In this document: piece by piece, positions 1 through 64,000 of the stretch | Numbering within the stretch: position 1 is the stretch's first letter | How the letters are laid out: each line of letters opens with the position of its first letter | Source: Cryobacterium sp. Y11 | Lineage (GTDB): Bacteria > Actinomycetota > Actinomycetes > Actinomycetales > Microbacteriaceae | Direction: 5' to 3' | Assembly (NCBI RefSeq): GCF_002929535.1 | Contig: NZ_PJJO01000059.1 | Span: forward strand, 62,001-126,000 | DNA: 64,000 bases | The notes under the pieces: model-generated | The model's database searches: none | Told to the model about the DNA's origin: nothing | The model's input: only the letters and a program-made list of their open reading frames with translations | Made by a program: the position numbers and the translations under genes

Positions 1-179
1 ACATGCCCACCCCCGGCAGTGAGGCCGCCAAGGCCCGCGAAGAGCGACTGGCCCGCAAGGGCAAGCTCATTGCGACCGACGGTGACATCATTGTTGTTGA
101 GGAACCTGCCAAGCCGGCGCAGCGTCAGCAGCCGGTCGGCAAGGCTCGCGCCAAAAAGCAAACCGGCCCAAAAAAGTAG
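1..179 (+). CDS. yidC: YidC membrane insertase, C-terminal end (partial)
   Basis: Only the last ~58 codons are present, read in frame 3 and ending in TAG at 177-179. The peptide is a hydrophilic, Lys/Arg/Ala-rich tail (EERLARKGK ... KARAKKQ), as expected for the cytoplasmic ribosome-facing tail of the YidC/Oxa1 insertase that puts proteins into the inner membrane. The assignment rests mainly on context: in actinobacteria yidC sits directly before khpB (jag) and rsmG, and the next gene here starts within 12 bases of this stop. No membrane segment is visible because it lies outside the window. Confidence 0.8.
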   Translation, partial: MPTPGSEAAKAREERLARKGKLIATDGDIIVVEEPAKPAQRQQPVGKARAKKQTGPKK

Positions 180-190
180 TGGAGAGCACC

Positions 191-787
191 GTGACGGAAA
201 AGACTGGCCTGACCGACGGTTCTGTTGTCGACGACAGCGCACTCGGCACGGATGTTGCCAAAACGGATGCATCGCACGTCGCGGTCGAAACCGGTTCCGT
301 CTCCACCGCGGAGGTCCCACTCACAACCGGCCAGCTCGAGCGCGAGGGCGATATTGCGGCCGACTATATCGAGGAATTTCTCGATATCTGCGACTTAGAC
401 GGCGACATCGACATTGATGCCCGCAACGGGCGTGCCTACCTGTCGGTCAAGGCCTCCGACGCGGACAACCTTCGGTTACTCTCCAAACCGGAAACCGTCA
501 ACGCCCTGCAAGAATTGACGCGCCTCGCCGTGCAGAACAAGACGGGGTCCTTTTCCCGTCTCATTCTCGACATTGGGGGATCACGTGAGGCCCGCGAAGC
601 CGAGCTCGCTGCGCTCGTGGCCCGTGCTATCGCTCGCATCGAAGCCGGCGCGACCGAGGCAGACTTGCCCGCGATGTCGTCATACGAGCGCAAACTCGTG
701 CACGACATCGTTGGTACCAGTGATGGTTACCGCTCAGAGTCATCGGGCGAGGGTCGCGACCGTCACACCGTCATTACCGCAGCGTAG
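191..787 (+). CDS. khpB: KhpB/Jag RNA-binding protein (KH + R3H domains)
   Basis: 198 residues. An acidic, low-complexity N-terminus (about 1-55) is followed by a KH-type domain (around EEFLDICDLDGDIDID) and a C-terminal R3H domain with SYERKLVHDIV, the signature of Jag/KhpB. The protein is a cytoplasmic RNA chaperone linked to cell elongation and division. I chose GTG at 191 because GGAGAG at 181-186 is well spaced; a GTG at 179 overlapping the yidC stop is in frame but has no ribosome site. It sits in the conserved yidC-khpB-rsmG string, probably co-transcribed with both. Confidence 0.9.
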   Translation: MTEKTGLTDGSVVDDSALGTDVAKTDASHVAVETGSVSTAEVPLTTGQLEREGDIAADYIEEFLDICDLDGDIDIDARNGRAYLSVKASDADNLRLLSKPETVNALQELTRLAVQNKTGSFSRLILDIGGSREAREAELAALVARAIARIEAGATEADLPAMSSYERKLVHDIVGTSDGYRSESSGEGRDRHTVITAA

Positions 788-798
788 TCTTCGCGATC

Positions 799-1494
799 AT
801 GTCGGAATCTGTCGCACCCGCCTCCAACGTGCCTGATCGCGCGGAGTCCGAACCCCTTGTCGTCGAACCGGTTGAGCTGGAGATTGAGCCGGCCGCTGCG
901 GCCGGCCTGTTTGGCAGTCAGATCGACCGTATTCGTGCATTTACGCACAATTTGGCTGATCAGGGCGAAAAACTTGGACTCATTGGTCCATTAGAACTCC
1001 CCCGACTGTGGTCGCGTCACATTCTGAACTGCGCCATTGTTGCGCCATTATTGAACCCTGGTCTGGTGGGTGACGTCGGCTCCGGCGCCGGGCTGCCGGG
1101 TTTAGTGTTGGCCATTGCCCGCCCCGATGTGAACTTCGTGCTGATCGAACCGATGGAGCGACGGGTTGCCTGGTTAAATGATCAGGTAACTGCACTGGCA
1201 CTACCCAATGTGACCGTCGTGCGCGCGCGTGCAGAGGAAGCCCGCATGCCACATCCGCTCGACCAGGTAACGGCGCGTGCCGTCAGCGCATTCAGCAAGC
1301 TGATTCCCCTGACTGCTCCCCTGCTGCGCAAGGGCGGCGAGCTCATTCTTATGAAGGGCGAGGGTGCGCAGCGTGAGATTGAAGCGGCTACGCAGCCCAT
1401 TCGCAAGTATCGCCTGCGTGATGTCGAGATCATTACCCTCGGAGCGGGCGTGCTGCCGGAGGTAACCCGGGTCATCCGGGCTACAGTGGACTAG
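799..1494 (+). CDS. rsmG: 16S rRNA (guanine-N7) methyltransferase RsmG/GidB
   Basis: 231 residues. The SAM-binding glycine loop is seen at about residues 91-100 (GDVGSGAGLP), followed by the acidic strand LIEPMERR, as in RsmG, which methylates G527 (E. coli numbering) of 16S rRNA. About 40 variable residues precede the conserved start of the fold (QIDRIRAFTHNLADQG). The length is normal. It lies 11 bases after khpB and is followed by parA, the standard origin-proximal order. Loss of this enzyme is known to give low-level streptomycin resistance in other bacteria; the gene here looks intact. Confidence 0.95.
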   Translation: MSESVAPASNVPDRAESEPLVVEPVELEIEPAAAAGLFGSQIDRIRAFTHNLADQGEKLGLIGPLELPRLWSRHILNCAIVAPLLNPGLVGDVGSGAGLPGLVLAIARPDVNFVLIEPMERRVAWLNDQVTALALPNVTVVRARAEEARMPHPLDQVTARAVSAFSKLIPLTAPLLRKGGELILMKGEGAQREIEAATQPIRKYRLRDVEIITLGAGVLPEVTRVIRATVD

Positions 1495-1562
1495 TCCCGA
1501 ATGCCGAAGACAGTGGTATTCGGGAGTCCCTTTCGGGTGGCTCATCAACCGTCGATCGTAAA

Positions 1563-1578
1563 GGTTTCACGTGAAACA
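1563..1578. promoter_or_regulatory. parS-like site overlapping the parA start
   Basis: GGTTTCACGTGAAACA matches 15 of 16 bases of the common parS consensus TGTTTCACGTGAAACA. The proposed parA GTG start (1571) lies inside it, so ParB bound here could repress parA-parB translation or transcription. That consequence is inference. Confidence 0.85.
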
Positions 1579-2527
1579 TCCTGCTGAAGACCAGCGAGTT
1601 GACAAGGCTGCTGGGTTTGACGCCACCACTCCGCTCGCTCGTGAAATTGCGGAACTGACGCGTCGGCGCCAGGTGATTGCGGCGGGAGACCTGCCCAAGC
1701 CCGACAAGACGCGGGTCTTGACCATTTCCAACCAGAAGGGCGGGGTCGGAAAAACGACCACTGCCGTCAACCTCGCCGCAGCACTCGCCCGCCAGGGCGC
1801 CCGGGTTTTGGTCATCGATCTCGATCCTCAGGGCAATGCGTCGACCGCCCTTGGCGTTGAACACCGCGCCGAGACACCGAGCGTGTACGACGTCATCATC
1901 AACGACATGCCCATGATCGAGGTCGTGCAGAAAAGCCCCGAATTCGGTGCACTGTTCTGCGTGCCCGCCACCATTCACCTGGCCGGCGCGGAGATTGAGC
2001 TGGTGTCACTGGTAGCCCGCGAGCAGCGGCTGCGTCGTGCACTCGATCTGTATCTCGCCGAGGTGACCGAGCGGTATGACTATGTTTTCATTGACTGCCC
2101 GCCGTCACTGGGACTGCTTACCATTAACGCCTTTGTCGCTGCCCGTGAGGTGCTCATTCCCATTCAGTGCGAGTACTACGCTCTTGAGGGGCTGAGCCAG
2201 CTGCTCAAGAACATCAAGCTCATCGAGAAGCACCTGAACCCCGACCTGGTCGTGTCGACAATTCTGTTGACCATGTACGACAGCCGCACCAATTTGGCGA
2301 CCCAGGTCGCAAAAGAAGTGCGCGATCACTTTCCCCAAGAGGTGCTCAATACGGCAATTCCGCGCTCTGTGCGCGTTTCTGAGGCCCCGAGCTATGGTCA
2401 GAGCGTCGTGAGCTATGACCTGAACTCCGCAGGATCGCTCTCGTACCTCGAAGCAGCAGCAGAAATGGCCCACCGCGGGGCGCCTGGCGCGGGAAAACAG
2501 CCCCACATAAAGGAACAGTCCAAATGA
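1571..2527 (+). CDS. parA: Chromosome-partitioning ATPase ParA (Soj)
   Basis: 318 residues. A deviant Walker A motif (QKGGVGKTTT, about 55-64), DLDPQGNAS as Walker A', and FIDCPPSLG as Walker B identify a ParA/Soj ATPase, which forms a nucleoid-bound gradient that moves ParB-parS complexes and segregates origins. The first ~45 residues form a non-conserved leader. The GTG start at 1571 is preceded by AAAGG at 1560-1564 and lies inside a parS site; starts further in cannot be excluded. parB follows 13 bases after the stop, as a two-gene operon. Confidence 0.95.
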   Translation: MKHPAEDQRVDKAAGFDATTPLAREIAELTRRRQVIAAGDLPKPDKTRVLTISNQKGGVGKTTTAVNLAAALARQGARVLVIDLDPQGNASTALGVEHRAETPSVYDVIINDMPMIEVVQKSPEFGALFCVPATIHLAGAEIELVSLVAREQRLRRALDLYLAEVTERYDYVFIDCPPSLGLLTINAFVAAREVLIPIQCEYYALEGLSQLLKNIKLIEKHLNPDLVVSTILLTMYDSRTNLATQVAKEVRDHFPQEVLNTAIPRSVRVSEAPSYGQSVVSYDLNSAGSLSYLEAAAEMAHRGAPGAGKQPHIKEQSK

Positions 2528-2540
2528 GAGAACAGCACTG

Positions 2541-3503
2541 ATGGCGAAAAGAACCGGACTCGGCCGCGGTATTGGCGCACTCATTCCGATTCACGAAGAC
2601 TCCTCGGCTCCCAGGCCGGTCGATGTGTTCTTTCCGCGTGCTGTCCCGACTGAAGCGGATGCCTCCCCCGCGTTGGTGTCCGACGTTTCGCTAACGCGTG
2701 GAGCACATCTCGCGCACCTGAACCCGCACGACATCGTGCCTAATCGTGCCCAACCTCGCACCATTTTCGACGAAGATGATCTCGCCGAGCTCGTGCACAG
2801 CATTCGTGAAGTCGGCGTGCTTCAGCCGATTGTCGTGCGCCCGCTCAGCGATGAGCCCGGCAAGTATGAACTCGTCATGGGCGAGCGTCGGCTGCGTGCG
2901 ACCAAGGAGGTCGGACTAGACAGCATCCCGGCCGTCGTTCGCGAGACCGCCGATGTCGACATGCTCCGCGATGCACTGCTCGAGAACCTGCACCGCGCGC
3001 AGCTGAACCCGCTTGAGGAGGCTTCGGCTTATCAGCAGCTTTTGGCCGATTTCGGGATCACGCAGGAAGAACTGGCGATGCGAATCGGTCGGTCTCGCCC
3101 GCAGATCACGAACACGCTGCGGCTGCTTAAGCTGCCGGAGCCGGTGCAATTGCGCGTTGCTGCCGGGGTGCTTTCGGCCGGTCACGCCCGGGCAATTCTG
3201 TCCGTTGGCGATGAGGCTGGCATGCTGCGCCTAGCCGACAAAATTGTTGAAGAAGATCTTTCTGTGCGGGCAGCGGAGGCTGCGGCAACGTTGGTTCCGA
3301 AACCGGTGAAGGCGAAGCCACTTCCTGGCCGACGCCAGGGACACCTCGACGAGATCGCCGAGCACCTCGGGGATCGGCTCGACACTCGGGTGAAGGTCAA
3401 TCTCGGGGCGAGAAAAGGCCAGATCACAGTTGATTTCGCAACCATCGGTGATCTGAACCGCATTCTCATCCTGCTCGGAGAACCGGCTTTTAGCGCGAGC
3501 TAG
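2541..3503 (+). CDS. parB: Chromosome-partitioning protein ParB (CTPase, parS-binding)
   Basis: 320 residues. The N-terminus MAKRTGLGRGIGALIP is the ParA-contacting end. The ParB/Srx CTPase domain contains MGERRLRA (around residue 113), the helix-turn-helix region contains ITQEELAMRIGRSRPQ, and a C-terminal dimerisation domain ends the protein. ParB loads on parS as a CTP-dependent clamp and spreads. Its targets are unusually abundant here: one site at the parA start and twelve immediately downstream. It is probably co-transcribed with parA. Confidence 0.96.
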   Translation: MAKRTGLGRGIGALIPIHEDSSAPRPVDVFFPRAVPTEADASPALVSDVSLTRGAHLAHLNPHDIVPNRAQPRTIFDEDDLAELVHSIREVGVLQPIVVRPLSDEPGKYELVMGERRLRATKEVGLDSIPAVVRETADVDMLRDALLENLHRAQLNPLEEASAYQQLLADFGITQEELAMRIGRSRPQITNTLRLLKLPEPVQLRVAAGVLSAGHARAILSVGDEAGMLRLADKIVEEDLSVRAAEAAATLVPKPVKAKPLPGRRQGHLDEIAEHLGDRLDTRVKVNLGARKGQITVDFATIGDLNRILILLGEPAFSAS

Positions 3504-3523
3504 ATCAGGCCGTCTTGCCCTCG

Positions 3524-3539
3524 CGTTTCATGTGAAACA
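3524..3539. promoter_or_regulatory. parS-like site (variant)
   Basis: CGTTTCATGTGAAACA matches 14 of 16 consensus bases, with CATGTG instead of CACGTG in the core. It lies 21 bases after the parB stop. Confidence 0.6.
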
Positions 3540-3590
3540 CCCCGCCCGTGGTGGAGGTGTTTTTCGTGAGTTACCTCGAGATTCTCGATC

Positions 3591-3606
3591 TGTTTCACGT
3601 GAAACC
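3591..3606. promoter_or_regulatory. parS site
   Basis: TGTTTCACGTGAAACC, 15 of 16 consensus bases. It is outside the periodic array. Confidence 0.85.
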
Positions 3607-3624
3607 TCTCCCGAGTGTCGGCCG

Positions 3625-3640
3625 TGTTTCACGTGGAACA
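3625..3640. promoter_or_regulatory. parS-like site (one mismatch)
   Basis: TGTTTCACGTGGAACA, 15 of 16 consensus bases, only 34 bases from the previous site. Confidence 0.8.
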
Positions 3641-3705
3641 TCCCCGCAACGTTCCGGAGAGCGTGCCGGTGCACACTTCCTGCAGGCACCGTGCCGCCGG
3701 TGCAC

Positions 3706-3732
3706 GGCGATCTCGGCAAGCTCGATCAGCGG
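3706..3732 (-). repeat. Inverted copy of the REP-like element found in the 130-bp units
   Basis: This 27-mer, containing TCTCGGCAAGCTCGAT, matches the reverse complement of the CTGGTCGAGCTTGCCGAGAC element of the array units at 25 of 27 positions. It is the only inverted copy seen, just before the array. Confidence 0.65.
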
Positions 3733-3833
3733 TGGTTGCGTAACCAGGCGGCTGGCTCACCCGCACGGCGATCCTAGGTCGGCTCTGTCGACCTGTCACC
3801 CTCGGGTGCCTGCGGGAGAGCGTGTAGCCTCGT

Positions 3834-3849
3834 TGTTTCACGTGAAACA
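3834..3849. promoter_or_regulatory. parS site (perfect consensus)
   Basis: TGTTTCACGTGAAACA, 16 of 16 bases. It is the only perfect copy in the block and lies 66 bases before the first array site. Confidence 0.92.
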
Positions 3850-3899
3850 ACGCGAACTGTTGCCAACGCCCAGGTTGCGCGCGGGAGCTGCTGCCACAA

Positions 3900-3915
3900 T
3901 GTTTCACGTGAAGCG
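3900..3915. promoter_or_regulatory. parS-like site, first of the 130-bp series
   Basis: TGTTTCACGTGAAGCG has two mismatches at one end and is the most degenerate periodic copy. Confidence 0.7.
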
Positions 3916-4029
3916 CAGACGACCATCGCCCTCCCCGCGGCGATCTGCGGGACAGCCCATGCCGCTGGTCGAGCTTGCCGAGACCGCCATCGCCCTCCCG
4001 CGAGCAGCGGGCAGGAGACGCTGTCCCAA

Positions 4030-4045
4030 TGTTTCACGTGAAACG
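4030..4045. promoter_or_regulatory. parS site in array
   Basis: TGTTTCACGTGAAACG, 15 of 16 consensus bases, exactly 130 bp after the previous copy. Confidence 0.9.
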
Positions 4046-4159
4046 TAGACGCCCATCGCTATCCCGACGGAGGCCTGCGGGGCTCGCCATTCCGCTGGTC
4101 GAGCTTGCTGAGACCGCCATCGCCCTCCCGCGGGCAGCGGGCGGAAGACGCTGTCCCAA

Positions 4160-4175
4160 TGTTTCACGTGAAACG
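4160..4175. promoter_or_regulatory. parS site in array
   Basis: TGTTTCACGTGAAACG, 130 bp after the previous copy; the unit that follows carries the second type of end segment. Confidence 0.9.
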
Positions 4176-4289
4176 TAGACGCCGATCGCTATCCCGACGG
4201 AGGCCTACGGGGCTCGCTATTCCGCTGGTCGAGCTTGCCGAGACCGCCATCGCCCTCCCGCTGACTATCTGCAGAACCGGCTGCCGCGA

Positions 4290-4305
4290 TGTTTCACGTG
4301 AAACG
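4290..4305. promoter_or_regulatory. parS site in array
   Basis: TGTTTCACGTGAAACG, start of the first of four identical units. Confidence 0.9.
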
Positions 4306-4419
4306 TAGACGCCCATCGCTATCCCGACGGAGGCCCACGGGGCTCACCATTCCGCTGGTCGAGCTTGCCGAGACCGCCATCGCCCTCCCGCTGACTATCT
4401 GCAGAACCGGCTGCCGCGA

Positions 4420-4435
4420 TGTTTCACGTGAAACG
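4420..4435. promoter_or_regulatory. parS site in array
   Basis: TGTTTCACGTGAAACG, start of the second identical unit. Confidence 0.9.
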
Positions 4436-4549
4436 TAGACGCCCATCGCTATCCCGACGGAGGCCCACGGGGCTCACCATTCCGCTGGTCGAGCTTGCCG
4501 AGACCGCCATCGCCCTCCCGCTGACTATCTGCAGAACCGGCTGCCGCGA

Positions 4550-4565
4550 TGTTTCACGTGAAACG
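4550..4565. promoter_or_regulatory. parS site in array
   Basis: TGTTTCACGTGAAACG, start of the third identical unit. Confidence 0.9.
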
Positions 4566-4679
4566 TAGACGCCCATCGCTATCCCGACGGAGGCCCACGG
4601 GGCTCACCATTCCGCTGGTCGAGCTTGCCGAGACCGCCATCGCCCTCCCGCTGACTATCTGCAGAACCGGCTGCCGCGA

Positions 4680-4695
4680 TGTTTCACGTGAAACG
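4680..4695. promoter_or_regulatory. parS site in array
   Basis: TGTTTCACGTGAAACG, start of the fourth identical unit. Confidence 0.9.
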
Positions 4696-4809
4696 TAGAC
4701 GCCCATCGCTATCCCGACGGAGGCCCACGGGGCTCACCATTCCGCTGGTCGAGCTTGCCGAGACCGCCATCGCCCTCCCGCTGACTATCTGCAGAACCGG
4801 CTGCCGCGA

Positions 4810-4825
4810 TGTTTCACGTGAAACG
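4810..4825. promoter_or_regulatory. parS site closing the array
   Basis: TGTTTCACGTGAAACG, followed after three bases by the stop codon of ddl; no partial unit follows it. Confidence 0.9.
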
Positions 4826-4828
4826 TGG

Positions 4829-5785
4829 CTATTGCGTGACGAGAGCGTTCGTGGCCAGAGCGGAGTAGATAGCTCCGAGGGTGTGGCTCGCGGCCTCGAT
4901 GGCCTGGGGAACCAAAGACGTTTCCGTCAGTCCGGGCAGTACATTGGCCTCGAGGAACCACGGCGTGCCTGCCGCGTCGACAATAAGGTCGACGCGGCTG
5001 ATGTGACGCAGCCCGAGTAGCCCGTGAATAGCCACGGCCGTCGCGGCGACGGTCGACGAGATGTCTTCGGAGAGGCGAGCAGGGGTATAAAAGTTCGTCT
5101 CCCCGGCGTTGTAGCGTGCTTCGAAGCTGTACACACCGTCAACAGGGACGATTTCTACGATCGGCAGGGCCATCGGGCCGTCCCCGGTGTCGAGTACGGC
5201 CACGGTCACCTCGGTGCCATCGATGTGCGCCTCCACCAGGGCGGTGTCGGCGTAGGTGTAGGCGTCCACCATCGCGCGCGGCAGATCGGCAGGGGTGCGC
5301 ACGATCGTGACGCCTTGCGATGACCCACCCTGGGCTGGCTTGACCACGAGAGGCAGCCCGATTGCGCTAATTAGGTGTTCGAGCACACTCGTGGCGCCGA
5401 GATCGCGAAACGTCTCGGTCGAGAGTGCGATCGCTGGGGGAGTGGCGAAGCCGGCGCGCAGTACGAGTTCCTTCGCGGTGGGCTTATTCCACGCCAGTGC
5501 GGCCGCCGGTCCGCGTGACCCGAGGAACGGAATACCCGTGGTGGCCAGCAGTGAGAGCAGTGCTCCGTCTTCGCCGGTGGCGCCGTGCAGGGTAGGCCAG
5601 ATGAGATCGGGCGCCGTATCGCGCAGGGTGGTGAGCAGGTTCGCGCCGGGGTCGAGTACGGTGACCTTGTGACCGGCGTCGGTGAGGGCATCCGCTACCC
5701 GTCGGCCGGAGCGTAGTGACACATCACGTTCGTGGGAGATGCCGCCGGCCAGCACAATGATGTTAAGTGCGGTGAATTCGCTCAT
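4829..5785 (-). CDS. ddl: D-alanine--D-alanine ligase
   Basis: 318 residues, an ATP-grasp enzyme making the D-Ala-D-Ala dipeptide for peptidoglycan. Seen: an N-terminal strand with VLAGGISHERDVSLRSG (substrate-binding start), LPLVVKPAQGGSSQGV (ATP-grasp lysine and glycine-rich loop), and a C-terminal SRVDLIVDAAGTPWFLEANVLPGLT (metal-binding Asp/Glu/Asn and the omega-region). Slightly shorter than many Ddl proteins but complete. Its 3' end abuts the parS array; its start is about 43 bases after the upstream aminotransferase gene on the same strand, so the two may form an operon. Confidence 0.93.
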   Translation of the reverse strand: MSEFTALNIIVLAGGISHERDVSLRSGRRVADALTDAGHKVTVLDPGANLLTTLRDTAPDLIWPTLHGATGEDGALLSLLATTGIPFLGSRGPAAALAWNKPTAKELVLRAGFATPPAIALSTETFRDLGATSVLEHLISAIGLPLVVKPAQGGSSQGVTIVRTPADLPRAMVDAYTYADTALVEAHIDGTEVTVAVLDTGDGPMALPIVEIVPVDGVYSFEARYNAGETNFYTPARLSEDISSTVAATAVAIHGLLGLRHISRVDLIVDAAGTPWFLEANVLPGLTETSLVPQAIEAASHTLGAIYSALATNALVTQ

Positions 5786-5828
5786 GATCAGGTATATTTC
5801 CTAGCTCAGTATGGGTAGTTAGGCGAAT

Positions 5829-7199
5829 TTAGGAGATATTGGCGGGCGGGCCGCCGAAGCGCTGGTTCTGGGCTCCTGGGCGATCGGGGGCGGCACCGAG
5901 CGAGCCAGTACCGGCGAAGGTGTCGAGCAAATCGAGCTCGCCGCGAATCACGGTTGCGAGACGTCGGATGCCCACCCGAATATTATCCGGCGTGGGATAG
6001 CAGAAGGCGAGGCGCATGTTCTGGCGACCATCACCGTCGGCGTAGAACGCCGTGCCTGGCGTGTAGGCCACGAGTTCCTTGACCGCGCGGGGCAGCATGG
6101 CCTTGGAATCGAGCCGCTCTGGCAGACTCACCCAGACGTAGAATCCTCCCGTGGGATTGGTCCAGGTCAGGTCGGGCAGGTACTCAGTGAGGGCAGAGAG
6201 CATGGCGTTCTTGCGCTCGTGATAGACGCCGCGGAAGGTGTTGATTTGCCCCTTCCAATCGGCCGTGGAGAGATATTCCGAGATGACCATTTGGGTGAAG
6301 GAGCTGGGGGAGAGCACTGCCGCTTCGTTGGCGAGCACAAGTTTCTCGCGGATCGCGTGCGGGGCGAGTGCCCAGCCCACCCGAAAACCGGGGGCGAGGG
6401 TCTTGGAGAAGGTGCCCAAGTAGACGACACCGTCGCGCTCGAGCGAGCGGATGGCATCCGGGGCTGGCTTATCAAAGTAGAGCAGGCCGTACGGGTTGTC
6501 CTCGAGAACCAGAATATTGTTCGAGCGGCAGATTTCGAGAATCTCCAGGCGGCGTTCCCAACTGAGGGTCACGCCGGCCGGGTTGTGAAAACTCGGAATC
6601 GTGTAGAGAAACTTAATCGTGCGCCCGGCCGCCTTCAGCGTAGCAATGTGCTCGCGCAGCGCTTGCGGGATGAGGCCGTTCTCGTCCATGGGCACATGGT
6701 CGACTTCGGCCTGGTATGACTTGAAGATCACCATCGCGGTGACGTAGCTGGGGCCCTCAGAAATAACAACATCGCCGGGGTCCAAAAATAACTTACTGAC
6801 CAGTTCGAGGGCGTGTTGGGAGCCGGTGGTGACGACCACGTCGTCGGCGTTCGCCTTGATTCCCTCGAGCGCCATAACGTCGAGAATCTGCTCACGGAGC
6901 AAGGGAACTCCCTGACCAGAGCCATATTGCAGGGCTGTGGCCCCCTTCTCGCGCATGACGCGATCCATGGCGTTGATGACGAGATCCTGCGGCAGGGCTG
7001 CAACGTATGGCATGCCGCCGGCGAGCGAAACCACCTCGGGGCGTGAGGCGACGGCAAAGAGGGCACGCACCTCGGAGGCCTTCAGACCCGCGGCCCGTTC
7101 GGCGTAGTGGTGGTACCACGGGTCGAGGTTGTTTCCGGCCTGCGCAGTACCGGTCTTGGTCTGCTTGGTACTGGCGTCAGTGGAACCCTGATTTGTCAC
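5829..7199 (-). CDS. PLP-dependent class I/II aminotransferase (LysN/MocR-like fold)
   Basis: 456 residues. A fold-type I aminotransferase: TGSQHALELVSKLFLDPGD as cofactor-ring contact, YTIPSFHNPAGVTLS and EDNPYGLLYF as the substrate/PLP core, and TFSKTLAPGFRVGW with the Schiff-base lysine. This pattern is typical of 2-aminoadipate/aromatic/branched-chain aminotransferases of the LysN-like branch, without the MocR DNA-binding domain. A low-complexity N-terminus (about 25 residues) precedes the fold. The substrate cannot be decided from sequence. It lies upstream of ddl on the same strand; a terminator from the trxBA side precedes it. Confidence 0.85.
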   Translation of the reverse strand: MTNQGSTDASTKQTKTGTAQAGNNLDPWYHHYAERAAGLKASEVRALFAVASRPEVVSLAGGMPYVAALPQDLVINAMDRVMREKGATALQYGSGQGVPLLREQILDVMALEGIKANADDVVVTTGSQHALELVSKLFLDPGDVVISEGPSYVTAMVIFKSYQAEVDHVPMDENGLIPQALREHIATLKAAGRTIKFLYTIPSFHNPAGVTLSWERRLEILEICRSNNILVLEDNPYGLLYFDKPAPDAIRSLERDGVVYLGTFSKTLAPGFRVGWALAPHAIREKLVLANEAAVLSPSSFTQMVISEYLSTADWKGQINTFRGVYHERKNAMLSALTEYLPDLTWTNPTGGFYVWVSLPERLDSKAMLPRAVKELVAYTPGTAFYADGDGRQNMRLAFCYPTPDNIRVGIRRLATVIRGELDLLDTFAGTGSLGAAPDRPGAQNQRFGGPPANIS

Positions 7200-7250
7200 G
7201 TCACATCCGTTCTGCTGTTCACTTCATCGTATGGGGTGGCGCCAGGTACG

Positions 7251-7284
7251 AAAAAACCCACCCGGTCGAAACCGGGCGGGTTGT
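7251..7284 (-). terminator. Rho-independent terminator after trxA
   Basis: Read on the minus strand: AACCCGCCCGGT, loop TTCG, ACCGGGTGGGTT, then a run of Ts. The stem is complete apart from one wobble pair, and the T run continues to 7251. Confidence 0.88.
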
Positions 7285-7300
7285 CTCGTGCCTGTATGGA

Positions 7301-7624
7301 TTAGACCAGGTAGTCGGCCAGGTCCTTTTCCAGCTGGGGCTTCGGCTTGGCGCCGATGACGGTCTTGACGACCTCACCCTTCTGGAAGACCTTCATCGCG
7401 GGGATGGAGGTGATCTGGTACTTGGCGGCCAGGGCCGGGTGCTCGTCGACGTTGAGCTTGACGATGTCGAGCTTGTCGGAGTTCTCGGAGGCGATCTGGT
7501 CGAGGATCGGGCTGACGGCGCGGCAGGGGCCACACCACTCGGCCCAGAAGTCCACCAGAACGGTCTTCTCGTTGTTGATGACTTCTTGTTCGAAGTTGGC
7601 TTCGGTGACGGATCGTGCGGTCAT
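7301..7624 (-). CDS. trxA: Thioredoxin
   Basis: 107 residues. The active site DFWAEWCGPC places the redox cysteines at 31 and 34, followed by the conserved cis-proline loop TSIPAMKVF. It is a standard cytoplasmic thioredoxin reduced by TrxB. ATG at 7624 was chosen because AAGGAG lies just upstream on the minus strand; a longer in-frame reading into trxB has no support. The start is ten bases after the trxB stop, so the pair forms a trxB-trxA operon ending at the terminator at 7251-7284. Confidence 0.96.
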   Translation of the reverse strand: MTARSVTEANFEQEVINNEKTVLVDFWAEWCGPCRAVSPILDQIASENSDKLDIVKLNVDEHPALAAKYQITSIPAMKVFQKGEVVKTVIGAKPKPQLEKDLADYLV

Positions 7625-7634
7625 ATTGTTCTCC

Positions 7635-8606
7635 TTAATTAACGGATGCGAGTTCGGTGTCGCCGGCTTGTGCCAGCAAGTCTCGGGGAAGGGTGCTGAG
7701 GTAGTGCTCGGCGTCGAGGGCGGCCGCGCAGCCGGAGCCGGCGGCGGTGATGGCCTGGCGGTAGCTGGAATCAATGACATCGCCGGCGGCGAACACGCCG
7801 GCCTGGCTGGTCAGTGACGACCGGCCGGCGACGGCAATGGTGCCCTCGGGGGTGAGGTCGAGCTGCTTGTGCACGAGGTGCGTGCGCGGGTCGTTGCCGA
7901 TCGCCACGAACACGCCGCCGACCGGGAGGCTGGTCTCGGTTCCGGAGACGGTATCGCGCAGGGTGAGGCCGTCAACGGCCTCGGTACCGGTGATACCGAC
8001 GACCTCGGAGTTCCAGATGAACTCGATCTTGTCGTTGGCGAAGGCGCGCTCCTGCATGATCTTCGAGGCTCGCAGCTCACCCTTGCGGTGGATGACGTGC
8101 ACCTTAGAGGCGAACCGGGTGAGGAACGTTGCTTCTTCCATGGCCGAGTCGCCGCCACCGATGACGGCGATCTCCTTGCCCTTGAAAAAGAAACCGTCGC
8201 AGGTGGCACACCAGGACACGCCGCGGCCTGACAGGCGCTCTTCGTCGCTGAGGCCGAGCTTGCGATATGCCGACCCGGTGGCGAAAATAACGGCGAGTGC
8301 CTGTTCGACGTCACCGTTGCCGAGGGCGACCGTCTTGATCGGGCCGGACAGATCGATCGATTCGACGTCGTCATAGACGACCTCTGTGCCGAACCGTTCG
8401 GCCTGTTCCTGCATCTTGGTCATGAGGTCTGGGCCCTGGACACCCTCCGGAAAACCGGGAAAATTCTCTACGTCGGTGGTGTTCATCAATTCGCCGCCGG
8501 CCTCAACAGAACTGGCGATCAGTAGTGGCTTGAGGTTGGCCCTTGCGGCATAGATCGCCGCGGTGTAACCGGCCGGCCCTGAACCGATGATGATAATCTG
8601 ACGCAC
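7635..8606 (-). CDS. trxB: Thioredoxin reductase (NADPH)
   Basis: 323 residues. N-terminal FAD-binding IIIIGSGPAGYTAAIYAARA, redox-active CATC in SWCATCDGFF, an NADPH-binding GGGDSAMEEATFL, and a C-terminal FAD contact GVFAAGDVIDSSYRQA. It transfers electrons from NADPH to thioredoxin. The GTG at 8606 is favoured because AAGGAG lies seven bases before it; upstream in-frame codons are not family-like. A near-perfect SigR-type promoter lies about 58-83 bases upstream, so induction by thiol-oxidative stress is expected. Confidence 0.95.
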   Translation of the reverse strand: MRQIIIIGSGPAGYTAAIYAARANLKPLLIASSVEAGGELMNTTDVENFPGFPEGVQGPDLMTKMQEQAERFGTEVVYDDVESIDLSGPIKTVALGNGDVEQALAVIFATGSAYRKLGLSDEERLSGRGVSWCATCDGFFFKGKEIAVIGGGDSAMEEATFLTRFASKVHVIHRKGELRASKIMQERAFANDKIEFIWNSEVVGITGTEAVDGLTLRDTVSGTETSLPVGGVFVAIGNDPRTHLVHKQLDLTPEGTIAVAGRSSLTSQAGVFAAGDVIDSSYRQAITAAGSGCAAALDAEHYLSTLPRDLLAQAGDTELASVN

Positions 8607-8663
8607 GCGCACACTCCTTGCAATGGGGCAAGACGGGCAATAACCAGCCTCACGTTTCGATAC

Positions 8664-8689
8664 AACACATCCTAAGCGGATGCTATTCC
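8664..8689 (-). promoter_or_regulatory. SigR-type (thiol-stress ECF sigma) promoter of trxB
   Basis: On the minus strand GGAAT (plus 8685-8689) is followed by exactly 18 bases and GTT (plus 8664-8666). This matches the SigR/SigH consensus GGAAT-N18-GTT known for trxBA of Streptomyces and Mycobacterium. The role is inferred from the match and the gene it serves. Confidence 0.75.
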
Positions 8690-8700
8690 AAGCCCTCCCA

Positions 8701-8722
8701 GCTTGAGCGGCGCCGCTCAAGC
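8701..8722. repeat. Perfect 22-bp palindrome between murJ and trxB
   Basis: Each strand reads GCTTGAGCGGC followed by its exact reverse complement, with no loop. It lies 71 bases beyond the murJ stop and 12 bases upstream of the SigR -35 element. It could be the hairpin ending murJ transcription or an operator; no T-run is present. Confidence 0.7.
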
Positions 8723-8793
8723 CCGTGGTTCACCCGGTGAAATGGGGGCGGCGCTCAGACGGGCGCTGTGGCTCCCGCTGGCTATCCGGGTAT

Positions 8794-10431
8794 TCAGCGG
8801 TGCAAGCGCGCCCGCAAGGGTGTGAGGAACGCTGTGAGCTCTGCGCTGCGCATGAGCAGCAGCAGGCCGAAGTAGGCGGCGGTCATGACTAGGCCGATCA
8901 GGAGCATAGACACCATGGCGGTGAACCGCGAAGCGACGGCGAAGTCGTCAGTGCTGGCGACGCCGAGGGTGCCGAGCACGGTGAGGCCCAGGCCGACTGG
9001 AATGATCGCAGCGACGAGATATTTCACGAGGCTACGCAGGATGCGACGCCCGTCGATGCCGCCCAGTCGGCGTCGCAGCAAGGTCGCGGCCAGAATGGCT
9101 TGCAGGGTGCCGGTCATGGTGATCGACGCGGCGATGCCGACCGCGATCGTGTCGGTGGGCAGGAACGAGCAGGCCAGCACGGCGCCGATCAGTAGAACGA
9201 CCTGAAACAGGGTGAAAAAGAACGGCGTGCGGGTGTCACCGATGGCGTAGAACGTGCGCTGCAACACGAACAGCACGCAGAACGGTACCAGTCCCACTAT
9301 GAAGGCCAGGATGACGTTGCCGACGGCCGGCACCTGGTCGAAGGGAACGAAGACCGCGGCGAACGGATAGGCACAGACCGCGATGACGGCTGCCGCGAGC
9401 ACGATCAAAAGTGACGTTCCCCGAATCGCGCTGGAGGCATCCGCTTTCAGTAGTGCCCAATTCCCGAGCGAGGCGTGCTCACTCATGCGGGTGAAGTAGG
9501 CCGTCGCAACCGACACGGTGATCACGGAGTGCGGCAGCATGAAGATCAGCCACGCCGTCGCGAGCACCGCAACGGATGCCTTACCGTGCGCGAGCGTGAC
9601 AACCTGCGTTTCGACGATGCCGGCGAAGGTCGTCAGGAGCAGCATTCCGAAGGTCCAGCTCGCCAACTTGCCTGCGGTTCCCAGGCCAACGCCGCGAAAG
9701 TGAAAGTCGGGGCGAAAGCGCAGGCCGATACGCTTCCAGAAATAAAACAACACGACGGCCTGCACGATGACACCGAGGGTGGCGCTGCCGCCGAGAATGG
9801 CCACCATGGCTGCTGTGATATCGGCGGCCGACCGATCACCAGCTGGGTCGGGACTGAACAGGGCCGCAAAGACGACGAGGCCGATGATGGCGACGACGTT
9901 GTTCAGTACGGGCACCCAGGTGAACGGCCCGAAAGATTTTCGAGCATTGAGCACCTCGCCGAGCAGCGTGTAGAGCCCATAGAAGAACATTTGCGGCAAG
10001 CACCAGTAAGCGAACGCTACGGCGAGTGCCTTCTGGTTTTCGGGAAGGTTTAGTCCGATGAACCCGGTTATCACCGGCGCCAACAGCGTAGCCGCGAGGG
10101 TCGCCGTGAAAAGAATGACCAATGCCAGGGTCAGCAGCTTGTTGATGTAGGCCGTGCCGCCATCTGCGTGCACGGTGGCTCGAACAATTTGCGGCACCAG
10201 AACGGCGGTCAGGATGCCACCGGCCACGATCGTATAGATCGTGTTGGGCAGTTGATTGGCGATCGAGAACGTGTCGGCGGTGGCGCCGACCGCGCCGATG
10301 ATGGCGGTCAAAACGATGACTTTCACAAAGCCAAGAATGCGCGACACGATCGTGCCCGAGGCCAGAAAGGCGCTGGCCCGGCCGATACCGCCTGGCTTGT
10401 CGCTGCCCGGCCCCGCGATGGCGTCAGACAT
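8794..10431 (-). CDS. murJ: Lipid II flippase MurJ (MviN family)
   Basis: 545 residues, a polytopic membrane protein with about 14 hydrophobic segments. The start of the fold, RASAFLASGTIVSRILGFVK, is the family hallmark of the first transmembrane helix. MurJ flips lipid II across the membrane for peptidoglycan synthesis; actinobacterial MurJ may carry a long C-terminal regulatory extension, absent here. The ATG at 10431 overlaps the upstream gene's stop by eight bases (ATGTCTGA), implying translational coupling; a longer in-frame reading would run into that gene. Confidence 0.93.
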   Translation of the reverse strand: MSDAIAGPGSDKPGGIGRASAFLASGTIVSRILGFVKVIVLTAIIGAVGATADTFSIANQLPNTIYTIVAGGILTAVLVPQIVRATVHADGGTAYINKLLTLALVILFTATLAATLLAPVITGFIGLNLPENQKALAVAFAYWCLPQMFFYGLYTLLGEVLNARKSFGPFTWVPVLNNVVAIIGLVVFAALFSPDPAGDRSAADITAAMVAILGGSATLGVIVQAVVLFYFWKRIGLRFRPDFHFRGVGLGTAGKLASWTFGMLLLTTFAGIVETQVVTLAHGKASVAVLATAWLIFMLPHSVITVSVATAYFTRMSEHASLGNWALLKADASSAIRGTSLLIVLAAAVIAVCAYPFAAVFVPFDQVPAVGNVILAFIVGLVPFCVLFVLQRTFYAIGDTRTPFFFTLFQVVLLIGAVLACSFLPTDTIAVGIAASITMTGTLQAILAATLLRRRLGGIDGRRILRSLVKYLVAAIIPVGLGLTVLGTLGVASTDDFAVASRFTAMVSMLLIGLVMTAAYFGLLLLMRSAELTAFLTPLRARLHR

Positions 10432-12730
10432 GCGGTTCCGTCGGGTGTGTCGTTTTAGAAACGAATGCCGCTGCGGGTACCTCGGCCGCGTTCTCGCGGC
10501 GTCGACGCACAATATTGCGCCAGATGCCGAATCCGAAGAACCCGACGACCAGAATGGCGAAAATGCTCGCGCCAAGGCCCTCCCAATCAGCGCGCACGCT
10601 GACGTCGATCGGAGCTGGCTGGCCCAGTGGCGTGCCCGTCAGGGTGAACAGGGTGACCCGCAGAACGACGTCGCCATTACCGACGGCAGCGCTCAGCGGC
10701 ACAGACACCGCCTGAGCGGAGTTGGGCTGAATTGTGGTCGCGAGGGTATCGCCGACAACGAGGCGCCCGTTGGATGGCACAACCTCCGTGCGCACGGTGA
10801 CGGTCTGATCCAGTGCGTTGGTGAGGGTGATGCGTAGGTCGACGTTGCTGCCGACCACGACAATTGGTCCGCGTGTGGTCACGGTCACGGCGTGCAGGAG
10901 ATCGACGGAGGTGGCCAAACTGGTTGCCACCTGCTCCTGCCAGAGAGACGATTGTGACGTCCACGAGGTGGAAAACAGGGCGAGCAGACCAAGACGCTGC
11001 GGGGCGGTGATCAGCACGGGGTCGGCGAGGATCGTTGCAAAATCAGTGACGGCAGCCTCATTATCAAGAAGTGAGCGTGCGGCGGCGACCCGGCTGGCCG
11101 CGATCGACTCGTCGTCGAAGGTCACCGTTGGCGCCGGCGTAGCGGTCAGGGCTGACTGCAGGAGGGCGGTGTTTGCCCAGGCCAGCCCATCGAGGGCAGC
11201 CATCGTCTGCCCGACCCGGCTAGTGCTGGTGGTACGGCTTCGGTCGAAGGTGACGAGCAGGGTGCGTGCCGAATCGGGGTTCTCGGCCGACACGATGGCC
11301 AGCAACGATGCCGCCTCCGCCATGCTGGCACGCCAGTCCTCGTCACTGGCAGCCTCCGCGGCGGTGCGAATGGCCCTCGACAGGGCCGAATCACTGACCA
11401 GGCCGAGCCCGGTCGGCAACGTGAGCGCCGTGTTCGGGGTGAAGGCGTCGGACTGCTGCACATTGCCGCTCGAGAGGATGGTCGTGGTCTGGCCGCTCGC
11501 GGCAAACACGTCGAGATCGCTGCTGGCAACGTTGCCAGCCGCCGGCCAGGCGATTTCTGTGCTCGTGTATTCCCAGGCGAGCAGGTCGCTCGTTGTGGGA
11601 ATCACCGTTTCGCCCGGCGAAACCGTGGGAGAAGGGGTTGGGGTGGCGGAGGCTTGGGAAGATGTGTGGGACGTGACGCTGGGCATATCCGTGACACTCG
11701 GCTCCGCCCCGGGCGCCTCTGCGGGTACGACGAACAAACTGGGGTCAATCGCCGGGTCGAACGAGGTCGGTGTCAGCACTGCCGTGGCGCCGGCCTGCGC
11801 CTGCAGCGAGATGTCGGCATCCGCGTAGGCGAGCGGAAAAATGTCGTTGCTCGCTGTGGCCAAGCGATCCAGCCAGGCCAGAGCCGAGACGGGCGCCGCG
11901 GTGCCGAGCACGCGAATGGATGCGATGATCTGCGGGTCGATGGCGATTGTCAGTGACGGCGCATTAAAGACGGAATCCAATTGGCTGGTCAGCAGGCCCA
12001 CCGAGCTGGTGTACGACTCGAGTTCCTTCGCGGTGATCAGGCCTGTCGCGCCAGCAGGCACCGTGATGGGCATGATCGACGCCACCGCGACGGGAGTGGG
12101 GACGCTGCCCTGGGACCAGACAAAAGTGCCGCGTCCCTCGGCGCGCACCGTTTCCCCGATCCGCAGAACGGCAGCGACGCCGCGCGCTCCCCATGCGTTC
12201 TGCTCGGTCAATCCAACGGATGCGGCGGGGACGGTGATCGACAGGCTGGTGCTTGCTCCCACCGGGATGATCTCCGTGGTCGGCAGGCTGAGCAGCAGGT
12301 CGCCCGAGTTCGAGTCTTTATCGGGTCGCAACCAGGAATCGAGTGCGGTTCGCGTGGTCAGGGCCAGCCCGGCGAGGTAGATATCGACGGTGCCAACCGG
12401 TACAGCGGCATCCGTGTTGTTATGCAGGGTCAGGGTCAGCGCCAAGTCTTGACCGGGGGTCAGCACGGACGACGTGCTCGGCGTCACGGTGATTCCGACT
12501 GAATCCGGCGGAGTCGTCGCGGTGCGCGTGGTCTCGCGCTGGGCGGCCTGGGCGGCGGTCGGTGCCAATGAGGGGAACAGGATCAGCGACGCGAGGGTGA
12601 AGAAAGCCACGAAAAAAGCCGCAACCGGGCGCATCCGTTGACGACGATGTGTGCGCGGCGCCGGGCGCACGGCAGTGCGTTCGGCAACCGAGAGCGCGGG
12701 CCGATGCGCAGAATCTGACTCGGCCACCAT
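10424..12730 (-). CDS. DUF6049-family secreted/membrane-anchored protein
   Basis: 768 residues. After a basic N-terminus there is a hydrophobic segment (about residues 34-58) ending in AAQA, a signal peptide or anchor. A long extracellular part follows, rich in Thr/Ser/Ala, with a linker of repeated Pro/Thr (ATPTPSPTVSPGE). A final membrane helix (IFAILVVGFFGFGIW) is followed by RRRR. The beta-sandwich-like stretches (TLTLHNNTDAAVPVGTV; LRITLTNALDQTVTV) suggest CARDB-like domains. This is the conserved gene between murJ and the CCA-adding enzyme in actinobacteria; coupling to murJ suggests an envelope role, but its function is unknown. Confidence 0.8.
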   Translation of the reverse strand: MVAESDSAHRPALSVAERTAVRPAPRTHRRQRMRPVAAFFVAFFTLASLILFPSLAPTAAQAAQRETTRTATTPPDSVGITVTPSTSSVLTPGQDLALTLTLHNNTDAAVPVGTVDIYLAGLALTTRTALDSWLRPDKDSNSGDLLLSLPTTEIIPVGASTSLSITVPAASVGLTEQNAWGARGVAAVLRIGETVRAEGRGTFVWSQGSVPTPVAVASIMPITVPAGATGLITAKELESYTSSVGLLTSQLDSVFNAPSLTIAIDPQIIASIRVLGTAAPVSALAWLDRLATASNDIFPLAYADADISLQAQAGATAVLTPTSFDPAIDPSLFVVPAEAPGAEPSVTDMPSVTSHTSSQASATPTPSPTVSPGETVIPTTSDLLAWEYTSTEIAWPAAGNVASSDLDVFAASGQTTTILSSGNVQQSDAFTPNTALTLPTGLGLVSDSALSRAIRTAAEAASDEDWRASMAEAASLLAIVSAENPDSARTLLVTFDRSRTTSTSRVGQTMAALDGLAWANTALLQSALTATPAPTVTFDDESIAASRVAAARSLLDNEAAVTDFATILADPVLITAPQRLGLLALFSTSWTSQSSLWQEQVATSLATSVDLLHAVTVTTRGPIVVVGSNVDLRITLTNALDQTVTVRTEVVPSNGRLVVGDTLATTIQPNSAQAVSVPLSAAVGNGDVVLRVTLFTLTGTPLGQPAPIDVSVRADWEGLGASIFAILVVGFFGFGIWRNIVRRRRENAAEVPAAAFVSKTTHPTEPHV

Positions 12731-12801
12731 AGGGGGATTCTACGGCGTGCCAGCTGGTAGCCGCCGCCTGCGCGTCTTTGTGCGGCGATCTGACAACTAA
12801 T

Positions 12802-14241
12802 ATGGAGCATATGCAGAGCGTCGCGGCAGCCCTCGCGCGACTGGGGGACTTGGCTGCCACTCCCACCGTGTCCCGCTTGGCGAACGCATTTGCGGCGGCC
12901 GGCCATGAGCTAGCCCTGGTGGGCGGTCCGGTGCGTGACGCCTTTCTCAATCGAACGCTGCATGACCTGGATTTCACCACGGACGCCACACCGGACCAGA
13001 TTCTCGCGCTCGTCAAGCCGCTCTCCGAAGCGCAGTGGGACATCGGCCGGGCCTACGGCACGATCGGCGCGAGCCTCGCCGGCGAAACAGTGGAGATCAC
13101 CACCTATCGGGCCGACAGCTACGACAAAACGACCCGCAAGCCCGACGTGGTGTTTGGTACGAGCCTCGAACCCGACCTGCTGCGTCGCGACTTCACGGTC
13201 AATGCCATGGCCCTGCGCTTGCCGCAACTGACCCTGGTCGACCCGGCCGGGGGCATCGACGACCTTTTAGCCCAGCGCCTCCGCACCCCGAGCACCCCGG
13301 AGGTGTCGTTTGGCGACGATCCATTACGGATGCTGCGCGCTGCCCGGTTCACCGGTCAGCTCGGTTTCACGCTGGATTTGGACACCGCACTGGCCATGGA
13401 AAAGATGCGGGAGAGCATCCGTATTGTCTCGGCGGAACGCATCGGAGACGAACTTTCAAAACTGCTCGTCTCGGCAGACCCGCGCGCCGGCATCGAGGTG
13501 CTCATGGAATCGGGGCTGGCCGAGATCGTGCTGCCCGAGATTCCCGGCCTGCGGCTGGAGATCGACGAACACCACCACCACAAAGACGTCTACCAGCACA
13601 CCCTGACCGTGCTGGAGCAGGCGATGGGCTACGAGAAATCGCGTGGCAATCTAGAGGCCCCCGACCTGATCGTGCGCCTGGCCGCGCTGCTGCACGACAT
13701 CGGCAAGCCCGCCACCCGCAAGCTCGAACCCGGCGGGGTCGTCAGCTTCTACCACCACGACGTGGTCGGCGCCAAGCTCGCCAAAAAGCGATTGCGGGCC
13801 CTGCGCTTTGACAACGACACCATTAACGCGGTGTCCCGGCTGATTGAGTTGCACCTGCGATTCTTCGGTTACACCGAGGGTGCCTGGACCGACTCCGCCG
13901 TTCGTCGCTACGTGCGCGATGCCGGTGACCAGCTGGAGCGGCTGCATATCCTCACCCGTGCCGATGTCACGACGCGCAACCGGCGCAAGGCCGATCGGCT
14001 CGGCTTCGCCTATGACGACTTAGAACAGCGCATTGCCACCCTGAACGAGCAGGAAGAGCTCGGTGCCGTGCGCCCAGCTCTCGACGGGGAGCAGATTATG
14101 GCCATCCTCGGCCTGCTGCCGGGGCGCGAGGTCGGCGAGGCCTATCGTTACCTGCTCGAGCAGCGGCTCGACGATGGACCGCTCAGCGAGGAGGAAGCCA
14201 CCCGCCGGTTGCTGGAATGGTGGGCGGGGCGTGGCCAATAG
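12802..14241 (+). CDS. cca: CCA-adding tRNA nucleotidyltransferase (class II poly(A) polymerase family, HD domain)
   Basis: About 479 residues. The nucleotidyltransferase head has [14 protein letters not shown] and the metal-binding [21 protein letters not shown] and [11 protein letters not shown] follow in the neck; a C-terminal HD domain has [14 protein letters not shown] with [11 protein letters not shown] nearby. It adds or repairs the CCA end of tRNAs. ATG at 12802 is the first plausible start; ATG 12811 is also possible and TTG 12778 less so. No clear ribosome site is seen, so the message may be leaderless. It is divergent from the DUF6049 gene. The next gene overlaps its last 11 bases. 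Confidence 0.9.
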
Positions 14242-15127
14242 AAGCAGTCTTCGCCAGCGCAGCTTTCGTAGGCGCAGCGCGATCACCGGGTATTCCTTGC
14301 TCGCGCCGAGTCTGTTCGGCGTGGTCTGTTTTCTCCTGCTCCCGGTGCTCGTTGTGCTGTGGCTCAGCTTTCAGAGCTGGGACCTGATTGGCCCGATTGA
14401 CTATGTCGGCCTCGACAACTACCGTTCCGTTCTCACCGACGGAGTTTTCGGTAATTCTCTGCTGGTTACCTTGATTTTCGTGGCACTCGTGGTGCCCATT
14501 CAGACCCTGATCGGGCTCGGTGCTGCCACGCTGCTCACTCGCGGATTGCCAGGCTCTGCCTGGTTTCGTACCATTTACGTGTTGCCGTGGATTGGCGCCC
14601 CCCTGGCCTTGGGTGTTGTCTGGAAGTGGATTCTTGCCCCCACCGACGGTGCCCTGAATACCCTGCTCGGCCAGCGCGTGGAGTGGCTGAGCGATCCGGC
14701 CCTGGCCCTACCGGCTGTGGCCGCCGTCGTAATCTGGACCAACGTGGGCTACGTCACGCTGTTCTTTATGGCTGGGCTGCTCAACATTCCCGCGCAGATT
14801 CTCGAGGCGGCCCGCATCGACGGAGCTGGAGCGCTGAAGATGTTCTGGTTCATCAAGCTGCCACTGCTTCGTCCAACCATGTTCTTCGTGCTCGTGACAA
14901 CGGTCATTTCGGCCTTTCAGGTCTTCGACCAGGTGTACGCGCTCACCCAGGGTGGCCCTGCCCGATCAACGGATGTCGTCGCCGCCCGCATCTACTACGA
15001 AGCCTTCGACGCCTTCGACCTCGGCCGCGCCGCCGTTATGGCGATCGTTTTGCTGGTCGTTCTGGTGGTCATCACCCTGGCCCAGCAGCTGTATTTTCGC
15101 CGGAGGGTCACCTATGAAATGGACTAA
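14231..15127 (+). CDS. Sugar-type ABC importer permease (MalF/UgpA-like)
   Basis: 298 residues with six predicted membrane segments; the first follows a basic start (RQRSFRRRSAITGYSLLAPSL). The permease EAA loop is seen as EAARIDGAGALKMFWF, which contacts the ATPase. GTG at 14231 was chosen because it begins the family-like N-terminus; it overlaps the CCA-adding enzyme gene by 11 bases. It forms an operon with the second permease and the binding protein. No ATPase gene is present, so a shared MsiK-type ATPase is likely. Confidence 0.88.
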   Translation: MANRSSLRQRSFRRRSAITGYSLLAPSLFGVVCFLLLPVLVVLWLSFQSWDLIGPIDYVGLDNYRSVLTDGVFGNSLLVTLIFVALVVPIQTLIGLGAATLLTRGLPGSAWFRTIYVLPWIGAPLALGVVWKWILAPTDGALNTLLGQRVEWLSDPALALPAVAAVVIWTNVGYVTLFFMAGLLNIPAQILEAARIDGAGALKMFWFIKLPLLRPTMFFVLVTTVISAFQVFDQVYALTQGGPARSTDVVAARIYYEAFDAFDLGRAAVMAIVLLVVLVVITLAQQLYFRRRVTYEMD

Positions 15128-15944
15128 ATTCTTTTCAACGGGCGCCGTCTATCTGGTGCTGATACTCGGCGCGTTATTCACCCTTGGGCCGTTTCTGTTG
15201 AGCATTTTGACCGCGTTCAAGACCCGCGAGCAGTTCGCCCAGCAGTCGGTGCTGAGCTGGCCTGACCCGTTCACCCTGGAAAATTTTGCGCTGCTACTGA
15301 ACGGCCCTGCACAATTTGGCCGCGCCATTCTGATCACGATGTTGGCAGCCGTGCTCATTCTGGTCGGGCAACTCATCTGCTCGATCCTGGCCGCATACGC
15401 CTTTGCCCGGGTCGATTTTCCGGGCCGTGAGGTGTTTTTCTGGGTGTATTTGTCAACCCTGATGATTCCGCCGGTCGTGCTCGTCGTGCCGCTCTACCTG
15501 ATGATGACCGAGGCTGGCTTGCGCAACTCGTTCTGGAGCCTCGTGCTGCCGTTTGCGTTCGCATCGCCGTACGCAATCTTTCTTCTGCGCGAATACTTTC
15601 GTGGTATTCCCCAAGAACTCATCGACGCTGCCCGACTCGACGGTGCGAATACCCTCGACGTTTTGGTTGAAATTGTCGTTCCGCTGTCGCGCCCGATCAT
15701 CGCAACCCTGACCGTGATCACCATCGTCAGTCACTGGAACAGTTTCATGTGGCCGCTCGTGGTCGCCTCCGGCACCGAGTGGCGGGTCGTGACCGTGGCC
15801 ACGGCGAGCCTGCAGAGTCAGTTCAACGGCAACTGGACCCTCGTAATGGCGGCCACGACCCTGGCACTGGTTCCGCTGCTCGTTTTGTTCCTGTTGTTCC
15901 AGCGCAGCTTCGTGCGGTCGATCACCATCGCGGGATCTGCGTAG
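15114..15944 (+). CDS. Sugar-type ABC importer permease (MalG/UgpE-like)
   Basis: 276 residues, six membrane segments, with the coupling loop DAARLDGANTLDVLVEI and the downstream PLSRPI of the MalG type. ATG at 15114 is preceded by GGAGGG and overlaps the first permease gene by 14 bases, so the two are translationally coupled. It pairs with the previous permease to form the channel; the binding protein gene starts 45 bases later. Confidence 0.88.
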   Translation: MKWTKFFSTGAVYLVLILGALFTLGPFLLSILTAFKTREQFAQQSVLSWPDPFTLENFALLLNGPAQFGRAILITMLAAVLILVGQLICSILAAYAFARVDFPGREVFFWVYLSTLMIPPVVLVVPLYLMMTEAGLRNSFWSLVLPFAFASPYAIFLLREYFRGIPQELIDAARLDGANTLDVLVEIVVPLSRPIIATLTVITIVSHWNSFMWPLVVASGTEWRVVTVATASLQSQFNGNWTLVMAATTLALVPLLVLFLLFQRSFVRSITIAGSA

Positions 15945-15988
15945 GCTAGGCCATCGACGTGCAGTTCAATCCGTTAAAAAAGGACATC

Positions 15989-17332
15989 ATGGCCAAGCGT
16001 TCCACCATTATTGCCGCCGGCGCCGCCGCTGTGGTTCTCGTCATCGTCGGAGTGGTTGCAGCTTTGAACTCCCGCTCCGGTCAGCAGACCGCGAACGAGC
16101 AAACCACCGTGACGGTGCGGCTTTGGGATGACCAGGTTGCCGCAGCCTACGAGAAATCGTTTGTCGCCTTCGAACAGGACAATTCCGATATCAACGTGGC
16201 CGTCGAGGTCGTGCCGTGGGCTGACTACTTTGAAAAGCTCCGCACCGATGTGGCGGGAGGCGGCGCCGCCGATGTTTTCTGGCTCGACGGCGGCAGCTAC
16301 CCCGCCTACGCCGATGCCGGCGCGCTGCTCGACATCACGGCATCCATTTCAGCGGATGCTCAGGCCGGCTGGGCTCCGTCCGTCGTTACGCAATACACCC
16401 GTGACGGCATCCTCTGGGGCGTTCCCCAGCTGGCCGACCCGGGGATCGCCGTTTTCTACAACGCCGAGCTCCTGGGTGAGGCTGGCCTGTCGCCCGAGGA
16501 CATCACCGCGTTGACCTGGGACCCCACCGGAGAAAACGACACGCTCATTCCGGCCTTGCAAAAACTCACCAAGGATTACAACGGCAACACGGCTGACAGC
16601 GCGGACTTTGACGGAACCAACCTCAGCCAGTACGGCTACAACGCCGGCTACGACATGCAAGCGATGTTGCTGAATTACCTGGCTTCCAACGGTGCTGAGT
16701 TTCAGGACGACGCCGGTCAGTATGCGTTCGCGTCCGACGCCGGCATCGCTTCCGTCGGGTATCTGGTCGACCTTATGAATAAATGGCATGTCTCCCCGTC
16801 GGCCGCGGACACGAACACCAACGGCGACTTCAGCCGCGACCAGTTTCTGCAAGGAAAAATGGCCCTGTTCCAGAGTGGTGTCTACAACCTCGCCAACGTG
16901 AGTTCCGGCGCCAACTTCGACTGGGGTGTTGCGTTGCTGCCGAGCGGTCCGGCGGGTGCCATCAGTGGTGTCGACGGAATCACAGCGGCGGGTAACGCGG
17001 CGTCAGAACACCCGGCCGAAACCCTGCGCGTTCTGGAATGGCTTGGAAGTACCGCGGGGTCCACGTACATCGGAACCTCCGGGTCGGCCTCGCCCGCAGT
17101 GCTGGCCGCGCAGCCCGCCTACGCGCAGTACTGGGCCGACCAAAACGTTGACATCAGCCCGTTTTACGACGTGTTGGCCGCCGGCACAGCGCCAGCACCG
17201 CGGGGAGTTGGCTGGCCGGCCGCCGAAAATGCCATGCGTCCACTGCTCGACGAGGTGTTCTTGGGGCGCACAGCCGTTGATGCCGGGGTGCGTGCCGCGC
17301 AGGACGCCGCCAACGCAACCCTGGCCAAGTAG
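15989..17332 (+). CDS. ABC importer extracellular solute-binding protein (family 1)
   Basis: 447 residues. The N-terminus (MAKRSTIIAAGAAAVVLVIVGVVAAL) is a basic-hydrophobic signal or anchor but lacks a lipobox cysteine, so it is either cleaved by another route or held as a membrane anchor. The mature part fits family 1 sugar-binding proteins (VTVRLWDDQVAAAYEKSF; FWLDGGSYPAY; GKMALFQSGVYNL). ATG at 15989 follows AAAAAAGGA; an upstream in-frame start at 15959 is less likely. The ligand is unknown: no glycosidase or regulator lies nearby. Confidence 0.85.
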   Translation: MAKRSTIIAAGAAAVVLVIVGVVAALNSRSGQQTANEQTTVTVRLWDDQVAAAYEKSFVAFEQDNSDINVAVEVVPWADYFEKLRTDVAGGGAADVFWLDGGSYPAYADAGALLDITASISADAQAGWAPSVVTQYTRDGILWGVPQLADPGIAVFYNAELLGEAGLSPEDITALTWDPTGENDTLIPALQKLTKDYNGNTADSADFDGTNLSQYGYNAGYDMQAMLLNYLASNGAEFQDDAGQYAFASDAGIASVGYLVDLMNKWHVSPSAADTNTNGDFSRDQFLQGKMALFQSGVYNLANVSSGANFDWGVALLPSGPAGAISGVDGITAAGNAASEHPAETLRVLEWLGSTAGSTYIGTSGSASPAVLAAQPAYAQYWADQNVDISPFYDVLAAGTAPAPRGVGWPAAENAMRPLLDEVFLGRTAVDAGVRAAQDAANATLAK

Positions 17333-17383
17333 CGGTGACGGCGCAGGTAAGCGGATGCGGTGGCGCAAGCCGCCGGCATCCGG

Positions 17384-17432
17384 TAGACTGGGCAGGTTGC
17401 CTGCGTGCCGGATTCCCGGACTAGCGCAGGCA
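17384..17432 (+). promoter_or_regulatory. rpsF promoter -10 and leader hairpin
   Basis: TAGACT at 17384-17389 resembles a -10 element (no good -35). A stem TGCCTGCG (17398-17405) pairs with CGCAGGCA (17425-17432); inside it CCGG-ATTC-CCGG can pair again. The transcript would therefore begin with this hairpin. It could be an S6:S18 autoregulatory leader, which uses a CCG trinucleotide, but I cannot confirm the match. Confidence 0.45.
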
Positions 17433-17499
17433 GCACATGCACAACCCTCCTGTTGCAGAAAGTCTGTAGCCGTTTTAGTCCGAAGGAGGTGGGTTAGTC

Positions 17500-18111
17500 A
17501 TGCATCAGTACGAACTAATGGTAATCCTCGATCCCGAGATCGATGAGCGCACCGTAGCTCCCAGCCTTGACAAGTTCCTCAACGTTGTTCGCAACGATGG
17601 TGGAACCATTGACAAGGTTGATGTCTGGGGTCGTCGTCGTCTCGCTTACGAGATCAACAAGAAGACCGAAGGCATTTATGCCGTTGTCGACTTCACCGCG
17701 AACCCCTCAGCCACGGTCGAGCTCGACCGTCAGCTGAGCCTGTCCGAAGCCGTCATGCGCACCAAGGTGCTTCGTGCCGAAGAGGGCATCGCTCAGGTCG
17801 TCGTCGCGAGCAAGCTGGCCGCCGAGAAGGCTGCCCGCAAGGCTGCCAACCCGAAGGTCATCGCAGCCAAGGCAGAAGCTGCTGCTGCAGCCGCCGCTGC
17901 ACCGGCCGCTAAGGTTGCCGCTGCTGCGAAGCCCGCTACTACCGAGGTTGCTGCTGCTCCGGCCGCTGCTGCTCCGGTTGCCGCGAAGGTTGAAGCTGCC
18001 GCTCCGGTTGCTGCCGCTTCTACCGCTGCTGTCGCAGCGAAGGTTGCTGCCGCCAAGCCTGCTGCTGCTAAGGCTCCGGTTGCTGCTGCCGACAAGGCAA
18101 GCGACAAGTAG
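17500..18111 (+). CDS. rpsF: 30S ribosomal protein S6 with a long Ala-rich C-terminal extension
   Basis: 203 residues, about twice the usual ~95-100. Residues 1-95 are a normal S6 ([33 protein letters not shown]). From about residue 105 the rest is nearly all Ala, Lys, Pro, Val and Glu (for example [20 protein letters not shown]), a low-complexity tail probably disordered and basic. It begins with a strong ribosome site (GAAGGAGGTGGG). It is first in the rpsF-ssb-rpsR-rplI operon. S6 binds S18 on the platform of the small subunit; a role for the tail is unknown. Confidence 0.95.
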
Positions 18112-18114
18112 CCC

Positions 18115-18633
18115 ATGGCTGGCGAGACCGTAATCACCGTGGTGGGCAACCTCACCAGCGATCCGGAACTGCGGTACACGCAGAACGGGCTGGCGGTTGC
18201 CAACTTCACCATCGCATCCACTCCGCGTACGTTCGATCGTGCGGCCAACGAGTGGAAAGATGGCGACGCGCTGTTCCTGCGTGCGAGCGTTTGGCGTGAA
18301 TTCGCCGAGCACGTGGCAGGTTCATTGACTAAGGGGTCGCGTGTCATCGCTTCCGGGCGTCTCAAGCAGCGTTCGTATGAGACGAAGGAAGGTGAAAAGC
18401 GCACGAGCATGGAGCTCGAGATTGACGAAATCGGTCCTTCGCTGCGCTACGCCACCGCTTCCCTCACTCGCGCGCAGTCCTCCGGTCCCAGAAGCGGCGC
18501 TCCCGCTGTCGGCGGCCAGGGCAATGATGAGCCGTGGGCTCCGAGCGCCCCCGCCAGGACGGCTGCACCAGCAGCATCCGGTGGGGACGTCTGGAACAGC
18601 CCCGGTAACTTCAGCGACGAGACCCCCTTCTAA
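18115..18633 (+). CDS. ssb: Single-stranded DNA-binding protein
   Basis: 172 residues. The OB-fold N-terminus is [22 protein letters not shown], a Gly/Ala/Pro linker follows, and the acidic tail ends in DETPF, the partner-recruiting tip (usually DDDIPF). The gene starts four bases after rpsF and precedes rpsR, the standard arrangement. It coats single-stranded DNA in replication and repair. Confidence 0.95.
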
Positions 18634-18682
18634 GCTCGCCTCGCGCGTAGCTAACGTCTTCTTTTGAGAAAGTAAGGAAATC

Positions 18683-18946
18683 ATGGCTGGAAAGTCGAGC
18701 GGCGACCGCCGCAAGCCGCTTCGCGGAGCTAAGGGTGGCAAGAACGCCGCTCCCGCGAAGTCGATTCGGGTTGGTGTCATTGATTACAAAGATGTCCCCA
18801 CCCTGCGCAAGTTCATCTCCGAGCGTGGAAAGATCCGCGCCCGTCGCATCACAGGCGTTTCCGTTCAGGAACAGCGCCTCATCGCCCGTGCCGTCAAGAA
18901 CGCCCGCGAAATGGCCTTGCTGCCCTACGCAGGCTCAGGCCGGTAA
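18683..18946 (+). CDS. rpsR: 30S ribosomal protein S18 (cysteine-free type)
   Basis: 87 residues with the S18 core ([26 protein letters not shown] ... [10 protein letters not shown]). The zinc-binding cysteines found near the N-terminus of C+ S18 proteins are absent: the segment before IDYKD is AKSIRVGV. It is the third gene of the rpsF operon. AAGTAAGGAAATC precedes the ATG. Confidence 0.95.
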
Positions 18947-18955
18947 GGAAACCAA

Positions 18956-19405
18956 ATGTCGAAATTGATTCTGACGCATGAGGTCTCCGGCCTCGGTGCA
19001 CCCGGCGACGTTGTAGACGTCAAGAACGGGTTTGCTCGTAACTACCTCGTTCCCAAGGGCTTCGCTGTGGCGTGGACCCGCGGTGGCGAGAAGCAGATCG
19101 AGCAGATCAAGGCCGCCCGCGCAGCGCGCGAGCACGCCACCTTCGAAGAGGCCGAGGCTCTTAAGGTCAAACTTGAGAACACCAAGGTGACCCTGGTCGT
19201 CAAGGCCGGCGCCGGTGGACGCCTGTTCGGTTCGGTCAAGACCACGGATGTGGCTAACGCCGTCGCAGCCGCCGGTCTCGGCACGGTCGACAAGCGCAAG
19301 ATTGAGCTCAACCCGATCAAGCTGACCGGTGAGCACACGGCAACGGTTCGTCTGCGTGACGAGCTCAGTGCCACGATCACCCTCGTGGTGGTCGCTGCCA
19401 AGTAA
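18956..19405 (+). CDS. rplI: 50S ribosomal protein L9
   Basis: 149 residues, with the L9 N-terminal domain ([28 protein letters not shown] shortened: the [19 protein letters not shown] motif) and a long alpha-helix to the C-terminal domain. It is the last gene of the operon, nine bases after rpsR, and a strong hairpin follows. Confidence 0.96.
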
Positions 19406-19466
19406 GGTCGTTGGCAAGTAAGGTCGATCCTGGCGGTACCAGCTGTACCGGTAGGTTTACCTCTTC

Positions 19467-19502
19467 CATAGCGGAGGGTTCCGAAAGGAACCCTCCGCTA
19501 TG
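19467..19502 (+). terminator. Strong hairpin after rplI
   Basis: A perfect 16-bp stem (CATAGCGGAGGGTTCC, loop GAAA, and its complement) with no T-run after it. It is probably the end of the rpsF operon. Confidence 0.85.
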
Positions 19503-19888
19503 TGGCGTTAAGGGCCATTTTGTGGGGATAGACGCAACGCTTTTGTGCACAGGTGAGCATTCGTAGCGTCAAGGTTCAAGGGTTGATTGAGGCTACTTTA
19601 TTCACAGCCTCGTCTGTCACTTAATTACCTGATCAGATCGATTTAATTGGTCACCTTCGACAATCTATCCACAACTGAGTGCACAGGTTCTGCACAATCT
19701 GTACGGCGTTTCGCCCAGATTCTCCACAGAGTTATCCACAGGGGGGTTTGTGGGGCTGGCGCTTCCTACTTAGGGTGAACCAGTGCCGGTTTCTCGCTAA
19801 CGCTGGTGCATCGCGGCCCGTGTCGGCGGGTCCTGGTACACCTGAAAGCACAGGGATAACCCCAAGCACACGAAGAAAGAGGTACCGA
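19503..19888 (+). promoter_or_regulatory. dnaB upstream region with clustered DnaA boxes
   Basis: No gene is seen. The region is AT-richer than its surroundings and holds TTATTCACA (19598-19606), CTATCCACA (19665-19673), TTATCCACA (19732-19740, perfect DnaA box) and TTCTCCACA (19720-19728). The first three start exactly 67 bases apart. It probably contains the dnaB promoter; DnaA control of dnaB is inference. Confidence 0.6.
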
Positions 19889-21325
19889 GTGTCGATCGCT
19901 CACCTGGGCCTGGCCAACCAGCCAACGTCAAACGAGTACGGTTCGTCAGCCCGCGGCGGCGCCGTCGATCAGAACCGTGCCGAACGACCCGCCGAAGCCT
20001 GGAAGTCGGAGCGTGCGCTTCCGCACGACTTGCTCGCTGAACAGAGTGCCCTCGGCGGCATGATGCTCAGCAAAGACGCCGTTGCCGATGTCGTCGAGAC
20101 CGTGCGCGGCGGAGACTTCTACATTCCCAAGCACGAGATCATTTTCGACGCTATTCTCTCGCTCTACGCGCAGGGCGAGCCCACCGACGTCATCACGGTC
20201 ACCGACGAGCTCACCAAGCTCGGTGAACTATCCAGGGCCGGCGGCGCCGACTACCTGCACACCCTGACGAGCCTGGTGCCCACAGCAGCCAATGCTGGCT
20301 TCTACTCGACCATCGTGGCCGAGCGTGCCCTACTGCGCCGTCTCGTCGAGGCTGGTACCCGCATTGCCCAAATGGGCTATGCCGGCGAGGGCGAAGTGCT
20401 CGACCTCGTCAACACGGCCCAAGCCGAGATTTACTCGGTCACCGGCGGCACCGAAACCGAAGACTACGTTCCGCTCACCGATGCTGTCACCGCCGCGATC
20501 GAGGAGATCGAGGCGGCCAAGCTCAAGGACGGCCAGATGAGCGGAGTGCCCACCGGCTTCGCCGATCTTGACGAACTCACCAACGGATTCCACGGCGGTC
20601 AGCTCATCATCGTCGCTGCCCGTCCGGCCCTTGGAAAGTCCACCCTGGCGCTTGACTTCGCTCGCTCGGCGTCGATCCACAACAACATGCCCAGCATTTT
20701 CTTCTCACTCGAAATGGGACGCAGCGAAATTGCCATGCGCTTGCTCGCGGCCGAGGCATCCGTTCCTTTGCAGAGTATGCGCAAGGGAACCGTCGAGGCC
20801 CGTGACTGGACGACGATCGCGGCCACACGTGGTCGCATCAACGACGCGCCACTGTACATCGACGACAGCCCCAACATGACCCTGGTCGAGATTCGGGCAA
20901 AATGCCGTCGGCTCAAGCAGCGGGTTGGCCTCAAGATGGTCATCATCGACTACCTCCAGCTCATGACGAGCGGTAAAAAGGTCGAGTCACGCCAGCAAGA
21001 GGTCAGTGAGTTTTCGCGAGCCCTCAAGTTGCTCGCGAAAGAGCTGCAGGTTCCCGTGATCGCGCTCTCGCAGCTCAACCGTGGGCCGGAGCAGCGCGCC
21101 GACAAGATGCCGGCCATCAGCGACCTTCGTGAGTCCGGTTCGCTCGAGCAAGACGCCGACATGGTTATTCTGTTGCATCGTGAGAGCGCATACGAGAAAG
21201 ACAACCCGCGTGCCGGTGAGGCCGACCTCATCGTGGCCAAACACCGTAACGGCCCGACCCGGACCGTCACGGTCGCCTTCCACGGCCATTACTCCCGTTT
21301 CGCCGACATGGTCGCCGGCGGTTAG
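19889..21325 (+). CDS. dnaB: Replicative DNA helicase
   Basis: 478 residues. The N-terminal collar domain (LPHDLLAEQSALGGMML) is followed by the RecA-like motor with Walker A ARPALGKSTLALD, KMVIIDYLQLM (Walker B) and DLRESGSLEQDADMVILLHR. It unwinds DNA at the fork and binds primase. GTG at 19889 is preceded by AAAGAGG; longer in-frame readings lack family similarity. No intein is seen, unlike in several mycobacterial DnaB proteins. Confidence 0.95.
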   Translation: MSIAHLGLANQPTSNEYGSSARGGAVDQNRAERPAEAWKSERALPHDLLAEQSALGGMMLSKDAVADVVETVRGGDFYIPKHEIIFDAILSLYAQGEPTDVITVTDELTKLGELSRAGGADYLHTLTSLVPTAANAGFYSTIVAERALLRRLVEAGTRIAQMGYAGEGEVLDLVNTAQAEIYSVTGGTETEDYVPLTDAVTAAIEEIEAAKLKDGQMSGVPTGFADLDELTNGFHGGQLIIVAARPALGKSTLALDFARSASIHNNMPSIFFSLEMGRSEIAMRLLAAEASVPLQSMRKGTVEARDWTTIAATRGRINDAPLYIDDSPNMTLVEIRAKCRRLKQRVGLKMVIIDYLQLMTSGKKVESRQQEVSEFSRALKLLAKELQVPVIALSQLNRGPEQRADKMPAISDLRESGSLEQDADMVILLHRESAYEKDNPRAGEADLIVAKHRNGPTRTVTVAFHGHYSRFADMVAGG

Positions 21326-21348
21326 CTCGCTGTAGATCCCGAGGTGTT

Positions 21349-21381
21349 GGCCAGAAAACGATGGAAACACTGGCCGAGGAA
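21349..21381. terminator. Possible bidirectional hairpin between dnaB and acs
   Basis: TTGGCCAG and CTGGCCGA can pair (one wobble) around a 15-base loop between the convergent genes. There is no T-run, so this is weak. Confidence 0.35.
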
Positions 21382-21427
21382 GCAACTACGTCTGTGGATT
21401 CTTCATGCGATTTTCATTTTGATGAGC

Positions 21428-23518
21428 TCACCGTTGACGCTGTATCGGGCGTTGACGCGGTTGGCCCGGTGAGCGCCTGGCGTCTAGGATCTGTCTGAGC
21501 TGGAGCGGCACCGTGTCATCTTGCAGCGACGTTGTATCGCCCAGTTCGCGTCCGTCCATGAGATCGCCGAGCAGGCGACGCATGATCTTGCCCGATCGAG
21601 TCTTAGGCAGGTCGGGTACCACCACGATCTCCCTCGGCTTAGCGATCGCTCCGATCTGGACGGTGACCTGAGAGCGGAGCACCGGCGAGAGTTCCGCTTC
21701 GAGGGCACGCCAGGTTCGGGGATCGGCGGACTCCGCAGCGGAGAGTGACCGAGCGGGGATCACGAAGGCGGCGATGGCCTGCCCGGTGGTCTCGTCATGA
21801 ACGCCGACAACCCCGGCCTCGCCGACGGCGGGATGCGCGACAAGTGCCGACTCGATCTCGATGGTCGACAGCCGGTGTCCGGACACGTTGATGACGTCGT
21901 CGCTGCGTCCGAGCAGCCACAGGTAGCCGTCGGCGTCGATCTTCGCGCTGTCGCCGGCAAGAAAATAGCCTTGCTCGGCGTACTTCTTCCAATACGCGTC
22001 GCGGTACCGCTCGGGGTTGCCCCACACGGTGCGGGCCATAGCCGGCCACGTGCCGTCGACCACGAGGGATCCGCTCGACCCGGGCTTGGTATCCGTGCCC
22101 TGATCGTCGACCACGCGCACGGTGAGTCCCGGCAGCGCGTGGGTAGCTGACCCCGGCTTCAGGGCCGTGACCCCGGGCAGCGGGGCCACGATTGCCGCTC
22201 CGGTCTCGGACTGCCACCAGGTGTCGACGATGGGGGCCGTGCCGGCACCGATATTCTCGCGAAACCACAGCCAGGCGTGCGGATTTATCGCCTCGCCAAC
22301 CGAGCCGAGGAGACGAATGCTGGAGAGGTCAAAGGTGGCGGGCACGCCGTCTGGGAACCAGGTCATGAGGGTGCGCACGAGGGTCGGAGCGGTGTAATAG
22401 GTTGTCACGGCGTAGCGTTCGATGATCTCGAAATGGCGCCCAGGGTGCGGAATGTTCGGGGTTCCCTCGTAAATGACGGAGGTCGCGCCGTTGGAGAACG
22501 GGCCGTAGAGCACGTAGGTGTGAGCCGTGACCCACGCGAGATCGGCCGTGCACCAGTACACGTCGGAGTCTTTTGCATCGAAGATTGCCCAGTGGCTCCA
22601 CGACGCTTGCGTGAGATAGCCTCCCGACGTGTGCACTAGCCCCTTGGGGGTGCCCGTGGTGCCCGAGGTGTAGATAATGAAGAGGGGCGTTTCGGCGTCG
22701 AAGAACTCGGCCTCGTGGGTGTCTTCGGCGGTGTCGACGACGTCGTGCCACCAGACATCCCGGCCGGCGGCCCAGGGCACGTTGGGGGTCAGGTCTCCGG
22801 TGCGCCGCACGACGAGCACGTGTTCGACCGCGTCGATGCCCGCAACAGCGATATCCGCCTGCCCTTTCACCGCTACGGCGGCCCCGCGGCGAAACTGGCC
22901 GTCGGAGGTGACGAGCAGTTTGGCCCCGGTGTCCTCAAGGCGAAATCGCAGCGCCTCGGCCGAGAAGCCACCGAACACCAGGGAGTGCACGGCGCCGAGC
23001 CGGGCAATGGCGAGGGTGATGACAATGGTCTCCGGTATGACCGGGAGGTAGACGACCACGCGGTCGCCCGCCACGATTCCCAAAGCGATGAGGGCGTTCG
23101 CGGCTTGCGCAACCCTGCGCTGGAGATCTGCATAGGTGATTACCTCACGGTCGCCGCGCTCTCCCTCGAAGTTGATGGCGACCCGATCGCCGCGCCCGGC
23201 ATCGACGTGGCGGTCGACGCAATTGACTGCCACGTTCAACCGACCGCCGAGAAACCACTGGGCACGGGGGATCGAAAGCAGCGGATGCCCGTCCGATCCG
23301 AGCGCGCCGCTGGCGTCGGCGACGGCCGGCTCCCACGTGTGGGCGGTGTGCCAGCGTTCCGCCCAGTCGAGGCGATCGGCCTGCCGCTCCCAGAATGCAA
23401 CGGGGTCAGTCGCGGCGGCGGGCCATGCGCCGGAGCCCACGTTGGCGGAGTCGACGAAGCCAGCAGGCGGATAGTAGAGGCTGTCGTTGGCAGCAGCGGT
23501 CTCGAGGGGAAGGATCAT
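21428..23518 (-). CDS. acs: Acetyl-CoA synthetase (AMP-forming)
   Basis: 696 residues. Acyl-adenylate motifs are seen: the ATP loop FIIYTSGTTGTPKGLVHTSG (truncated to YTSGTTGTPKG), DTWWQSETGA, and the C-terminal catalytic lysine in PKTRSGKIMRRLL, the acetylation site in other Acs proteins. It activates acetate to acetyl-CoA through acetyl-AMP. ATG at 23518 begins MILPLETAAAND; an upstream in-frame start at 23554 is less likely. It is transcribed away from the flavin reductase gene end, in the same direction. Confidence 0.93.
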   Translation of the reverse strand: MILPLETAAANDSLYYPPAGFVDSANVGSGAWPAAATDPVAFWERQADRLDWAERWHTAHTWEPAVADASGALGSDGHPLLSIPRAQWFLGGRLNVAVNCVDRHVDAGRGDRVAINFEGERGDREVITYADLQRRVAQAANALIALGIVAGDRVVVYLPVIPETIVITLAIARLGAVHSLVFGGFSAEALRFRLEDTGAKLLVTSDGQFRRGAAVAVKGQADIAVAGIDAVEHVLVVRRTGDLTPNVPWAAGRDVWWHDVVDTAEDTHEAEFFDAETPLFIIYTSGTTGTPKGLVHTSGGYLTQASWSHWAIFDAKDSDVYWCTADLAWVTAHTYVLYGPFSNGATSVIYEGTPNIPHPGRHFEIIERYAVTTYYTAPTLVRTLMTWFPDGVPATFDLSSIRLLGSVGEAINPHAWLWFRENIGAGTAPIVDTWWQSETGAAIVAPLPGVTALKPGSATHALPGLTVRVVDDQGTDTKPGSSGSLVVDGTWPAMARTVWGNPERYRDAYWKKYAEQGYFLAGDSAKIDADGYLWLLGRSDDVINVSGHRLSTIEIESALVAHPAVGEAGVVGVHDETTGQAIAAFVIPARSLSAAESADPRTWRALEAELSPVLRSQVTVQIGAIAKPREIVVVPDLPKTRSGKIMRRLLGDLMDGRELGDTTSLQDDTVPLQLRQILDARRSPGQPRQRPIQRQR

Positions 23519-23587
23519 CGCTTTGACGTTACCGCGCGGCGCCGGGCGGCGCACACAGGCGGTAAGGCGGCGTAATGTAGGCGCTTT

Positions 23588-24178
23588 TCACGCTCCCGGT
23601 ATGCTCCGCAGTGCCGAGTGCTCGTCGAGGCTGTGCCAGGTGCGGTTGTGATACACCAGCGGGTCGGATCCGCATTGATCGGTGGCGACCGTCGCTTCGA
23701 GGGCGTGCACGGCAATGATCGTGGAACTGCCGGCGGCCATCCGGTTGATGATGCGCCCACGAATCCAGGCGTGGGCGCTCGGGAAATACGGTTCACCGGT
23801 AGCGAGCCTGGCCCAAATTTCAGTATCGGCGAAACGGTTGACGCCGCTGGTAGCGCAGAGCTTTGCGATGTTCAATTGCTCAGCCCCGAGGAGATGCACG
23901 ACAACAGTGTCGGCGCGGCGGATTGTCGGAGCGCTGGAGGCGTGATCCGAGAGGGAGAACACCAGCAGCGGTGGCTCGGCGCTCACCGAGAACACCGAGG
24001 TGGCGGTCAGGCCGACCGGGCCATCGCCGTCATCGGCGGTGATTACCGCGACACCGGCGGCGTGATTGCGAAACGCCAGCTTGAACTCGTCCGGATGCAG
24101 CCCGCCGAGATGTTTCGCACCCTGGTCACCGTCGGTCAGCCACGGCCCGGCGAGTGCGGCCTGTTCTTGAGTTCTCAT
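23588..24178 (-). CDS. Flavin reductase-like protein (partner of the adjacent monooxygenase)
   Basis: 196 residues of the flavin reductase-like, FMN-binding split-barrel family: FRNHAAGVAVITADD, GLTATSVFSVSAEPPLLVFSLS and SAHAWIRGRI are typical. Such enzymes use NAD(P)H to make reduced flavin for two-component monooxygenases. It is divergent from the flavin-dependent monooxygenase gene 137 bases away, which is the likely partner. The intergenic region has a perfect inverted repeat at 24260-24277. Confidence 0.85.
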   Translation of the reverse strand: MRTQEQAALAGPWLTDGDQGAKHLGGLHPDEFKLAFRNHAAGVAVITADDGDGPVGLTATSVFSVSAEPPLLVFSLSDHASSAPTIRRADTVVVHLLGAEQLNIAKLCATSGVNRFADTEIWARLATGEPYFPSAHAWIRGRIINRMAAGSSTIIAVHALEATVATDQCGSDPLVYHNRTWHSLDEHSALRSIPGA

Positions 24179-24259
24179 CGGGTTCCGTTCGCAAAATAAT
24201 CAAAGACAGAGTCAAGGATCCCCCGCAGGGAACTGTGAGCGTGAATGTGTGTCGCAGTG

Positions 24260-24277
24260 TGACGCCATGTTGCGTCA
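24260..24277. promoter_or_regulatory. Perfect inverted repeat between the divergent flavin genes
   Basis: TGACGC, six bases, GCGTCA. Its position between the divergently transcribed pair suggests a regulator's operator; no regulator gene is adjacent. Confidence 0.5.
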
Positions 24278-24315
24278 TAGTCCGCGGTTCGGGTCTCAAC
24301 AGTCACGATAGACAG

Positions 24316-25689
24316 ATGCCCAGACAGATACGATTCAACGCCTTTGACATGAACTGTGTCGCCCACCAGTCCTCTGGAATGTGGCGGCACCCGGATGACC
24401 AGTCCTGGCGGTACAAAGACCTGCACTACTGGACCGAGCTCGCAAAACTGTTGGAGCGCGGAAGATTCGACGGCATCTTCATCGCTGACGTGCTGGGCAC
24501 CTACGACGTGTACGGCGGCTCGAATGAGGCCGCGATTCGGCATGGTGCGCAGGTTCCCGTGAATGACCCCGTGCTGCTGGTCTCGGCGATGGCATTAGTG
24601 ACAGATCATCTGGGGTTCGGGGTGACCGCTGGTACGGCGTACGAGCATCCGTATCCGTTCGCCCGACGGATGTCGACCCTTGACCACCTGACCAATGGGC
24701 GGGTGGGCTGGAACGTGGTGACCGGATACCTACCATCCGCCGCACGAAACATGGGTCAAGAAGATCAACTCGAGCACGACGCGCGCTATGACCACGCGGA
24801 CGAGTACCTCGAGGTGTTGTACAAGTTGTGGGAAGGGTCATGGGAGGACGACGCCGTCATCCGCGACCGCGAATCCGGGGTGTTCACCGACCCGAGCAAG
24901 GTTCACGAGATCGGCCACCACGGTAAGTTCTTCACGGTCCCGGGTATCCACCTCTCTGAGCCGTCGCTGCAGCGCACACCGGTGATCTACCAGGCGGGGG
25001 CCTCCTCCCGCGGCATCGACTTCGCTGCCGGTAATGCAGAGGCGATCTTCGTTGCGTCATCGACCAAGGCTGGGCTGAAGGCCATCGTCACGAAAATTCG
25101 GGATGCCCTCGAAAAGGCAGGCCGCGGCCGCTATTCCGCGCGCATCTACACCCTCCTCACGATCATCACCGACGAGACGTCGGAGAAGGCGACGGCCAAG
25201 TACCAGGACTACCTCTCGTATGCCAGTGAGGAGGGGGCGCTCGTCTTCATGTCCGGCTGGATGGGCATCGACCTCTCGCAGTACGACCTCGACGAGCCCA
25301 TCGGCAATGTCAAGAGCAACGCGATTCAGTCCGTCGTGGCCAACTATCAGGAGGCGAATGAAGACGGCAGCGAGTGGAAGGTCCGCGATATAGCCAGACT
25401 GGCGGCTATCGGCGGCCTCGGCCCGTTCATCGTTGGTTCAGGCGCGGAGATTGCCGACACCCTGCAGGAGTGGGTGGAGGAGACGGATGTGGACGGTTTT
25501 AACCTGGCCTATGCCATCACCCCCGGAACGTTTGAGGATGTCGTCACCTATGTCATCCCCGAGCTGCAGGCACGTGGTGCCTACCCGACGGAGTACGTCG
25601 AGGGCACGCTGCGCAATAAGTTGCACGGACGGGGCGGCCGTCTTCCCGACGAGCACAAGGGGGCGAACTACCGGGTGCGATCCGCTTAG
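24316..25689 (+). CDS. LLM-class flavin-dependent monooxygenase (NtaA/SnaA/DszA family)
   Basis: 457 residues. The start IRFNAFDMNCVAHQSSGMW with WTELAKLLERGRFDGIFIADVLG is diagnostic of the NtaA/SnaA/SoxA(DszA)/MoxC branch of luciferase-like monooxygenases, as is NGRVGWNVVTGYLPSAARN. Such enzymes oxidise substrates like nitrilotriacetate, dibenzothiophene sulfone or dimethyl sulfide with FMNH2 from a separate reductase. The substrate here is unknown; neighbouring metY suggests organosulfur compounds. ATG at 24316 was chosen because the family fold starts directly after it. Confidence 0.85.
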   Translation: MPRQIRFNAFDMNCVAHQSSGMWRHPDDQSWRYKDLHYWTELAKLLERGRFDGIFIADVLGTYDVYGGSNEAAIRHGAQVPVNDPVLLVSAMALVTDHLGFGVTAGTAYEHPYPFARRMSTLDHLTNGRVGWNVVTGYLPSAARNMGQEDQLEHDARYDHADEYLEVLYKLWEGSWEDDAVIRDRESGVFTDPSKVHEIGHHGKFFTVPGIHLSEPSLQRTPVIYQAGASSRGIDFAAGNAEAIFVASSTKAGLKAIVTKIRDALEKAGRGRYSARIYTLLTIITDETSEKATAKYQDYLSYASEEGALVFMSGWMGIDLSQYDLDEPIGNVKSNAIQSVVANYQEANEDGSEWKVRDIARLAAIGGLGPFIVGSGAEIADTLQEWVEETDVDGFNLAYAITPGTFEDVVTYVIPELQARGAYPTEYVEGTLRNKLHGRGGRLPDEHKGANYRVRSA

Positions 25690-25702
25690 TGGTCAGTCGG
25701 TG

Positions 25703-25731
25703 AGCGGCTCTCGAGTGATCAGAGAGCCGCT
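25703..25731. terminator. Hairpin between the monooxygenase and CoA-binding genes
   Basis: AGCGGCTCTC, nine-base loop, GAGAGCCGCT: a perfect 10-bp stem between convergent genes, without a clear T-run. Confidence 0.7.
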
Positions 25732-25788
25732 GGTCGACGTCGAACGGTGAAATAACGAGGGCAGTGTCGGCTTGAGTATTTGACGCTC

Positions 25789-26358
25789 TCAGCGGGCCGT
25801 CTTTCGCGCCGAGATCACGCCGGTGTTGAAGCCAAGGAGATAGAGGCCGCCGTTGAAGCGGGCGTGCTCAATCTTGAGGCAGCGATCCATGATTACCGTT
25901 AGACCCTGGCTCTGCGCGTAGGTCGCCGCATCTTGGTTCCAAATGCCAAGCTGCATCCAGACGGTCGGAGCGCCGATGGCGACGGCGTCGTCGATAACCG
26001 AGGAGATTTCGCTTTCCCGGCGGAACACGTCGACGATGTCGGGCACCTCGGGCAGTGCGGCAAGAGAGGGGTAGGTCTTGTGGCCGAGAATCTCGTCGGC
26101 GTTCGGGTTGACGAAATACACCCGGTAGCTGCTGGACTGCAGCAGGTAGGTTCCCACGAAGTAGCTTGCCCGCGCCGCGTTGGGCGATGCGCCCACGATG
26201 GCGACCGACGTGGCACCCTGCAGAATCTTGAGGCGTTCCTTGGCGCTGGGGCCGATCCAGGTTCGCGGGGACTTCACTCGGTTCGCGCCGGCCACACTCA
26301 CTGGCAGTTCGCAGGCGGGGCCGTTGGCCAATGGTGAGGGTACTGCTTCCGTGCTCAT
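25789..26358 (-). CDS. CoA-binding protein (YccU/YneT family)
   Basis: 189 residues. The Rossmann-type CoA-binding core is seen: LQGATSVAIVGASPNAARASY (shown here as VAIVGASPNAARASY), VYFVNPNADEILGHKTYPSL, VDVFRRES and VWMQLGIWNQDAA. The catalytic role of this family is unknown. Its start overlaps the metY stop by four bases (ATGA type), so the two are translationally coupled. About 35 variable N-terminal residues precede the core. Confidence 0.85.
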   Translation of the reverse strand: MSTEAVPSPLANGPACELPVSVAGANRVKSPRTWIGPSAKERLKILQGATSVAIVGASPNAARASYFVGTYLLQSSSYRVYFVNPNADEILGHKTYPSLAALPEVPDIVDVFRRESEISSVIDDAVAIGAPTVWMQLGIWNQDAATYAQSQGLTVIMDRCLKIEHARFNGGLYLLGFNTGVISARKTAR

Positions 26359-27665
26359 TGCTTGCCTCCGGTTGCTAGGCTCAGCGCCTGGTCGAGGTCG
26401 TAAATAATGTCGTCTGGATCTTCGATCCCCACGCTAATGCGTACAAGGCCCGGCAACACTTTCGCGTCAACAAGTTGCTGCTCGGTGAGCTGCGCGTGAG
26501 TGGTGGACGCCGGATGAATAACCAGTGTCTTCGCGTCGCCGACGTTGGCGAGGTGGCTGGCCAGGGTCACTGACTCGATGAAAGTGCGCCCGGCATCCCT
26601 GCCGCCCCTGACGCCGAAGCTGAAGATCGAGCTCGGTCCCTTCGGCAGGTATTTCTGTGCGCGGTCAAAGTGCGCGTGCGAGGGCAGCCCGGCCCAATTG
26701 ACGAATTCAATTCGAGGATCGGCCTCGAGCCACTCCGCGACGATCCTGGCATTGGCGACGTGCGCTTCCATCCGAAAGGCCAGGGTTTCGACGCCCTGGG
26801 CGAGGAGGAACGCGGAGTGTGGGGCCAGGACAGGTCCGATATCCCGCAGCTGCTCGGCACGCAGGCGGGTGAGAAAGGCATACTCGCCGAAGTTGCCCGA
26901 CCAGTTGAGGTCGCCGTACGCCGGCACTGGAATATCGAATAGGGGGAACTTGCCGTTGTTCCAGTCGAACCGACCGGACTCCACCACGACACCACCCAGA
27001 GTGGTCCCGTGGCCGCCGAGAAATTTCGTCGCCGAGTGGATGACCACGTCTGCTCCCCATTCCATTGGCCGGTTCAGGTAGGGGGTGGCAAAGGTCGAGT
27101 CGATGATGAGTGGAATACCCGCGGCGTGGGCGACGTCGGCCAGACCCTCAAGGTCGGCGATCTCGCCGGACGGGTTGGAGATGGACTCGGCGAAGATCAG
27201 TCTGGTCTTGTCAGTAATCGCAGCGGCATAATCGGCCGCATCTGTGCCCGGCACAAACGTGGTCTCCACTCCGAACCGACGCAGCGTGGTGTCAAGCTGC
27301 GTAAGGGAACCGCCATAGAGGCTCGCAGCTGCGACGATGTGGTCGCCAGAACCCACGAGCGAAGCGAAGGTGATGTACTGCGCCGACAGGCCGCTCGAGG
27401 TAGCGACAGCGCCCAGCCCACCCTCAAGGCTTGCCACACGCTCCTCGAATGCGGCGACCGTCGGGTTGGCGAGGCGGGAATAGATATTGCCGTACTTTTG
27501 TAGGGCGAACCGGGCCGCAGCATCGGCGGTGTCATCGAAGACGAAGGCCGTGGTCTGGTAGATGGGAATGGCTCTGGCGCCAGTCACCGCATCCGGAACA
27601 TTTCCTGCGTGGATGGAACGGGTGCGAAAACCCCACTCCCTGTCTGTGCGGTCGTGGTTTACCAT
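26355..27665 (-). CDS. metY: O-acetylhomoserine sulfhydrylase
   Basis: 436 residues of the Cys/Met-metabolism PLP family. Seen: FRTRSIHAGNVPDAVTGARA start, PIYQTTAFVFDDTADAAARF, and the PLP lysine in ADVVIHSATKFLGGHG. It makes homocysteine from O-acetylhomoserine and sulfide. metX, often next to it, is absent; a CoA-binding protein follows instead. Proximity to the monooxygenase and flavin reductase fits a sulfur-assimilation role. Confidence 0.92.
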   Translation of the reverse strand: MVNHDRTDREWGFRTRSIHAGNVPDAVTGARAIPIYQTTAFVFDDTADAAARFALQKYGNIYSRLANPTVAAFEERVASLEGGLGAVATSSGLSAQYITFASLVGSGDHIVAAASLYGGSLTQLDTTLRRFGVETTFVPGTDAADYAAAITDKTRLIFAESISNPSGEIADLEGLADVAHAAGIPLIIDSTFATPYLNRPMEWGADVVIHSATKFLGGHGTTLGGVVVESGRFDWNNGKFPLFDIPVPAYGDLNWSGNFGEYAFLTRLRAEQLRDIGPVLAPHSAFLLAQGVETLAFRMEAHVANARIVAEWLEADPRIEFVNWAGLPSHAHFDRAQKYLPKGPSSIFSFGVRGGRDAGRTFIESVTLASHLANVGDAKTLVIHPASTTHAQLTEQQLVDAKVLPGLVRISVGIEDPDDIIYDLDQALSLATGGKQ

Positions 27666-27818
27666 TCCTTCACGCTACCGGAACGTGCTCCCCGGCAACT
27701 TCGTGTGGACATGCACGGTAACAATGGGAGCAATCTGCGGTAGCTCGTGTTGCCGGCGGATACTGTGGAGGAAGCGTTGCCGACCGCGCGCTTCGAAACT
27801 AGTTGGAGATGATGATCA

Positions 27819-28325
27819 GTGACTATCAGCGACCTGCGCACGGTGCAAGCTCCTCTGAAGCAGCAGTACCGCGACGACCCCGACACCGCGCTGGTGACGC
27901 TTCGAGCCAATGGTGAACTGGGCGCGGGTATCAGTTGTTCGGTGCAGACCGGGCAGGCCCTGGTGGAGGCTGGTTTGCACCCCGCCACCGGAGGCGACGG
28001 TCTCTCTGTGTGCTCCGGCGATATGCTCCTTCAGGCACTCGTTGCCTGCGCTGGGGTGACTCTGGCCGCAGTCGCGTCCTCGCTGGGCCTCGACGTCACC
28101 GGTGTGGTGCACGCCGAGGGAGACCTCGATTTTCGCGGTACGCTCGCCGTCGACAAGCAGACGGCGGTCGGCTTTCAGGACATCAGGATGCGGTTCGAGT
28201 TAACATCCGATGCGGATGAGGAGCAGATTGCCACCCTCATCCGTTTGACGGAACGCTATTGCGTCGTCTTCCAGACACTGGCCGTTCCACCGAAATTAGC
28301 GGTATCGCACAGCGTCCACTCGTAG
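27819..28325 (+). CDS. OsmC-family peroxidase-like protein
   Basis: 168 residues. The OsmC fold is suggested by PATGGDGLSVCSGDMLLQALVACAGVTLAA (quoted in part: SGDMLLQALVACAG), which contains the first redox cysteine, and by the C-terminal ERYCVVFQTLAV with the second. Such proteins reduce organic hydroperoxides. The GTG start has GGAG about nine bases upstream; nearby ATGs are closer to it and out of frame or too close. It is divergent from metY. Confidence 0.8.
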   Translation: MTISDLRTVQAPLKQQYRDDPDTALVTLRANGELGAGISCSVQTGQALVEAGLHPATGGDGLSVCSGDMLLQALVACAGVTLAAVASSLGLDVTGVVHAEGDLDFRGTLAVDKQTAVGFQDIRMRFELTSDADEEQIATLIRLTERYCVVFQTLAVPPKLAVSHSVHS

Positions 28326-28332
28326 TCGCTAA

Positions 28333-28640
28333 CCACGCCTGGATCCGTCGGTCAGCCCGCTGCTGGACATTGAACACAAAACAAGCCAGGTGAGCTACGA
28401 CCTCGCCAAACTCCGCGCTAACGGTCTCATCCAACGCTGTAAACACAGCAATACCTGCGTCCTCACCGCCGATGGGCAACGCATAGCGTTCTTCTACACG
28501 AAGCTGCAGGCCGGCTGCTTTGGCCAGTCATCGCAGCAACCACGCCCCCAGTACCAGCCCCGCTGCGCCAGGCATTAAAGACCATCAAGGAACACCTCGA
28601 CAGTTATCTCAACGACGCCCACATGACTAACGCTGCCTAA
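28333..28640 (+). pseudogene. Frameshifted remnant of a winged-helix C-terminal domain protein
   Basis: Two frames read as one family. From 28333 the first gives SQVSYDLAKLRANGLIQR, VLTADGQRIAFFYTKLQ; after about 28515-28525 the next frame gives VPAPLRQALKTIKEHLDSYL ending in TAA at 28638-28640. I recognise the YDLRRLR..GLI..TxxG.RxAxFYT..L pattern from the C-terminus of a widespread actinobacterial family of unknown function, often near mobile DNA. There is no start and the N-terminal part is missing. Confidence 0.7.
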
Positions 28641-28859
28641 AACTCGATACAAACGCCCAACTTCTGCCCCTCAGTAAGCTAGAGAAACTGCGCTTCTCTG
28701 ACAGATCGGCGCTCTCCAGCGTCTCCCACTACAGAATGACGACGTCAGCGATGGCGTCGTTGGGGAGAGTATCACGTCGCACGCAGGCGGCTCGCAGTCC
28801 CGAAGCTGCCTCGCCACGTAGACTGAGTACGACAAAATTTGCAACGAAAGAGGTCGTGC
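28641..28859. other. Intergenic stretch after the pseudogene
   Basis: I see no gene. A short stem AGAGAA-N7-TTCTCT lies at 28681-28699, and GAAAGAGG at 28845-28853 is the ribosome site of the next gene. Confidence 0.5.
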
Positions 28860-29486
28860 GTGGCGCGCAACCAGGCACCATCAAACGTCGGACCCCGTTA
28901 CTGGACCGTGCCCGTCGGGCGTGCCCTGATCGCGCTAGTTCCGGCCGTGGTGATCACCTTCAATCGGGATCATTCCGCTGATCTGGGGCTGTTGGTGTTC
29001 GGAGCATTCGCCCTCGCCAGTGGACTCCTGCTTGTTCTGACCGGTCCGCGTACACTCACCGTGGCCACCGACCGCAGCCTGTTTTTGATTCAGGGCATCG
29101 TGAGCCTGGTCGCTGGCGGCGTCGCCCTCGGCTTTCACTCCGGTGGCCACGGCTTCTTCCTGTTTCTCGTGAGCGTCTGGGGAGCCGTCACCGGATTCCT
29201 GGAAATCTATGCCGGCATCCGCATTCGCAAACGGGCGCTGCCCGCCAAGGATTGGCTGTTCACCGGAATCGGTGCAGCAGTGCTGGCCCTCCTCTTTCTG
29301 CTGCTGCCGCCCAACCCCGTGGTCTCGGTCGGCCTGTTCGGTGCATACCTGGTCTTTCTCGTCGTATTTCTTCCCATCGCCGGGTTGTCTCTCAAATGGG
29401 ACGCTCCCCGGCAGCGCCGTGACAACGCAGACCCTGCACAAACCGTGCCCACCAGCACCGCGCCCAACGATTCGGACTCACTGTGA
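28860..29486 (+). CDS. DUF308/HdeD-like integral membrane protein
   Basis: 208 residues with about six hydrophobic segments in pairs, e.g. LGLLVFGAFALASGLLLVL, LFLIQGIVSLVAGGVAL and VLALLFLLLPPNPVVSVGLF. The repeated two-helix pattern, with a loop ending RIRKRALPAKDW, is typical of the DUF308/HdeD family, whose function is not established. The GTG at 28860 follows AAAGAGG by six bases. Its stop overlaps the next start. Confidence 0.7.
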   Translation: MARNQAPSNVGPRYWTVPVGRALIALVPAVVITFNRDHSADLGLLVFGAFALASGLLLVLTGPRTLTVATDRSLFLIQGIVSLVAGGVALGFHSGGHGFFLFLVSVWGAVTGFLEIYAGIRIRKRALPAKDWLFTGIGAAVLALLFLLLPPNPVVSVGLFGAYLVFLVVFLPIAGLSLKWDAPRQRRDNADPAQTVPTSTAPNDSDSL

Positions 29487-29767
29487 TTGCTCAACCTCCC
29501 ACTTCCAATACTCCCGGCACGCCAAACTCCCCGCAGCAGCCCAGTCGATCCGACCGGTTGAAGCCCGTTGAACTGCTCGGCATCTCGGGCGGAATGGCGC
29601 TGTTCGTCGCCCTGACAATTCTGTTGACAACGCGGGACTTGATGTTAGCGGCGATCGCATTGGGCGTGACGTTTATCGTGGCGCTCGTGGTGATTGCCAT
29701 GTTCGTGCTCGGCATGAAGCCCAACGCCTCGGAGCAGACTGACCTCGACGAGCAGAACGGGCACTGA
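29483..29767 (+). CDS. Small two-helix membrane protein of unknown function
   Basis: 94 residues: a Pro/Ser/Thr-rich N-terminus (about 30), then two hydrophobic helices (LGISGGMALFVALTILLTT; LAAIALGVTFIVALVVIAMF) and a polar tail. GTG at 29483 overlaps the previous stop by four bases (GTGA), so it is translationally coupled to the DUF308 gene. I do not recognise a family with known function. Confidence 0.65.
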   Translation: MIAQPPTSNTPGTPNSPQQPSRSDRLKPVELLGISGGMALFVALTILLTTRDLMLAAIALGVTFIVALVVIAMFVLGMKPNASEQTDLDEQNGH

Positions 29768-29784
29768 CCTACGGTTCACTGACA

Positions 29785-29825
29785 CCAGAAAGCACCTGCG
29801 TCGCGGAGACGGAGGTGCTTTCTGG
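29785..29825. terminator. Bidirectional terminator between small membrane protein and purB
   Basis: CCAGAAAGCACCTGCGTC pairs with GACGGAGGTGCTTTCTGG (17 of 18 positions) across a five-base loop, between convergent genes. Confidence 0.88.
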
Positions 29826-29845
29826 TTGGTGTCAGCGGCGGCTAA

Positions 29846-31228
29846 CTACGGCAGGTAGTCGACCAGGGGGTCGGCGAGGCCGACGTAGGTTCCGGGAGTC
29901 AGCGCCAGAAGGCGAGCCTTGGCTTCGTTGCCGATGTCGAGGGCTGACACGAATGCGGCCAGATCCGTGCTCGTGATGCGCTTACCGCGGGTCAGCTCCT
30001 TGAGCAGTGCGTACGGGTCCTCAATCGAGGAGCGTCCGGCAGAGACCTCGGCGCGAATCACGGTCTGAATGGCCTCGCCGAGAATCTCCCAGTTTGAGTC
30101 GAGATCGCTTGCTAGCTGCACTCGATCGATGTCGATCTCGCCCATACCGCGCAGCAGGTTGTCGAGCGCGAGCAGGGAGTGCCCGAAACCCACGCCGATA
30201 TTGCGCTGGGTGGTCGAGTCGGTAAGGTCACGCTGCAGCCTGCTGGTCACGAGTGTTGCGGAGAGCGAGTCGAGGATGGCGCAGGACAGCTCGAGGTTGG
30301 CCTCGGCGTTCTCAAAACGGATCGGGTTGATCTTGTGCGGCATGGTGGACGAGCCGGTGGCGCCGGCCTGCGGAATCTGGCGGAAGTAGCCGATTGAGAT
30401 GTAGGTCCAGATGTCCGTGGCCAGGTTGTGCAGGATGCGGTTGGCGTGTGCGGCACGGGAATACAGCTCGGCCTGCCAGTCGTGGGATTCGATCTGGGTG
30501 GTGAGCGGGTTCCAGCCGAGGCCGAGACCCTCGACGAAACCACGGGAGACGGCGGGCCAGTCAACAGCGGGGTCGGCAGCGACATGGGCGGCGAAGGTGC
30601 CGGTGGCTCCGCTGAACTTGCCGAGGTACTCTCCGGCGTCGATCTGTGCGGCGACACGCTCGAGGCGATAAACGAACACCGCGAGCTCCTTACCCATGGT
30701 GGTCGGCGTCGCGGGCTGCCCGTGGGTGCGGGCCAGCATCGCATCCGCTCGAAATTCGAGCGCGCTGCTGCGCAGGGCCTCGATGACTAGGCGCAGCTTG
30801 GGAAGCCAGACCGTCTGTACCGCATCGCGTACGGTGAGGGCATACGAGAGGTTGTTGATGTCTTCGCTGGTCGCGGCGAAGTGGGTGAGCTCGCTAATGT
30901 GGTCGAGTCCGAGGGTGGTGAGGCGGCGTCGCACCAGGTATTCGACGGCCTTGACGTCGTGACGGGTGGTCGCCTCGAGCTCGGCCAGTTCGTCAATTTC
31001 GGCCTGACCGAAGTCGGTCACCAGGGCGCGGAGGGCACGCTGCTGCTCGGCGGCGAGGGGCGCGGATCCAAACAGGCTCCGGTCAGTGAGGGTGATCAGC
31101 CATTCGACTTCGACGCGCATACGGGCACGGTTGAGACCGGCTTCGGAGAGGAACTCGCCCAGATCGGAAACGGCGGTCTTGTAGCGGCCATCAAGCGGGC
31201 TCAGAACCTGTACGGGTAGGTGACTCAT
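29846..31228 (-). CDS. purB: Adenylosuccinate lyase
   Basis: 460 residues. The superfamily signature is seen as GSSTMPHKINPIRFENAEAN (positions near 295), with the catalytic-site TSEDINNLSYAL and ARTHGQPATPTTMGKE. It catalyses two fumarate-releasing steps of purine synthesis. ATG at 31228 follows AGGGAG; an upstream in-frame start at 31288 is less likely because MSHLPVQVLSPLDGRY is the family N-terminus. The gene stands alone on the minus strand. Confidence 0.95.
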   Translation of the reverse strand: MSHLPVQVLSPLDGRYKTAVSDLGEFLSEAGLNRARMRVEVEWLITLTDRSLFGSAPLAAEQQRALRALVTDFGQAEIDELAELEATTRHDVKAVEYLVRRRLTTLGLDHISELTHFAATSEDINNLSYALTVRDAVQTVWLPKLRLVIEALRSSALEFRADAMLARTHGQPATPTTMGKELAVFVYRLERVAAQIDAGEYLGKFSGATGTFAAHVAADPAVDWPAVSRGFVEGLGLGWNPLTTQIESHDWQAELYSRAAHANRILHNLATDIWTYISIGYFRQIPQAGATGSSTMPHKINPIRFENAEANLELSCAILDSLSATLVTSRLQRDLTDSTTQRNIGVGFGHSLLALDNLLRGMGEIDIDRVQLASDLDSNWEILGEAIQTVIRAEVSAGRSSIEDPYALLKELTRGKRITSTDLAAFVSALDIGNEAKARLLALTPGTYVGLADPLVDYLP

Positions 31229-31405
31229 CGGACTCCCTGTCGAATTGCGGGTGCAAGTTGTTTCAAAGTGCGTTGTTAGCACTCTCAATCATGCCCAATA
31301 CTGAGTCCTCCACACGCCCACTTTCAGGAGTCTGTGCACAGATTGCCCGAATCGGGGCTGATGGGCACTAGATTCTGCCACGATCGTCCGTGACCCGGAG
31401 GTGTC

Positions 31406-31687
31406 ATGGACGGTCTTGACGGGGTGTGGACTACCACTCCCACCGATCAGCTTCCGGCGTTCCGACGTCAACGGCAGCTCATACTGAGCCTCATCGGTGA
31501 TGTCGCCCTGGTGCAACGGCGGTTGAATAATGTTGACCCCAGTGAATTCTGGCGGTCGAGCGCGCAGCGGGCCTACCGCGAGCGGATAAGCGAGATTGTG
31601 CACGATCTGAGCAGCGTCTTGAATCTTCTCGATGACGCGCAGCAGCAGTTGCAGTTGAATATTTCCCAGTTGGAGCTTGGACAGTGA
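31406..31687 (+). CDS. WXG100-like small helical protein
   Basis: 93 residues, nearly all helical, with a turn at SEFWRSSAQRAYRERI (about 46-61): the Trp-x-small-x-Ala...Tyr pattern of WXG100/ESAT-6-like helical hairpins. GGAGG precedes the ATG by four bases. Its stop overlaps the next start, so the two are coupled. No secretion machinery (EccC-like ATPase) is in the window. The family assignment is inference from pattern and length. Confidence 0.55.
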   Translation: MDGLDGVWTTTPTDQLPAFRRQRQLILSLIGDVALVQRRLNNVDPSEFWRSSAQRAYRERISEIVHDLSSVLNLLDDAQQQLQLNISQLELGQ

Positions 31688-33144
31688 CGAAGAACCGCGA
31701 TGATGCGGGGGGAAGCGACTTGACTGTCTCGGTGGGGGGAACCACGGTCGTATCGACCGACGTCGTACTGGCCGAAGCCGAGATGCTGCGGTATGCCCAG
31801 GGTGAGGTCGGGGGCTTTCGCGCCAGGGTGGACAAAATACGGCAATTGGATCCCCCTGGCGGGGCCCTGAAATGGACGCCACGGGACGCGGGACTACCGC
31901 TGCTCTGGGCCAGTGGGGCCCTCGACAAACTAGAACAGCGCAGCGGCGACCTTGCCGAGGCCCTGGTGGCTGCCGCGGAACGGTACGGCTGGGCTGAGCA
32001 CAGCGCCCTGCGGCTGGCCGTTCTCGGGAGCGCAATGGCGGGTCATAACGTCGGCACTGTCCTCAGGCTGATGCTCCTGCTCGGAGCCTCACCACTCTTT
32101 CTGGGACTACTCGCCACCGCACCGCTTTCTCTCGGAATCGTTACCTGGGCCATGTCGTCGGGGCTGCTCAAGCGCGACAAGGAAAGTGGGTTCGTTTTCG
32201 ACCAAGCGGTCGTCACGGACCCGCAGACGGTCTTGATGACCAAACTGCTCGTCTCCTCCCTCGACGACGTTGCTTTGGGCGCCGTGGGAGTGCCCCTGGG
32301 GGTCGACCTGGTGCTCGGAGACACAGGTCTGGGCGTGACGGGTGTTTCCAGTACAGCTCTGCTCGTGCTGAAAGCGGCCCGTAGTGGTGGTTTTTTTCGG
32401 GAGGGGCCGGTGACGGTTCGCTCGGTCGGCGTTGCGGCGACGCCTGCGGCCCCCACCGGTGTCGCCGACATTGCAGCGCGAATTCCCAAGGCCGTTCCGG
32501 GGCGGCCTCAGGTGCGCATCGAGAAGTATGGTCACGGCGGGCAGGCCTCCTGGGCCGTGTACATCGGTGGAACGGTCGACTGGAGCGCGGTCTCATCCAG
32601 TGAACCCTTCGACCTCACCGCTAACGTCGAAGCCATAGCCGAGGTGAACGCCGGGTCGTTCAAGGCGGTGATGGAGGCCATGCGTAAAGCCGGCATAGAA
32701 CCGGGTGACCCCGTGGTCGTGGCCGGTCACTCCCAGGGCGGTTTGGTAGCCACGCAGGTCGCCGCGTCAGGGGCGTTCAACGTGCAGGCCGTTGCGACCT
32801 TCGGGGCGCCCGAAACGGCGGTGCCGGTACCGCCCGGCGTCAGCACCCTCACCGTTGAGCACGACGACGATATCGTCACCGCGGTAGGCGGGGCCAGCCT
32901 GATCGACTCGGACGATCGCCTCACCGTGCGCCGAGAGGTTTTCGCATCGACGGAACCTCCGGCCGGGGCCGTTCTGCCGGCACACCACCTCGATACCTAC
33001 CGCGAGACGGCGCGGCTCATCGACGCGTCACCTCAAGAGAACCTGCAAGAGTTTAGGGACACGGTGACCGGCATTGTCGGGAATGGGAACGGCGAGGCCG
33101 TGTTATGGCGGGGTATCCGCTTGCCAGAAAGGCCAGCGCATTAG
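31684..33144 (+). CDS. Alpha/beta hydrolase (lipase-like) with N-terminal helical and membrane-like segments
   Basis: 486 residues. Residues 1-110 look like a second WXG100-like helical region (LAEAEMLRYAQGEV ... LPLLWASGALDKLEQRSGDL). Hydrophobic stretches follow (LRLMLLLGASPLFLGLLATA). The C-terminal half is a hydrolase: nucleophile elbow GHSQGG with Ser350, followed by TFGAPETAV, an acidic loop (VEHDDDIV) and PAHHLDTY as probable Asp and His. The pair of genes resembles a T7SS small partner with an effector enzyme; this is inference. Substrate unknown. Confidence 0.7.
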   Translation: MTKNRDDAGGSDLTVSVGGTTVVSTDVVLAEAEMLRYAQGEVGGFRARVDKIRQLDPPGGALKWTPRDAGLPLLWASGALDKLEQRSGDLAEALVAAAERYGWAEHSALRLAVLGSAMAGHNVGTVLRLMLLLGASPLFLGLLATAPLSLGIVTWAMSSGLLKRDKESGFVFDQAVVTDPQTVLMTKLLVSSLDDVALGAVGVPLGVDLVLGDTGLGVTGVSSTALLVLKAARSGGFFREGPVTVRSVGVAATPAAPTGVADIAARIPKAVPGRPQVRIEKYGHGGQASWAVYIGGTVDWSAVSSSEPFDLTANVEAIAEVNAGSFKAVMEAMRKAGIEPGDPVVVAGHSQGGLVATQVAASGAFNVQAVATFGAPETAVPVPPGVSTLTVEHDDDIVTAVGGASLIDSDDRLTVRREVFASTEPPAGAVLPAHHLDTYRETARLIDASPQENLQEFRDTVTGIVGNGNGEAVLWRGIRLPERPAH

Positions 33145-33156
33145 GTTCAGCCCGAC

Positions 33157-33549
33157 TCAGTCGCGGGCAGTTACCGGGCGCACGATCAGGCCGAGTAGCC
33201 ACGAAATAATGCCGAGCACGAGGGCGCCGAGTACTCCCCACCAAAAGCTGTCGACGACGAGACCGAAGCCCAGAAACCCCGACAACCAGGCCACGAGTAA
33301 CAGCAGTAGGCCGTTGACGATCAGCGAAAACAGGCCAAGCGTCAAGATGTACAGCGGAAAAGCCACGACGCGGATGACGCCGCCGACGACGGAGTTCACA
33401 AACCCGAAGATCAGCGCGATGAGCAGGTAGGTGACGACGCTCGCTCCCGCGTCGGGCGCATACGGTGCGACGTGCACGCCAGTGACGAGCAGGGCGGTGA
33501 ACCAGAGGGCCACCGCATTGACGATGAGCTTGATAATGAATCTGGCCAT
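33157..33549 (-). CDS. Phage-holin-family membrane protein (YvlD-like)
   Basis: 130 residues with four hydrophobic segments; the pattern IALIFGFVNSVVGGVIRVVAFPLYILTLGLF (central part FGFVNSVVGGVIRVVAFPLY) marks the Mycobact_4TM/holin family, of unknown function. It is divergent from hisC. A role as a true phage holin is not suggested by context. Confidence 0.75.
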   Translation of the reverse strand: MARFIIKLIVNAVALWFTALLVTGVHVAPYAPDAGASVVTYLLIALIFGFVNSVVGGVIRVVAFPLYILTLGLFSLIVNGLLLLLVAWLSGFLGFGLVVDSFWWGVLGALVLGIISWLLGLIVRPVTARD

Positions 33550-33662
33550 GCCCCTACTATCTCACTCGGTCGTGCCAAAGGGGGCAGCACCGAGCCAGTT
33601 GGACCAAAGTCGGGCGAACATTCATTCGTCTTTGCGAATATACCCGGGCGTAGACTCACCGA

Positions 33663-34769
33663 GTGAGCCCTTCAGACCGACCAACAGTCCGCCTGCGCCG
33701 GGAGATCGTCGCCCTCCCGGCCTATAAACAGGGCAAACCGGCCGATGCCAGTGCCTTCAAGCTCTCCAGCAACGAGAACCCGTTCGACCCACTTCCCGGG
33801 GTAATCGCTGCGGTCGCCGCCGAAACGGCGTACAACCGCTACCCGGATGCCTCCGCGCTCGCACTGCGTGAACGCCTCGCTGCCAAATACCGCGTTGATG
33901 TCGATCGGGTGCACGTCGGGTCGGGCTCTGTAGCCCTGCTCGCCCAGCTGATTCTCGCTGCCGCTGGCCCCGGTGATGAGGTGCTGTACTCCTGGCGCTC
34001 GTTTGAGGCCTATCCCTCGCTCGTCACCGTCGCTGGCGCCACGAGCGTGCGGGTGCCCAACCGCGCCGACCACGGTCATGACCTCCCGGAAATGGCCGCA
34101 GCGATTAGCGACCAGACCCGCGTCGTCATCATCTGCTCGCCAAACAACCCCACCAGCACGATCGTAACCACGGACGAATTCGACGCCTTCATGGCCGTCG
34201 TTCCGACCGACCTGCTGGTCATTCTCGATGAGGCATATATCGAGTTCGTCACCGAAGCGGATGCCGTCAGCGGCCCATCGCTGCTGGCCCGCTACCCGAA
34301 TCTGGTCGTTTTGCGCACCTTCTCCAAGGCCTACGGCCTGGCCGGACTGCGGGTCGGTTACGCACTCGGACCGGTGGAGATTCTAAACGCTGCCCGCTCC
34401 ACGGCGATTCCACTCTCGGTTACGGCGCAGGCAGCCGTCGCCGCGATCGCCTCACTCGACGCCGAGAAGGAACTGCTCGAGCGTGTTCGCGTGATTGCCG
34501 CGCGTCGCGACGCGGCCTGGCAGGCGCTGACCGGGCAGGGCTGGAACATTCCCCAGCCACAGGGCAACTTTCTCTGGCTGCCAACGGGCGCCGAGACTGC
34601 GACTGTGGCCGAAGCTCTCGGCGAGGCCGGTCTGGTCGTGCGGCCATTCGTGCCGGAGGGCATCCGAATATCGATCGGCGAGGAACAGGCTGTGGCGACA
34701 CTCCTACTAATAAGCGCGGATCTTGTCGACGCTCTTCCCGCCGGTCACCCGGCACGAAAGATAGGTTAG
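33663..34769 (+). CDS. hisC: Histidinol-phosphate aminotransferase
   Basis: 368 residues. [38 protein letters not shown] and the PLP-lysine motif [17 protein letters not shown] fit HisC, which converts imidazole-acetol phosphate to histidinol phosphate. Some actinobacterial HisC-like enzymes act on aromatic amino acids instead (Pat); no other his gene is nearby, so that option is open. The GTG start at 33663 is the first codon of the family sequence. It is followed four bases later by the dehydrogenase operon. Confidence 0.8.
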
Positions 34770-34773
34770 TACG

Positions 34774-35952
34774 GTGTCAGCCACCCGAAACGACGCGACT
34801 GCTCCCACGTCAGCAGCGCCCACAGCCTTTGGTCTCGATGGTGCGGAGACCTGCGTGCGCATGATCAATCCGAACGGCGCGTTCGAACCCAACGCCGCCG
34901 CCGAGGAGTTTCTGCCCTACCTCGACCGCCTCACCGAGGCAGATCACCGCCGCTTCTACCGTGACATGGTCGTGGTGCGTAAGTTCGACACTGAAGCGGC
35001 CAACCTGCAGCGTCAGGGCCAGCTCGCCCTCTGGGTGCCGAGCCACGGCCAGGAGGCCGCCCAGGTGGGCTCCGCTTACGCCACCCGGCCACAGGACCAC
35101 GTCTTCCCGTCGTACCGCGAGCACGTCGTCGGCATGATTCGCGGCCTCGACCTCGTCGATATTCTGCGGATGCTGCGGGGCGTCACCCTCGGCGGCTGGG
35201 TGCCAGAAGAGCACGGCAACTTTCACCTCTATACCCTCGTGCTCGCCTCGCAGACCCTGCATTCCACCGGCTACGCCATGGGTATGCAGCTCGACGGATC
35301 GACAGCGACCGGCAACCCCCAGACCGATCAGGCCGTCATCGTCTATTACGGCGATGGTGCCTCCTCGCAAGGCGACGCCAACGAAGCGCTCGTCTTCGCG
35401 GCGAGCTACCAGACGCCGCAGGTGTTCTTTCTGCAAAACAATCACTGGGCCATCTCGGTGCCCGTGGCACGTCAATCCCGTACTCCGCTGTACCTGCGGG
35501 CCAGCGGCTTCGGCATGCCCGGCATTCAGCTCGACGGCAACGATGTGCTTGCGACCTTCGCCGTCACCGCGAAGTCGATGGATGACGCGCGCGCCGGCCA
35601 TGGCCCGTCGCTGATCGAGGCGCTCACCTATCGGGTCGGCGCGCACACCACCGCCGATGACCCCACCAAGTACCGTGGCGCCGAAGAAATGGCCTACTGG
35701 GTGGCCCGCGACCCAATCGCGCGCTTTCGCAGCTACCTTGAGAGCCGCGGCATCGAGCAGGAGTTTCTTGACTCCGTCGACGAGGAAGCGGCCGACTTCG
35801 CCGCCGATGCCCGCAAACGCGCCCTGGAGATAACCGGCCCGGAGCAATCGGTGATCTTTGACAACGTCTATGCCGAACCGCATCCGCTGGTAGCCGAGCA
35901 AAAGGCCTGGCTGGAACGCTACGAAGCATCTTTTGATGAGGGCAAGAACTGA
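34774..35952 (+). CDS. pdhA: 2-oxoacid dehydrogenase E1 component, alpha subunit
   Basis: 392 residues. The thiamine-diphosphate motif is GDGASSQGDANEALVFAASY with NNHWAIS as its end, and the substrate loop LGGWVPEEHGNFHLY lies before it. The complex decarboxylates either pyruvate or branched-chain oxoacids; sequence alone does not separate pdh from bkd, and the symbol is provisional. GTG at 34774 follows hisC by four bases; its stop overlaps the beta gene start by one base. Confidence 0.85.
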   Translation: MSATRNDATAPTSAAPTAFGLDGAETCVRMINPNGAFEPNAAAEEFLPYLDRLTEADHRRFYRDMVVVRKFDTEAANLQRQGQLALWVPSHGQEAAQVGSAYATRPQDHVFPSYREHVVGMIRGLDLVDILRMLRGVTLGGWVPEEHGNFHLYTLVLASQTLHSTGYAMGMQLDGSTATGNPQTDQAVIVYYGDGASSQGDANEALVFAASYQTPQVFFLQNNHWAISVPVARQSRTPLYLRASGFGMPGIQLDGNDVLATFAVTAKSMDDARAGHGPSLIEALTYRVGAHTTADDPTKYRGAEEMAYWVARDPIARFRSYLESRGIEQEFLDSVDEEAADFAADARKRALEITGPEQSVIFDNVYAEPHPLVAEQKAWLERYEASFDEGKN

Positions 35953-36956
35953 TGAACGCTGTAGTTGACACGAGCGTGGCATCCGCTTCGCTGCCCATGA
36001 CGAAGGCCCTGAACGCAGGCCTCCGCCGGGCGATGCTTGATGACCCCAAGGTGCTGCTGATGGGCGAGGACATCGGCCCGCTCGGCGGTGTTTTTCGGGT
36101 CACCGAGGGGCTGATTGCTGAATTCGGGGACAAGCGCGTGCTCGATACCCCGCTCGCGGAGTCCGGCATTATCGGCACGGCCATCGGCCTGGCCATGCGC
36201 GGGTTCCGGCCGGTCTGTGAGATCCAGTTCGACGGTTTCGTCTTTCCCGGGTTCGACCAGATCACCAGCCAGCTGGCCCGGATGCGCAACCGGCACGAGG
36301 GTGGCCTGATCATGCCCGTCGTGATTCGCATCCCTTATGGCGGACACATCGGCTCGATCGAGCACCACCAGGAGAGCCCGGAGGCCTACTTCGCGCACAC
36401 CCCCGGCCTACGCGTGGTGAGCCCGTCCAACCCGCACGACGCCTTTTGGATGATGCAGGAAGCCATCAAGAGCGACGACCCGGTGATCTTCTTCGAGCCG
36501 AAGAGTCGCTACTGGCCCAAGGGCGAGGTGCGCTTTGGCGAGAGCGGAACGCCATTACACGCCAGTCGCGTGGTGCGGGCCGGCACCGACGTGACCGTGG
36601 TCGGCCACGGCGCCATGGTGAGCGTGCTGCTGCAGGCCGCCGAACTTGCCGCCGCCGAGGGCATCAGCCTCGAGGTGATCGACCTGCGCTCGATCTCCCC
36701 GGTCGACTATGGACCGATCCTCGGTTCGGTGGGCAAGACCGGGCGCCTCGTCGTCGCCCAGGAAGCCCCCGGCTTCGTCAGCGTTGGCAGCGAGATCGCC
36801 GCAACGGTCGCCGAGCGGGCGTTCTACACGCTCCAGGCACCCGTACTGCGGGTCTCTGGCTTCGACACCCCGTTTCCGCCTGCCGCCGTCGAGACGCACT
36901 TTCTGCCGAGCCCCGACCGGGTGCTTGAAGCCGTCGACCGCGCCCTCGCCTACTAA
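35952..36956 (+). CDS. pdhB: 2-oxoacid dehydrogenase E1 component, beta subunit
   Basis: 334 residues of the transketolase beta-subunit family: [58 protein letters not shown]. Forms the heterotetramer with the alpha subunit. ATG at 35952 overlaps the alpha stop (TGATG), and the E2 gene starts 23 bases after its stop. Provisional symbol, as for the alpha subunit. Confidence 0.87.
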
Positions 36957-36979
36957 TACATTTCAGGAAAGGCACGATT

Positions 36980-38347
36980 ATGAGCGTTTCGAAATTCACC
37001 CTTCCCGACGTCGGCGAAGGCCTGACCGAGGCCGAGATCGTCGAGTGGAAGGTCGCCCCCGGCGACACCGTGACGATCAACCAGGTGCTGGTCGAGATTG
37101 AAACGGCCAAATCTCTGGTCGAGCTTCCGTCTCCGTTCGTGGGCGTCGTCGGTGAAATTCTGGTCGCGGCTGGCACGACCGTCGATGTGGGTACGTTGAT
37201 CATCACGATTAATTCCGACAGCGACGGGTCGGCAGACGTGACGGATGCAGCGCTGACAGCGGATGCCGCGGCATCCGCTGTCGAGATCCTGGCCGCCGAC
37301 AGTAGCAGCAGGATCAGCGACGAAGCCCCCGAGCCGGTACTGGTCGGCCGCGGTGCTGCCGCCACGATGCCGACGCGTCGTCGCCGGCACACCGGAACAA
37401 ACGTTGCCCACGAGACGCTCGCGCCGGAACCCGCTGTGCGGGCGTGGGCCGAGCCGCTGGAGCCGACTCGGCGGTCGGCATCCGCTGGACCGGTGATGGC
37501 CAAGCCGCCCATTCGCAAGCTCGCCAAGGACCTCGGCGTCGACCTCACGCTCATTGAGGCGACCGGCCCGGTCGGTGACGTGACCCGCGAAGACGTGCTG
37601 CGCGGGGCCACCCAGACCAGTGTGTTCCGCAACATTCAAACGCCGGACTGGTCGGTAGATCGCGACGAGCGCATTCCGGTGAAGGGCGTGCGCAAGGCGA
37701 TCGCCCAGGCGATGGTCAAGAGTGCGTTCACGGCGCCACACGTGAGCCTGTTTGTTGATGTCGATGCGACCCGCACGATGGAATTCGTCAAGCGGCTCAA
37801 GGCATCGACCGACTTCGCCGGTGTTCGCGTGTCGCCGCTGCTGATCATGGCCAAGGCCATGATCTGGGCGGTTCGCCGCAATCCAACCGTGAACTCCACC
37901 TTCACCGATGAGGAAATCATCGTGCGGCACTACGTGAACCTCGGCATTGCAGCGGCGACGCCGCGCGGGCTGATCGTGCCCAACATTAAGGAAGCGCAGG
38001 ACATGAGCCTGCTCGAACTCGCTCGTGCGCTCGAAAAGCTGACCATGACCGCGCGCGACGGCAAAACGAGCCCGGCCGAGATGAGCAATGGAACGATCAC
38101 AATCACCAATATTGGCGTGTTCGGCATGGACACCGGCACCCCCATTCTCAACTCCCCTGAGGCCGGAATCGTGGCCCTCGGCACGATCAAGCAGAAGCCG
38201 TGGGTTGTCGACGGCGAGGTGCGGGTGCGGTACGTGACCACGATCGGTGCGAGCTTCGACCACCGAGTCGTCGACGGCGATGTCGCGAGTCGTTTTCTCG
38301 CCGATGTCGCGAGCATCATCGAGGAGCCTGCCCTGCTGCTCGAATAG
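36980..38347 (+). CDS. pdhC: 2-oxoacid dehydrogenase E2 component (dihydrolipoamide acyltransferase)
   Basis: 455 residues. Domains in order: one lipoyl domain with the modified lysine in [15 protein letters not shown], an Ala/Asp-rich linker, a peripheral-subunit-binding domain ([20 protein letters not shown] shown as [14 protein letters not shown]), and the catalytic domain ending in [16 protein letters not shown] with the active His. No E3 gene is nearby, so a shared lipoamide dehydrogenase is needed. It is the last gene of the operon. Confidence 0.9.
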
Positions 38348-38386
38348 TTTGCTGCTTTCAGTCCCCGTCTGTGCGCGCCAAGCGCA

Positions 38387-38410
38387 GCGCGGAGCACCCG
38401 TGCTCCGCGC
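38387..38410 (+). terminator. Hairpin after the E2 gene
   Basis: GCGCGGAGCA, loop CCCG, TGCTCCGCGC: a perfect 10-bp stem 40 bases after the stop. No T-run. Confidence 0.7.
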
Positions 38411-38756
38411 GCACTACGCCCTGATCCGCGGATAGAACCGGCGGTCCGGCGCCCGCGGATGTCAGCGGCCGGCGAGTAGATGTGGGACCTGCTGGACTTG
38501 GCGGGGAAGGTCCGGGCGCGTCAGGCTGCGGAGCGCGAGCGCACTGTGGCCGAGACGGAGGCCGCGGTCACCATCATTCATATGTGGAAACGGAGGACGC
38601 GACCTGCGTGCCGAACCTATGTGCGGTCAGGGACCTAGCTCCCGTCGATGGGTCTTCCCCATTTTCGCAACCAGGAACCCTCTTTAGGGGCAGGTGATGA
38701 GGTTGCGACAACCGATCAGTCCGACGCCGCTTCAGTTTTGGAGCGGCGTCGCATAG
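38411..38756. other. Intergenic stretch, possible gene remnant
   Basis: From 38480 one frame reads MWDLLDLAGKVRARQAAERE and continues to a TAG about 160 bases on; the tone resembles the start of DUF222/HNH-type actinobacterial proteins, but it is short and I cannot place it. At 38723-38750 GACGCCGCT and AGCGGCGTC can form the 3' hairpin of the galM gene on the minus strand. Confidence 0.4.
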
Positions 38757-39698
38757 TTAGTCGATTGCGCGAATCGTCCAGGAAGCGTCGGCCGAGCCTG
38801 CTGGCTCAAGGACTCGCAGGTTCACTCCGGAGTTGAATGCATCCGGCGGGCACGTCATTGGTTCGACGGCTAATCCGATTCTGTCAATAGCGGGTGAGAG
38901 TTGGTCCGCCGTGTGCACCTGAACCCACGGGCATTCGCCATCCCAGCTCAGCGCGACTCCACTACCCGTGTTCGTCGTCACTCGAACTGTCGCGTCGCCT
39001 TCCTCGTCCCGACCGAGGCCTGTGAAGGCATGGTCGATGAAGGTGTCGTTGATGGTCCGTGGCGCGCGAAAATCAAAGGCAGCGAGGTCATCTTCCTCGA
39101 GGTCACGAAGGCGGAGGGGAATGAGACGGTCAGGCGTCACGGTTAGTATCTGCCTGGCTGGGAGTTCGAGAATCCAATCGTTGACACGGCCCTCGCCAGC
39201 GACAAGGTACGGATGCGGAGCGATACCAAAGGGGGCAGCATTCGAACCGACATTCACTGCCGTCACTGCTGTTCGAAAGCCCCCGGCATCGAGCATAAAT
39301 TCCACCTCCAGGGCCACCCGATGAGGATAACCAGATTGCGCCTCGATAGTTGCGCCGAGAACCAGCCGACGGGTCGTCTGCCTCACCACAGCAAAGTCCA
39401 GCCAGGCCACGAGTCCATGGAGAGCGTGTCCCCGCAACGGTTCTGTAATGCTCAGCTGTTGTTCAACCTCACCGAATGAGTACCGTCCATCAACGACTCG
39501 GTTCGGCCACGGTGCCAGCACTGCGCCGCGAAAGAACGGTCGCACTTGGTCGGCGTCGAATGGCACAAGGAGATTCCGCCCGTGGTACTGGAGCGATCGA
39601 ACGGTCGCGCCGATGCTCGCGATCGAGGCGGCGTATCCGTTGGCTTCGAGAACGAATTGTGTTCCCGACAGTGGCCTGAGCGATAGAGAGTTTTTCAA
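38757..39698 (-). CDS. Aldose 1-epimerase (galactose mutarotase family)
   Basis: 313 residues. Mutarotase signs: PLRGHALHGLVAWLDF (proton-transfer His region), IAPHPYLVAGEGRV with the second His, and NDTFIDHAFTGL. It interconverts sugar anomers. It is the last gene of the minus-strand sugar cluster, ten bases after the GH43 gene stop; the ligand of the cluster (arabino/xylo/galacto-oligosaccharides) sets its real substrate. Confidence 0.82.
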   Translation of the reverse strand: MKNSLSLRPLSGTQFVLEANGYAASIASIGATVRSLQYHGRNLLVPFDADQVRPFFRGAVLAPWPNRVVDGRYSFGEVEQQLSITEPLRGHALHGLVAWLDFAVVRQTTRRLVLGATIEAQSGYPHRVALEVEFMLDAGGFRTAVTAVNVGSNAAPFGIAPHPYLVAGEGRVNDWILELPARQILTVTPDRLIPLRLRDLEEDDLAAFDFRAPRTINDTFIDHAFTGLGRDEEGDATVRVTTNTGSGVALSWDGECPWVQVHTADQLSPAIDRIGLAVEPMTCPPDAFNSGVNLRVLEPAGSADASWTIRAID

Positions 39699-39708
39699 TG
39701 GACGCCAT

Positions 39709-40713
39709 TCAGTGAGCGTTAGATTGCTTAGTTGGGATCACGATCCGAGGAATGTCGGCATCCCAATCTGCCTCAGCAACGTGCAATGCGCGATATGTGT
39801 AGTCCTTGTCCCACGCATGGAAAACGATGTAGTCCTTACCACCCACATCCATGACCACGTCTTGGCCACCGGGCCCGCGATATCGACCACCCGAAATGTC
39901 GGTCGAGAGGATCGGACCAACGATCTTCGTCCACGGGCCGTCGATTGAGGCAGCCGTAGCCGCACCGACCGCGTACTGGTCGCCTCCGTAGGAATTCGCG
40001 GAGTAGAGCATCACAAGTCCTGACCCTCGAGCCACAATGGTCGGAGCTTCGATAAGGGCGCCCTCCCAATCTTCGGTTTGCTTGAGGATGCTGATGGGAT
40101 CACCGGTGATGCTGCGTCCGTTGGGAGAGAGTGTAGCCGCCTGAATCCAGGTATCGAGTTCGCAACAGTTCCCATCATTTTTCCAGACGAGGTACAGAAC
40201 GTCGTCGATGACGACGGTGCTCGCATCGATTGCACCGCCCTGGTCTTCGGGACACACGATCATGGCGTCGCCCTGAACAGTGAACGGTCCGGCCGGATCG
40301 GTGGCCGTGGCAACCCCGATGCACTGCAGCGTTGGCGCAAAATTCGTCGCCGTGAAGTACATAACGAAGGAATTGTCGGTGAGCCTCGTTACTTCGGGCG
40401 CCCAGGTCTTCCCCGGGATGATCCAGCTCGGCAACTCCGGCAAGGCGTCGGGAAGGACCTTCCAATTGAGAAGATCAGTGGAGGAGGCGACCTGCACGTT
40501 GCGGTTGTTGTCGTTGGTGGCATACGCAAAGTACGTGCCGTCCACCTTCATTACGTCGGGGTCAGCAAAATTCACGTTAAGTACTGGGGCGCCCGCGATG
40601 GCGAGCTCCGGAGGCGCCGATTGCACTGGCACTGCCGTGCAGCTGGTCACCGTGATGGAGAACATCATTGCTGCCAACATCGAGGCTAACGCTGCGGGTC
40701 GAGGCGATTTCAT
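39709..40713 (-). CDS. GH43-family glycosidase, lipoprotein
   Basis: 334 residues. A signal peptide ends in a lipobox (ITVTSC, Cys at about 25), so the enzyme should be tethered outside the membrane. The five-bladed beta-propeller family is indicated by VNFADPDVMKVDGTYFAYAT (catalytic base Asp in DPDV), WAPEVTRL, and AIDASTVVIDDVLYLVW, with a second acidic residue in IEAPTIVAR. GH43 acts on arabinan or xylan side chains. It is six bases downstream of the ABC permease gene, in one operon. Confidence 0.85.
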   Translation of the reverse strand: MKSPRPAALASMLAAMMFSITVTSCTAVPVQSAPPELAIAGAPVLNVNFADPDVMKVDGTYFAYATNDNNRNVQVASSTDLLNWKVLPDALPELPSWIIPGKTWAPEVTRLTDNSFVMYFTATNFAPTLQCIGVATATDPAGPFTVQGDAMIVCPEDQGGAIDASTVVIDDVLYLVWKNDGNCCELDTWIQAATLSPNGRSITGDPISILKQTEDWEGALIEAPTIVARGSGLVMLYSANSYGGDQYAVGAATAASIDGPWTKIVGPILSTDISGGRYRGPGGQDVVMDVGGKDYIVFHAWDKDYTYRALHVAEADWDADIPRIVIPTKQSNAH

Positions 40714-40719
40714 CGAGTG

Positions 40720-41598
40720 CTATCCCTTAACGCCGGAGCGAGAAACACCCTCAATGATGAAGCGCTGGAGAAAGACGAACAGCGCGAGCACCGGCACGCT
40801 CGCGACGACCGCACCGGCCATCAAAAGGTCATAGCGCACTGCATTCGCGGATTGAAGCGTGGACAGGCCTGCGGGCAGCGTTTGTACCTCCGGGCTGAAC
40901 AAGACGTAGACGGGCCAGAGAAAGTCGTTCCAATTGCCGAGAAAGGCGAGCAGCGCGAGTGTTGCAAGGGCGGGCTTGGCGAGCGGCAGAACTACTTGCG
41001 TGAAGATCACGAATCGGTTAGCCCCATCGAGCCGGGCGGCCTCCTCCAACTCTACGGGCAGGCCCACGAAGAACTGTCGCATGAAGAACACTCCAAAAGC
41101 GGATGCCGCCGTTGGAATGATGATCGCGACAAGGGAGTTGAGCCACCCCAATTCGCTCACGATGAGGTAATTGGGAATCACCAGAATGACCGGCGGCACC
41201 AGCAAAGTTGCAACGATGATGACGAAGACGAAATTCTTGCCGCGAAACTGCATACGCGCGAGTGGATACGCAGCGAGTGACGCTGTGATGACGACCAGCG
41301 TGGCATTCAGGGTGGCTGCAACCATGCTGTTTGCAAACCATTGCAGCACCGGAGTCGTGGTCCCGGGAGCCAAAATAGACGCGAAAGCTTGCAGAGAAAT
41401 CGGATTGGGAATCCACGACGGTGGAATAGCAGTCGCGTCGGCACGGGTCTTGAGGCTGGTCACGATCATGAAGATGATGGGGCTGATGAACGCGATTGCA
41501 ATTGCGCTGAGAACGACGACTCGAGTGATACTGCCACTCAGCCGGCGTGCACGGCGTGCACGCGATCCCGCACGAACCGTCGTCGTGAAATTGCTCAC
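40720..41598 (-). CDS. Sugar-type ABC importer permease (MalG-like)
   Basis: 292 residues with six membrane segments and the EAA loop EEAARLDGANRFVIFTQVVL (quoted part EEAARLDGANRF). It overlaps the preceding permease by four bases (ATGA). With the MalF-like partner and the lipoprotein it forms an importer; the ATPase is not encoded here. Confidence 0.87.
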   Translation of the reverse strand: MSNFTTTVRAGSRARRARRLSGSITRVVVLSAIAIAFISPIIFMIVTSLKTRADATAIPPSWIPNPISLQAFASILAPGTTTPVLQWFANSMVAATLNATLVVITASLAAYPLARMQFRGKNFVFVIIVATLLVPPVILVIPNYLIVSELGWLNSLVAIIIPTAASAFGVFFMRQFFVGLPVELEEAARLDGANRFVIFTQVVLPLAKPALATLALLAFLGNWNDFLWPVYVLFSPEVQTLPAGLSTLQSANAVRYDLLMAGAVVASVPVLALFVFLQRFIIEGVSRSGVKG

Positions 41599-42608
41599 GA
41601 GCGCACCTCCTTATCGAGCTTCCTCGGCCGTTTTTCGCGGAAAATATAGAAGACAAAGGCACTGATCGCCATGAGGAAGACGGTCAGCACGTAACTCATC
41701 GCTGCTGCGCTGCCCATCTGAAAGTTGCGAAGACCTGTGTCGGCGATCTGATAAATGGCCGTGCGCGTTTCACGTCCGGGGCCGCCCTGAGTCATGAGAT
41801 ATGACTGACCAAACATGTTGGCGGATGCAAGGAGGGTGATGATCGTGATGAACGACAGGATGGGCCTGAGCCCCGGAATCGTCACGTGCAGAAATTGCAT
41901 CCACGGTCCGGCTCCATCAACACGCGCGGCTTCATAGAGCTCGATCGGGATGTCCTGAAGGCCGGCAAGGTAAATGACGGCGTTGAATCCGAGCGTCCAC
42001 CAGACAGTCACTCCCACGAGCGCGACCCAGGCCGCGGGTGTCGTTGTTGTCCACGCGGTGTCGTCCGGGAGTCCGAGCAGCCCCAGATAGTGGTTTACGA
42101 GTCCAATATTGTTGTCGAGCAGGTATCGCCAGAGTACCGAGATGACGGCGACGCCGAGCACGTACGGGGCGAAGTAGATGGCTCGGAGAAAGTCTCGGCC
42201 AGGAAACTTCTTGCTCATGAGCAACGCAACGGCGAGTGGGACGATTAGAAGCAGCGGCACGCTGAGTAACGTGAAGATTCCAGTGGCCCGCATAGATCCC
42301 CAGAACGGGCCAGAAACCGTCGATCCGGGCGAGAACAAGGCGACGTAGTTGTCGAAGCCGACAAAAGGTTTGTTTGGCAGCGTGTAGTCCCAGGAATGAA
42401 GACTGATCCACACCCCGAGAACTGCCGGAAGGATGACGAAGCTGCCAAACAGCAGCAGGTAGGGCGCGAGAAAGAGCCAGGGCGTTGCTATCCCCTGTTG
42501 CCGATGAGCCACTCGCACTCCACGATTTTTCTGCGACTCCGGTTCGGAAGTCGACGGGCGGCGCGCCCTCCCCGCAGGAAGTGCGCGCTCACCAACCTTC
42601 GTCGGCAT
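41595..42608 (-). CDS. Sugar-type ABC importer permease (MalF-like)
   Basis: 337 residues. A long basic N-terminus (KNRGVRVAHRQQGIATPW) precedes six membrane helices; the EAA loop is YEAARVDGAGPWMQF and the C-terminus is basic (REKRPRKLDKEV). Its start lies three bases after the binding-protein stop. Confidence 0.87.
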   Translation of the reverse strand: MPTKVGERALPAGRARRPSTSEPESQKNRGVRVAHRQQGIATPWLFLAPYLLLFGSFVILPAVLGVWISLHSWDYTLPNKPFVGFDNYVALFSPGSTVSGPFWGSMRATGIFTLLSVPLLLIVPLAVALLMSKKFPGRDFLRAIYFAPYVLGVAVISVLWRYLLDNNIGLVNHYLGLLGLPDDTAWTTTTPAAWVALVGVTVWWTLGFNAVIYLAGLQDIPIELYEAARVDGAGPWMQFLHVTIPGLRPILSFITIITLLASANMFGQSYLMTQGGPGRETRTAIYQIADTGLRNFQMGSAAAMSYVLTVFLMAISAFVFYIFREKRPRKLDKEVRS

Positions 42609-42611
42609 TGG

Positions 42612-43919
42612 TCAGCCCCCGAACGAGGCTTTGTTGTCGTCCATGAGTTGCGTCGCCGAGTCGGCGGCTTTTTTGAGCGCCTCACTCGGTGTCGTCGCTC
42701 CCTGAACCCCGTCGGCGACGGCGATTTCGAGGGTCTCGGCCTGCACTCCGCCGATCCCAGGAATGGGCGGCAAGAAACGCATTGAATCGATCGTCCCCGC
42801 GATTGGTTCCTGCGGGAGCCCCTTGAGGGCGCCCTCATCGCGCACTGACTGGCGAGCCGGGATCATGCCCGAGCCCGCCCACTCAGCCGACTGCTCGCTC
42901 ATCCAGGCGATGAATACCTTCGACGCGTTGATCTTGTTCTGGTCAGCTGTGCCTTGGCGCGGAAGGAAGAAGTTATGGGAGTTGGCCCAAACAGCGTCTG
43001 TTTCGCCGATTGTGGGAATCGGGGCGACCGCGTACGGAAGACCGGACTGGGCGAGGTCGTTGATCTGCCAGATGCCGTCCCAGGTAATCGAGGTCTCACC
43101 GTTCTTGAAAGCGACGTATTGAGAGTCGATGGCGACGTCGCCCGGGCTATAGCCGTCGTCCACGATGGAGCGCTGCCATTCGAGTGCCTGTACCCCGGCC
43201 GCTGAATCAAAAGTTGCTCCGTCGTCGCCATACGGTTCACCGCCGTTCTGCCAGAGCAAGGAGAGATTCATGAGGTGGCTCGGCCACCTCGTCGGCATCC
43301 AGAAAGGAGTTTCATAGCCAGCTGCCTGAAGTTTGGTGAGCGCATCTTGGAAGGAAGCCGCGTCGGTCGGGGCCTCTGTGATCCCCGCAGCGGCGAAATG
43401 TTCGGTGTTGTAATACATAGCTAGGGAATGCACATCAAGCGGAATGCCGTATCGGGCGTCCTCATAGACGCCGGCATCCCAGACTTCCTCGGTGAAGTCA
43501 GCCGACGTTAGACCCAACTCCTCGGCGAGATCGTCGATCGGTACGATGACGTTTCGCGCGGCATTGGTCGCGAGCTGGTCCAGGTGCATCACGCCGACGT
43601 CGGGGCCTTCGCCAGCGGTCACCGCCGCGGGAAGGCGCTGGTAGAAATCGATCCACTGCATCGTGTTTGAGACAACCTCGATATTGTCGTGCTCCGCGTT
43701 GAAGTCGGCGACCATCGTCTCCATGAACGGACCATCACCGCCAGTGAATCCGTTCCAGTAGGACAGCTCGACTTCAGGTCCGGTGTATTCACCGGTGAAG
43801 GGCGCACTCACCGCCTGCTCTGTTTCACTCGCAGAGCATCCGGCGAGTACCAGCATGAATGCGGCACCGAGAGCGGTGACAGCAATCGCTCGCCGCCGCG
43901 AAAAATCGTTCTGTTTCAT
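42612..43919 (-). CDS. ABC importer sugar-binding lipoprotein
   Basis: 435 residues. The signal peptide ends LVLAGCSASE with a lipobox cysteine (about residue 28). The mature part is a family 1 sugar-binding protein: VELSYWNGFTGGDGPFMETM, VGVMHLDQLATNAARN, FKNGETSITWDGIWQIND. It heads the minus-strand operon SBP-permease-permease-GH43-epimerase, with GGAGGA before its ATG and a LacI-type operator about 105 bases upstream. Confidence 0.88.
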   Translation of the reverse strand: MKQNDFSRRRAIAVTALGAAFMLVLAGCSASETEQAVSAPFTGEYTGPEVELSYWNGFTGGDGPFMETMVADFNAEHDNIEVVSNTMQWIDFYQRLPAAVTAGEGPDVGVMHLDQLATNAARNVIVPIDDLAEELGLTSADFTEEVWDAGVYEDARYGIPLDVHSLAMYYNTEHFAAAGITEAPTDAASFQDALTKLQAAGYETPFWMPTRWPSHLMNLSLLWQNGGEPYGDDGATFDSAAGVQALEWQRSIVDDGYSPGDVAIDSQYVAFKNGETSITWDGIWQINDLAQSGLPYAVAPIPTIGETDAVWANSHNFFLPRQGTADQNKINASKVFIAWMSEQSAEWAGSGMIPARQSVRDEGALKGLPQEPIAGTIDSMRFLPPIPGIGGVQAETLEIAVADGVQGATTPSEALKKAADSATQLMDDNKASFGG

Positions 43920-44024
43920 GATTGTTCGTCCTCCTCATTGAAAACATCGCTCCGCAACCCATGCGCGTAGCGGGCTACACATCTCTTCCAACGATCGGAG
44001 AGTAAAATTAGCACCTTCCACAAA

Positions 44025-44040
44025 TATACAGCGCTGGAAA
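44025..44040. promoter_or_regulatory. LacI-type operator upstream of the ABC operon
   Basis: TATACAGCGCTGGAAA matches 14 of 16 bases of the palindrome TTTACAGCGCTGTAAA. It lies between the divergent binding-protein and LacI genes. Confidence 0.7.
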
Positions 44041-44081
44041 GATGGTTGTCTACCCGTCGCGAATTCCGCGACAATCGAGGT

Positions 44082-44097
44082 TTTACAGCGCTCGGCC
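44082..44097. promoter_or_regulatory. Half-conserved LacI-type operator
   Basis: TTTACAGCGCTCGGCC keeps the left half and centre of the same palindrome, 55 bases before the lacI-type ATG; it may mediate autoregulation. Confidence 0.55.
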
Positions 44098-44136
44098 ATA
44101 GCCGCCTTAGGATGGATCCGACTGGACGGGGAAAAC

Positions 44137-45186
44137 ATGGCAAGGGTTCGATTAATAGACGTCGCGGAACTCGCGGGCGTGTCCATGAAGACCGTCTCGA
44201 ACGTCGTTCACGACTATCCCCATGTGGCCCCAGCCCTGCGCGAGAAGGTGCAGGCAGCCATTGACCAGCTCGGCTATCGCCCCAACCTGACGGCACGGCG
44301 TTTGGCTACTGGGAAAACCGGAATGATCGCTCTGGCAATCCCCGAAATCGACCATCCGTACTTTTCGGAACTCTCCCGGCAGATTGCCGAAGAAGCAACT
44401 CGGCGGGGATACCGCGTCATCATCGAGCAGACCTTGAGTGATCCTGTCACGGAACGGGCCGTACTCAACGACCGCGAGGCCGGACTGGTCGACGGCGTAA
44501 TCTTTCACCCCGTCCGCATGGAAACGCTCGACATCGCGAAGCTTGATGCTGGCACTCCTCTAGTGCTACTCGGCGAGGCGGCCATGCCTGTCATGACAGA
44601 CCACGTGATGATCGACAATGTCTCGGCCGCTCTTGATGCCACGCGGCATCTCCTGGCGAGCGGATGTCGCCGCATCGCTTTTCTCGGCGTCATCGCGGCG
44701 GACATCACTGGTTCGACAAGTCAGCGCCTTTTCGGATACCAACAGGGCCTGCTGGAGGCCGGGGTTCAACTGAATCCTGAGCTGGTCTTGACGGCGTCGG
44801 AATTCACGGCTGAAGCGGGTGTTCATTCAATCACTGAGGCGATTGATCGGGGGGTACGTTTTGACGGCGTGGTCTGCCGCGACGACCGGTTTGCAATCGG
44901 CGCGCTGAAGGCCCTCCACGATTCTGGGCGGTCGGTGCCAGAAGATGTGGCGGTTGTCGGCTGGGACAACACTTTTATGGCTGCGTACACGTCCCCAACG
45001 CTCACCTCGGTGGCGCCGGAAAAGACTGCAATTGTCGTGGCTGCTTTCAATCTTCTCGAGGAACGAATCGCCGGATATCGGGGTGTGGGCCGCCACGTGA
45101 TCGTGGGGCATTCGCTCGAGGTGCGTGAGAGTGCTCCCCTCGCTCCTTCACGTCTCAGATCTCGCACGGATTTTACAGCGCTGTAA
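44137..45186 (+). CDS. LacI-family transcriptional regulator
   Basis: 349 residues. The helix-turn-helix and hinge read RLIDVAELAGVSMKTVSNVV ... NLTARRLATGKTG; a periplasmic-binding-like effector domain follows (GMIALAIPEIDHPYFSELS; VCRDDRFAIGALKALHDSG; AVVGWDNTFMAAYTSPTLTSV). It presumably represses the divergent ABC operon and the downstream GH2 gene until a sugar binds. Its last codons (Thr-Ala-Leu-stop) form part of an operator. Confidence 0.88.
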   Translation: MARVRLIDVAELAGVSMKTVSNVVHDYPHVAPALREKVQAAIDQLGYRPNLTARRLATGKTGMIALAIPEIDHPYFSELSRQIAEEATRRGYRVIIEQTLSDPVTERAVLNDREAGLVDGVIFHPVRMETLDIAKLDAGTPLVLLGEAAMPVMTDHVMIDNVSAALDATRHLLASGCRRIAFLGVIAADITGSTSQRLFGYQQGLLEAGVQLNPELVLTASEFTAEAGVHSITEAIDRGVRFDGVVCRDDRFAIGALKALHDSGRSVPEDVAVVGWDNTFMAAYTSPTLTSVAPEKTAIVVAAFNLLEERIAGYRGVGRHVIVGHSLEVRESAPLAPSRLRSRTDFTAL

Positions 45187-45187
45187 T
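45172..45187. promoter_or_regulatory. LacI-type operator embedded in the regulator's stop codon
   Basis: TTTACAGCGCTGTAAT matches 15 of 16 bases of the palindrome; its TAA is the stop of the LacI gene. The GH2 ATG is 20 bases further on. Confidence 0.8.
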
Positions 45188-45206
45188 TTGACGGCATGAT
45201 TGCGGT

Positions 45207-47042
45207 ATGTCGCGAACTTTCCCGATTTCTGCCAGTGCCCAGGGTGGCGTGTATCCCCGCCCCCAACTTGTCCGCCCGAATTGGCATGACCTTGCCGGTG
45301 AGTGGGCGTTCGAACACGACGATCGAGACATTGGTAGGAGCGAGAACTGGTACGCAAACGCTGCGCACTTTAGCCGGGTCATCACTGTTCCGTTTCCGCC
45401 GGAGTCGGAGATGTCCGGAATCGCCGATCCGGGCTTTCATCCCGTTGTCTGGTACTCCCGCGTCATTAGCCCCGAGGACGTGGCCGCGAGTGGTCGGTCG
45501 GGCGAGCGTGACCGGGTGGTGTTGCATTTTGGAGCTGTCGATTACCGCGCATCGGTATGGATCGATGGTCAGTTCATCGGGTCACACGAGGGTGGCCAGA
45601 CGCCGTTCTTCTTTGACGTCACCGAAGCACTGTCGCCCCAAAAGGCCTGCGTGCTTGTGGTTCGTGCCGAGGATGACCCGCACGACGTCGCGCAGCCGCG
45701 CGGCAAGCAGGATTGGCTCGAAGAGCCGCACGTAATTTGGTACCACCGCACCACGGGGATTTGGCAACCGGTCTGGCTCGAGTCCGTGCCAGATCAGCGC
45801 ATCGAGGCGCTGAGTTGGACTCCGAATGTACCGGCTGGGAACGTCGAGATCGAGGTCGTCCTGACGCGTCGACCGACGAAGACCGTAACCGTTCAGGTGG
45901 ACCTGTCTCTCGCGGGCGAAATTCTCGCCCGACAGTCTTTCTTGGCCACGGAGCCGCGATCACAAACAACCATTCAGATTCCGCGACAGTCGAACGGTCA
46001 GGCCTTCGAGACGCTCTTGTGGTCACCGGAAAACCCGCGCCTGATTGACGCGCAGGTCTCGATCCTTGCTGACGATGGGAGTGTCCTCGACGAGTCGTTC
46101 TCCTATTTCGGGCTTCGCAGCGTCGGTGTCGCGGGCGGTAGGTTCCTACTCAATGACCGTCCGTATTTCGTTCGATCGGTGCTAGAGCAGGGCTTTTGGC
46201 CACAGTCGCACCTCACTGCGCCTTCGGCCGAAGCTCTGCGTTCCGAAGTGGAATTGATTAAGGCCCTCGGGTTCAACGCGGCGAGAATTCACGAGAAGGT
46301 CGAGGACCCCCGATTCCTCTACTGGGCGGATCGGCTCGGATTGCTCATCTGGGGTGAAATGGGGAGCACCTACGAGTTCTCTTCCGAGGCCGTGTCTCGA
46401 GTCACCCGCGAATGGACCGATGTTGTGCGCCGCGACCGATCGCATCCGTCAATCGTCACCTGGGTTCCCCTCAACGAAAGCTGGGGCGTTCAACAGATCT
46501 CGCACGACGCCGCCCAGTTGAGCTTCGCCCAATCGCTTTACCACCTGACAAGAGCGCTCGATCCGAGCCGCCCCGTCATCTCCAATGACGGCTGGGAACA
46601 CGCCATCTCTGACATCCTCACGATCCACGACTATGCCGGCACGTCCGAACAGCTCGACGCCAACTACAGAGACATTGACGCCATCCGAGCCCTCGTCGCG
46701 GGAATGGGTCCAGCAGGCCGTCGCTTGCAACTCATTCCCCGCGAGGTCGATGATCAGTCAATTATGGTGACTGAATTCGGCGGGGTCAGCTTTGCGCCCG
46801 ACGCTGCCGAGGACTCCTGGGGCTACACGACAGCAACGAGCCATGAGGACTTCGAAAATCGAGTTTCAGGTCTCATTCGCAGCCTTCGGGACAACCCGAT
46901 ACTCTCCGGCTTCTGTTACACCCAGCTGACGGACACAATGCAGGAGACCAACGGGCTCACCGACGCGAATAGGAAGCCTAAACTACCGATCGCCGTCATT
47001 CGCAGCGTCGTGTCGGGGGAGGACGAGCCTCTCCTAGAGTGA
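45207..47042 (+). CDS. Glycoside hydrolase family 2 enzyme
   Basis: 611 residues. The sugar-binding jelly-roll domain is at the start (LAGEWAFEHDDRDIG; DYRASVWIDGQFIGSHEGG; WYHRTTGIWQPVWLE); the TIM barrel has the acid/base Glu424 in VPLNESWG and the probable nucleophile Glu523 in MVTEFGG. It likely cleaves beta-galactosides, glucuronides or similar inside the cell (no signal peptide). ATG at 45207 has no clear ribosome site; the operator at 45172-45187 lies just upstream, so the leader is very short. Confidence 0.85.
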   Translation: MSRTFPISASAQGGVYPRPQLVRPNWHDLAGEWAFEHDDRDIGRSENWYANAAHFSRVITVPFPPESEMSGIADPGFHPVVWYSRVISPEDVAASGRSGERDRVVLHFGAVDYRASVWIDGQFIGSHEGGQTPFFFDVTEALSPQKACVLVVRAEDDPHDVAQPRGKQDWLEEPHVIWYHRTTGIWQPVWLESVPDQRIEALSWTPNVPAGNVEIEVVLTRRPTKTVTVQVDLSLAGEILARQSFLATEPRSQTTIQIPRQSNGQAFETLLWSPENPRLIDAQVSILADDGSVLDESFSYFGLRSVGVAGGRFLLNDRPYFVRSVLEQGFWPQSHLTAPSAEALRSEVELIKALGFNAARIHEKVEDPRFLYWADRLGLLIWGEMGSTYEFSSEAVSRVTREWTDVVRRDRSHPSIVTWVPLNESWGVQQISHDAAQLSFAQSLYHLTRALDPSRPVISNDGWEHAISDILTIHDYAGTSEQLDANYRDIDAIRALVAGMGPAGRRLQLIPREVDDQSIMVTEFGGVSFAPDAAEDSWGYTTATSHEDFENRVSGLIRSLRDNPILSGFCYTQLTDTMQETNGLTDANRKPKLPIAVIRSVVSGEDEPLLE

Positions 47043-47694
47043 CGGCTGGCATCCGTGATCTGGTTCAGGTCTCGGAAGGCGAGCATGTTGCGTCGGTTGC
47101 GCCGCCATGCATGCCCGCCGTAGGGATGCATCACCCGGCGGGGGACGGAGGGCCGCGTTCCACTGCTCCGGTGCTGCGTCCGCTGCGTCGATAAGCGCCG
47201 TCGTTCGATCCTGACGAGGTCGGCCCGGACCTGTAGCCAGTCGCGGGCCTTGCGGTTGTCCCCGAAAGGCCCGGCCGGCGGTGGAATCACTTAGGTCGGC
47301 GGCGCCCTGTCGGCCGATGTATCCACAGGTGCTCCGATGCGGCGATGGTGCATCTTCGCGCACGAGTCTACGGTCGAGCCGGGCCTGGTATCCTCGGCTC
47401 GAACGGCCGCGGCCAGGTGCGTGCGCACGTCGGCATCGCGGGCCCCATGCGCAGCCAACCGGCCCGCGAGAGATCGTCCTCGTAAGCCGGCATCCACTTC
47501 GAGGGTCTTTTTCACGACCGCGAACATCCGGTTGGATTCGCGGGATCGGGTGACTGCCACGTATGGCTGCTCACGTGACGTGGACTGAAATGTGGGCCGT
47601 GCCAATGCTCATGCATGCCGTGCACTCGGTTGATCATGACTGCGTAGCCGAGTTCCACGTGCATGGTCGCAAATTCGGCCGGTAGGGTCAGCAC
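47043..47694 (-). pseudogene. Decayed C-terminal part of a MobF (TrwC-type) relaxase-helicase
   Basis: Read on the minus strand: 47694-47606 gives LPAEFATMHVELGYAVMINR, the helicase motif V region; the next frame (47605-47291) gives QPYVAVTRSRESNRMF, helicase motif VI; the last part (about 47290-47040) gives WRRNMLAFRDLNQIT, similar to the relaxase C-terminus. At least two frame changes break it and the N-terminal relaxase domain is missing. It is a fossil of a conjugative element between GH2 and the next gene. Confidence 0.75.
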
Positions 47695-47735
47695 CTTTCG
47701 TGATAGACCTCTGGTGAACAGTCGAGGAGGGCGAG

Positions 47736-49454
47736 ATGGTGGAGAACGGTGCGCGGGCGCAGCGGCGCCGGGTGGCGGTGCCCCTGCTGCTCTGCCTTGT
47801 CGTGCTGGGCCCGCTTATAGGCTGCGTGGGGATGCCGAGTCCGGTTCCGAGCACCCCACCGACACCGGTCGCGCTCGTCTCGCGCACCCTGCAGCCGGGC
47901 GCGTTCCTCACCGTGATCGACGATGCTGATCCGGTGGCCAACGCACTTGCTGTCAGTGCCGCCCTGTTCGACCGGGCGGAGTTGGTGCTGACGGCACCTG
48001 CTGGTGATGCCGACGCACAACTTCTGGCGGGTTCGGCGGCGGTGGCGCTGGGCGTTCCCCTGCTGGTGACTTCTCGGGAGAGCGCAGCGCTTGATCGGGA
48101 GCTCACTCGCTTGGGCGCGTCGACCGTTCTCAGCATTGGTGGGACCGGTCTGGAAAAGACGAAATCAGCGGATGCTCGCACCCAACTGTGGGTTCCGGCA
48201 ACCATAGCCGCCGTCACTGCGGTGCTCCCGCGGCCCCTCCCCGGTTCTCAAGTCGTCGGCACCAACGGCCTCGCGCGCCTCGCCACCTTGGACGCCAATA
48301 CCGGCACGCTGCTGACGCCGGCATCGGCGACAACCGGTGCGCGGTCCTCGACGTCGTCCGCGACCCGCGATCCGGTGGCCATGACCGACACCCTGCCGCG
48401 CGTGACGCGTCCGCGCGGCCTGAGCGACGTGCTGGTTCTCGCGACGGATGCCCCGGCGCAGCTGGCCGGTGTTGCCACCGCACGCGCGGCCGGAGCCGCC
48501 GTCGTGCTGGTGCCCATCGACCAGCCGAACCCGCAGGCATCCGCTGAGCTGGTGAGCGAAATCCGCGCGAGCGCCGCAACGACGGTACTCGCCCTCGGTC
48601 AACCGTTTGCCACCCAAACCAGCCTGGAGTGGAAGATCCGCTCGACCCTGACCGGCACCCAACTACCTGGCGGCGGTCAAACGCTGTTTCCGGGGCGGCT
48701 CCTCGTGGCGCTCTACGGCACACCGGGCGCGCCGGTGCTCGGCGTGCTCGGCGAACAAGGGTTGCCCGAAACGATCGCGCGAGCCCAGCAGACCGCTGCC
48801 GCGTATGCGCCGCACACCGCCCAAACCGTCGTGCCCATGCACGAGATCATCGCGACCGTCGCTGCGGCCGATGCCGGGTCAGACGGCAACTACTCCAATG
48901 AAATACCGGCCGACACACTGCGACCCTGGGTGGAAGCCGCCGGTGCCGCCGGCCAGTACGTCGTGCTCGATCTGCAGCCAGGGCGGAGCGATTTTCTCAG
49001 CCAGGCGGTGCAGTACCAAAGCCTGCTCGAGTTGCCCTACGTCGGGCTGGCGCTCGATCCCGAATGGCGGCTCGGCCCGAACCAGCGCCACCTCGTGCAA
49101 ATTGGCGCTGTTGATGTGGTGGAGATCAATGCGGTCATCCGTTGGCTCGCCGCCCTCACCAGCGAGAAAGTCCTGCCGCAGAAACTGCTCGTTCTGCACC
49201 AGTTTCGCTCCAGCATGATCACCAACCGTGCGCTGCTCGATTTGTCGCACCCCGAGATCGCACCGCTCATTCATGTGGACGGCCTCGGCAGCCAGCCCGA
49301 CAAGCAGGCCACCTGGTCGGCACTGCACAAAGACGCCCCGGCCGGTGTCGCCTGGGGATGGAAGAACTTCTACGACGAAGACACCCCTACCCTCAGCCCC
49401 GAGCAAACCATGTCACAGGTTGTGCCGGAGCCCGACCTCGTCACCTACCAGTAG
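47736..49454 (+). CDS. Lipoprotein with cell-wall-binding-repeat-2-like segments
   Basis: 572 residues. The signal peptide ends LIGC (lipobox, Cys about 30). Two stretches resemble cell-wall-binding repeat 2: LFDRAELVLTAPAGDADAQ ... GVPLLVTSRESAALDREL ... LGASTVLSIGG (about 75-140) and a second, LSDVLVLATDAP ... VVLVPIDQP ... TTVLALGQPF. The C-terminal third (LDPEWRLGPNQRH ... GWKNFYDED) looks like a glycosidase-like barrel. ATG follows GAGGAGGG. Function unknown; probably exported and wall-associated. Confidence 0.65.
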   Translation: MVENGARAQRRRVAVPLLLCLVVLGPLIGCVGMPSPVPSTPPTPVALVSRTLQPGAFLTVIDDADPVANALAVSAALFDRAELVLTAPAGDADAQLLAGSAAVALGVPLLVTSRESAALDRELTRLGASTVLSIGGTGLEKTKSADARTQLWVPATIAAVTAVLPRPLPGSQVVGTNGLARLATLDANTGTLLTPASATTGARSSTSSATRDPVAMTDTLPRVTRPRGLSDVLVLATDAPAQLAGVATARAAGAAVVLVPIDQPNPQASAELVSEIRASAATTVLALGQPFATQTSLEWKIRSTLTGTQLPGGGQTLFPGRLLVALYGTPGAPVLGVLGEQGLPETIARAQQTAAAYAPHTAQTVVPMHEIIATVAAADAGSDGNYSNEIPADTLRPWVEAAGAAGQYVVLDLQPGRSDFLSQAVQYQSLLELPYVGLALDPEWRLGPNQRHLVQIGAVDVVEINAVIRWLAALTSEKVLPQKLLVLHQFRSSMITNRALLDLSHPEIAPLIHVDGLGSQPDKQATWSALHKDAPAGVAWGWKNFYDEDTPTLSPEQTMSQVVPEPDLVTYQ

Positions 49455-49577
49455 TTGTGGCGTACCAAAAAAAGAGGGGGTATTGGGGGACACGACGTAT
49501 CAAAATCGCACAATGGCGTGCATTGTCACTCCGCGGGCGTAGTCACGCGCTCCCGGTTCGTTCCGGCCTGCGTCGCG

Positions 49578-50369
49578 TTACAACGCGTCGTCGCCCCGCA
49601 CCGGCATCCGTTCGCCCGCGGTCACCGCGATGGCGAGCCGGTTGCCGGGCGACGGCAGCGGGCAGAGGTAGTGGTCGCTGAACGCACACGGCGGCAGGAA
49701 CGCGCGGTTGAAGTCAATCGTCGTCACGCCCGTGTTATCGGGCACGGGAATGCGCAGAAAACGGAACCGGTACGTCTGGCCACCATTCGTGGCATCGGCG
49801 AAGACGACCGCCAGCGTGTCAGCCCCGTGCGTTGCTGTCAGGTGGTGCGTCTGGCCGTTGAGGGTGAATTCGAGCGTGCCGGCAGTCTGCTGTAACGTGT
49901 GGTATCCATCGAACAGTTCGACTACGAGTGGTTCCGCGCGTGGGGTGAACTGTGCCTCCATCACCCAAGCGAGGTCGGGTTCGTACGCGTCGATCGACTG
50001 CAGCAACGTGCGTTGCCTCGCCTCGGGATCACTACGCCGGAGCGCTGGAATCCCGTCACGCACGAAGATGTGCAACAGGGAATCACCCGCGTGCACGGTG
50101 TCGCCCAACCGCAGAACGGCCGTGTCACCGACGGGAAAACCAGATGCGTCGGTGTAGCCCGACCCGGAAAGTCCGGTTCCAACGACCGTGTCGCCGTCGG
50201 CGCGCCAGGTGCCGGCAACGCCGTCGACGCGCTGTTCCTTTCGGTCGAGCCACACGGTGTCGGCCAGGGCGGCAATGCCATGCGGTGCAAAGACGTCGCT
50301 CCACCGTTCTTCCCGCCAGCGCTGCCAATCCTCCACGAATGATGTCGTCGTCTCCCGCAACTGCGTCAT
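49578..50369 (-). CDS. DUF1684-family protein
   Basis: 263 residues. The C-terminal DFNRAFLPPCAFSDHYLCPLP is the family mark of DUF1684, whose catalytic role is not established. The conserved Asp/Asn and cysteines in this block suggest a metal or cofactor site, but this is speculation. It is convergent with the lipoprotein gene and divergent from the AMP-ligase gene. No signal peptide is seen. Confidence 0.8.
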   Translation of the reverse strand: MTQLRETTTSFVEDWQRWREERWSDVFAPHGIAALADTVWLDRKEQRVDGVAGTWRADGDTVVGTGLSGSGYTDASGFPVGDTAVLRLGDTVHAGDSLLHIFVRDGIPALRRSDPEARQRTLLQSIDAYEPDLAWVMEAQFTPRAEPLVVELFDGYHTLQQTAGTLEFTLNGQTHHLTATHGADTLAVVFADATNGGQTYRFRFLRIPVPDNTGVTTIDFNRAFLPPCAFSDHYLCPLPSPGNRLAIAVTAGERMPVRGDDAL

Positions 50370-50520
50370 GCCGTCGCCACCTCTCTAGCTGTTCAAGGCT
50401 AGCCGATCTGCCTGCGGAAGCCGCCGTATCGACCTGGCGAAAACATGGCAATGCACGAGCGCACTACGCGCGGTGACGAGGCAGCCCCGTTCGGCCGGGC
50501 ACCGGAACTACACTCAAAAG

Positions 50521-52041
50521 ATGCCGTTCACCCGCACCATCATCGAGGTTGCCGAGTCCGATCCGCGGCGCCTCGCCCTCGCTGGCGATGGCGACCGTTT
50601 CAGTTATTTAGAACTGCGCGGTGCCTGCACGCTCATCCGAAGCGGCGTCGAGCACCTGCTCGACGGGCCAGATGCCATCTATCGAAGGGGCGCGAACGCG
50701 GAAACCGACGGCGTCCCCATCATTGCCGTCTCACTGTCCCGTGCCATCGACGTGGCCCGTTTCATCTGCGGAGTGGCAGGCTTTCGCGCGATCATCGCCG
50801 TACTTGATCCGTTGTGGCCGCAAGCCCACCGCCTCGAGACGATCCGCCGCGTTGACCCCGCGGTCGTCATCACCGACGACGTGGTATTTGAGGATGCCCT
50901 CGGAGCGCCCGAACTGTGGACCGGGAGGGCGGTTTCGCTCGCAGAGTTCGACGCTCTCGCGGCATCCGCCCCGGCATCGGCCGGCCCAGAGGTTCGCCCG
51001 CGCCATGAGCCGTTTCTGCTGCTGTTCACCTCGGGTACCACCAACTTGCCCAAGGGATTCCTGCGCACGCGCGGTAGCTGGGACCACAACGTCGGCATCA
51101 GCCGCGCCTACCTCGGAGCCGGGGAGAACATGTCGACCATCGCACCGGGGCCGGTGTCGTACAGCCTCACTCTCTACACTGTGGTCGAGGTCATGGCGAC
51201 CGGTGGGTCCCTCTATCTTCAGTCGGGGTTCGATGCCATCGCGGCGGCGCACACGATCGATGCTGAGCGCATCGAACGCTTCGTCGGTGTTCCGGCGATG
51301 CTGCCCACGCTCGTGCGGGCGTCAGAACGATCAGAACTCTCGCTCGGCTCTCTCCGCGAGGTAATTACGGGTGGCGCGAACCAGAGTGAGCGCATCCGTG
51401 CGACTTTTGAAGCCGCCGCGCCGCATGCCCACCTGCGCAGCTATTATGGCGCCTCCGAGATCGGATTCATCGGCTACAGCGATTCCGATGACGGCACCCG
51501 GCTCACACCGTTTCGCGGCATCGGCGTTAGCGTGCGAGATGACGCAGGTGCTGGCGTACCCGACGGCGAGATCGGTACTCTCCACATCCGTGTGGTCTCC
51601 GCCGTTGAACGCTACCTCTCAGCGACCAGCGTCGACCGCATCACGGGCGAGGACGGCTGGGCGAGCGTGAACGATCAGGCATCCTTCGCTGATGGCGTGA
51701 TCACCCTCGCCGGGCGTGCGGGCGATATTGCCGTCTCCGGTGGGCACAAGGTGTCGCTCCCGCAGGTGGAACGTGCTCTGGCCTCGGTGCCTGGATGTGA
51801 AATCTGCTGTGCGGCGGTGCTGCCGGATGCTGCGCTGGGCTCACTCATCGTGGTCGTCGTCGAGGGGTCGCAGGTGCCACCAAAGCACGTCATGCAGGAG
51901 GCGCTGCGATCTCTCCTCGCACCGCAATTCATGCCGCATCGCTATTATCGCGCCGACGAACTGCCGCGCACCGCAGGCGGAAAGATCAGACGCGTGGCCG
52001 TGACGGAGCTGGTCGAACGCCAACACGCCGAGCGGCTATGA
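50521..52041 (+). CDS. AMP-dependent acyl-CoA/ACP ligase
   Basis: 506 residues of the adenylate-forming superfamily: FLLLFTSGTTNLPKGFLRTRG (quoted part FTSGTTNLPKGF), YGASEIGFIGYSDS, GDIAVSGGHKVSLPQVERAL and a C-terminal catalytic lysine in PRTAGGKIRRVAV. It activates a carboxylic acid to its adenylate and transfers it to CoA or a carrier. ATG at 50521 was chosen over 50473 because MPFTRTIIEVAESDPRRLAL begins the fold. Its stop overlaps the ketosynthase start (ATGA). Substrate unknown. Confidence 0.83.
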   Translation: MPFTRTIIEVAESDPRRLALAGDGDRFSYLELRGACTLIRSGVEHLLDGPDAIYRRGANAETDGVPIIAVSLSRAIDVARFICGVAGFRAIIAVLDPLWPQAHRLETIRRVDPAVVITDDVVFEDALGAPELWTGRAVSLAEFDALAASAPASAGPEVRPRHEPFLLLFTSGTTNLPKGFLRTRGSWDHNVGISRAYLGAGENMSTIAPGPVSYSLTLYTVVEVMATGGSLYLQSGFDAIAAAHTIDAERIERFVGVPAMLPTLVRASERSELSLGSLREVITGGANQSERIRATFEAAAPHAHLRSYYGASEIGFIGYSDSDDGTRLTPFRGIGVSVRDDAGAGVPDGEIGTLHIRVVSAVERYLSATSVDRITGEDGWASVNDQASFADGVITLAGRAGDIAVSGGHKVSLPQVERALASVPGCEICCAAVLPDAALGSLIVVVVEGSQVPPKHVMQEALRSLLAPQFMPHRYYRADELPRTAGGKIRRVAVTELVERQHAERL

Positions 52042-53285
52042 ACGCGATATCGAATGCTGGCGCGAGGTCCCGTGCTCTCGTGACCGGCATCGGCGCTGTA
52101 ACACCGTGTGGGCTTGATGTCGCCTCAACATGGGATGCCGTTGTGGCGGGGCGAAGCGGTATCCGAGCCTTTGAGCGCATTGACGTCTCCGACCTCGCCG
52201 TCGCAGTCGGCGGTGAGGTGCACGGTTTTGACCCACTCGAGTATGTGTCGCGCTCCGACGCGCGGCGGCTGGACCGGCATGCCCTCTACGCGATCGCTGC
52301 CGCAGAGCAGGTGATGCATGGGTTCGTAGCAGAAGATCCAGCCCGATTCTGCGTGACCGTCGCCACCGGATCAGGGCCGGTCTCGCTCATTCAGGATGCT
52401 GTGCGCGCTCTCGATCAGAGCGGGTCGCGTTTGGTCCCACCAGGCGTTGTTATCTACGGCGGGCCGGATGCCGCGGCCACTTACCTTAGTCAGCGCTACG
52501 GTGCCAGGGGTGCGAGCGTTGGCACGTCGGCGACCTGCGCGAGCGGTACGGTCGCCCTCGGGGACGCGATGCGCCTCATCCGTCACGGTTATGCGGATGC
52601 TGTGCTCGTCGTGGGCGCGGACGACTGCCTCAACCGCGTGAACCTTGCCGTGAACTCCACCCTCGGATCCCTGGCCCGTGGCTTCAAGGATGAGCCGTCG
52701 CGGGCCTCGAGGCCGTTCGAGAAGTCGCGGAGTGGCTTCGTGATGTCGGCAGGCGCTGCGGCGCTGCTGATCGAGTCGGAAGAGCACGCCCGGCGCCGCG
52801 GCGCCGTTGTTCTTGGCGAGATCGCGGGCTATGGGGTCACCTCGGATGCCTACCACCCGACAGCACCTCGGCCGGATGGCCGTGGTGCGATCGCCGCCAT
52901 GCGTGCGGCGCTTGATGACGCGCAGATCGCCGCGAGCGGGATTGACCACGTGAACGCGCACGGAACAGGCACCGCGCTAAACGACGAGATGGAGGCAGGG
53001 GCGCTGCGAGCGGTGTTTGGCGACGCCGTGGCATCCGTGCCGGTAACCTCGACGAAGTCGACCACCGGGCACCTGCTCGGTGCCGCAGGCACATTGGAGG
53101 CGATCCTGTCACTGCTCGCGATGCGTGACGGCGTGATCCCGCCCACGATTAATCTCGACGACCCGGCATTTCCCGAGCTTGACGTTGTCGCCAACGTGGC
53201 GCGCTCTGCGCGCACGCGCACGGTGCTGTCGAACTCGTTCGGTTTCGGCGGGCACAACGCGGCTCTGGTACTCCGCGCGGTGTGA
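52038..53285 (+). CDS. Beta-ketoacyl-ACP synthase (FabF-like)
   Basis: 415 residues with the full KAS active site: Cys167 in TSATCASGTV, His308 in VNAHGTGTALND, and His345 in TKSTTGHLLGAAG. It should condense an acyl thioester with malonyl-ACP. It overlaps the ligase gene by four bases, so the two enzymes probably act together: the ligase loads a starter, the synthase extends it. No acyl carrier protein or reductase is adjacent. Confidence 0.87.
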   Translation: MNAISNAGARSRALVTGIGAVTPCGLDVASTWDAVVAGRSGIRAFERIDVSDLAVAVGGEVHGFDPLEYVSRSDARRLDRHALYAIAAAEQVMHGFVAEDPARFCVTVATGSGPVSLIQDAVRALDQSGSRLVPPGVVIYGGPDAAATYLSQRYGARGASVGTSATCASGTVALGDAMRLIRHGYADAVLVVGADDCLNRVNLAVNSTLGSLARGFKDEPSRASRPFEKSRSGFVMSAGAAALLIESEEHARRRGAVVLGEIAGYGVTSDAYHPTAPRPDGRGAIAAMRAALDDAQIAASGIDHVNAHGTGTALNDEMEAGALRAVFGDAVASVPVTSTKSTTGHLLGAAGTLEAILSLLAMRDGVIPPTINLDDPAFPELDVVANVARSARTRTVLSNSFGFGGHNAALVLRAV

Positions 53286-53355
53286 ACCCTATCCACACGT
53301 CGAGTAATCGCTGCAAATCGAGCAGTCGGCCAGCAGCCGCAGCATTACAGCCTAG

Positions 53356-54156
53356 TTAGAATGCCGGAGGCACACCGAGCCCCTCAAGCGTCTTGCGCAC
53401 ATAGCTACTCGTGAGTGCTTTCTTGAGTGCCGCGATTTCCGGCGAATCGGCGTTGTCTTCGCGGGAGACCAGAGTGACCGCGAACTGCGGATCATCTTCC
53501 ACGGCGAGCCCATTCTCCTCCGGAGTGAGGTCAAGCAGGCGCGCAAACGACGGCAGGTTGAATACGGCATCCGCTTCGTCGTAGGCCGTGTTTAACTGCA
53601 GCAGGTCCACCTGGGTAATCTTCAATTGGAGCGGGTTTTGAGTAATGTCGTCGACGGTGGAGGCGAAGCGCTCGACGCTCGGGTCCAGTGTGATGATGTC
53701 GTTGTCTGCCAGCATTTGCAGGGCGCGTGCGGCGTTTGATTTGTCGTTGGGAATGACGACGCTACCGTTGTCCGGCAGTTCCTTCAACGAGGAGAGATTC
53801 TTCGAGTAGAACGCTACGACCGTCGAGTACACCGGCTGCACGGTCACCAGTGTCGCATCGTTCTTCTCGTTGAAGTCCTCCATGAACCCGGGAAACTGTA
53901 CGAGGTTCGCATCGATCTCGTCGTGCTGGAGTAAAACGTTTGGCTGTACATAGTCAGTGACAGGCACGAGCTCGACCGTGTAGCCGGGCCCGATAACCTT
54001 GGCGGCGGCCTCAACGGCGTCCGTCATGGGGGTGACTGTCGCTGCGACCTTGATGGTCACGATTCCGCTCGTCGCCGAGTCTTCGGCTTGAGCGCATCCG
54101 GTCGTAAGCAGAATGACGGATGCCACGGCGAGGGTAACAATGGGACGAAGTTTCAT
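53356..54156 (-). CDS. metQ: Methionine-type ABC importer substrate-binding lipoprotein (NlpA/MetQ family)
   Basis: 266 residues. The lipobox cysteine is in LLTTGCAQA (about residue 21). The mature part is NlpA-like: IVTIKVAATVTPMTDAVEAA, NVLLQHDEIDANLVQF, VVIPNDKSNAARALQML. ATG at 54156 was chosen because KLRPIVTLAVASVILLTTGC is the signal peptide; a longer in-frame start at 54210 is less likely. It ends the metN-metI-metQ operon. Confidence 0.85.
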   Translation of the reverse strand: MKLRPIVTLAVASVILLTTGCAQAEDSATSGIVTIKVAATVTPMTDAVEAAAKVIGPGYTVELVPVTDYVQPNVLLQHDEIDANLVQFPGFMEDFNEKNDATLVTVQPVYSTVVAFYSKNLSSLKELPDNGSVVIPNDKSNAARALQMLADNDIITLDPSVERFASTVDDITQNPLQLKITQVDLLQLNTAYDEADAVFNLPSFARLLDLTPEENGLAVEDDPQFAVTLVSREDNADSPEIAALKKALTSSYVRKTLEGLGVPPAF

Positions 54157-54175
54157 GGACAACTTTCTGTATGGA

Positions 54176-54847
54176 TCAACGTTTGTCGAGCGCGGCCGAC
54201 ACTCTTTCACCGGCTACTTGGAGCAGCTGGACGCAGATGATGACGATCACGATCGTCGAGTACATCAGGGGATAGTCATACTCCTGGTAGCCATAGCGCA
54301 ACGCGAAGTCGCCGAGGCCGCCGCCCCCCACGATGCCGAGCACCGTTGAGTATGAGATGAGGCTGATTGCGGCGGAGGTGAGCACGTAAACCAGTCCGGG
54401 ACGCGCCTCGACCAGGAGGAAATGGATGACGATCTGCGTAGCATCCGCCCCCATCGACCGCGCCGCGGAGATCACACCGGGCGATACCTCCAGGAGGGTC
54501 TGCTCGACGAGGCGGGCGTAGAGTGCGACGCCCACGAAGCACAGGGGGAATGTTGCGGCGCCGGTACCGAAGGTCGTACCGAAAAGAAGACGGGTAAAAG
54601 GGATGAGGAAGACGACGAAGAGTAGGAACGGGAATGAGCGCACGATCGTGACATAAAGATTCGCGACTCTCCACACGTGGCGGTTCTCTCGAACGCCGCC
54701 GGGGCGAGTGAGGTAGATGAGTACGCCGAGCGGGAGGCCCAGTAGAACGGCCGCCGCGAGGGAGAAGGCGAGCATGTAACCGGTCTCAGCCAAGGCGATA
54801 CCGATCTTGTCGGCGTTTCCGGTGAGGGAATCGATCAGGCCGTTCAT
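54176..54847 (-). CDS. metI: Methionine-type ABC importer permease
   Basis: 223 residues with five hydrophobic segments; the permease loop LEVSPGVISAARSMGADATQIV (quoted part EVSPGVISAARSMGADATQI) matches MetI. Its start overlaps the metN stop by four bases, so translation is coupled; metQ follows 19 bases after its stop. Confidence 0.85.
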   Translation of the reverse strand: MNGLIDSLTGNADKIGIALAETGYMLAFSLAAAVLLGLPLGVLIYLTRPGGVRENRHVWRVANLYVTIVRSFPFLLFVVFLIPFTRLLFGTTFGTGAATFPLCFVGVALYARLVEQTLLEVSPGVISAARSMGADATQIVIHFLLVEARPGLVYVLTSAAISLISYSTVLGIVGGGGLGDFALRYGYQEYDYPLMYSTIVIVIICVQLLQVAGERVSAALDKR

Positions 54848-55587
54848 GCGCCGAGTACCCGTCGGGCGTGGTCGAGGTAGCTGACCTCGTCGTCGCGCTG
54901 ACGTTCGGCGCGAATGATGGGGATAATGTCCCTGAGTACGCCGCGTTCGAGTACCGCGGCCCGGTCGCAGATCGCCGCTACTGCGTTAAGTTGGTGCGTG
55001 ACGAGCACGATTGTCGTGCCGAATTCGTCGCGGGTGTGAGCGAGCAGCTTCAGGATGTCGGCCGCCGTTCTCGTGTCGAGGGCGCTCGTTGGCTCGTCAC
55101 AGAGCAGGAGTCCCGGTCGTGTGACGAGGGCACGTGCGATCGCGACGCGCTGCTTTTGGCCGCCGGAGAGTTGGGCGGGGTAGTTGTTGGCGCGGTCGTG
55201 GAGGTCGACGTAGTCCAGTAGCTGGTTCACCAGATCGGTATCTTTGCGGCGCTGGAGCCTGAGTGGCAGTGCTATGTTCTGTCGCACGGTGCGGTTGGAG
55301 AGCAGGTTGAAATCCTGGAAGATCATTCCGATGCGGCGGCGCAATAGGCGTCTCTCGCGGGCACCAATCGACTGAGGATCCGTGTCTTCGATGAGCACGC
55401 GACCGGAGGTCGGATGATCGACAGCATCAAGCAGGCCGAGCAAGGTCGATTTTCCCGCGCCGGATTCGCCGATGACGCCGATGATCTCGCCGCGTGCGAT
55501 CGTGAGATTGATGCCCTCAAGTGCGGTCGTAGCACCATAGCGTACGGTGACATCGTCAAGTACGGCAACCGGGCCTGCCTCCGGCAT
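54844..55587 (-). CDS. metN: Methionine-type ABC importer ATPase, without NIL domain
   Basis: 247 residues. Walker [14 protein letters not shown], signature [15 protein letters not shown], Walker [15 protein letters not shown]. The usual MetN is about 340 residues because of a C-terminal methionine-sensing NIL/ACT-like domain; that domain is missing here, so transport would lack transinhibition by methionine. The assignment as a Met importer depends on metI and metQ next to it; a related amino-acid substrate is possible. Confidence 0.8.
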
Positions 55588-55790
55588 GCGTCGCCCCGCT
55601 TTCGCATTCGAATGATTTCTGGGCTGAATCCAAGTATACGGTCGCAGCGGGAGTGTCGAATTACTTCGTCGGCCTCACTGTCGTTCCGTTGAACGTGTCC
55701 GTGTCGCTGACCGCGATTCTGGATTCAGACGAGGCATCGGTCGAAGAAATATGGTGATCAGTGGTGCAGTTAATCCGCACCAAGATCAGT

Positions 55791-55817
55791 TGATAATGGT
55801 TTTGACAATCATTATCA
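55791..55817 (+). promoter_or_regulatory. Zur box upstream of znuA
   Basis: TGACAATCATTATCA (55803-55817) is a near-palindrome of the 7-1-7 type used by Zur; TGATAATGG at 55791 adds a second half-site. It lies 20-45 bases before the znuA ATG. Confidence 0.8.
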
Positions 55818-55836
55818 ACAGGGCTAATCTCAAAAT

Positions 55837-56883
55837 ATGCACAAGAGATATTTCGCCATTCCCGCACTCTTCGCGTCCGCAGCCCTTGCCCTCTCCGGGT
55901 GCTCGGCCGGCACAACCGCCAGCGCCGACAGCGGGGCAGACGACCTCAAGGTCGTCGCCACAATGACCCAGGTCGCCGATTTCACCCGCAACGTGATCGG
56001 TGACGCGAGCAATGTCACGCTCACGCAGCTGATCCAGCCCAACCAAAGCGCCCACAGCTACGACCCCTCGGCGTCCGATCTCACCACGCTCGGTGCGGCT
56101 GATGTGCTCGTGATCAACGGTGTCGGCCTCGAAGAATGGCTCGATGACGCCATCGCGGCGTCCGGCTTCGACGGTGTCACGATCGATGGGGATACTGGCA
56201 TCACCATCGCCGAGATTGGGGCCGGCGAGGAGCACGCCGAAGACGAGCATGCCGAAGACGAGCATGCCGAAGACGAGCACGCCGAAGAAGAGGATGCCCA
56301 CGCTCACGAAGGTGGCGACCCGCACATCTGGACCGACGTGCACAACGCCGAGACCATCGTGCAGACGATCACCGACGGCCTGGCGAACGCCGACAGCGAC
56401 AACGCTGCCACCTTCGAAGCCAATGCTGCCGCGTACACGGCGCAGCTGACTGCGCTCGATGAGTGGATTCGCACCAATGTCGACACCGTGCCAGAGAGCG
56501 AACGTTTGCTCGTGAGCAACCATGATGCCCTCGGCTACTTCACCGCCGCCTACCACATCGACTATGTCGGCTCAGTCATTCCAAGCTTTGACGATAACGC
56601 GGAGCCGAGCGCTGCCGAAATTGACTCCCTCGTTGCCGCGATCACGGCCGTCGGTGTCAAAGCCGTCTTCTCCGAGGCATCGATCAGCGCCAAAACCGCC
56701 GAGACGATCGCTACCGAAGCTGGTGTCACGGTTTATTCCGGTGACGATGCCCTCTACGTTGACTCGCTCGGCCCTGCTGAAAGCGACGGCGACACCTACA
56801 TCAAGGCACAGCTGCACAACACGACGCTCATGCTCGAATCGTGGGGCGTCACCCCGTCTACCCTGCCCGCCAACCTGCAATAG
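55837..56883 (+). CDS. znuA: Zinc ABC importer substrate-binding lipoprotein
   Basis: 348 residues. The lipobox is ALSGCSAG (Cys about 24). Metal-binding fold: NQSAHSYDPSASDLTTL, IWTDVHNAETIV, AYHIDYVG. A His/acidic loop (about residues 130-158) has AEDEH three times in a row, then AEEEDAHAHE, a metal-buffering segment usual in ZnuA but here built from a 15-bp tandem repeat (56236-56280). It heads the znuACBB-zur operon under the Zur box. Confidence 0.92.
   Translation: MHKRYFAIPALFASAALALSGCSAGTTASADSGADDLKVVATMTQVADFTRNVIGDASNVTLTQLIQPNQSAHSYDPSASDLTTLGAADVLVINGVGLEEWLDDAIAASGFDGVTIDGDTGITIAEIGAGEEHAEDEHAEDEHAEDEHAEEEDAHAHEGGDPHIWTDVHNAETIVQTITDGLANADSDNAATFEANAAAYTAQLTALDEWIRTNVDTVPESERLLVSNHDALGYFTAAYHIDYVGSVIPSFDDNAEPSAAEIDSLVAAITAVGVKAVFSEASISAKTAETIATEAGVTVYSGDDALYVDSLGPAESDGDTYIKAQLHNTTLMLESWGVTPSTLPANLQ
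56236..56280 (+). repeat. Three 15-bp tandem repeats in znuA
   Basis: GCCGAAGACGAGCAY occurs three times in a row (56236, 56251, 56266), with a fourth divergent copy after it; each codes Ala-Glu-Asp-Glu-His. Confidence 0.9.
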
Positions 56884-56890
56884 TTAACCA

Positions 56891-57688
56891 GTGATTGAGA
56901 ACACTTCCGTTGAAACACCGTCAATGAACGTTGCCGCCGCTCTTCGAGTGGCGGCAGCGTCGTTCGCGTACGGCGCAGAACCGGCGCTCACCGGAATCGA
57001 CTTCACGGTGTTTCCCGGCCAAGCCGTCGCACTGATCGGCCCGAATGGCTCCGGCAAGTCCACGCTACTCAAGGGCATTCTCGGGCTCAACACCCGCACG
57101 ACTGGCACCATTGAGGTGCTTGGGGCGTGGCCGGCTCCGGCCGGCTACATCGGCTACGTTCCGCAAACTGACCAGCTCGACCCGAATTTCCCGATCTCTC
57201 TCGAACAGGTCGTCATGATGGGGCGCTACCGCTCGCTTGGCTGGTGGCGCATGCCAGCTCAGGCCGATCGCCTGGCGGTCGCCGAGGCGCTTGAGACCGT
57301 TGGCCTGAGCAGTCGGGCAAAAACTCGTTTTGGTGAGCTGTCGGGCGGGCAGCAGCAGCGCGGTTTGCTCGCGCGCGCCGTGGCATCCGCCCCGCGGTTG
57401 CTTCTACTCGACGAACCGTTCAATGGCCTCGACCAAGTGAACCGGGACGCCCTGATTGAAACCGTGAAGCGGCTCAAGCAGGAGGGCGTCGCTGTGCTCG
57501 TATCAACGCATGACCTCGATCTCGCTCGCGCCGTCTGTGAAAGTGTGCTGCTGCTCAACGGTGCCCAGGTGGCCTTCGGCCCCCGTGACGAGGTATTGAC
57601 CCTTGCCAATGTGCAGCAAGCCTTTGGCTCGGTCGGTGTGGAAATGGACACGCACACCATCGTGGTGCCCGGCCACGGGGGTCACTGA
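56891..57688 (+). CDS. znuC: Zinc ABC importer ATPase
   Basis: 265 residues. Walker A GPNGSGKSTLLKG, signature ELSGGQQQRGLLARA, Walker B LLLLDEPFNGLDQVN. GTG at 56891 is used; ATG at 56924 is an alternative. It lies seven bases after znuA and its stop TGA is followed directly by the first permease gene. Confidence 0.9.
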   Translation: MIENTSVETPSMNVAAALRVAAASFAYGAEPALTGIDFTVFPGQAVALIGPNGSGKSTLLKGILGLNTRTTGTIEVLGAWPAPAGYIGYVPQTDQLDPNFPISLEQVVMMGRYRSLGWWRMPAQADRLAVAEALETVGLSSRAKTRFGELSGGQQQRGLLARAVASAPRLLLLDEPFNGLDQVNRDALIETVKRLKQEGVAVLVSTHDLDLARAVCESVLLLNGAQVAFGPRDEVLTLANVQQAFGSVGVEMDTHTIVVPGHGGH

Positions 57689-58588
57689 GTGGATGCCTTG
57701 ATCACCGCGTTCGAGCTGCCATTCATGGCCAGGGCGCTGCTCATACTCGTCGTGCTGAGCCTGGTCGCCGGGCTAGTGGGCGTGCTGGTAAACCTGCGCG
57801 GCCTCGAGTTCATCAGCGACGGACTCACCCACGCTGTCTTTCCCGGTATCGTGATCGGATTCGTTTGGGGCGGCCGAGACGGCCTGTTCGTAGGCGCGAT
57901 GGTGGCTGCCCTTGCCGCCGCCGTGGTTCTGACCGTGATCGTCAGACGCGCCGTCACTTCGGACGCTGCGATCGCCATCGTGTTTACGGCGATGTTCAGC
58001 GTGGGAATCATCGTGGTTTCACGGGAAACAAACTTTGTCGGCCAGTTGGACTCCCTGCTCTTCGGGCGGCTGCTCACCGTCAGTGACGTCGAGGTCGATC
58101 AGGCCGTAGTGGTGTGCCTGATTGCGCTGGCTATCGTGGGTTTCACGATTAAGGAGCAGGTGTTTCGAGCCTTCGATCTTGAGGGGGCCCGGGCTGCCGG
58201 GTACCGGCCACTGGTACTGGACATTCTGCTCAACGTCGCCATCGCACTGGTGGTGGTGGCCGCGAGTAATGCGGTCGGTAACCTGCTGGTGCTCGCTGTG
58301 CTGATCGTGCCGGGCGCTGTAGCCCGACTGGTCACGAATCGTCTGTGGCTGCTCTTTCCGGTGGCCGCCGGCTTTGCGATTCTCGCCGCCTGGGTGGGAC
58401 TCGCGCTCGGCTATGCAGCCTCGGTGAATGGCGGCGTCGACCTGCCGAGCGGGGCAACCGTCGTGCTCCTGCTCGTCGCTGGCTACGTGCTGGCCTTGGG
58501 TGCTCGGCTCGGAATCGACCGGCTCGGTGTTGGCCGGATAGGCGGCCCGCGTCGGTCGAGACTTCGCGCTGAGCAGGGGGCACTCTGA
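57689..58588 (+). CDS. znuB: Zinc ABC importer permease (ZnuB family), first copy
   Basis: 299 residues with eight to nine hydrophobic segments of the metal ABC-3 family: [21 protein letters not shown], and [22 protein letters not shown] with [23 protein letters not shown] at 57689 follows the ATPase stop with no gap. The last base is shared with the next start. Two ZnuB-type permeases in a row suggest a heterodimeric channel. A degenerate parS-like sequence lies inside at 58015-58030. Confidence 0.87.
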
Positions 58589-59439
58589 TGGGATACTTCG
58601 AACAGGCCCTTCTGGCGGCGTTATTGATCGGGGCGCTCAGCGGCCTGGTTGGCACCCTCGTTGTGCTGCGCCAGCGCACCTTCTTTGCGCAGGCACTCAC
58701 TCACGCGACCTTCCCTGGAGCGGTGGGCGCAGCGATTCTTGGTGTCAGTATTCCGCTCGGGGCCGCCGTGGCGAGCGTGTTCATCGTGGGCATCATGACC
58801 ATGATTGGGCGCGTCAAACGACAGGGAAATCAGGTGGCATCTGGCATTTTGCTGACAGCAGGGTTCGCCATCGGTGTTCTGCTTCAGGCGCTGAACCCCT
58901 CTCTGCCGGTGAGAGTGGATTCCTATCTGGTCGGTTCCATTCTCACGGTGACTACCAAGGACGTGACGCTGGTGATCACCGTGCTGGCCTTCGCCGTGCT
59001 GGCGATCGTGTTTTTTGGCAGACAGATCATGTTCTCTACCTTTGACGTGAACGGATACCGCGCCGCCGGTTACCGAGAATGGCCAATCGAAATGCTGACC
59101 CTGGTGCTGATCACCGCGACGGTCGTTAGTGCCATCCCGGCGGTCGGCGCCATCCTCGCGATCGCTTTGATCGCCGCCCCCGCGGCGGCCGCCCGTCTCA
59201 TATCGCGCACAACCGCGCAGATGTTTGTGATCGCCCCCGTGCTCGGGGCGGTTTCAGGCGTGAGTGGTGTGCTGCTCTCCCGCGCGCTCAACGTGGCCGC
59301 CGGCCCGACCATCGCGCTGGTGGCGGCTGCGTTCTTTGTGGTTGCCCTCGTCGCCCGGCGAGTGCGGGGTGCCGTGCGAGCGCCCCGCCAAGGAGAAGCT
59401 CGCCGCACCGCGCGAACATCACTACGGTTGAAGACATGA
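58588..59439 (+). CDS. Zinc ABC importer permease (ZnuB family), second copy
   Basis: 283 residues. The same family: FFAQALTHATFPGAVGAAILG, FDVNGYRAAGYREWPIEMLTL, AILAIALIAAPAAAARLI. The C-terminus is basic. It overlaps the zur start by four bases, as ATGA. It probably pairs with the first permease; both are needed for one importer. Confidence 0.87.
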   Translation: MGYFEQALLAALLIGALSGLVGTLVVLRQRTFFAQALTHATFPGAVGAAILGVSIPLGAAVASVFIVGIMTMIGRVKRQGNQVASGILLTAGFAIGVLLQALNPSLPVRVDSYLVGSILTVTTKDVTLVITVLAFAVLAIVFFGRQIMFSTFDVNGYRAAGYREWPIEMLTLVLITATVVSAIPAVGAILAIALIAAPAAAARLISRTTAQMFVIAPVLGAVSGVSGVLLSRALNVAAGPTIALVAAAFFVVALVARRVRGAVRAPRQGEARRTARTSLRLKT

Positions 59440-59837
59440 AGCGAAACACCTGGCAGCGCGAGGCCGTGCGCGGCGCCCTCGACGGCAACGACGGATTCGT
59501 CAGCGCGCAGGGGCTGCACTCGGCACTGCACGCGGCCGGATCCCCGATCGGTCTCGCGACGGTCTACCGCGCCCTGGCCGACCTCGCTGTCACGGGCGAG
59601 GCAGACTCACTCCAATCGCCAGAGGGCGAAAGCCTGTATCGCGCCTGCAGTACCGATGAGCACCACCATCACCTGATCTGCCGCAACTGTGGCTTGACCG
59701 TCGAGATCGAAGCGGATGCCGTCGAAACGTGGGCGAAAGATGTCGCCGCCCAAAACGGCTTCACCGGAGCTGCCCACGTCGTGGACGTCTTCGGCCTCTG
59801 CGCCGAGTGCACGGCCAAGTTCGCCGCATCCGCTTAA
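59436..59837 (+). CDS. zur: Zinc uptake regulator (Fur family)
   Basis: 133 residues. The winged helix reads QGLHSALHAAGSPIGLATVYRAL; the dimerisation part has HHHHLICRNCGLTVEIE and the second structural Zn pair LCAECTAKF. The zinc-responsive branch is inferred from the operon, since it is the last gene of znuACBB. It would bind the box at 55803-55817. Confidence 0.88.
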   Translation: MKRNTWQREAVRGALDGNDGFVSAQGLHSALHAAGSPIGLATVYRALADLAVTGEADSLQSPEGESLYRACSTDEHHHHLICRNCGLTVEIEADAVETWAKDVAAQNGFTGAAHVVDVFGLCAECTAKFAASA

Positions 59838-60006
59838 CAACTTTCGGGTGGATTTGCTCTAGGCGGGGAAGATCTAGTAGCGTGAATAGCTGCTACGCCT
59901 GTGTGCGTACATTGCGGGTGCACTCCCCAGCTTTGGCTGATGTGGGTTGCGCCCGTCGACAAGGGATCTTGGGAAGGGCATTCGCCCTTCGGTAATGGAG
60001 GAAACC
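59838..60006 (+). promoter_or_regulatory. Leader before rpmB
   Basis: I see no Zur box here. GAAGGGC (59973-59979) and GCCCTTC (59984-59990) form a short hairpin just before the ribosome site GGAGG; it could tune translation. Confidence 0.4.
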
Positions 60007-60243
60007 ATGGCATCTGTATGCCAGGTGACCGGAGCTGTTCCCGGCTTCGGACACAACATTTCACACTCGCACCGACGCACCAAGCGTCGTTTCGACCCGA
60101 ACGTTCAGAAGAAGACGTACTACGTGCCGTCGCTTCGTCGCAAGGTCACACTGACCCTGTCCGCAAAGGGCATCAAGGTTATTGATGCTCGTGGTATCGA
60201 GAGTGTCGTCAAAGACGTTCTCGCTCGTGGGGTGAAGATCTAA
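60007..60243 (+). CDS. rpmB: 50S ribosomal protein L28 (cysteine-poor type)
   Basis: 78 residues with the L28 core [25 protein letters not shown] and [15 protein letters not shown] (quoted in parts). Only one cysteine is present, so the CxxC zinc knuckle of C+ L28 proteins is broken. ATG at 60007 was chosen after GGAGG; an in-frame ATG at 59947 is less likely. It starts a three-gene ribosomal operon. Confidence 0.93.
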
Positions 60244-60410
60244 TGGCTAAGGCTCATGACGTACGTCCGATCATCAAGCTTCGTTCCACGGCTGGAACCG
60301 GTTACACCTATGTGACCAAGAAGAACCGCCGTAACGACCCCGACCGTCTGGTACTCAAGAAGTACGACCCGGTCATCCGTAAGCACGTTGACTTTCGTGA
60401 GGAGCGCTAA
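60243..60410 (+). CDS. rpmG: 50S ribosomal protein L33 (cysteine-free type)
   Basis: 55 residues, too short for most gene finders. It starts [15 protein letters not shown] and ends [14 protein letters not shown]. No zinc-binding cysteines are present. Its ATG overlaps the rpmB stop (TAATG), and rpsN starts three bases after its TAA. Confidence 0.95.
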
Positions 60411-60412
60411 AC

Positions 60413-60718
60413 ATGGCGAAGAAGAGCATGATTGCCAAGAACAACCAGCGCAAGGTCATCGTCGAGCGCTACGCCGTCAAGCGCCTGGAGCTCAAGAAGG
60501 CTCTGGTTGACCCTGCTGGCACCGACGAGTCGCGTGAAGCCGCTCGCAAGGGCCTGCAGAAGCTGCCGCGCAACGCGAGCCCGGTGCGCCTGCGCAACCG
60601 TGACGCCGTTGACGGTCGTCCCCGTGGCCACCTCTCCAAGTTCGGCATCTCGCGTGTTCGTTTTCGCGACATGGCGCACCGCGGTGAGCTGCCCGGCATC
60701 ACTAAGTCCAGCTGGTAA
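60413..60718 (+). CDS. rpsN: 30S ribosomal protein S14 (long, cysteine-free type)
   Basis: 101 residues, the long S14 form ([20 protein letters not shown] ... RCGRPRG-equivalent [17 protein letters not shown]). The C-x-x-C zinc pair of the short type is absent. In actinobacteria this form replaces the zinc one when zinc is scarce. It ends the operon; a hairpin follows. Confidence 0.93.
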
Positions 60719-60769
60719 CTCCTTCTGGCAGCCGCTGAAGCTTGTCTTCGGTGGCCTCTGAATCATCCA

Positions 60770-60801
60770 AATGGGATGTCGGCTTCGGCTGACATCCCAT
60801 T
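60770..60801 (+). terminator. Terminator after rpsN
   Basis: AATGGGATGTC pairs with GACATCCCATT across a loop with CTTCG. It lies about 50 bases after rpsN and ends with TGTGGTTT. Confidence 0.85.
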
Positions 60802-61052
60802 GTGGTTTAACCTGCCTTGTCCCCTGGTCGGTCTGCTGCTTGGCCCTCGGCGGTTTCGCGGAGAGCGAAAATCGGGTGCTCCAGAGGGAGAAACTACCCG
60901 AAATGGCCCAAAAACGCCGTAAATCCGGGGATTTTGGCGGATCAATGCTAGATTTCAACTCGGTCGATCCGACCAGCGGGGCTTCTCTTCGAGGAGCATC
61001 CGTATTACGAATATCGCTGTTTTTACAGACGAAGGTCCGAGGAGGACACTCA
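60802..61052. other. Intergenic stretch before the HU gene
   Basis: No gene is seen beyond an in-frame upstream extension of HU, which has no family similarity. GAGGAGGA at 61039-61046 is the HU ribosome site. Confidence 0.5.
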
Positions 61053-61340
61053 ATGGCTGACAAGTCGCTGAACAAGACCGAGCTCGTTGCCAAGGTTGCC
61101 GCTGACTCCGGACAGAGCCAGGCCGCCGTTGACGGCGTTCTGAACGCATTCTTTGCAACCCTGGCCGAGACCGTTGCCGCCGATGGCAAGGTCACCATCC
61201 CCGGGTGGTTGGGCGTCGAGCGCACCGCAACCGCTGCTCGCACCGGCCGCAACCCGCAGACCGGCGAAGAAATCGCCATCGCTGCCGGCCACCGCGTCAA
61301 GCTGACCGCCGGAAGCAAGCTCAAGGCTGCCGCTAAGTAG
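61053..61340 (+). CDS. HU-family nucleoid protein
   Basis: 95 residues, a compact HU/IHF fold: LNKTELVAKVAADSGQSQAAV, FATLAETVAADGKVTIPGWL, and the DNA-binding arm ERTATAARTGRNPQTGEEI. No Lys/Ala-rich tail follows, so it is not the long mycobacterial HupB type. ATG at 61053 follows GGAGG. HU bends DNA and compacts the nucleoid. Confidence 0.92.
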   Translation: MADKSLNKTELVAKVAADSGQSQAAVDGVLNAFFATLAETVAADGKVTIPGWLGVERTATAARTGRNPQTGEEIAIAAGHRVKLTAGSKLKAAAK

Positions 61341-61354
61341 CTTTAGCAGTAAAA

Positions 61355-61384
61355 AAGGGGCGTCGACCACGGTCGGTGCCCCTT
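61355..61384 (+). terminator. Terminator after the HU gene
   Basis: AAGGGGC pairs with GCCCCTT around an inner CGACC/GGTCG pair. T-run is short; an A-run precedes it. Confidence 0.75.
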
Positions 61385-61415
61385 GTGCGTCCCCTCTGGG
61401 CATCCGTTCGCCGAG

Positions 61416-61461
61416 CCGTGAGTCGCGGTGTGAAACCTCGTAAACGGGCCACGACTCACGG
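61416..61461. repeat. Inverted repeat upstream of copD/ctaG
   Basis: CCGTGAGTCG (61416-61425) and CGACTCACGG (61452-61461) are perfect arms with 26 bases between. It lies 64 bases before the next start and may be an operator or a hairpin. Confidence 0.5.
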
Positions 61462-61524
61462 GTCGACCTCGGTTCGGACCTTCGGCGCGACGGATGCCCA
61501 GAGTTGGGCGAATAAACTGGGCTG

Positions 61525-63516
61525 GTGCCCCGTCTCGTTCGCGTTCTTGGACCGGCAGCTCTGCTGCTGGTCGCTGTGCTGTCCATCCTTGTTGCCCTGG
61601 CCTATGGCGGCGGTGCTTCGGCGCAGTTGCTCGCCGACCCGGGGCCGGTTGTGCGGTGGGGGCTCCCGATCGCCAAGCTCGTGGTCAACATTGCGGCGGC
61701 GGGCACCATCGGCGCCCTCGTGCTCACTTTGTTCGCGCTCAGCCCCCAGGAACGCGAGTTCAACACTGCCTTGGACTTCGCCGCGGCATCGGCGGCACTG
61801 TTCGCCGTCGCATCCGCTGTTACTGGTTTTCTGACCTTTCTGCAGGTCACCAATGTGCCATTCGGCGTCAGCGACCAGTTCAGTGCCACACTCGGCCAGT
61901 TCTTCAGTCAGATCGAAATCGGGCAGGCCTGGCTTGCGACGACGCTGATCGCCGCCGGTGTCACCGTGCTGTGCTTCGCCGTGCGCAACCACACTGCGCT
62001 GATCTTCGTCACGGTGCTGGCCCTGTCCGCGCTGCTTCCGATGGCCCAGCAGGGCCACTCGGCCGGCGCATCTGGGCATAACGCCGCGATCACGGCGCTT
62101 GGCCTGCACCTGGTCTTCGCGGCCATCTGGCTGGGCGGCCTGCTGACCATCATCGTGCTCCGCACCCACCTCGACGGCGAACGCATCCGTCGGGTGATTG
62201 GTCGCTATTCTTCACTTGCGCTGGTTTCGTTCATCGTCGTGGCCGCCTCCGGCTATGTCAGCGCCGAACTGCGCATCGGTAGCTGGGACAACCTAGTCAG
62301 TCCCTACGGCCTCCTCGTGCTGGTCAAGGTCACAGCCCTCGTCGCCCTCGGCGGTTTCGGCATTCTGCAGCGCCAATTCTTCATCAAGCGGATGCAGCGG
62401 AGCGGGCCGGCGCGCGGCCGCTGGTTCTGGTGGCTCGTCGTGACCGAGCTCGGCTTCATGGGTCTGGCCTCTGGGGTGGCCGCAGCGCTCGCCCGCACGG
62501 CGACCCCCATCGTTCAGGTGGTCACGACCGAGATTCCGCAATCCACGCCCGCGCAGATTCTCACCGGCGAACTGCTGCCGCCCGAGCTGACCTTCTCGCG
62601 CTACTTCACCGAGTGGAACTTTGACCTCGCCTGGATTTTGTTTTGCGCCTTCGGCATCTTCTTCTACCTGGCCGGTGTCTGGCGGCTGCACCGTCGCGGC
62701 GACGCCTGGCCGATCTACCGGAGCGTGCTGTGGATCTTCGGCATGATCACCCTGTTCTACATCACCAACGGTGGCGTGAGCGTGTACGAGCAGTACCTGT
62801 TCTCCACCCATATGCTCGTGCACATGGTGCTGACCATGCTGGTGCCCCTGATGCTCGTGCCGGGCGCCCCGGTAACGCTGGCCGCCCGTGCCATTGCCAA
62901 GCGTCAAGACGGCAGCCGCGGAGCGCGCGAGTGGATCCTCACCGCGGTGCACTCGCGCTTCGCTGGCATCGTCGCCAACCCCATCGTTGCCGCCATATTG
63001 TTCGGTGTGTCACTGTGGATTTTCTACTACACCTCCATCTTCAGCTGGGCGACGACCGACCACATTGGCCATCAGTGGATGATCGTTCACTTTCTACTTA
63101 CCGGCTATCTGTTCGTACAGTCCCTGATCGGCATCGACCCGGTGCCGTTCCGGCTGCCGTACGCATTCCGCCTGCTGCTGCTGCTGGTGACGATGGCGTT
63201 CCACGCGTTCTTTGGCCTCGCCTTGATGAGCGGTACCGGGCTTCTGCTGGCCGACTGGTACGGCGCGATGGGCCGCACCTGGGGCCTCTCTCCCCTCGCC
63301 GACCAGCAGATGGGCGGCGGCGTCGCTTGGGGAATCGGCGAGCTGCCCACCTTCGTGCTGGCCGTCGTCGTGGCGGTGCAATGGAGCCGTGACGACACCA
63401 AGGTGACGAAGAGGCTCGATCGCAAGGCCGACCGCAATGAGGATGCCGAGCTGATCGCGTACAACGCGAACCTGGCCAGGATCACCCAGCACGACGCCGA
63501 GAGCCCGCGAGGCTAA
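61525..63516 (+). CDS. Fusion of CopD copper-resistance domain and CtaG cytochrome oxidase assembly domain
   Basis: 663 residues with many hydrophobic segments. The N-terminal half is CopD-like (LIFVTVLALSALLPMAQQGHSAG; LVFAAIWLGGLLTIIVLRTH); the C-terminal half is the CtaG caa3 oxidase assembly family (HMLVHMVLTMLVPLMLVPGAP, HFLLTGYLFVQSLIGIDPV, MAFHAFFGLALMSG) with conserved His residues in membrane helices. It probably moves copper for oxidase assembly. The GTG at 61525 starts the first hydrophobic segment. It converges with the last gene, overlapping it by four bases. Confidence 0.85.
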   Translation: MPRLVRVLGPAALLLVAVLSILVALAYGGGASAQLLADPGPVVRWGLPIAKLVVNIAAAGTIGALVLTLFALSPQEREFNTALDFAAASAALFAVASAVTGFLTFLQVTNVPFGVSDQFSATLGQFFSQIEIGQAWLATTLIAAGVTVLCFAVRNHTALIFVTVLALSALLPMAQQGHSAGASGHNAAITALGLHLVFAAIWLGGLLTIIVLRTHLDGERIRRVIGRYSSLALVSFIVVAASGYVSAELRIGSWDNLVSPYGLLVLVKVTALVALGGFGILQRQFFIKRMQRSGPARGRWFWWLVVTELGFMGLASGVAAALARTATPIVQVVTTEIPQSTPAQILTGELLPPELTFSRYFTEWNFDLAWILFCAFGIFFYLAGVWRLHRRGDAWPIYRSVLWIFGMITLFYITNGGVSVYEQYLFSTHMLVHMVLTMLVPLMLVPGAPVTLAARAIAKRQDGSRGAREWILTAVHSRFAGIVANPIVAAILFGVSLWIFYYTSIFSWATTDHIGHQWMIVHFLLTGYLFVQSLIGIDPVPFRLPYAFRLLLLLVTMAFHAFFGLALMSGTGLLLADWYGAMGRTWGLSPLADQQMGGGVAWGIGELPTFVLAVVVAVQWSRDDTKVTKRLDRKADRNEDAELIAYNANLARITQHDAESPRG

Positions 63517-64000
63517 TGCAGCTGGATGGCCAGGGCGCCGCTCGGCTGCACGGTGACACTGAGTCCCATGGTGAACGGCACGTCTTCGTCGCGGGTGTTG
63601 ATATCGCCGTCGAAGAGCGACTGCACCTCCACCACGATGTGGGCTTGGCCGGCCGTCGCCACCATCTCAAATGAACGCTCGCCGGCGGTGAGTTCAACCA
63701 CGGGATAGCCGGTGATCGACCACGCCGGCAGCCCCTCGATGCGGTCATCAATGGTGATTCCCCACGGGCAGCTGGTCGGTTGCAGCACGGTTTGGATGGC
63801 GCACTCATCGAGGAACTTGTTCAGCTCCGACTGCACCTGCGCAATCATCACGTCATTGGGCAGGGCGTCGATCTCGACGGCGGTGAGTCCGGAGGTAGTC
63901 ACTGTGACGCTCGTCTTCTTCGCACTGAGCATGGTGGACGAGTGCTCAAACGTGTAACGGTTCGGGGCGAAGGCGAGATATGCGGCGGATGTCGAGAACG
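63513..64000 (-). CDS. Unknown protein, C-terminal part (runs off the right edge)
   Basis: The frame stays open to the edge, giving at least 161 residues; the internal ATG at 63932 is probably not the start, since FSTSAAYLAFAPNRYTFEH precedes it in frame. The sequence is rich in beta-strand-like Thr/Val stretches (KTSVTVTTSGLTAVEID; RSFEMVATAGQAHIVVEVQS) and ends ALAIQLH. I do not recognise a family. Its stop overlaps the copD/ctaG stop. Confidence 0.6.
   Translation of the reverse strand, partial: FSTSAAYLAFAPNRYTFEHSSTMLSAKKTSVTVTTSGLTAVEIDALPNDVMIAQVQSELNKFLDECAIQTVLQPTSCPWGITIDDRIEGLPAWSITGYPVVELTAGERSFEMVATAGQAHIVVEVQSLFDGDINTRDEDVPFTMGLSVTVQPSGALAIQLH

Follow-up and report, generated by a model that had tools for sequence, protein, structure and literature searches.

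The 64,000-nucleotide stretch of Cryobacterium sp. Y11 that was analysed (positions 62,001 to 126,000 of contig NZ_PJJO01000059.1; hereafter the window) carries a row of eight parS sites at a step of exactly 130 bp beside parA and parB. In all likelihood, this row is an amplified part of a parS island found across the genus, the extra copies would serve as additional loading sites for ParB, and the fixed period is a by-product of tandem duplication.

The parS sites and their surroundings

The window was scanned with the pattern TGTTTCACGTGAAACA, which we take to be the parS consensus of chromosomal ParABS systems. Allowing up to three mismatches, 14 sites matched, compared with 0.12 expected from shuffled sequences. 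They start at positions 1563, 3524, 3591, 3625, 3834, 3900, 4030, 4160, 4290, 4420, 4550, 4680, 4810 and 58015, and the eight starts from 3900 to 4810 are each exactly 130 bp apart. Tandem Repeats Finder reported a repeat at 3890-4826 with period 130, 7.2 copies, 94% matches and 0% indels. Hence, the row of eight is real and regular, as the first-pass annotation had claimed. The array (3890..4826, plus strand) consists of eight parS of 16 bp separated by seven spacers of 114 bp between the 16-mers. Seven of the eight parS have perfect cores; the core of the first, GTTTCACGTGAAGC, has one mismatch to the 14-mer.

The gene order in the window is rsmG, parA, parB and then a convergent ddl. On the plus strand, parA (1571..2527; Pfam AAA_31, 1.2e-61) is followed by a parB of the chromosomal type (2541..3503; ParB_N, 4.2e-33; HTH_ParB, 7.4e-34), whose ParB_C match (1.5e-4) lies under the curated Pfam cut-off. 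The best solved relative of this ParB is chain 6t1f_A, which is named ParB (4e-48). A parS with one mismatch to the 16-mer overlaps the putative start codon of parA (1563..1578, plus strand). Between parB and the array, the pattern matched four further plus-strand sites: one with two mismatches about 22 nt past the parB stop (3524..3539), one at 3591..3606, a GTGGAAC variant at 3625..3640, and a perfect 16-mer at 3834..3849. On the other side, the island is bounded by ddl, encoding D-Ala-D-Ala ligase (4829..5785, minus strand; Dala_Dala_lig_C, 1.5e-41). Open reading frames run through parts of the array; since 130 cannot be divided by 3, however, their frame changes with each unit, and a coding role was set aside.

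The 1.3 kb between the stop codons of parB (3503) and ddl (4829) thus hold twelve parS, in addition to the one at the parA start. Genome-wide (4,028,303 bases in 61 contigs), the 16-mer with up to two mismatches was found 15 times, and 13 of these places lie within the 3.26 kb from 1563 to 4825, in agreement with the thirteen sites in about 3.3 kb noted initially. Counting parS elsewhere in the genome added only two. One is located where recF and dciA meet, 6.4 kb upstream of the window, and the other is the degenerate parS-like site at 58015..58030 (plus strand), which has two mismatches to the 16-mer, one of them in the central part. The window also contains a short 15-bp tandem repeat at 56230-56292 (4.2 copies, unit GAGCACGCCGAAGAC).

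Chromosomal setting of the locus

Leftward of the window, Pfam matches identified yidC, dnaA, dnaN, a RecF/SMC-type gene, dciA and gyrB, a neighbourhood typical of a chromosomal origin. The array is about 6 kb from dnaA, and dnaA, dnaN and gyrB all lie within about 14 kb. Consensus parS sites, the cognate parA and parB alongside and origin genes nearby are all features of a chromosomal ParABS system. Judged from its sequence, the locus is therefore the origin-proximal ParABS centromere of the Cryobacterium chromosome and not that of a plasmid. The first-pass annotation had regarded it as more like a plasmid centromere. Its parS sites, their position beside parAB and, by sequence, its reading as a centromere stand, but the likeness to plasmids and the meaning given to the period do not.

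We found no array-like sequence among 72,556 plasmid and 50,697 phage records, and viral contigs contained no exact parS triple at the 130-bp array spacing, although records very near the window's genome were possibly left out of both searches. With these results and the chromosomal flanks, a plasmid or phage origin was rejected. A centromere of the sopC type was rejected as well: the array does consist of direct repeats that hold a palindromic ParB site, which is a likeness of layout only, but with its chromosomal flanks and no match among plasmid records, the locus does not fit a low-copy plasmid with a plasmid-type ParAB.

One plasmid system resembles the array in layout. Its ParB belongs to another class than that of the window. 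There too, direct repeats follow each other in tandem and carry ParB sites that are 16-bp inverted repeats, but the available text describes a different ParB site and a step of 43 bp (PMC6238139).

The parS island in the genus and family

We compared 57 Cryobacterium genomes, and took the parB neighbourhoods of 55 relatives and of the window's genome. The parB-ddl gap was readable in 55 of the 57 genomes, the two absent ones being G033 (without a ParB match) and G048 (where the contig ends before ddl). Perfect 14-mer parS cores were present in 56 of the 57 genomes, with 3 to 10 each and the highest number in the window's genome, and ParB matched at E values up to 1e-60 in 56 of 57. G033 (800 contigs) had neither a perfect parS core nor a ParB match, and in G008 the ParB match was split in two pieces; assembly faults or misplacement are possible causes of both oddities.

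All 55 readable gaps contained parS, with 2 to 12 sites each. Together they held 265 sites with up to two mismatches, of which 247 were perfect 14-mers. Two genomes had 2 sites, 8 had 3, 21 had 4, 9 had 5, 6 had 6, 5 had 7, 2 had 8 and one had 9; the window's genome alone had 12, compared with 3-6 in 44 of the 55 genomes. A site at the parA start was found in 54 of 55. The initial statement that most chromosomes scatter a few parS sites hence does not describe this genus, where sites adjoin parB in every readable genome (55/55). Beyond the genus this arrangement is less general. Among 29 other family genomes (the best-scoring of 60 searched, without G000, with flanks of 1.5 kb), 17 had parS within 1.5 kb after parB and two had three or more.

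The first gap site begins within 45 nt after the parB stop in 40 of the 55 genomes, and in 44 of them the last one starts no more than 100 nt from the end of ddl. In the window, the core of the last array parS begins 21 nt before the ddl coding end, and most relatives have a site there too. These shared positions suggest that the outer sites are ancestral and that the array is an internal expansion. A lone 130-bp spacing was seen three times in the relatives, but other genomes of the genus never have more than two successive spacings that agree within 2 bp, whereas the window has seven. The unit itself was detected in only one of the 57 genomes (E up to 1e-12). In the family sample, seven of 398 genomes contained three perfect parS at steps of 115-145 bp; the window's genome had five such overlapping triples and the next genome three. 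At least one homologous spacer pair (alignment z >6) was present in 17 of the 54 other islands, for example in G050, G011, G022, G001 and G012, and these pairs may in part reflect the dispersed repeat described below.

Divergence of the units

Array units 4 to 7 are identical. Relative to these, unit 3 differs at 4 of 130 positions, unit 2 at 18 and unit 1 at 32, so that divergence increases toward parB and the homologous units form a gradient of age. Units 1 and 3 differ from each other at 33 of 130 bases, without any indel. Four identical units next to three ever more diverged ones are best explained by recent tandem duplication, and the period is fixed because the spacers are homologous and partly identical. 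The same homology takes the place of the meaning that the first-pass annotation had attached to the period, in terms of wrapping, sequential loading and the face of the helix.

The array has eight parS but only seven homologous spacers, with a parS at both ends. Beyond the eighth parS follows the unrelated 3' end of ddl, with its stop codon at 4829-4831. We propose that in this species one segment of 130 bp, comprising a parS and its spacer, was duplicated in tandem, most probably through unequal exchange between adjacent parS copies or slippage from one to another during replication. Such a route would be expected to leave parS at both ends of the row, with eight parS flanking seven homologous spacers.

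The perfect period-130 tract spans 4219..4825 (plus strand; 607 bp). Short reads cannot size such a tandem tract, and in a draft of 61 contigs the count of identical units may be off. That this count is an artefact of assembly seems improbable to us, however, as assemblers collapse tandem copies more often than they expand them. Moreover, units 1, 2 and 3 are distinct, and together with one copy of the type of units 4-7 they do not hinge on how often the identical unit is repeated. A minimum of four units and five parS therefore stands in any case.

A dispersed repeat within the unit

Two parts of the unit are kept in its diverged copies, namely parS (at most 1 of 16 positions differs) and positions 63-102 (0-1 of 40). 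In contrast, 14-17 of the 46 positions in 17-62 and 3-15 of the 28 in 103-130 distinguish unit 1 from the other units. The 40-bp kept block is located at 3962-4001 of the window and at the equivalent places in the other units, and its conservation points to a possible second binding site. It holds a repeat of about 29 bp with the 21-bp core CTGGTCGAGCTTGCCGAGACC, which occurs once per unit in seven copies (3965..4765, plus strand), starting at 3965, 4095 (with one mismatch), 4225, 4355, 4485, 4615 and 4745. An inverted copy of the repeat precedes the array at 3706..3732 (minus strand).

With up to two mismatches, the core was found at 38 places in the genome, compared with one for the reversed control. 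Eight of these places are in the parS island and 30 outside it, some of them as short local clusters. Eighteen of the 20 stretches taken from these 30 places yielded 26 dispersed copies. Their likeness to the unit starts near position 63 and fades past about 91, and over its parS part their identity is about that expected by chance. Folding of 35 nt around the core into a hairpin was no better than in shuffled sequences (z 0.21), and the Y1 transposase RAYT (PF01797) had no match in the genome, while it was matched in 5 of 14 control genomes. A REP/RAYT element was rejected on these two grounds, and we therefore call the sequence a dispersed repeat rather than a REP. The repeat also occurs in parB-ddl gaps of relatives without a parS in the unit. 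In G012 (stretch L219), 16 inverted copies (up to four mismatches) follow each other in steps of 40-41 bp at about 1240-1870 nt past the parB stop.

The spread of the repeat over 30 places outside the island, its local clusters and its parS-free rows in relatives such as G012 raise the alternative that the dispersed repeat expanded selfishly or neutrally into the array and carried parS along without an effect on segregation. We consider this unlikely. The 26 dispersed copies lack parS, no RAYT was found in the genome, and with perfect cores in seven of the eight array parS, loading of ParB would be expected. A second kept block is not expected from simple neutral duplication and thus counts against the duplication reading preferred here, although conversion from the dispersed repeat could produce one. 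The block may have been kept either through self-conversion of the repeat family or through binding of something.

Regular parS rows in other genomes

One genome per species was scanned for three perfect parS at steps of 115-145 bp, a setting that also catches multiples of shorter steps. The scan yielded at least 116 stretches, several of which share one genome, from many phyla according to the record titles. Among the stretches listed, 19 had four or more successive spacings that each matched the adjacent one to within 2% or 1 bp, 48 had at least one homologous pair of adjacent spacers, and 50 had a ParB-like match. Examples include 11 parS at 125-126 bp in a metagenome-assembled genome (MAG) of Bacilli (L060), six parS at 123-124 bp adjoining parAB in a Lachnospiraceae MAG (L084), and 14 parS at 43 bp in a Gammaproteobacteria MAG (L140). 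In an Oscillospiraceae MAG (CANRFA010000043.1), stretch L141 and its neighbour L049 together held 60 parS cores with up to one mismatch, 56 of them at steps of 110-137 bp. This array is far bigger than that of the window and has a parA-like match nearby. The Chthonomonadaceae MAG SKYG99 had parS rows on six of its contigs (L048, L081, L086, L087, L113 and L158), with steps of about 58 bp.

Within the Microbacteriaceae, an uncultured Microbacterium (L083, NZ_CANKZA010000002.1) carries a parS row at L083:1302-3617. Like the row in the window, it adjoins parAB and has homologous parS-bearing spacers, here of 112-138 bp; unlike it, it lies upstream of parA, its step is not constant and its spacers are unrelated. 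Homology of the window unit with the L083 spacers was rejected as not above chance (score 23, compared with a shuffled maximum of 26). The L083 spacer motif (up to two mismatches) had 10 of its 12 places within C2:297413-298942 and two elsewhere. As this motif is mostly confined to its own array, the idea that an array grew on a dispersed genomic repeat applies to the window's genome only. In L070 (JACEFY010000004.1), named Stenotrophomonas maltophilia P13, parA and parB were about 67% identical to those of the window; this assembly is probably contaminated.

Fixed-step rows of chromosomal-type parS, some of them with parAB nearby, thus seem to arise repeatedly. Fixed-period natural chromosomal parS arrays were not described in the titles and abstract openings of the literature covered, a scope that leaves out most subscription papers, and within the same scope nothing related to parS in Cryobacterium was found.

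Spacing, helical phase and ParB loading

Several of these rows could suggest that the 130-bp step itself was selected, with ParB clamps or bridges packing best at this distance and the array forming a specialised ordered platform. The ten gaps of 125-126 bp in L060, the five of 123-124 bp in L084 and several of 112-138 bp in L083 are of similar size, 130-bp spacings occur singly in relatives, and seven units have remained free of indels even where they differ at 33 of 130 positions. However, the scan was set to 115-145 bp, so that similar steps were found partly by selection, other arrays have steps of 41-45, 57-63 or 70 bp, and relatives do not exceed two successive equal spacings.

Helical phasing does not favour a selected step either. 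The 475 spacings of the 116 stretches listed, with each distinct spacing counted once per stretch, were not phased at 10.5 bp (R 0.043, p about 0.41). The 116 spacings within the genus showed a weak phase (R 0.185, p about 0.02, uncorrected for relatedness and for the seven periods tried), against which 130 bp falls at 0.38 of a turn. The step does not amount to a whole number of turns (130 / 10.5 = 12.38). Helical phasing was therefore rejected, being unsupported outside the genus and weak within it.

In established ParB biology, each parS loads CTP-bound ParB clamps, which then slide away. We solved the steady state of a sliding-clamp model for the observed and for altered layouts of the sites. 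The koff, the sliding constant (5600 bp2/s) and the number of dimers (360) were the values given for Caulobacter crescentus in the available parts of PMC10387095. The overall loading rate of C. crescentus was shared over five sites. The lattice of 20 bp was our own choice, as were two additional sliding constants that were faster. In this model, the observed 14 sites would load 1.25-1.27 times as many ParB dimers as a layout with the array reduced to a single unit; counted within -3 to +4.5 kb, the factor would be 1.34-1.37. For eight sites in 910 bp, the model would load nearly the same number of dimers in regular as in random positions (76.8 v 73.8; 111.1 v 109.9; 125.8 v 125.1). Since the model is nearly indifferent to regularity, it also speaks against a step selected for packing, and we regard such selection as very unlikely. 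The equal length of the units, despite differences at up to 33 of 130 positions and without an indel, nevertheless leaves room for some selection on length.

The model further predicts that eight sites spaced 1 kb apart would load 131-145 dimers, compared with 77-126 at 130 bp, because neighbouring sites in a tight row block one another. As closer packing costs loading, a tight row would not be the best route to more ParB in total. According to the model, the extra copies should help modestly, mainly through local density, and their regularity should not matter.

Discussion

The reading that we prefer is amplification of a genus-wide island by tandem duplication, and known ParB biology suggests what the additional sites would do. 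Each parS would promote closing of a ParB clamp, which would then slide into the adjacent DNA. The eight-parS row would accordingly offer additional loading sites for ParB-CTP clamps in a ParB-rich region that ParA would move and to which SMC would be recruited. The extra copies would thereby bring a modest gain in loading and robustness, and no new function.

Robustness has been proposed for a related case. In Corynebacterium glutamicum, a single one of the ten parS is enough, yet the ParB clusters are bigger when all of them are present, and the surplus sites were interpreted by the authors as robustness (available parts of PMC7083940), which fits a similar role for the array copies. That chromosome resembles the window in having an actinobacterial ParABS system with a 16-bp parS consensus, with nine of the ten sites intergenic. 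Its ten sites, however, extend over 35 kb at 73 kb from oriC (PMC7083940), whereas the window has 13 sites in 3.3 kb, eight of them at a fixed period, about 6 kb from dnaA. Myxococcus xanthus likewise has a big local chromosomal cluster, with 24 parS adjoining parAB, but the available text of PMC3778016 describes no fixed-period tandem unit. Neighbouring chromosomal parS near parAB, termed tandem parS, are already in print for C. crescentus (PMC4368675), where two sites are 42 bp apart (PMC10387095). As far as the available text of these two papers goes, they are two close sites among five bound, and not an eightfold homologous row.

A broader idea, which we put forward only tentatively and hold to be doubtful, is that bacterial centromeres can become satellite-like, with a parS unit that was amplified next to parAB and homogenised there, each time independently, in several phyla, and a second kept block that may bind a partner protein. 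If true, there would be fixed-step arrays whose copy number varies among lineages, akin to the centromeric satellites of eukaryotes.

With twelve island parS, against the few that are usual in the genus, the window's genome offers a natural experiment in centromere size. It suggests that parS clusters grow by tandem duplication within a gap bounded by parB and ddl and, together with the other arrays, that regular rows of parS have arisen more than once. This genome would allow one to ask directly whether more ParB loading sites at one spot alter chromosome segregation or the loading of SMC.
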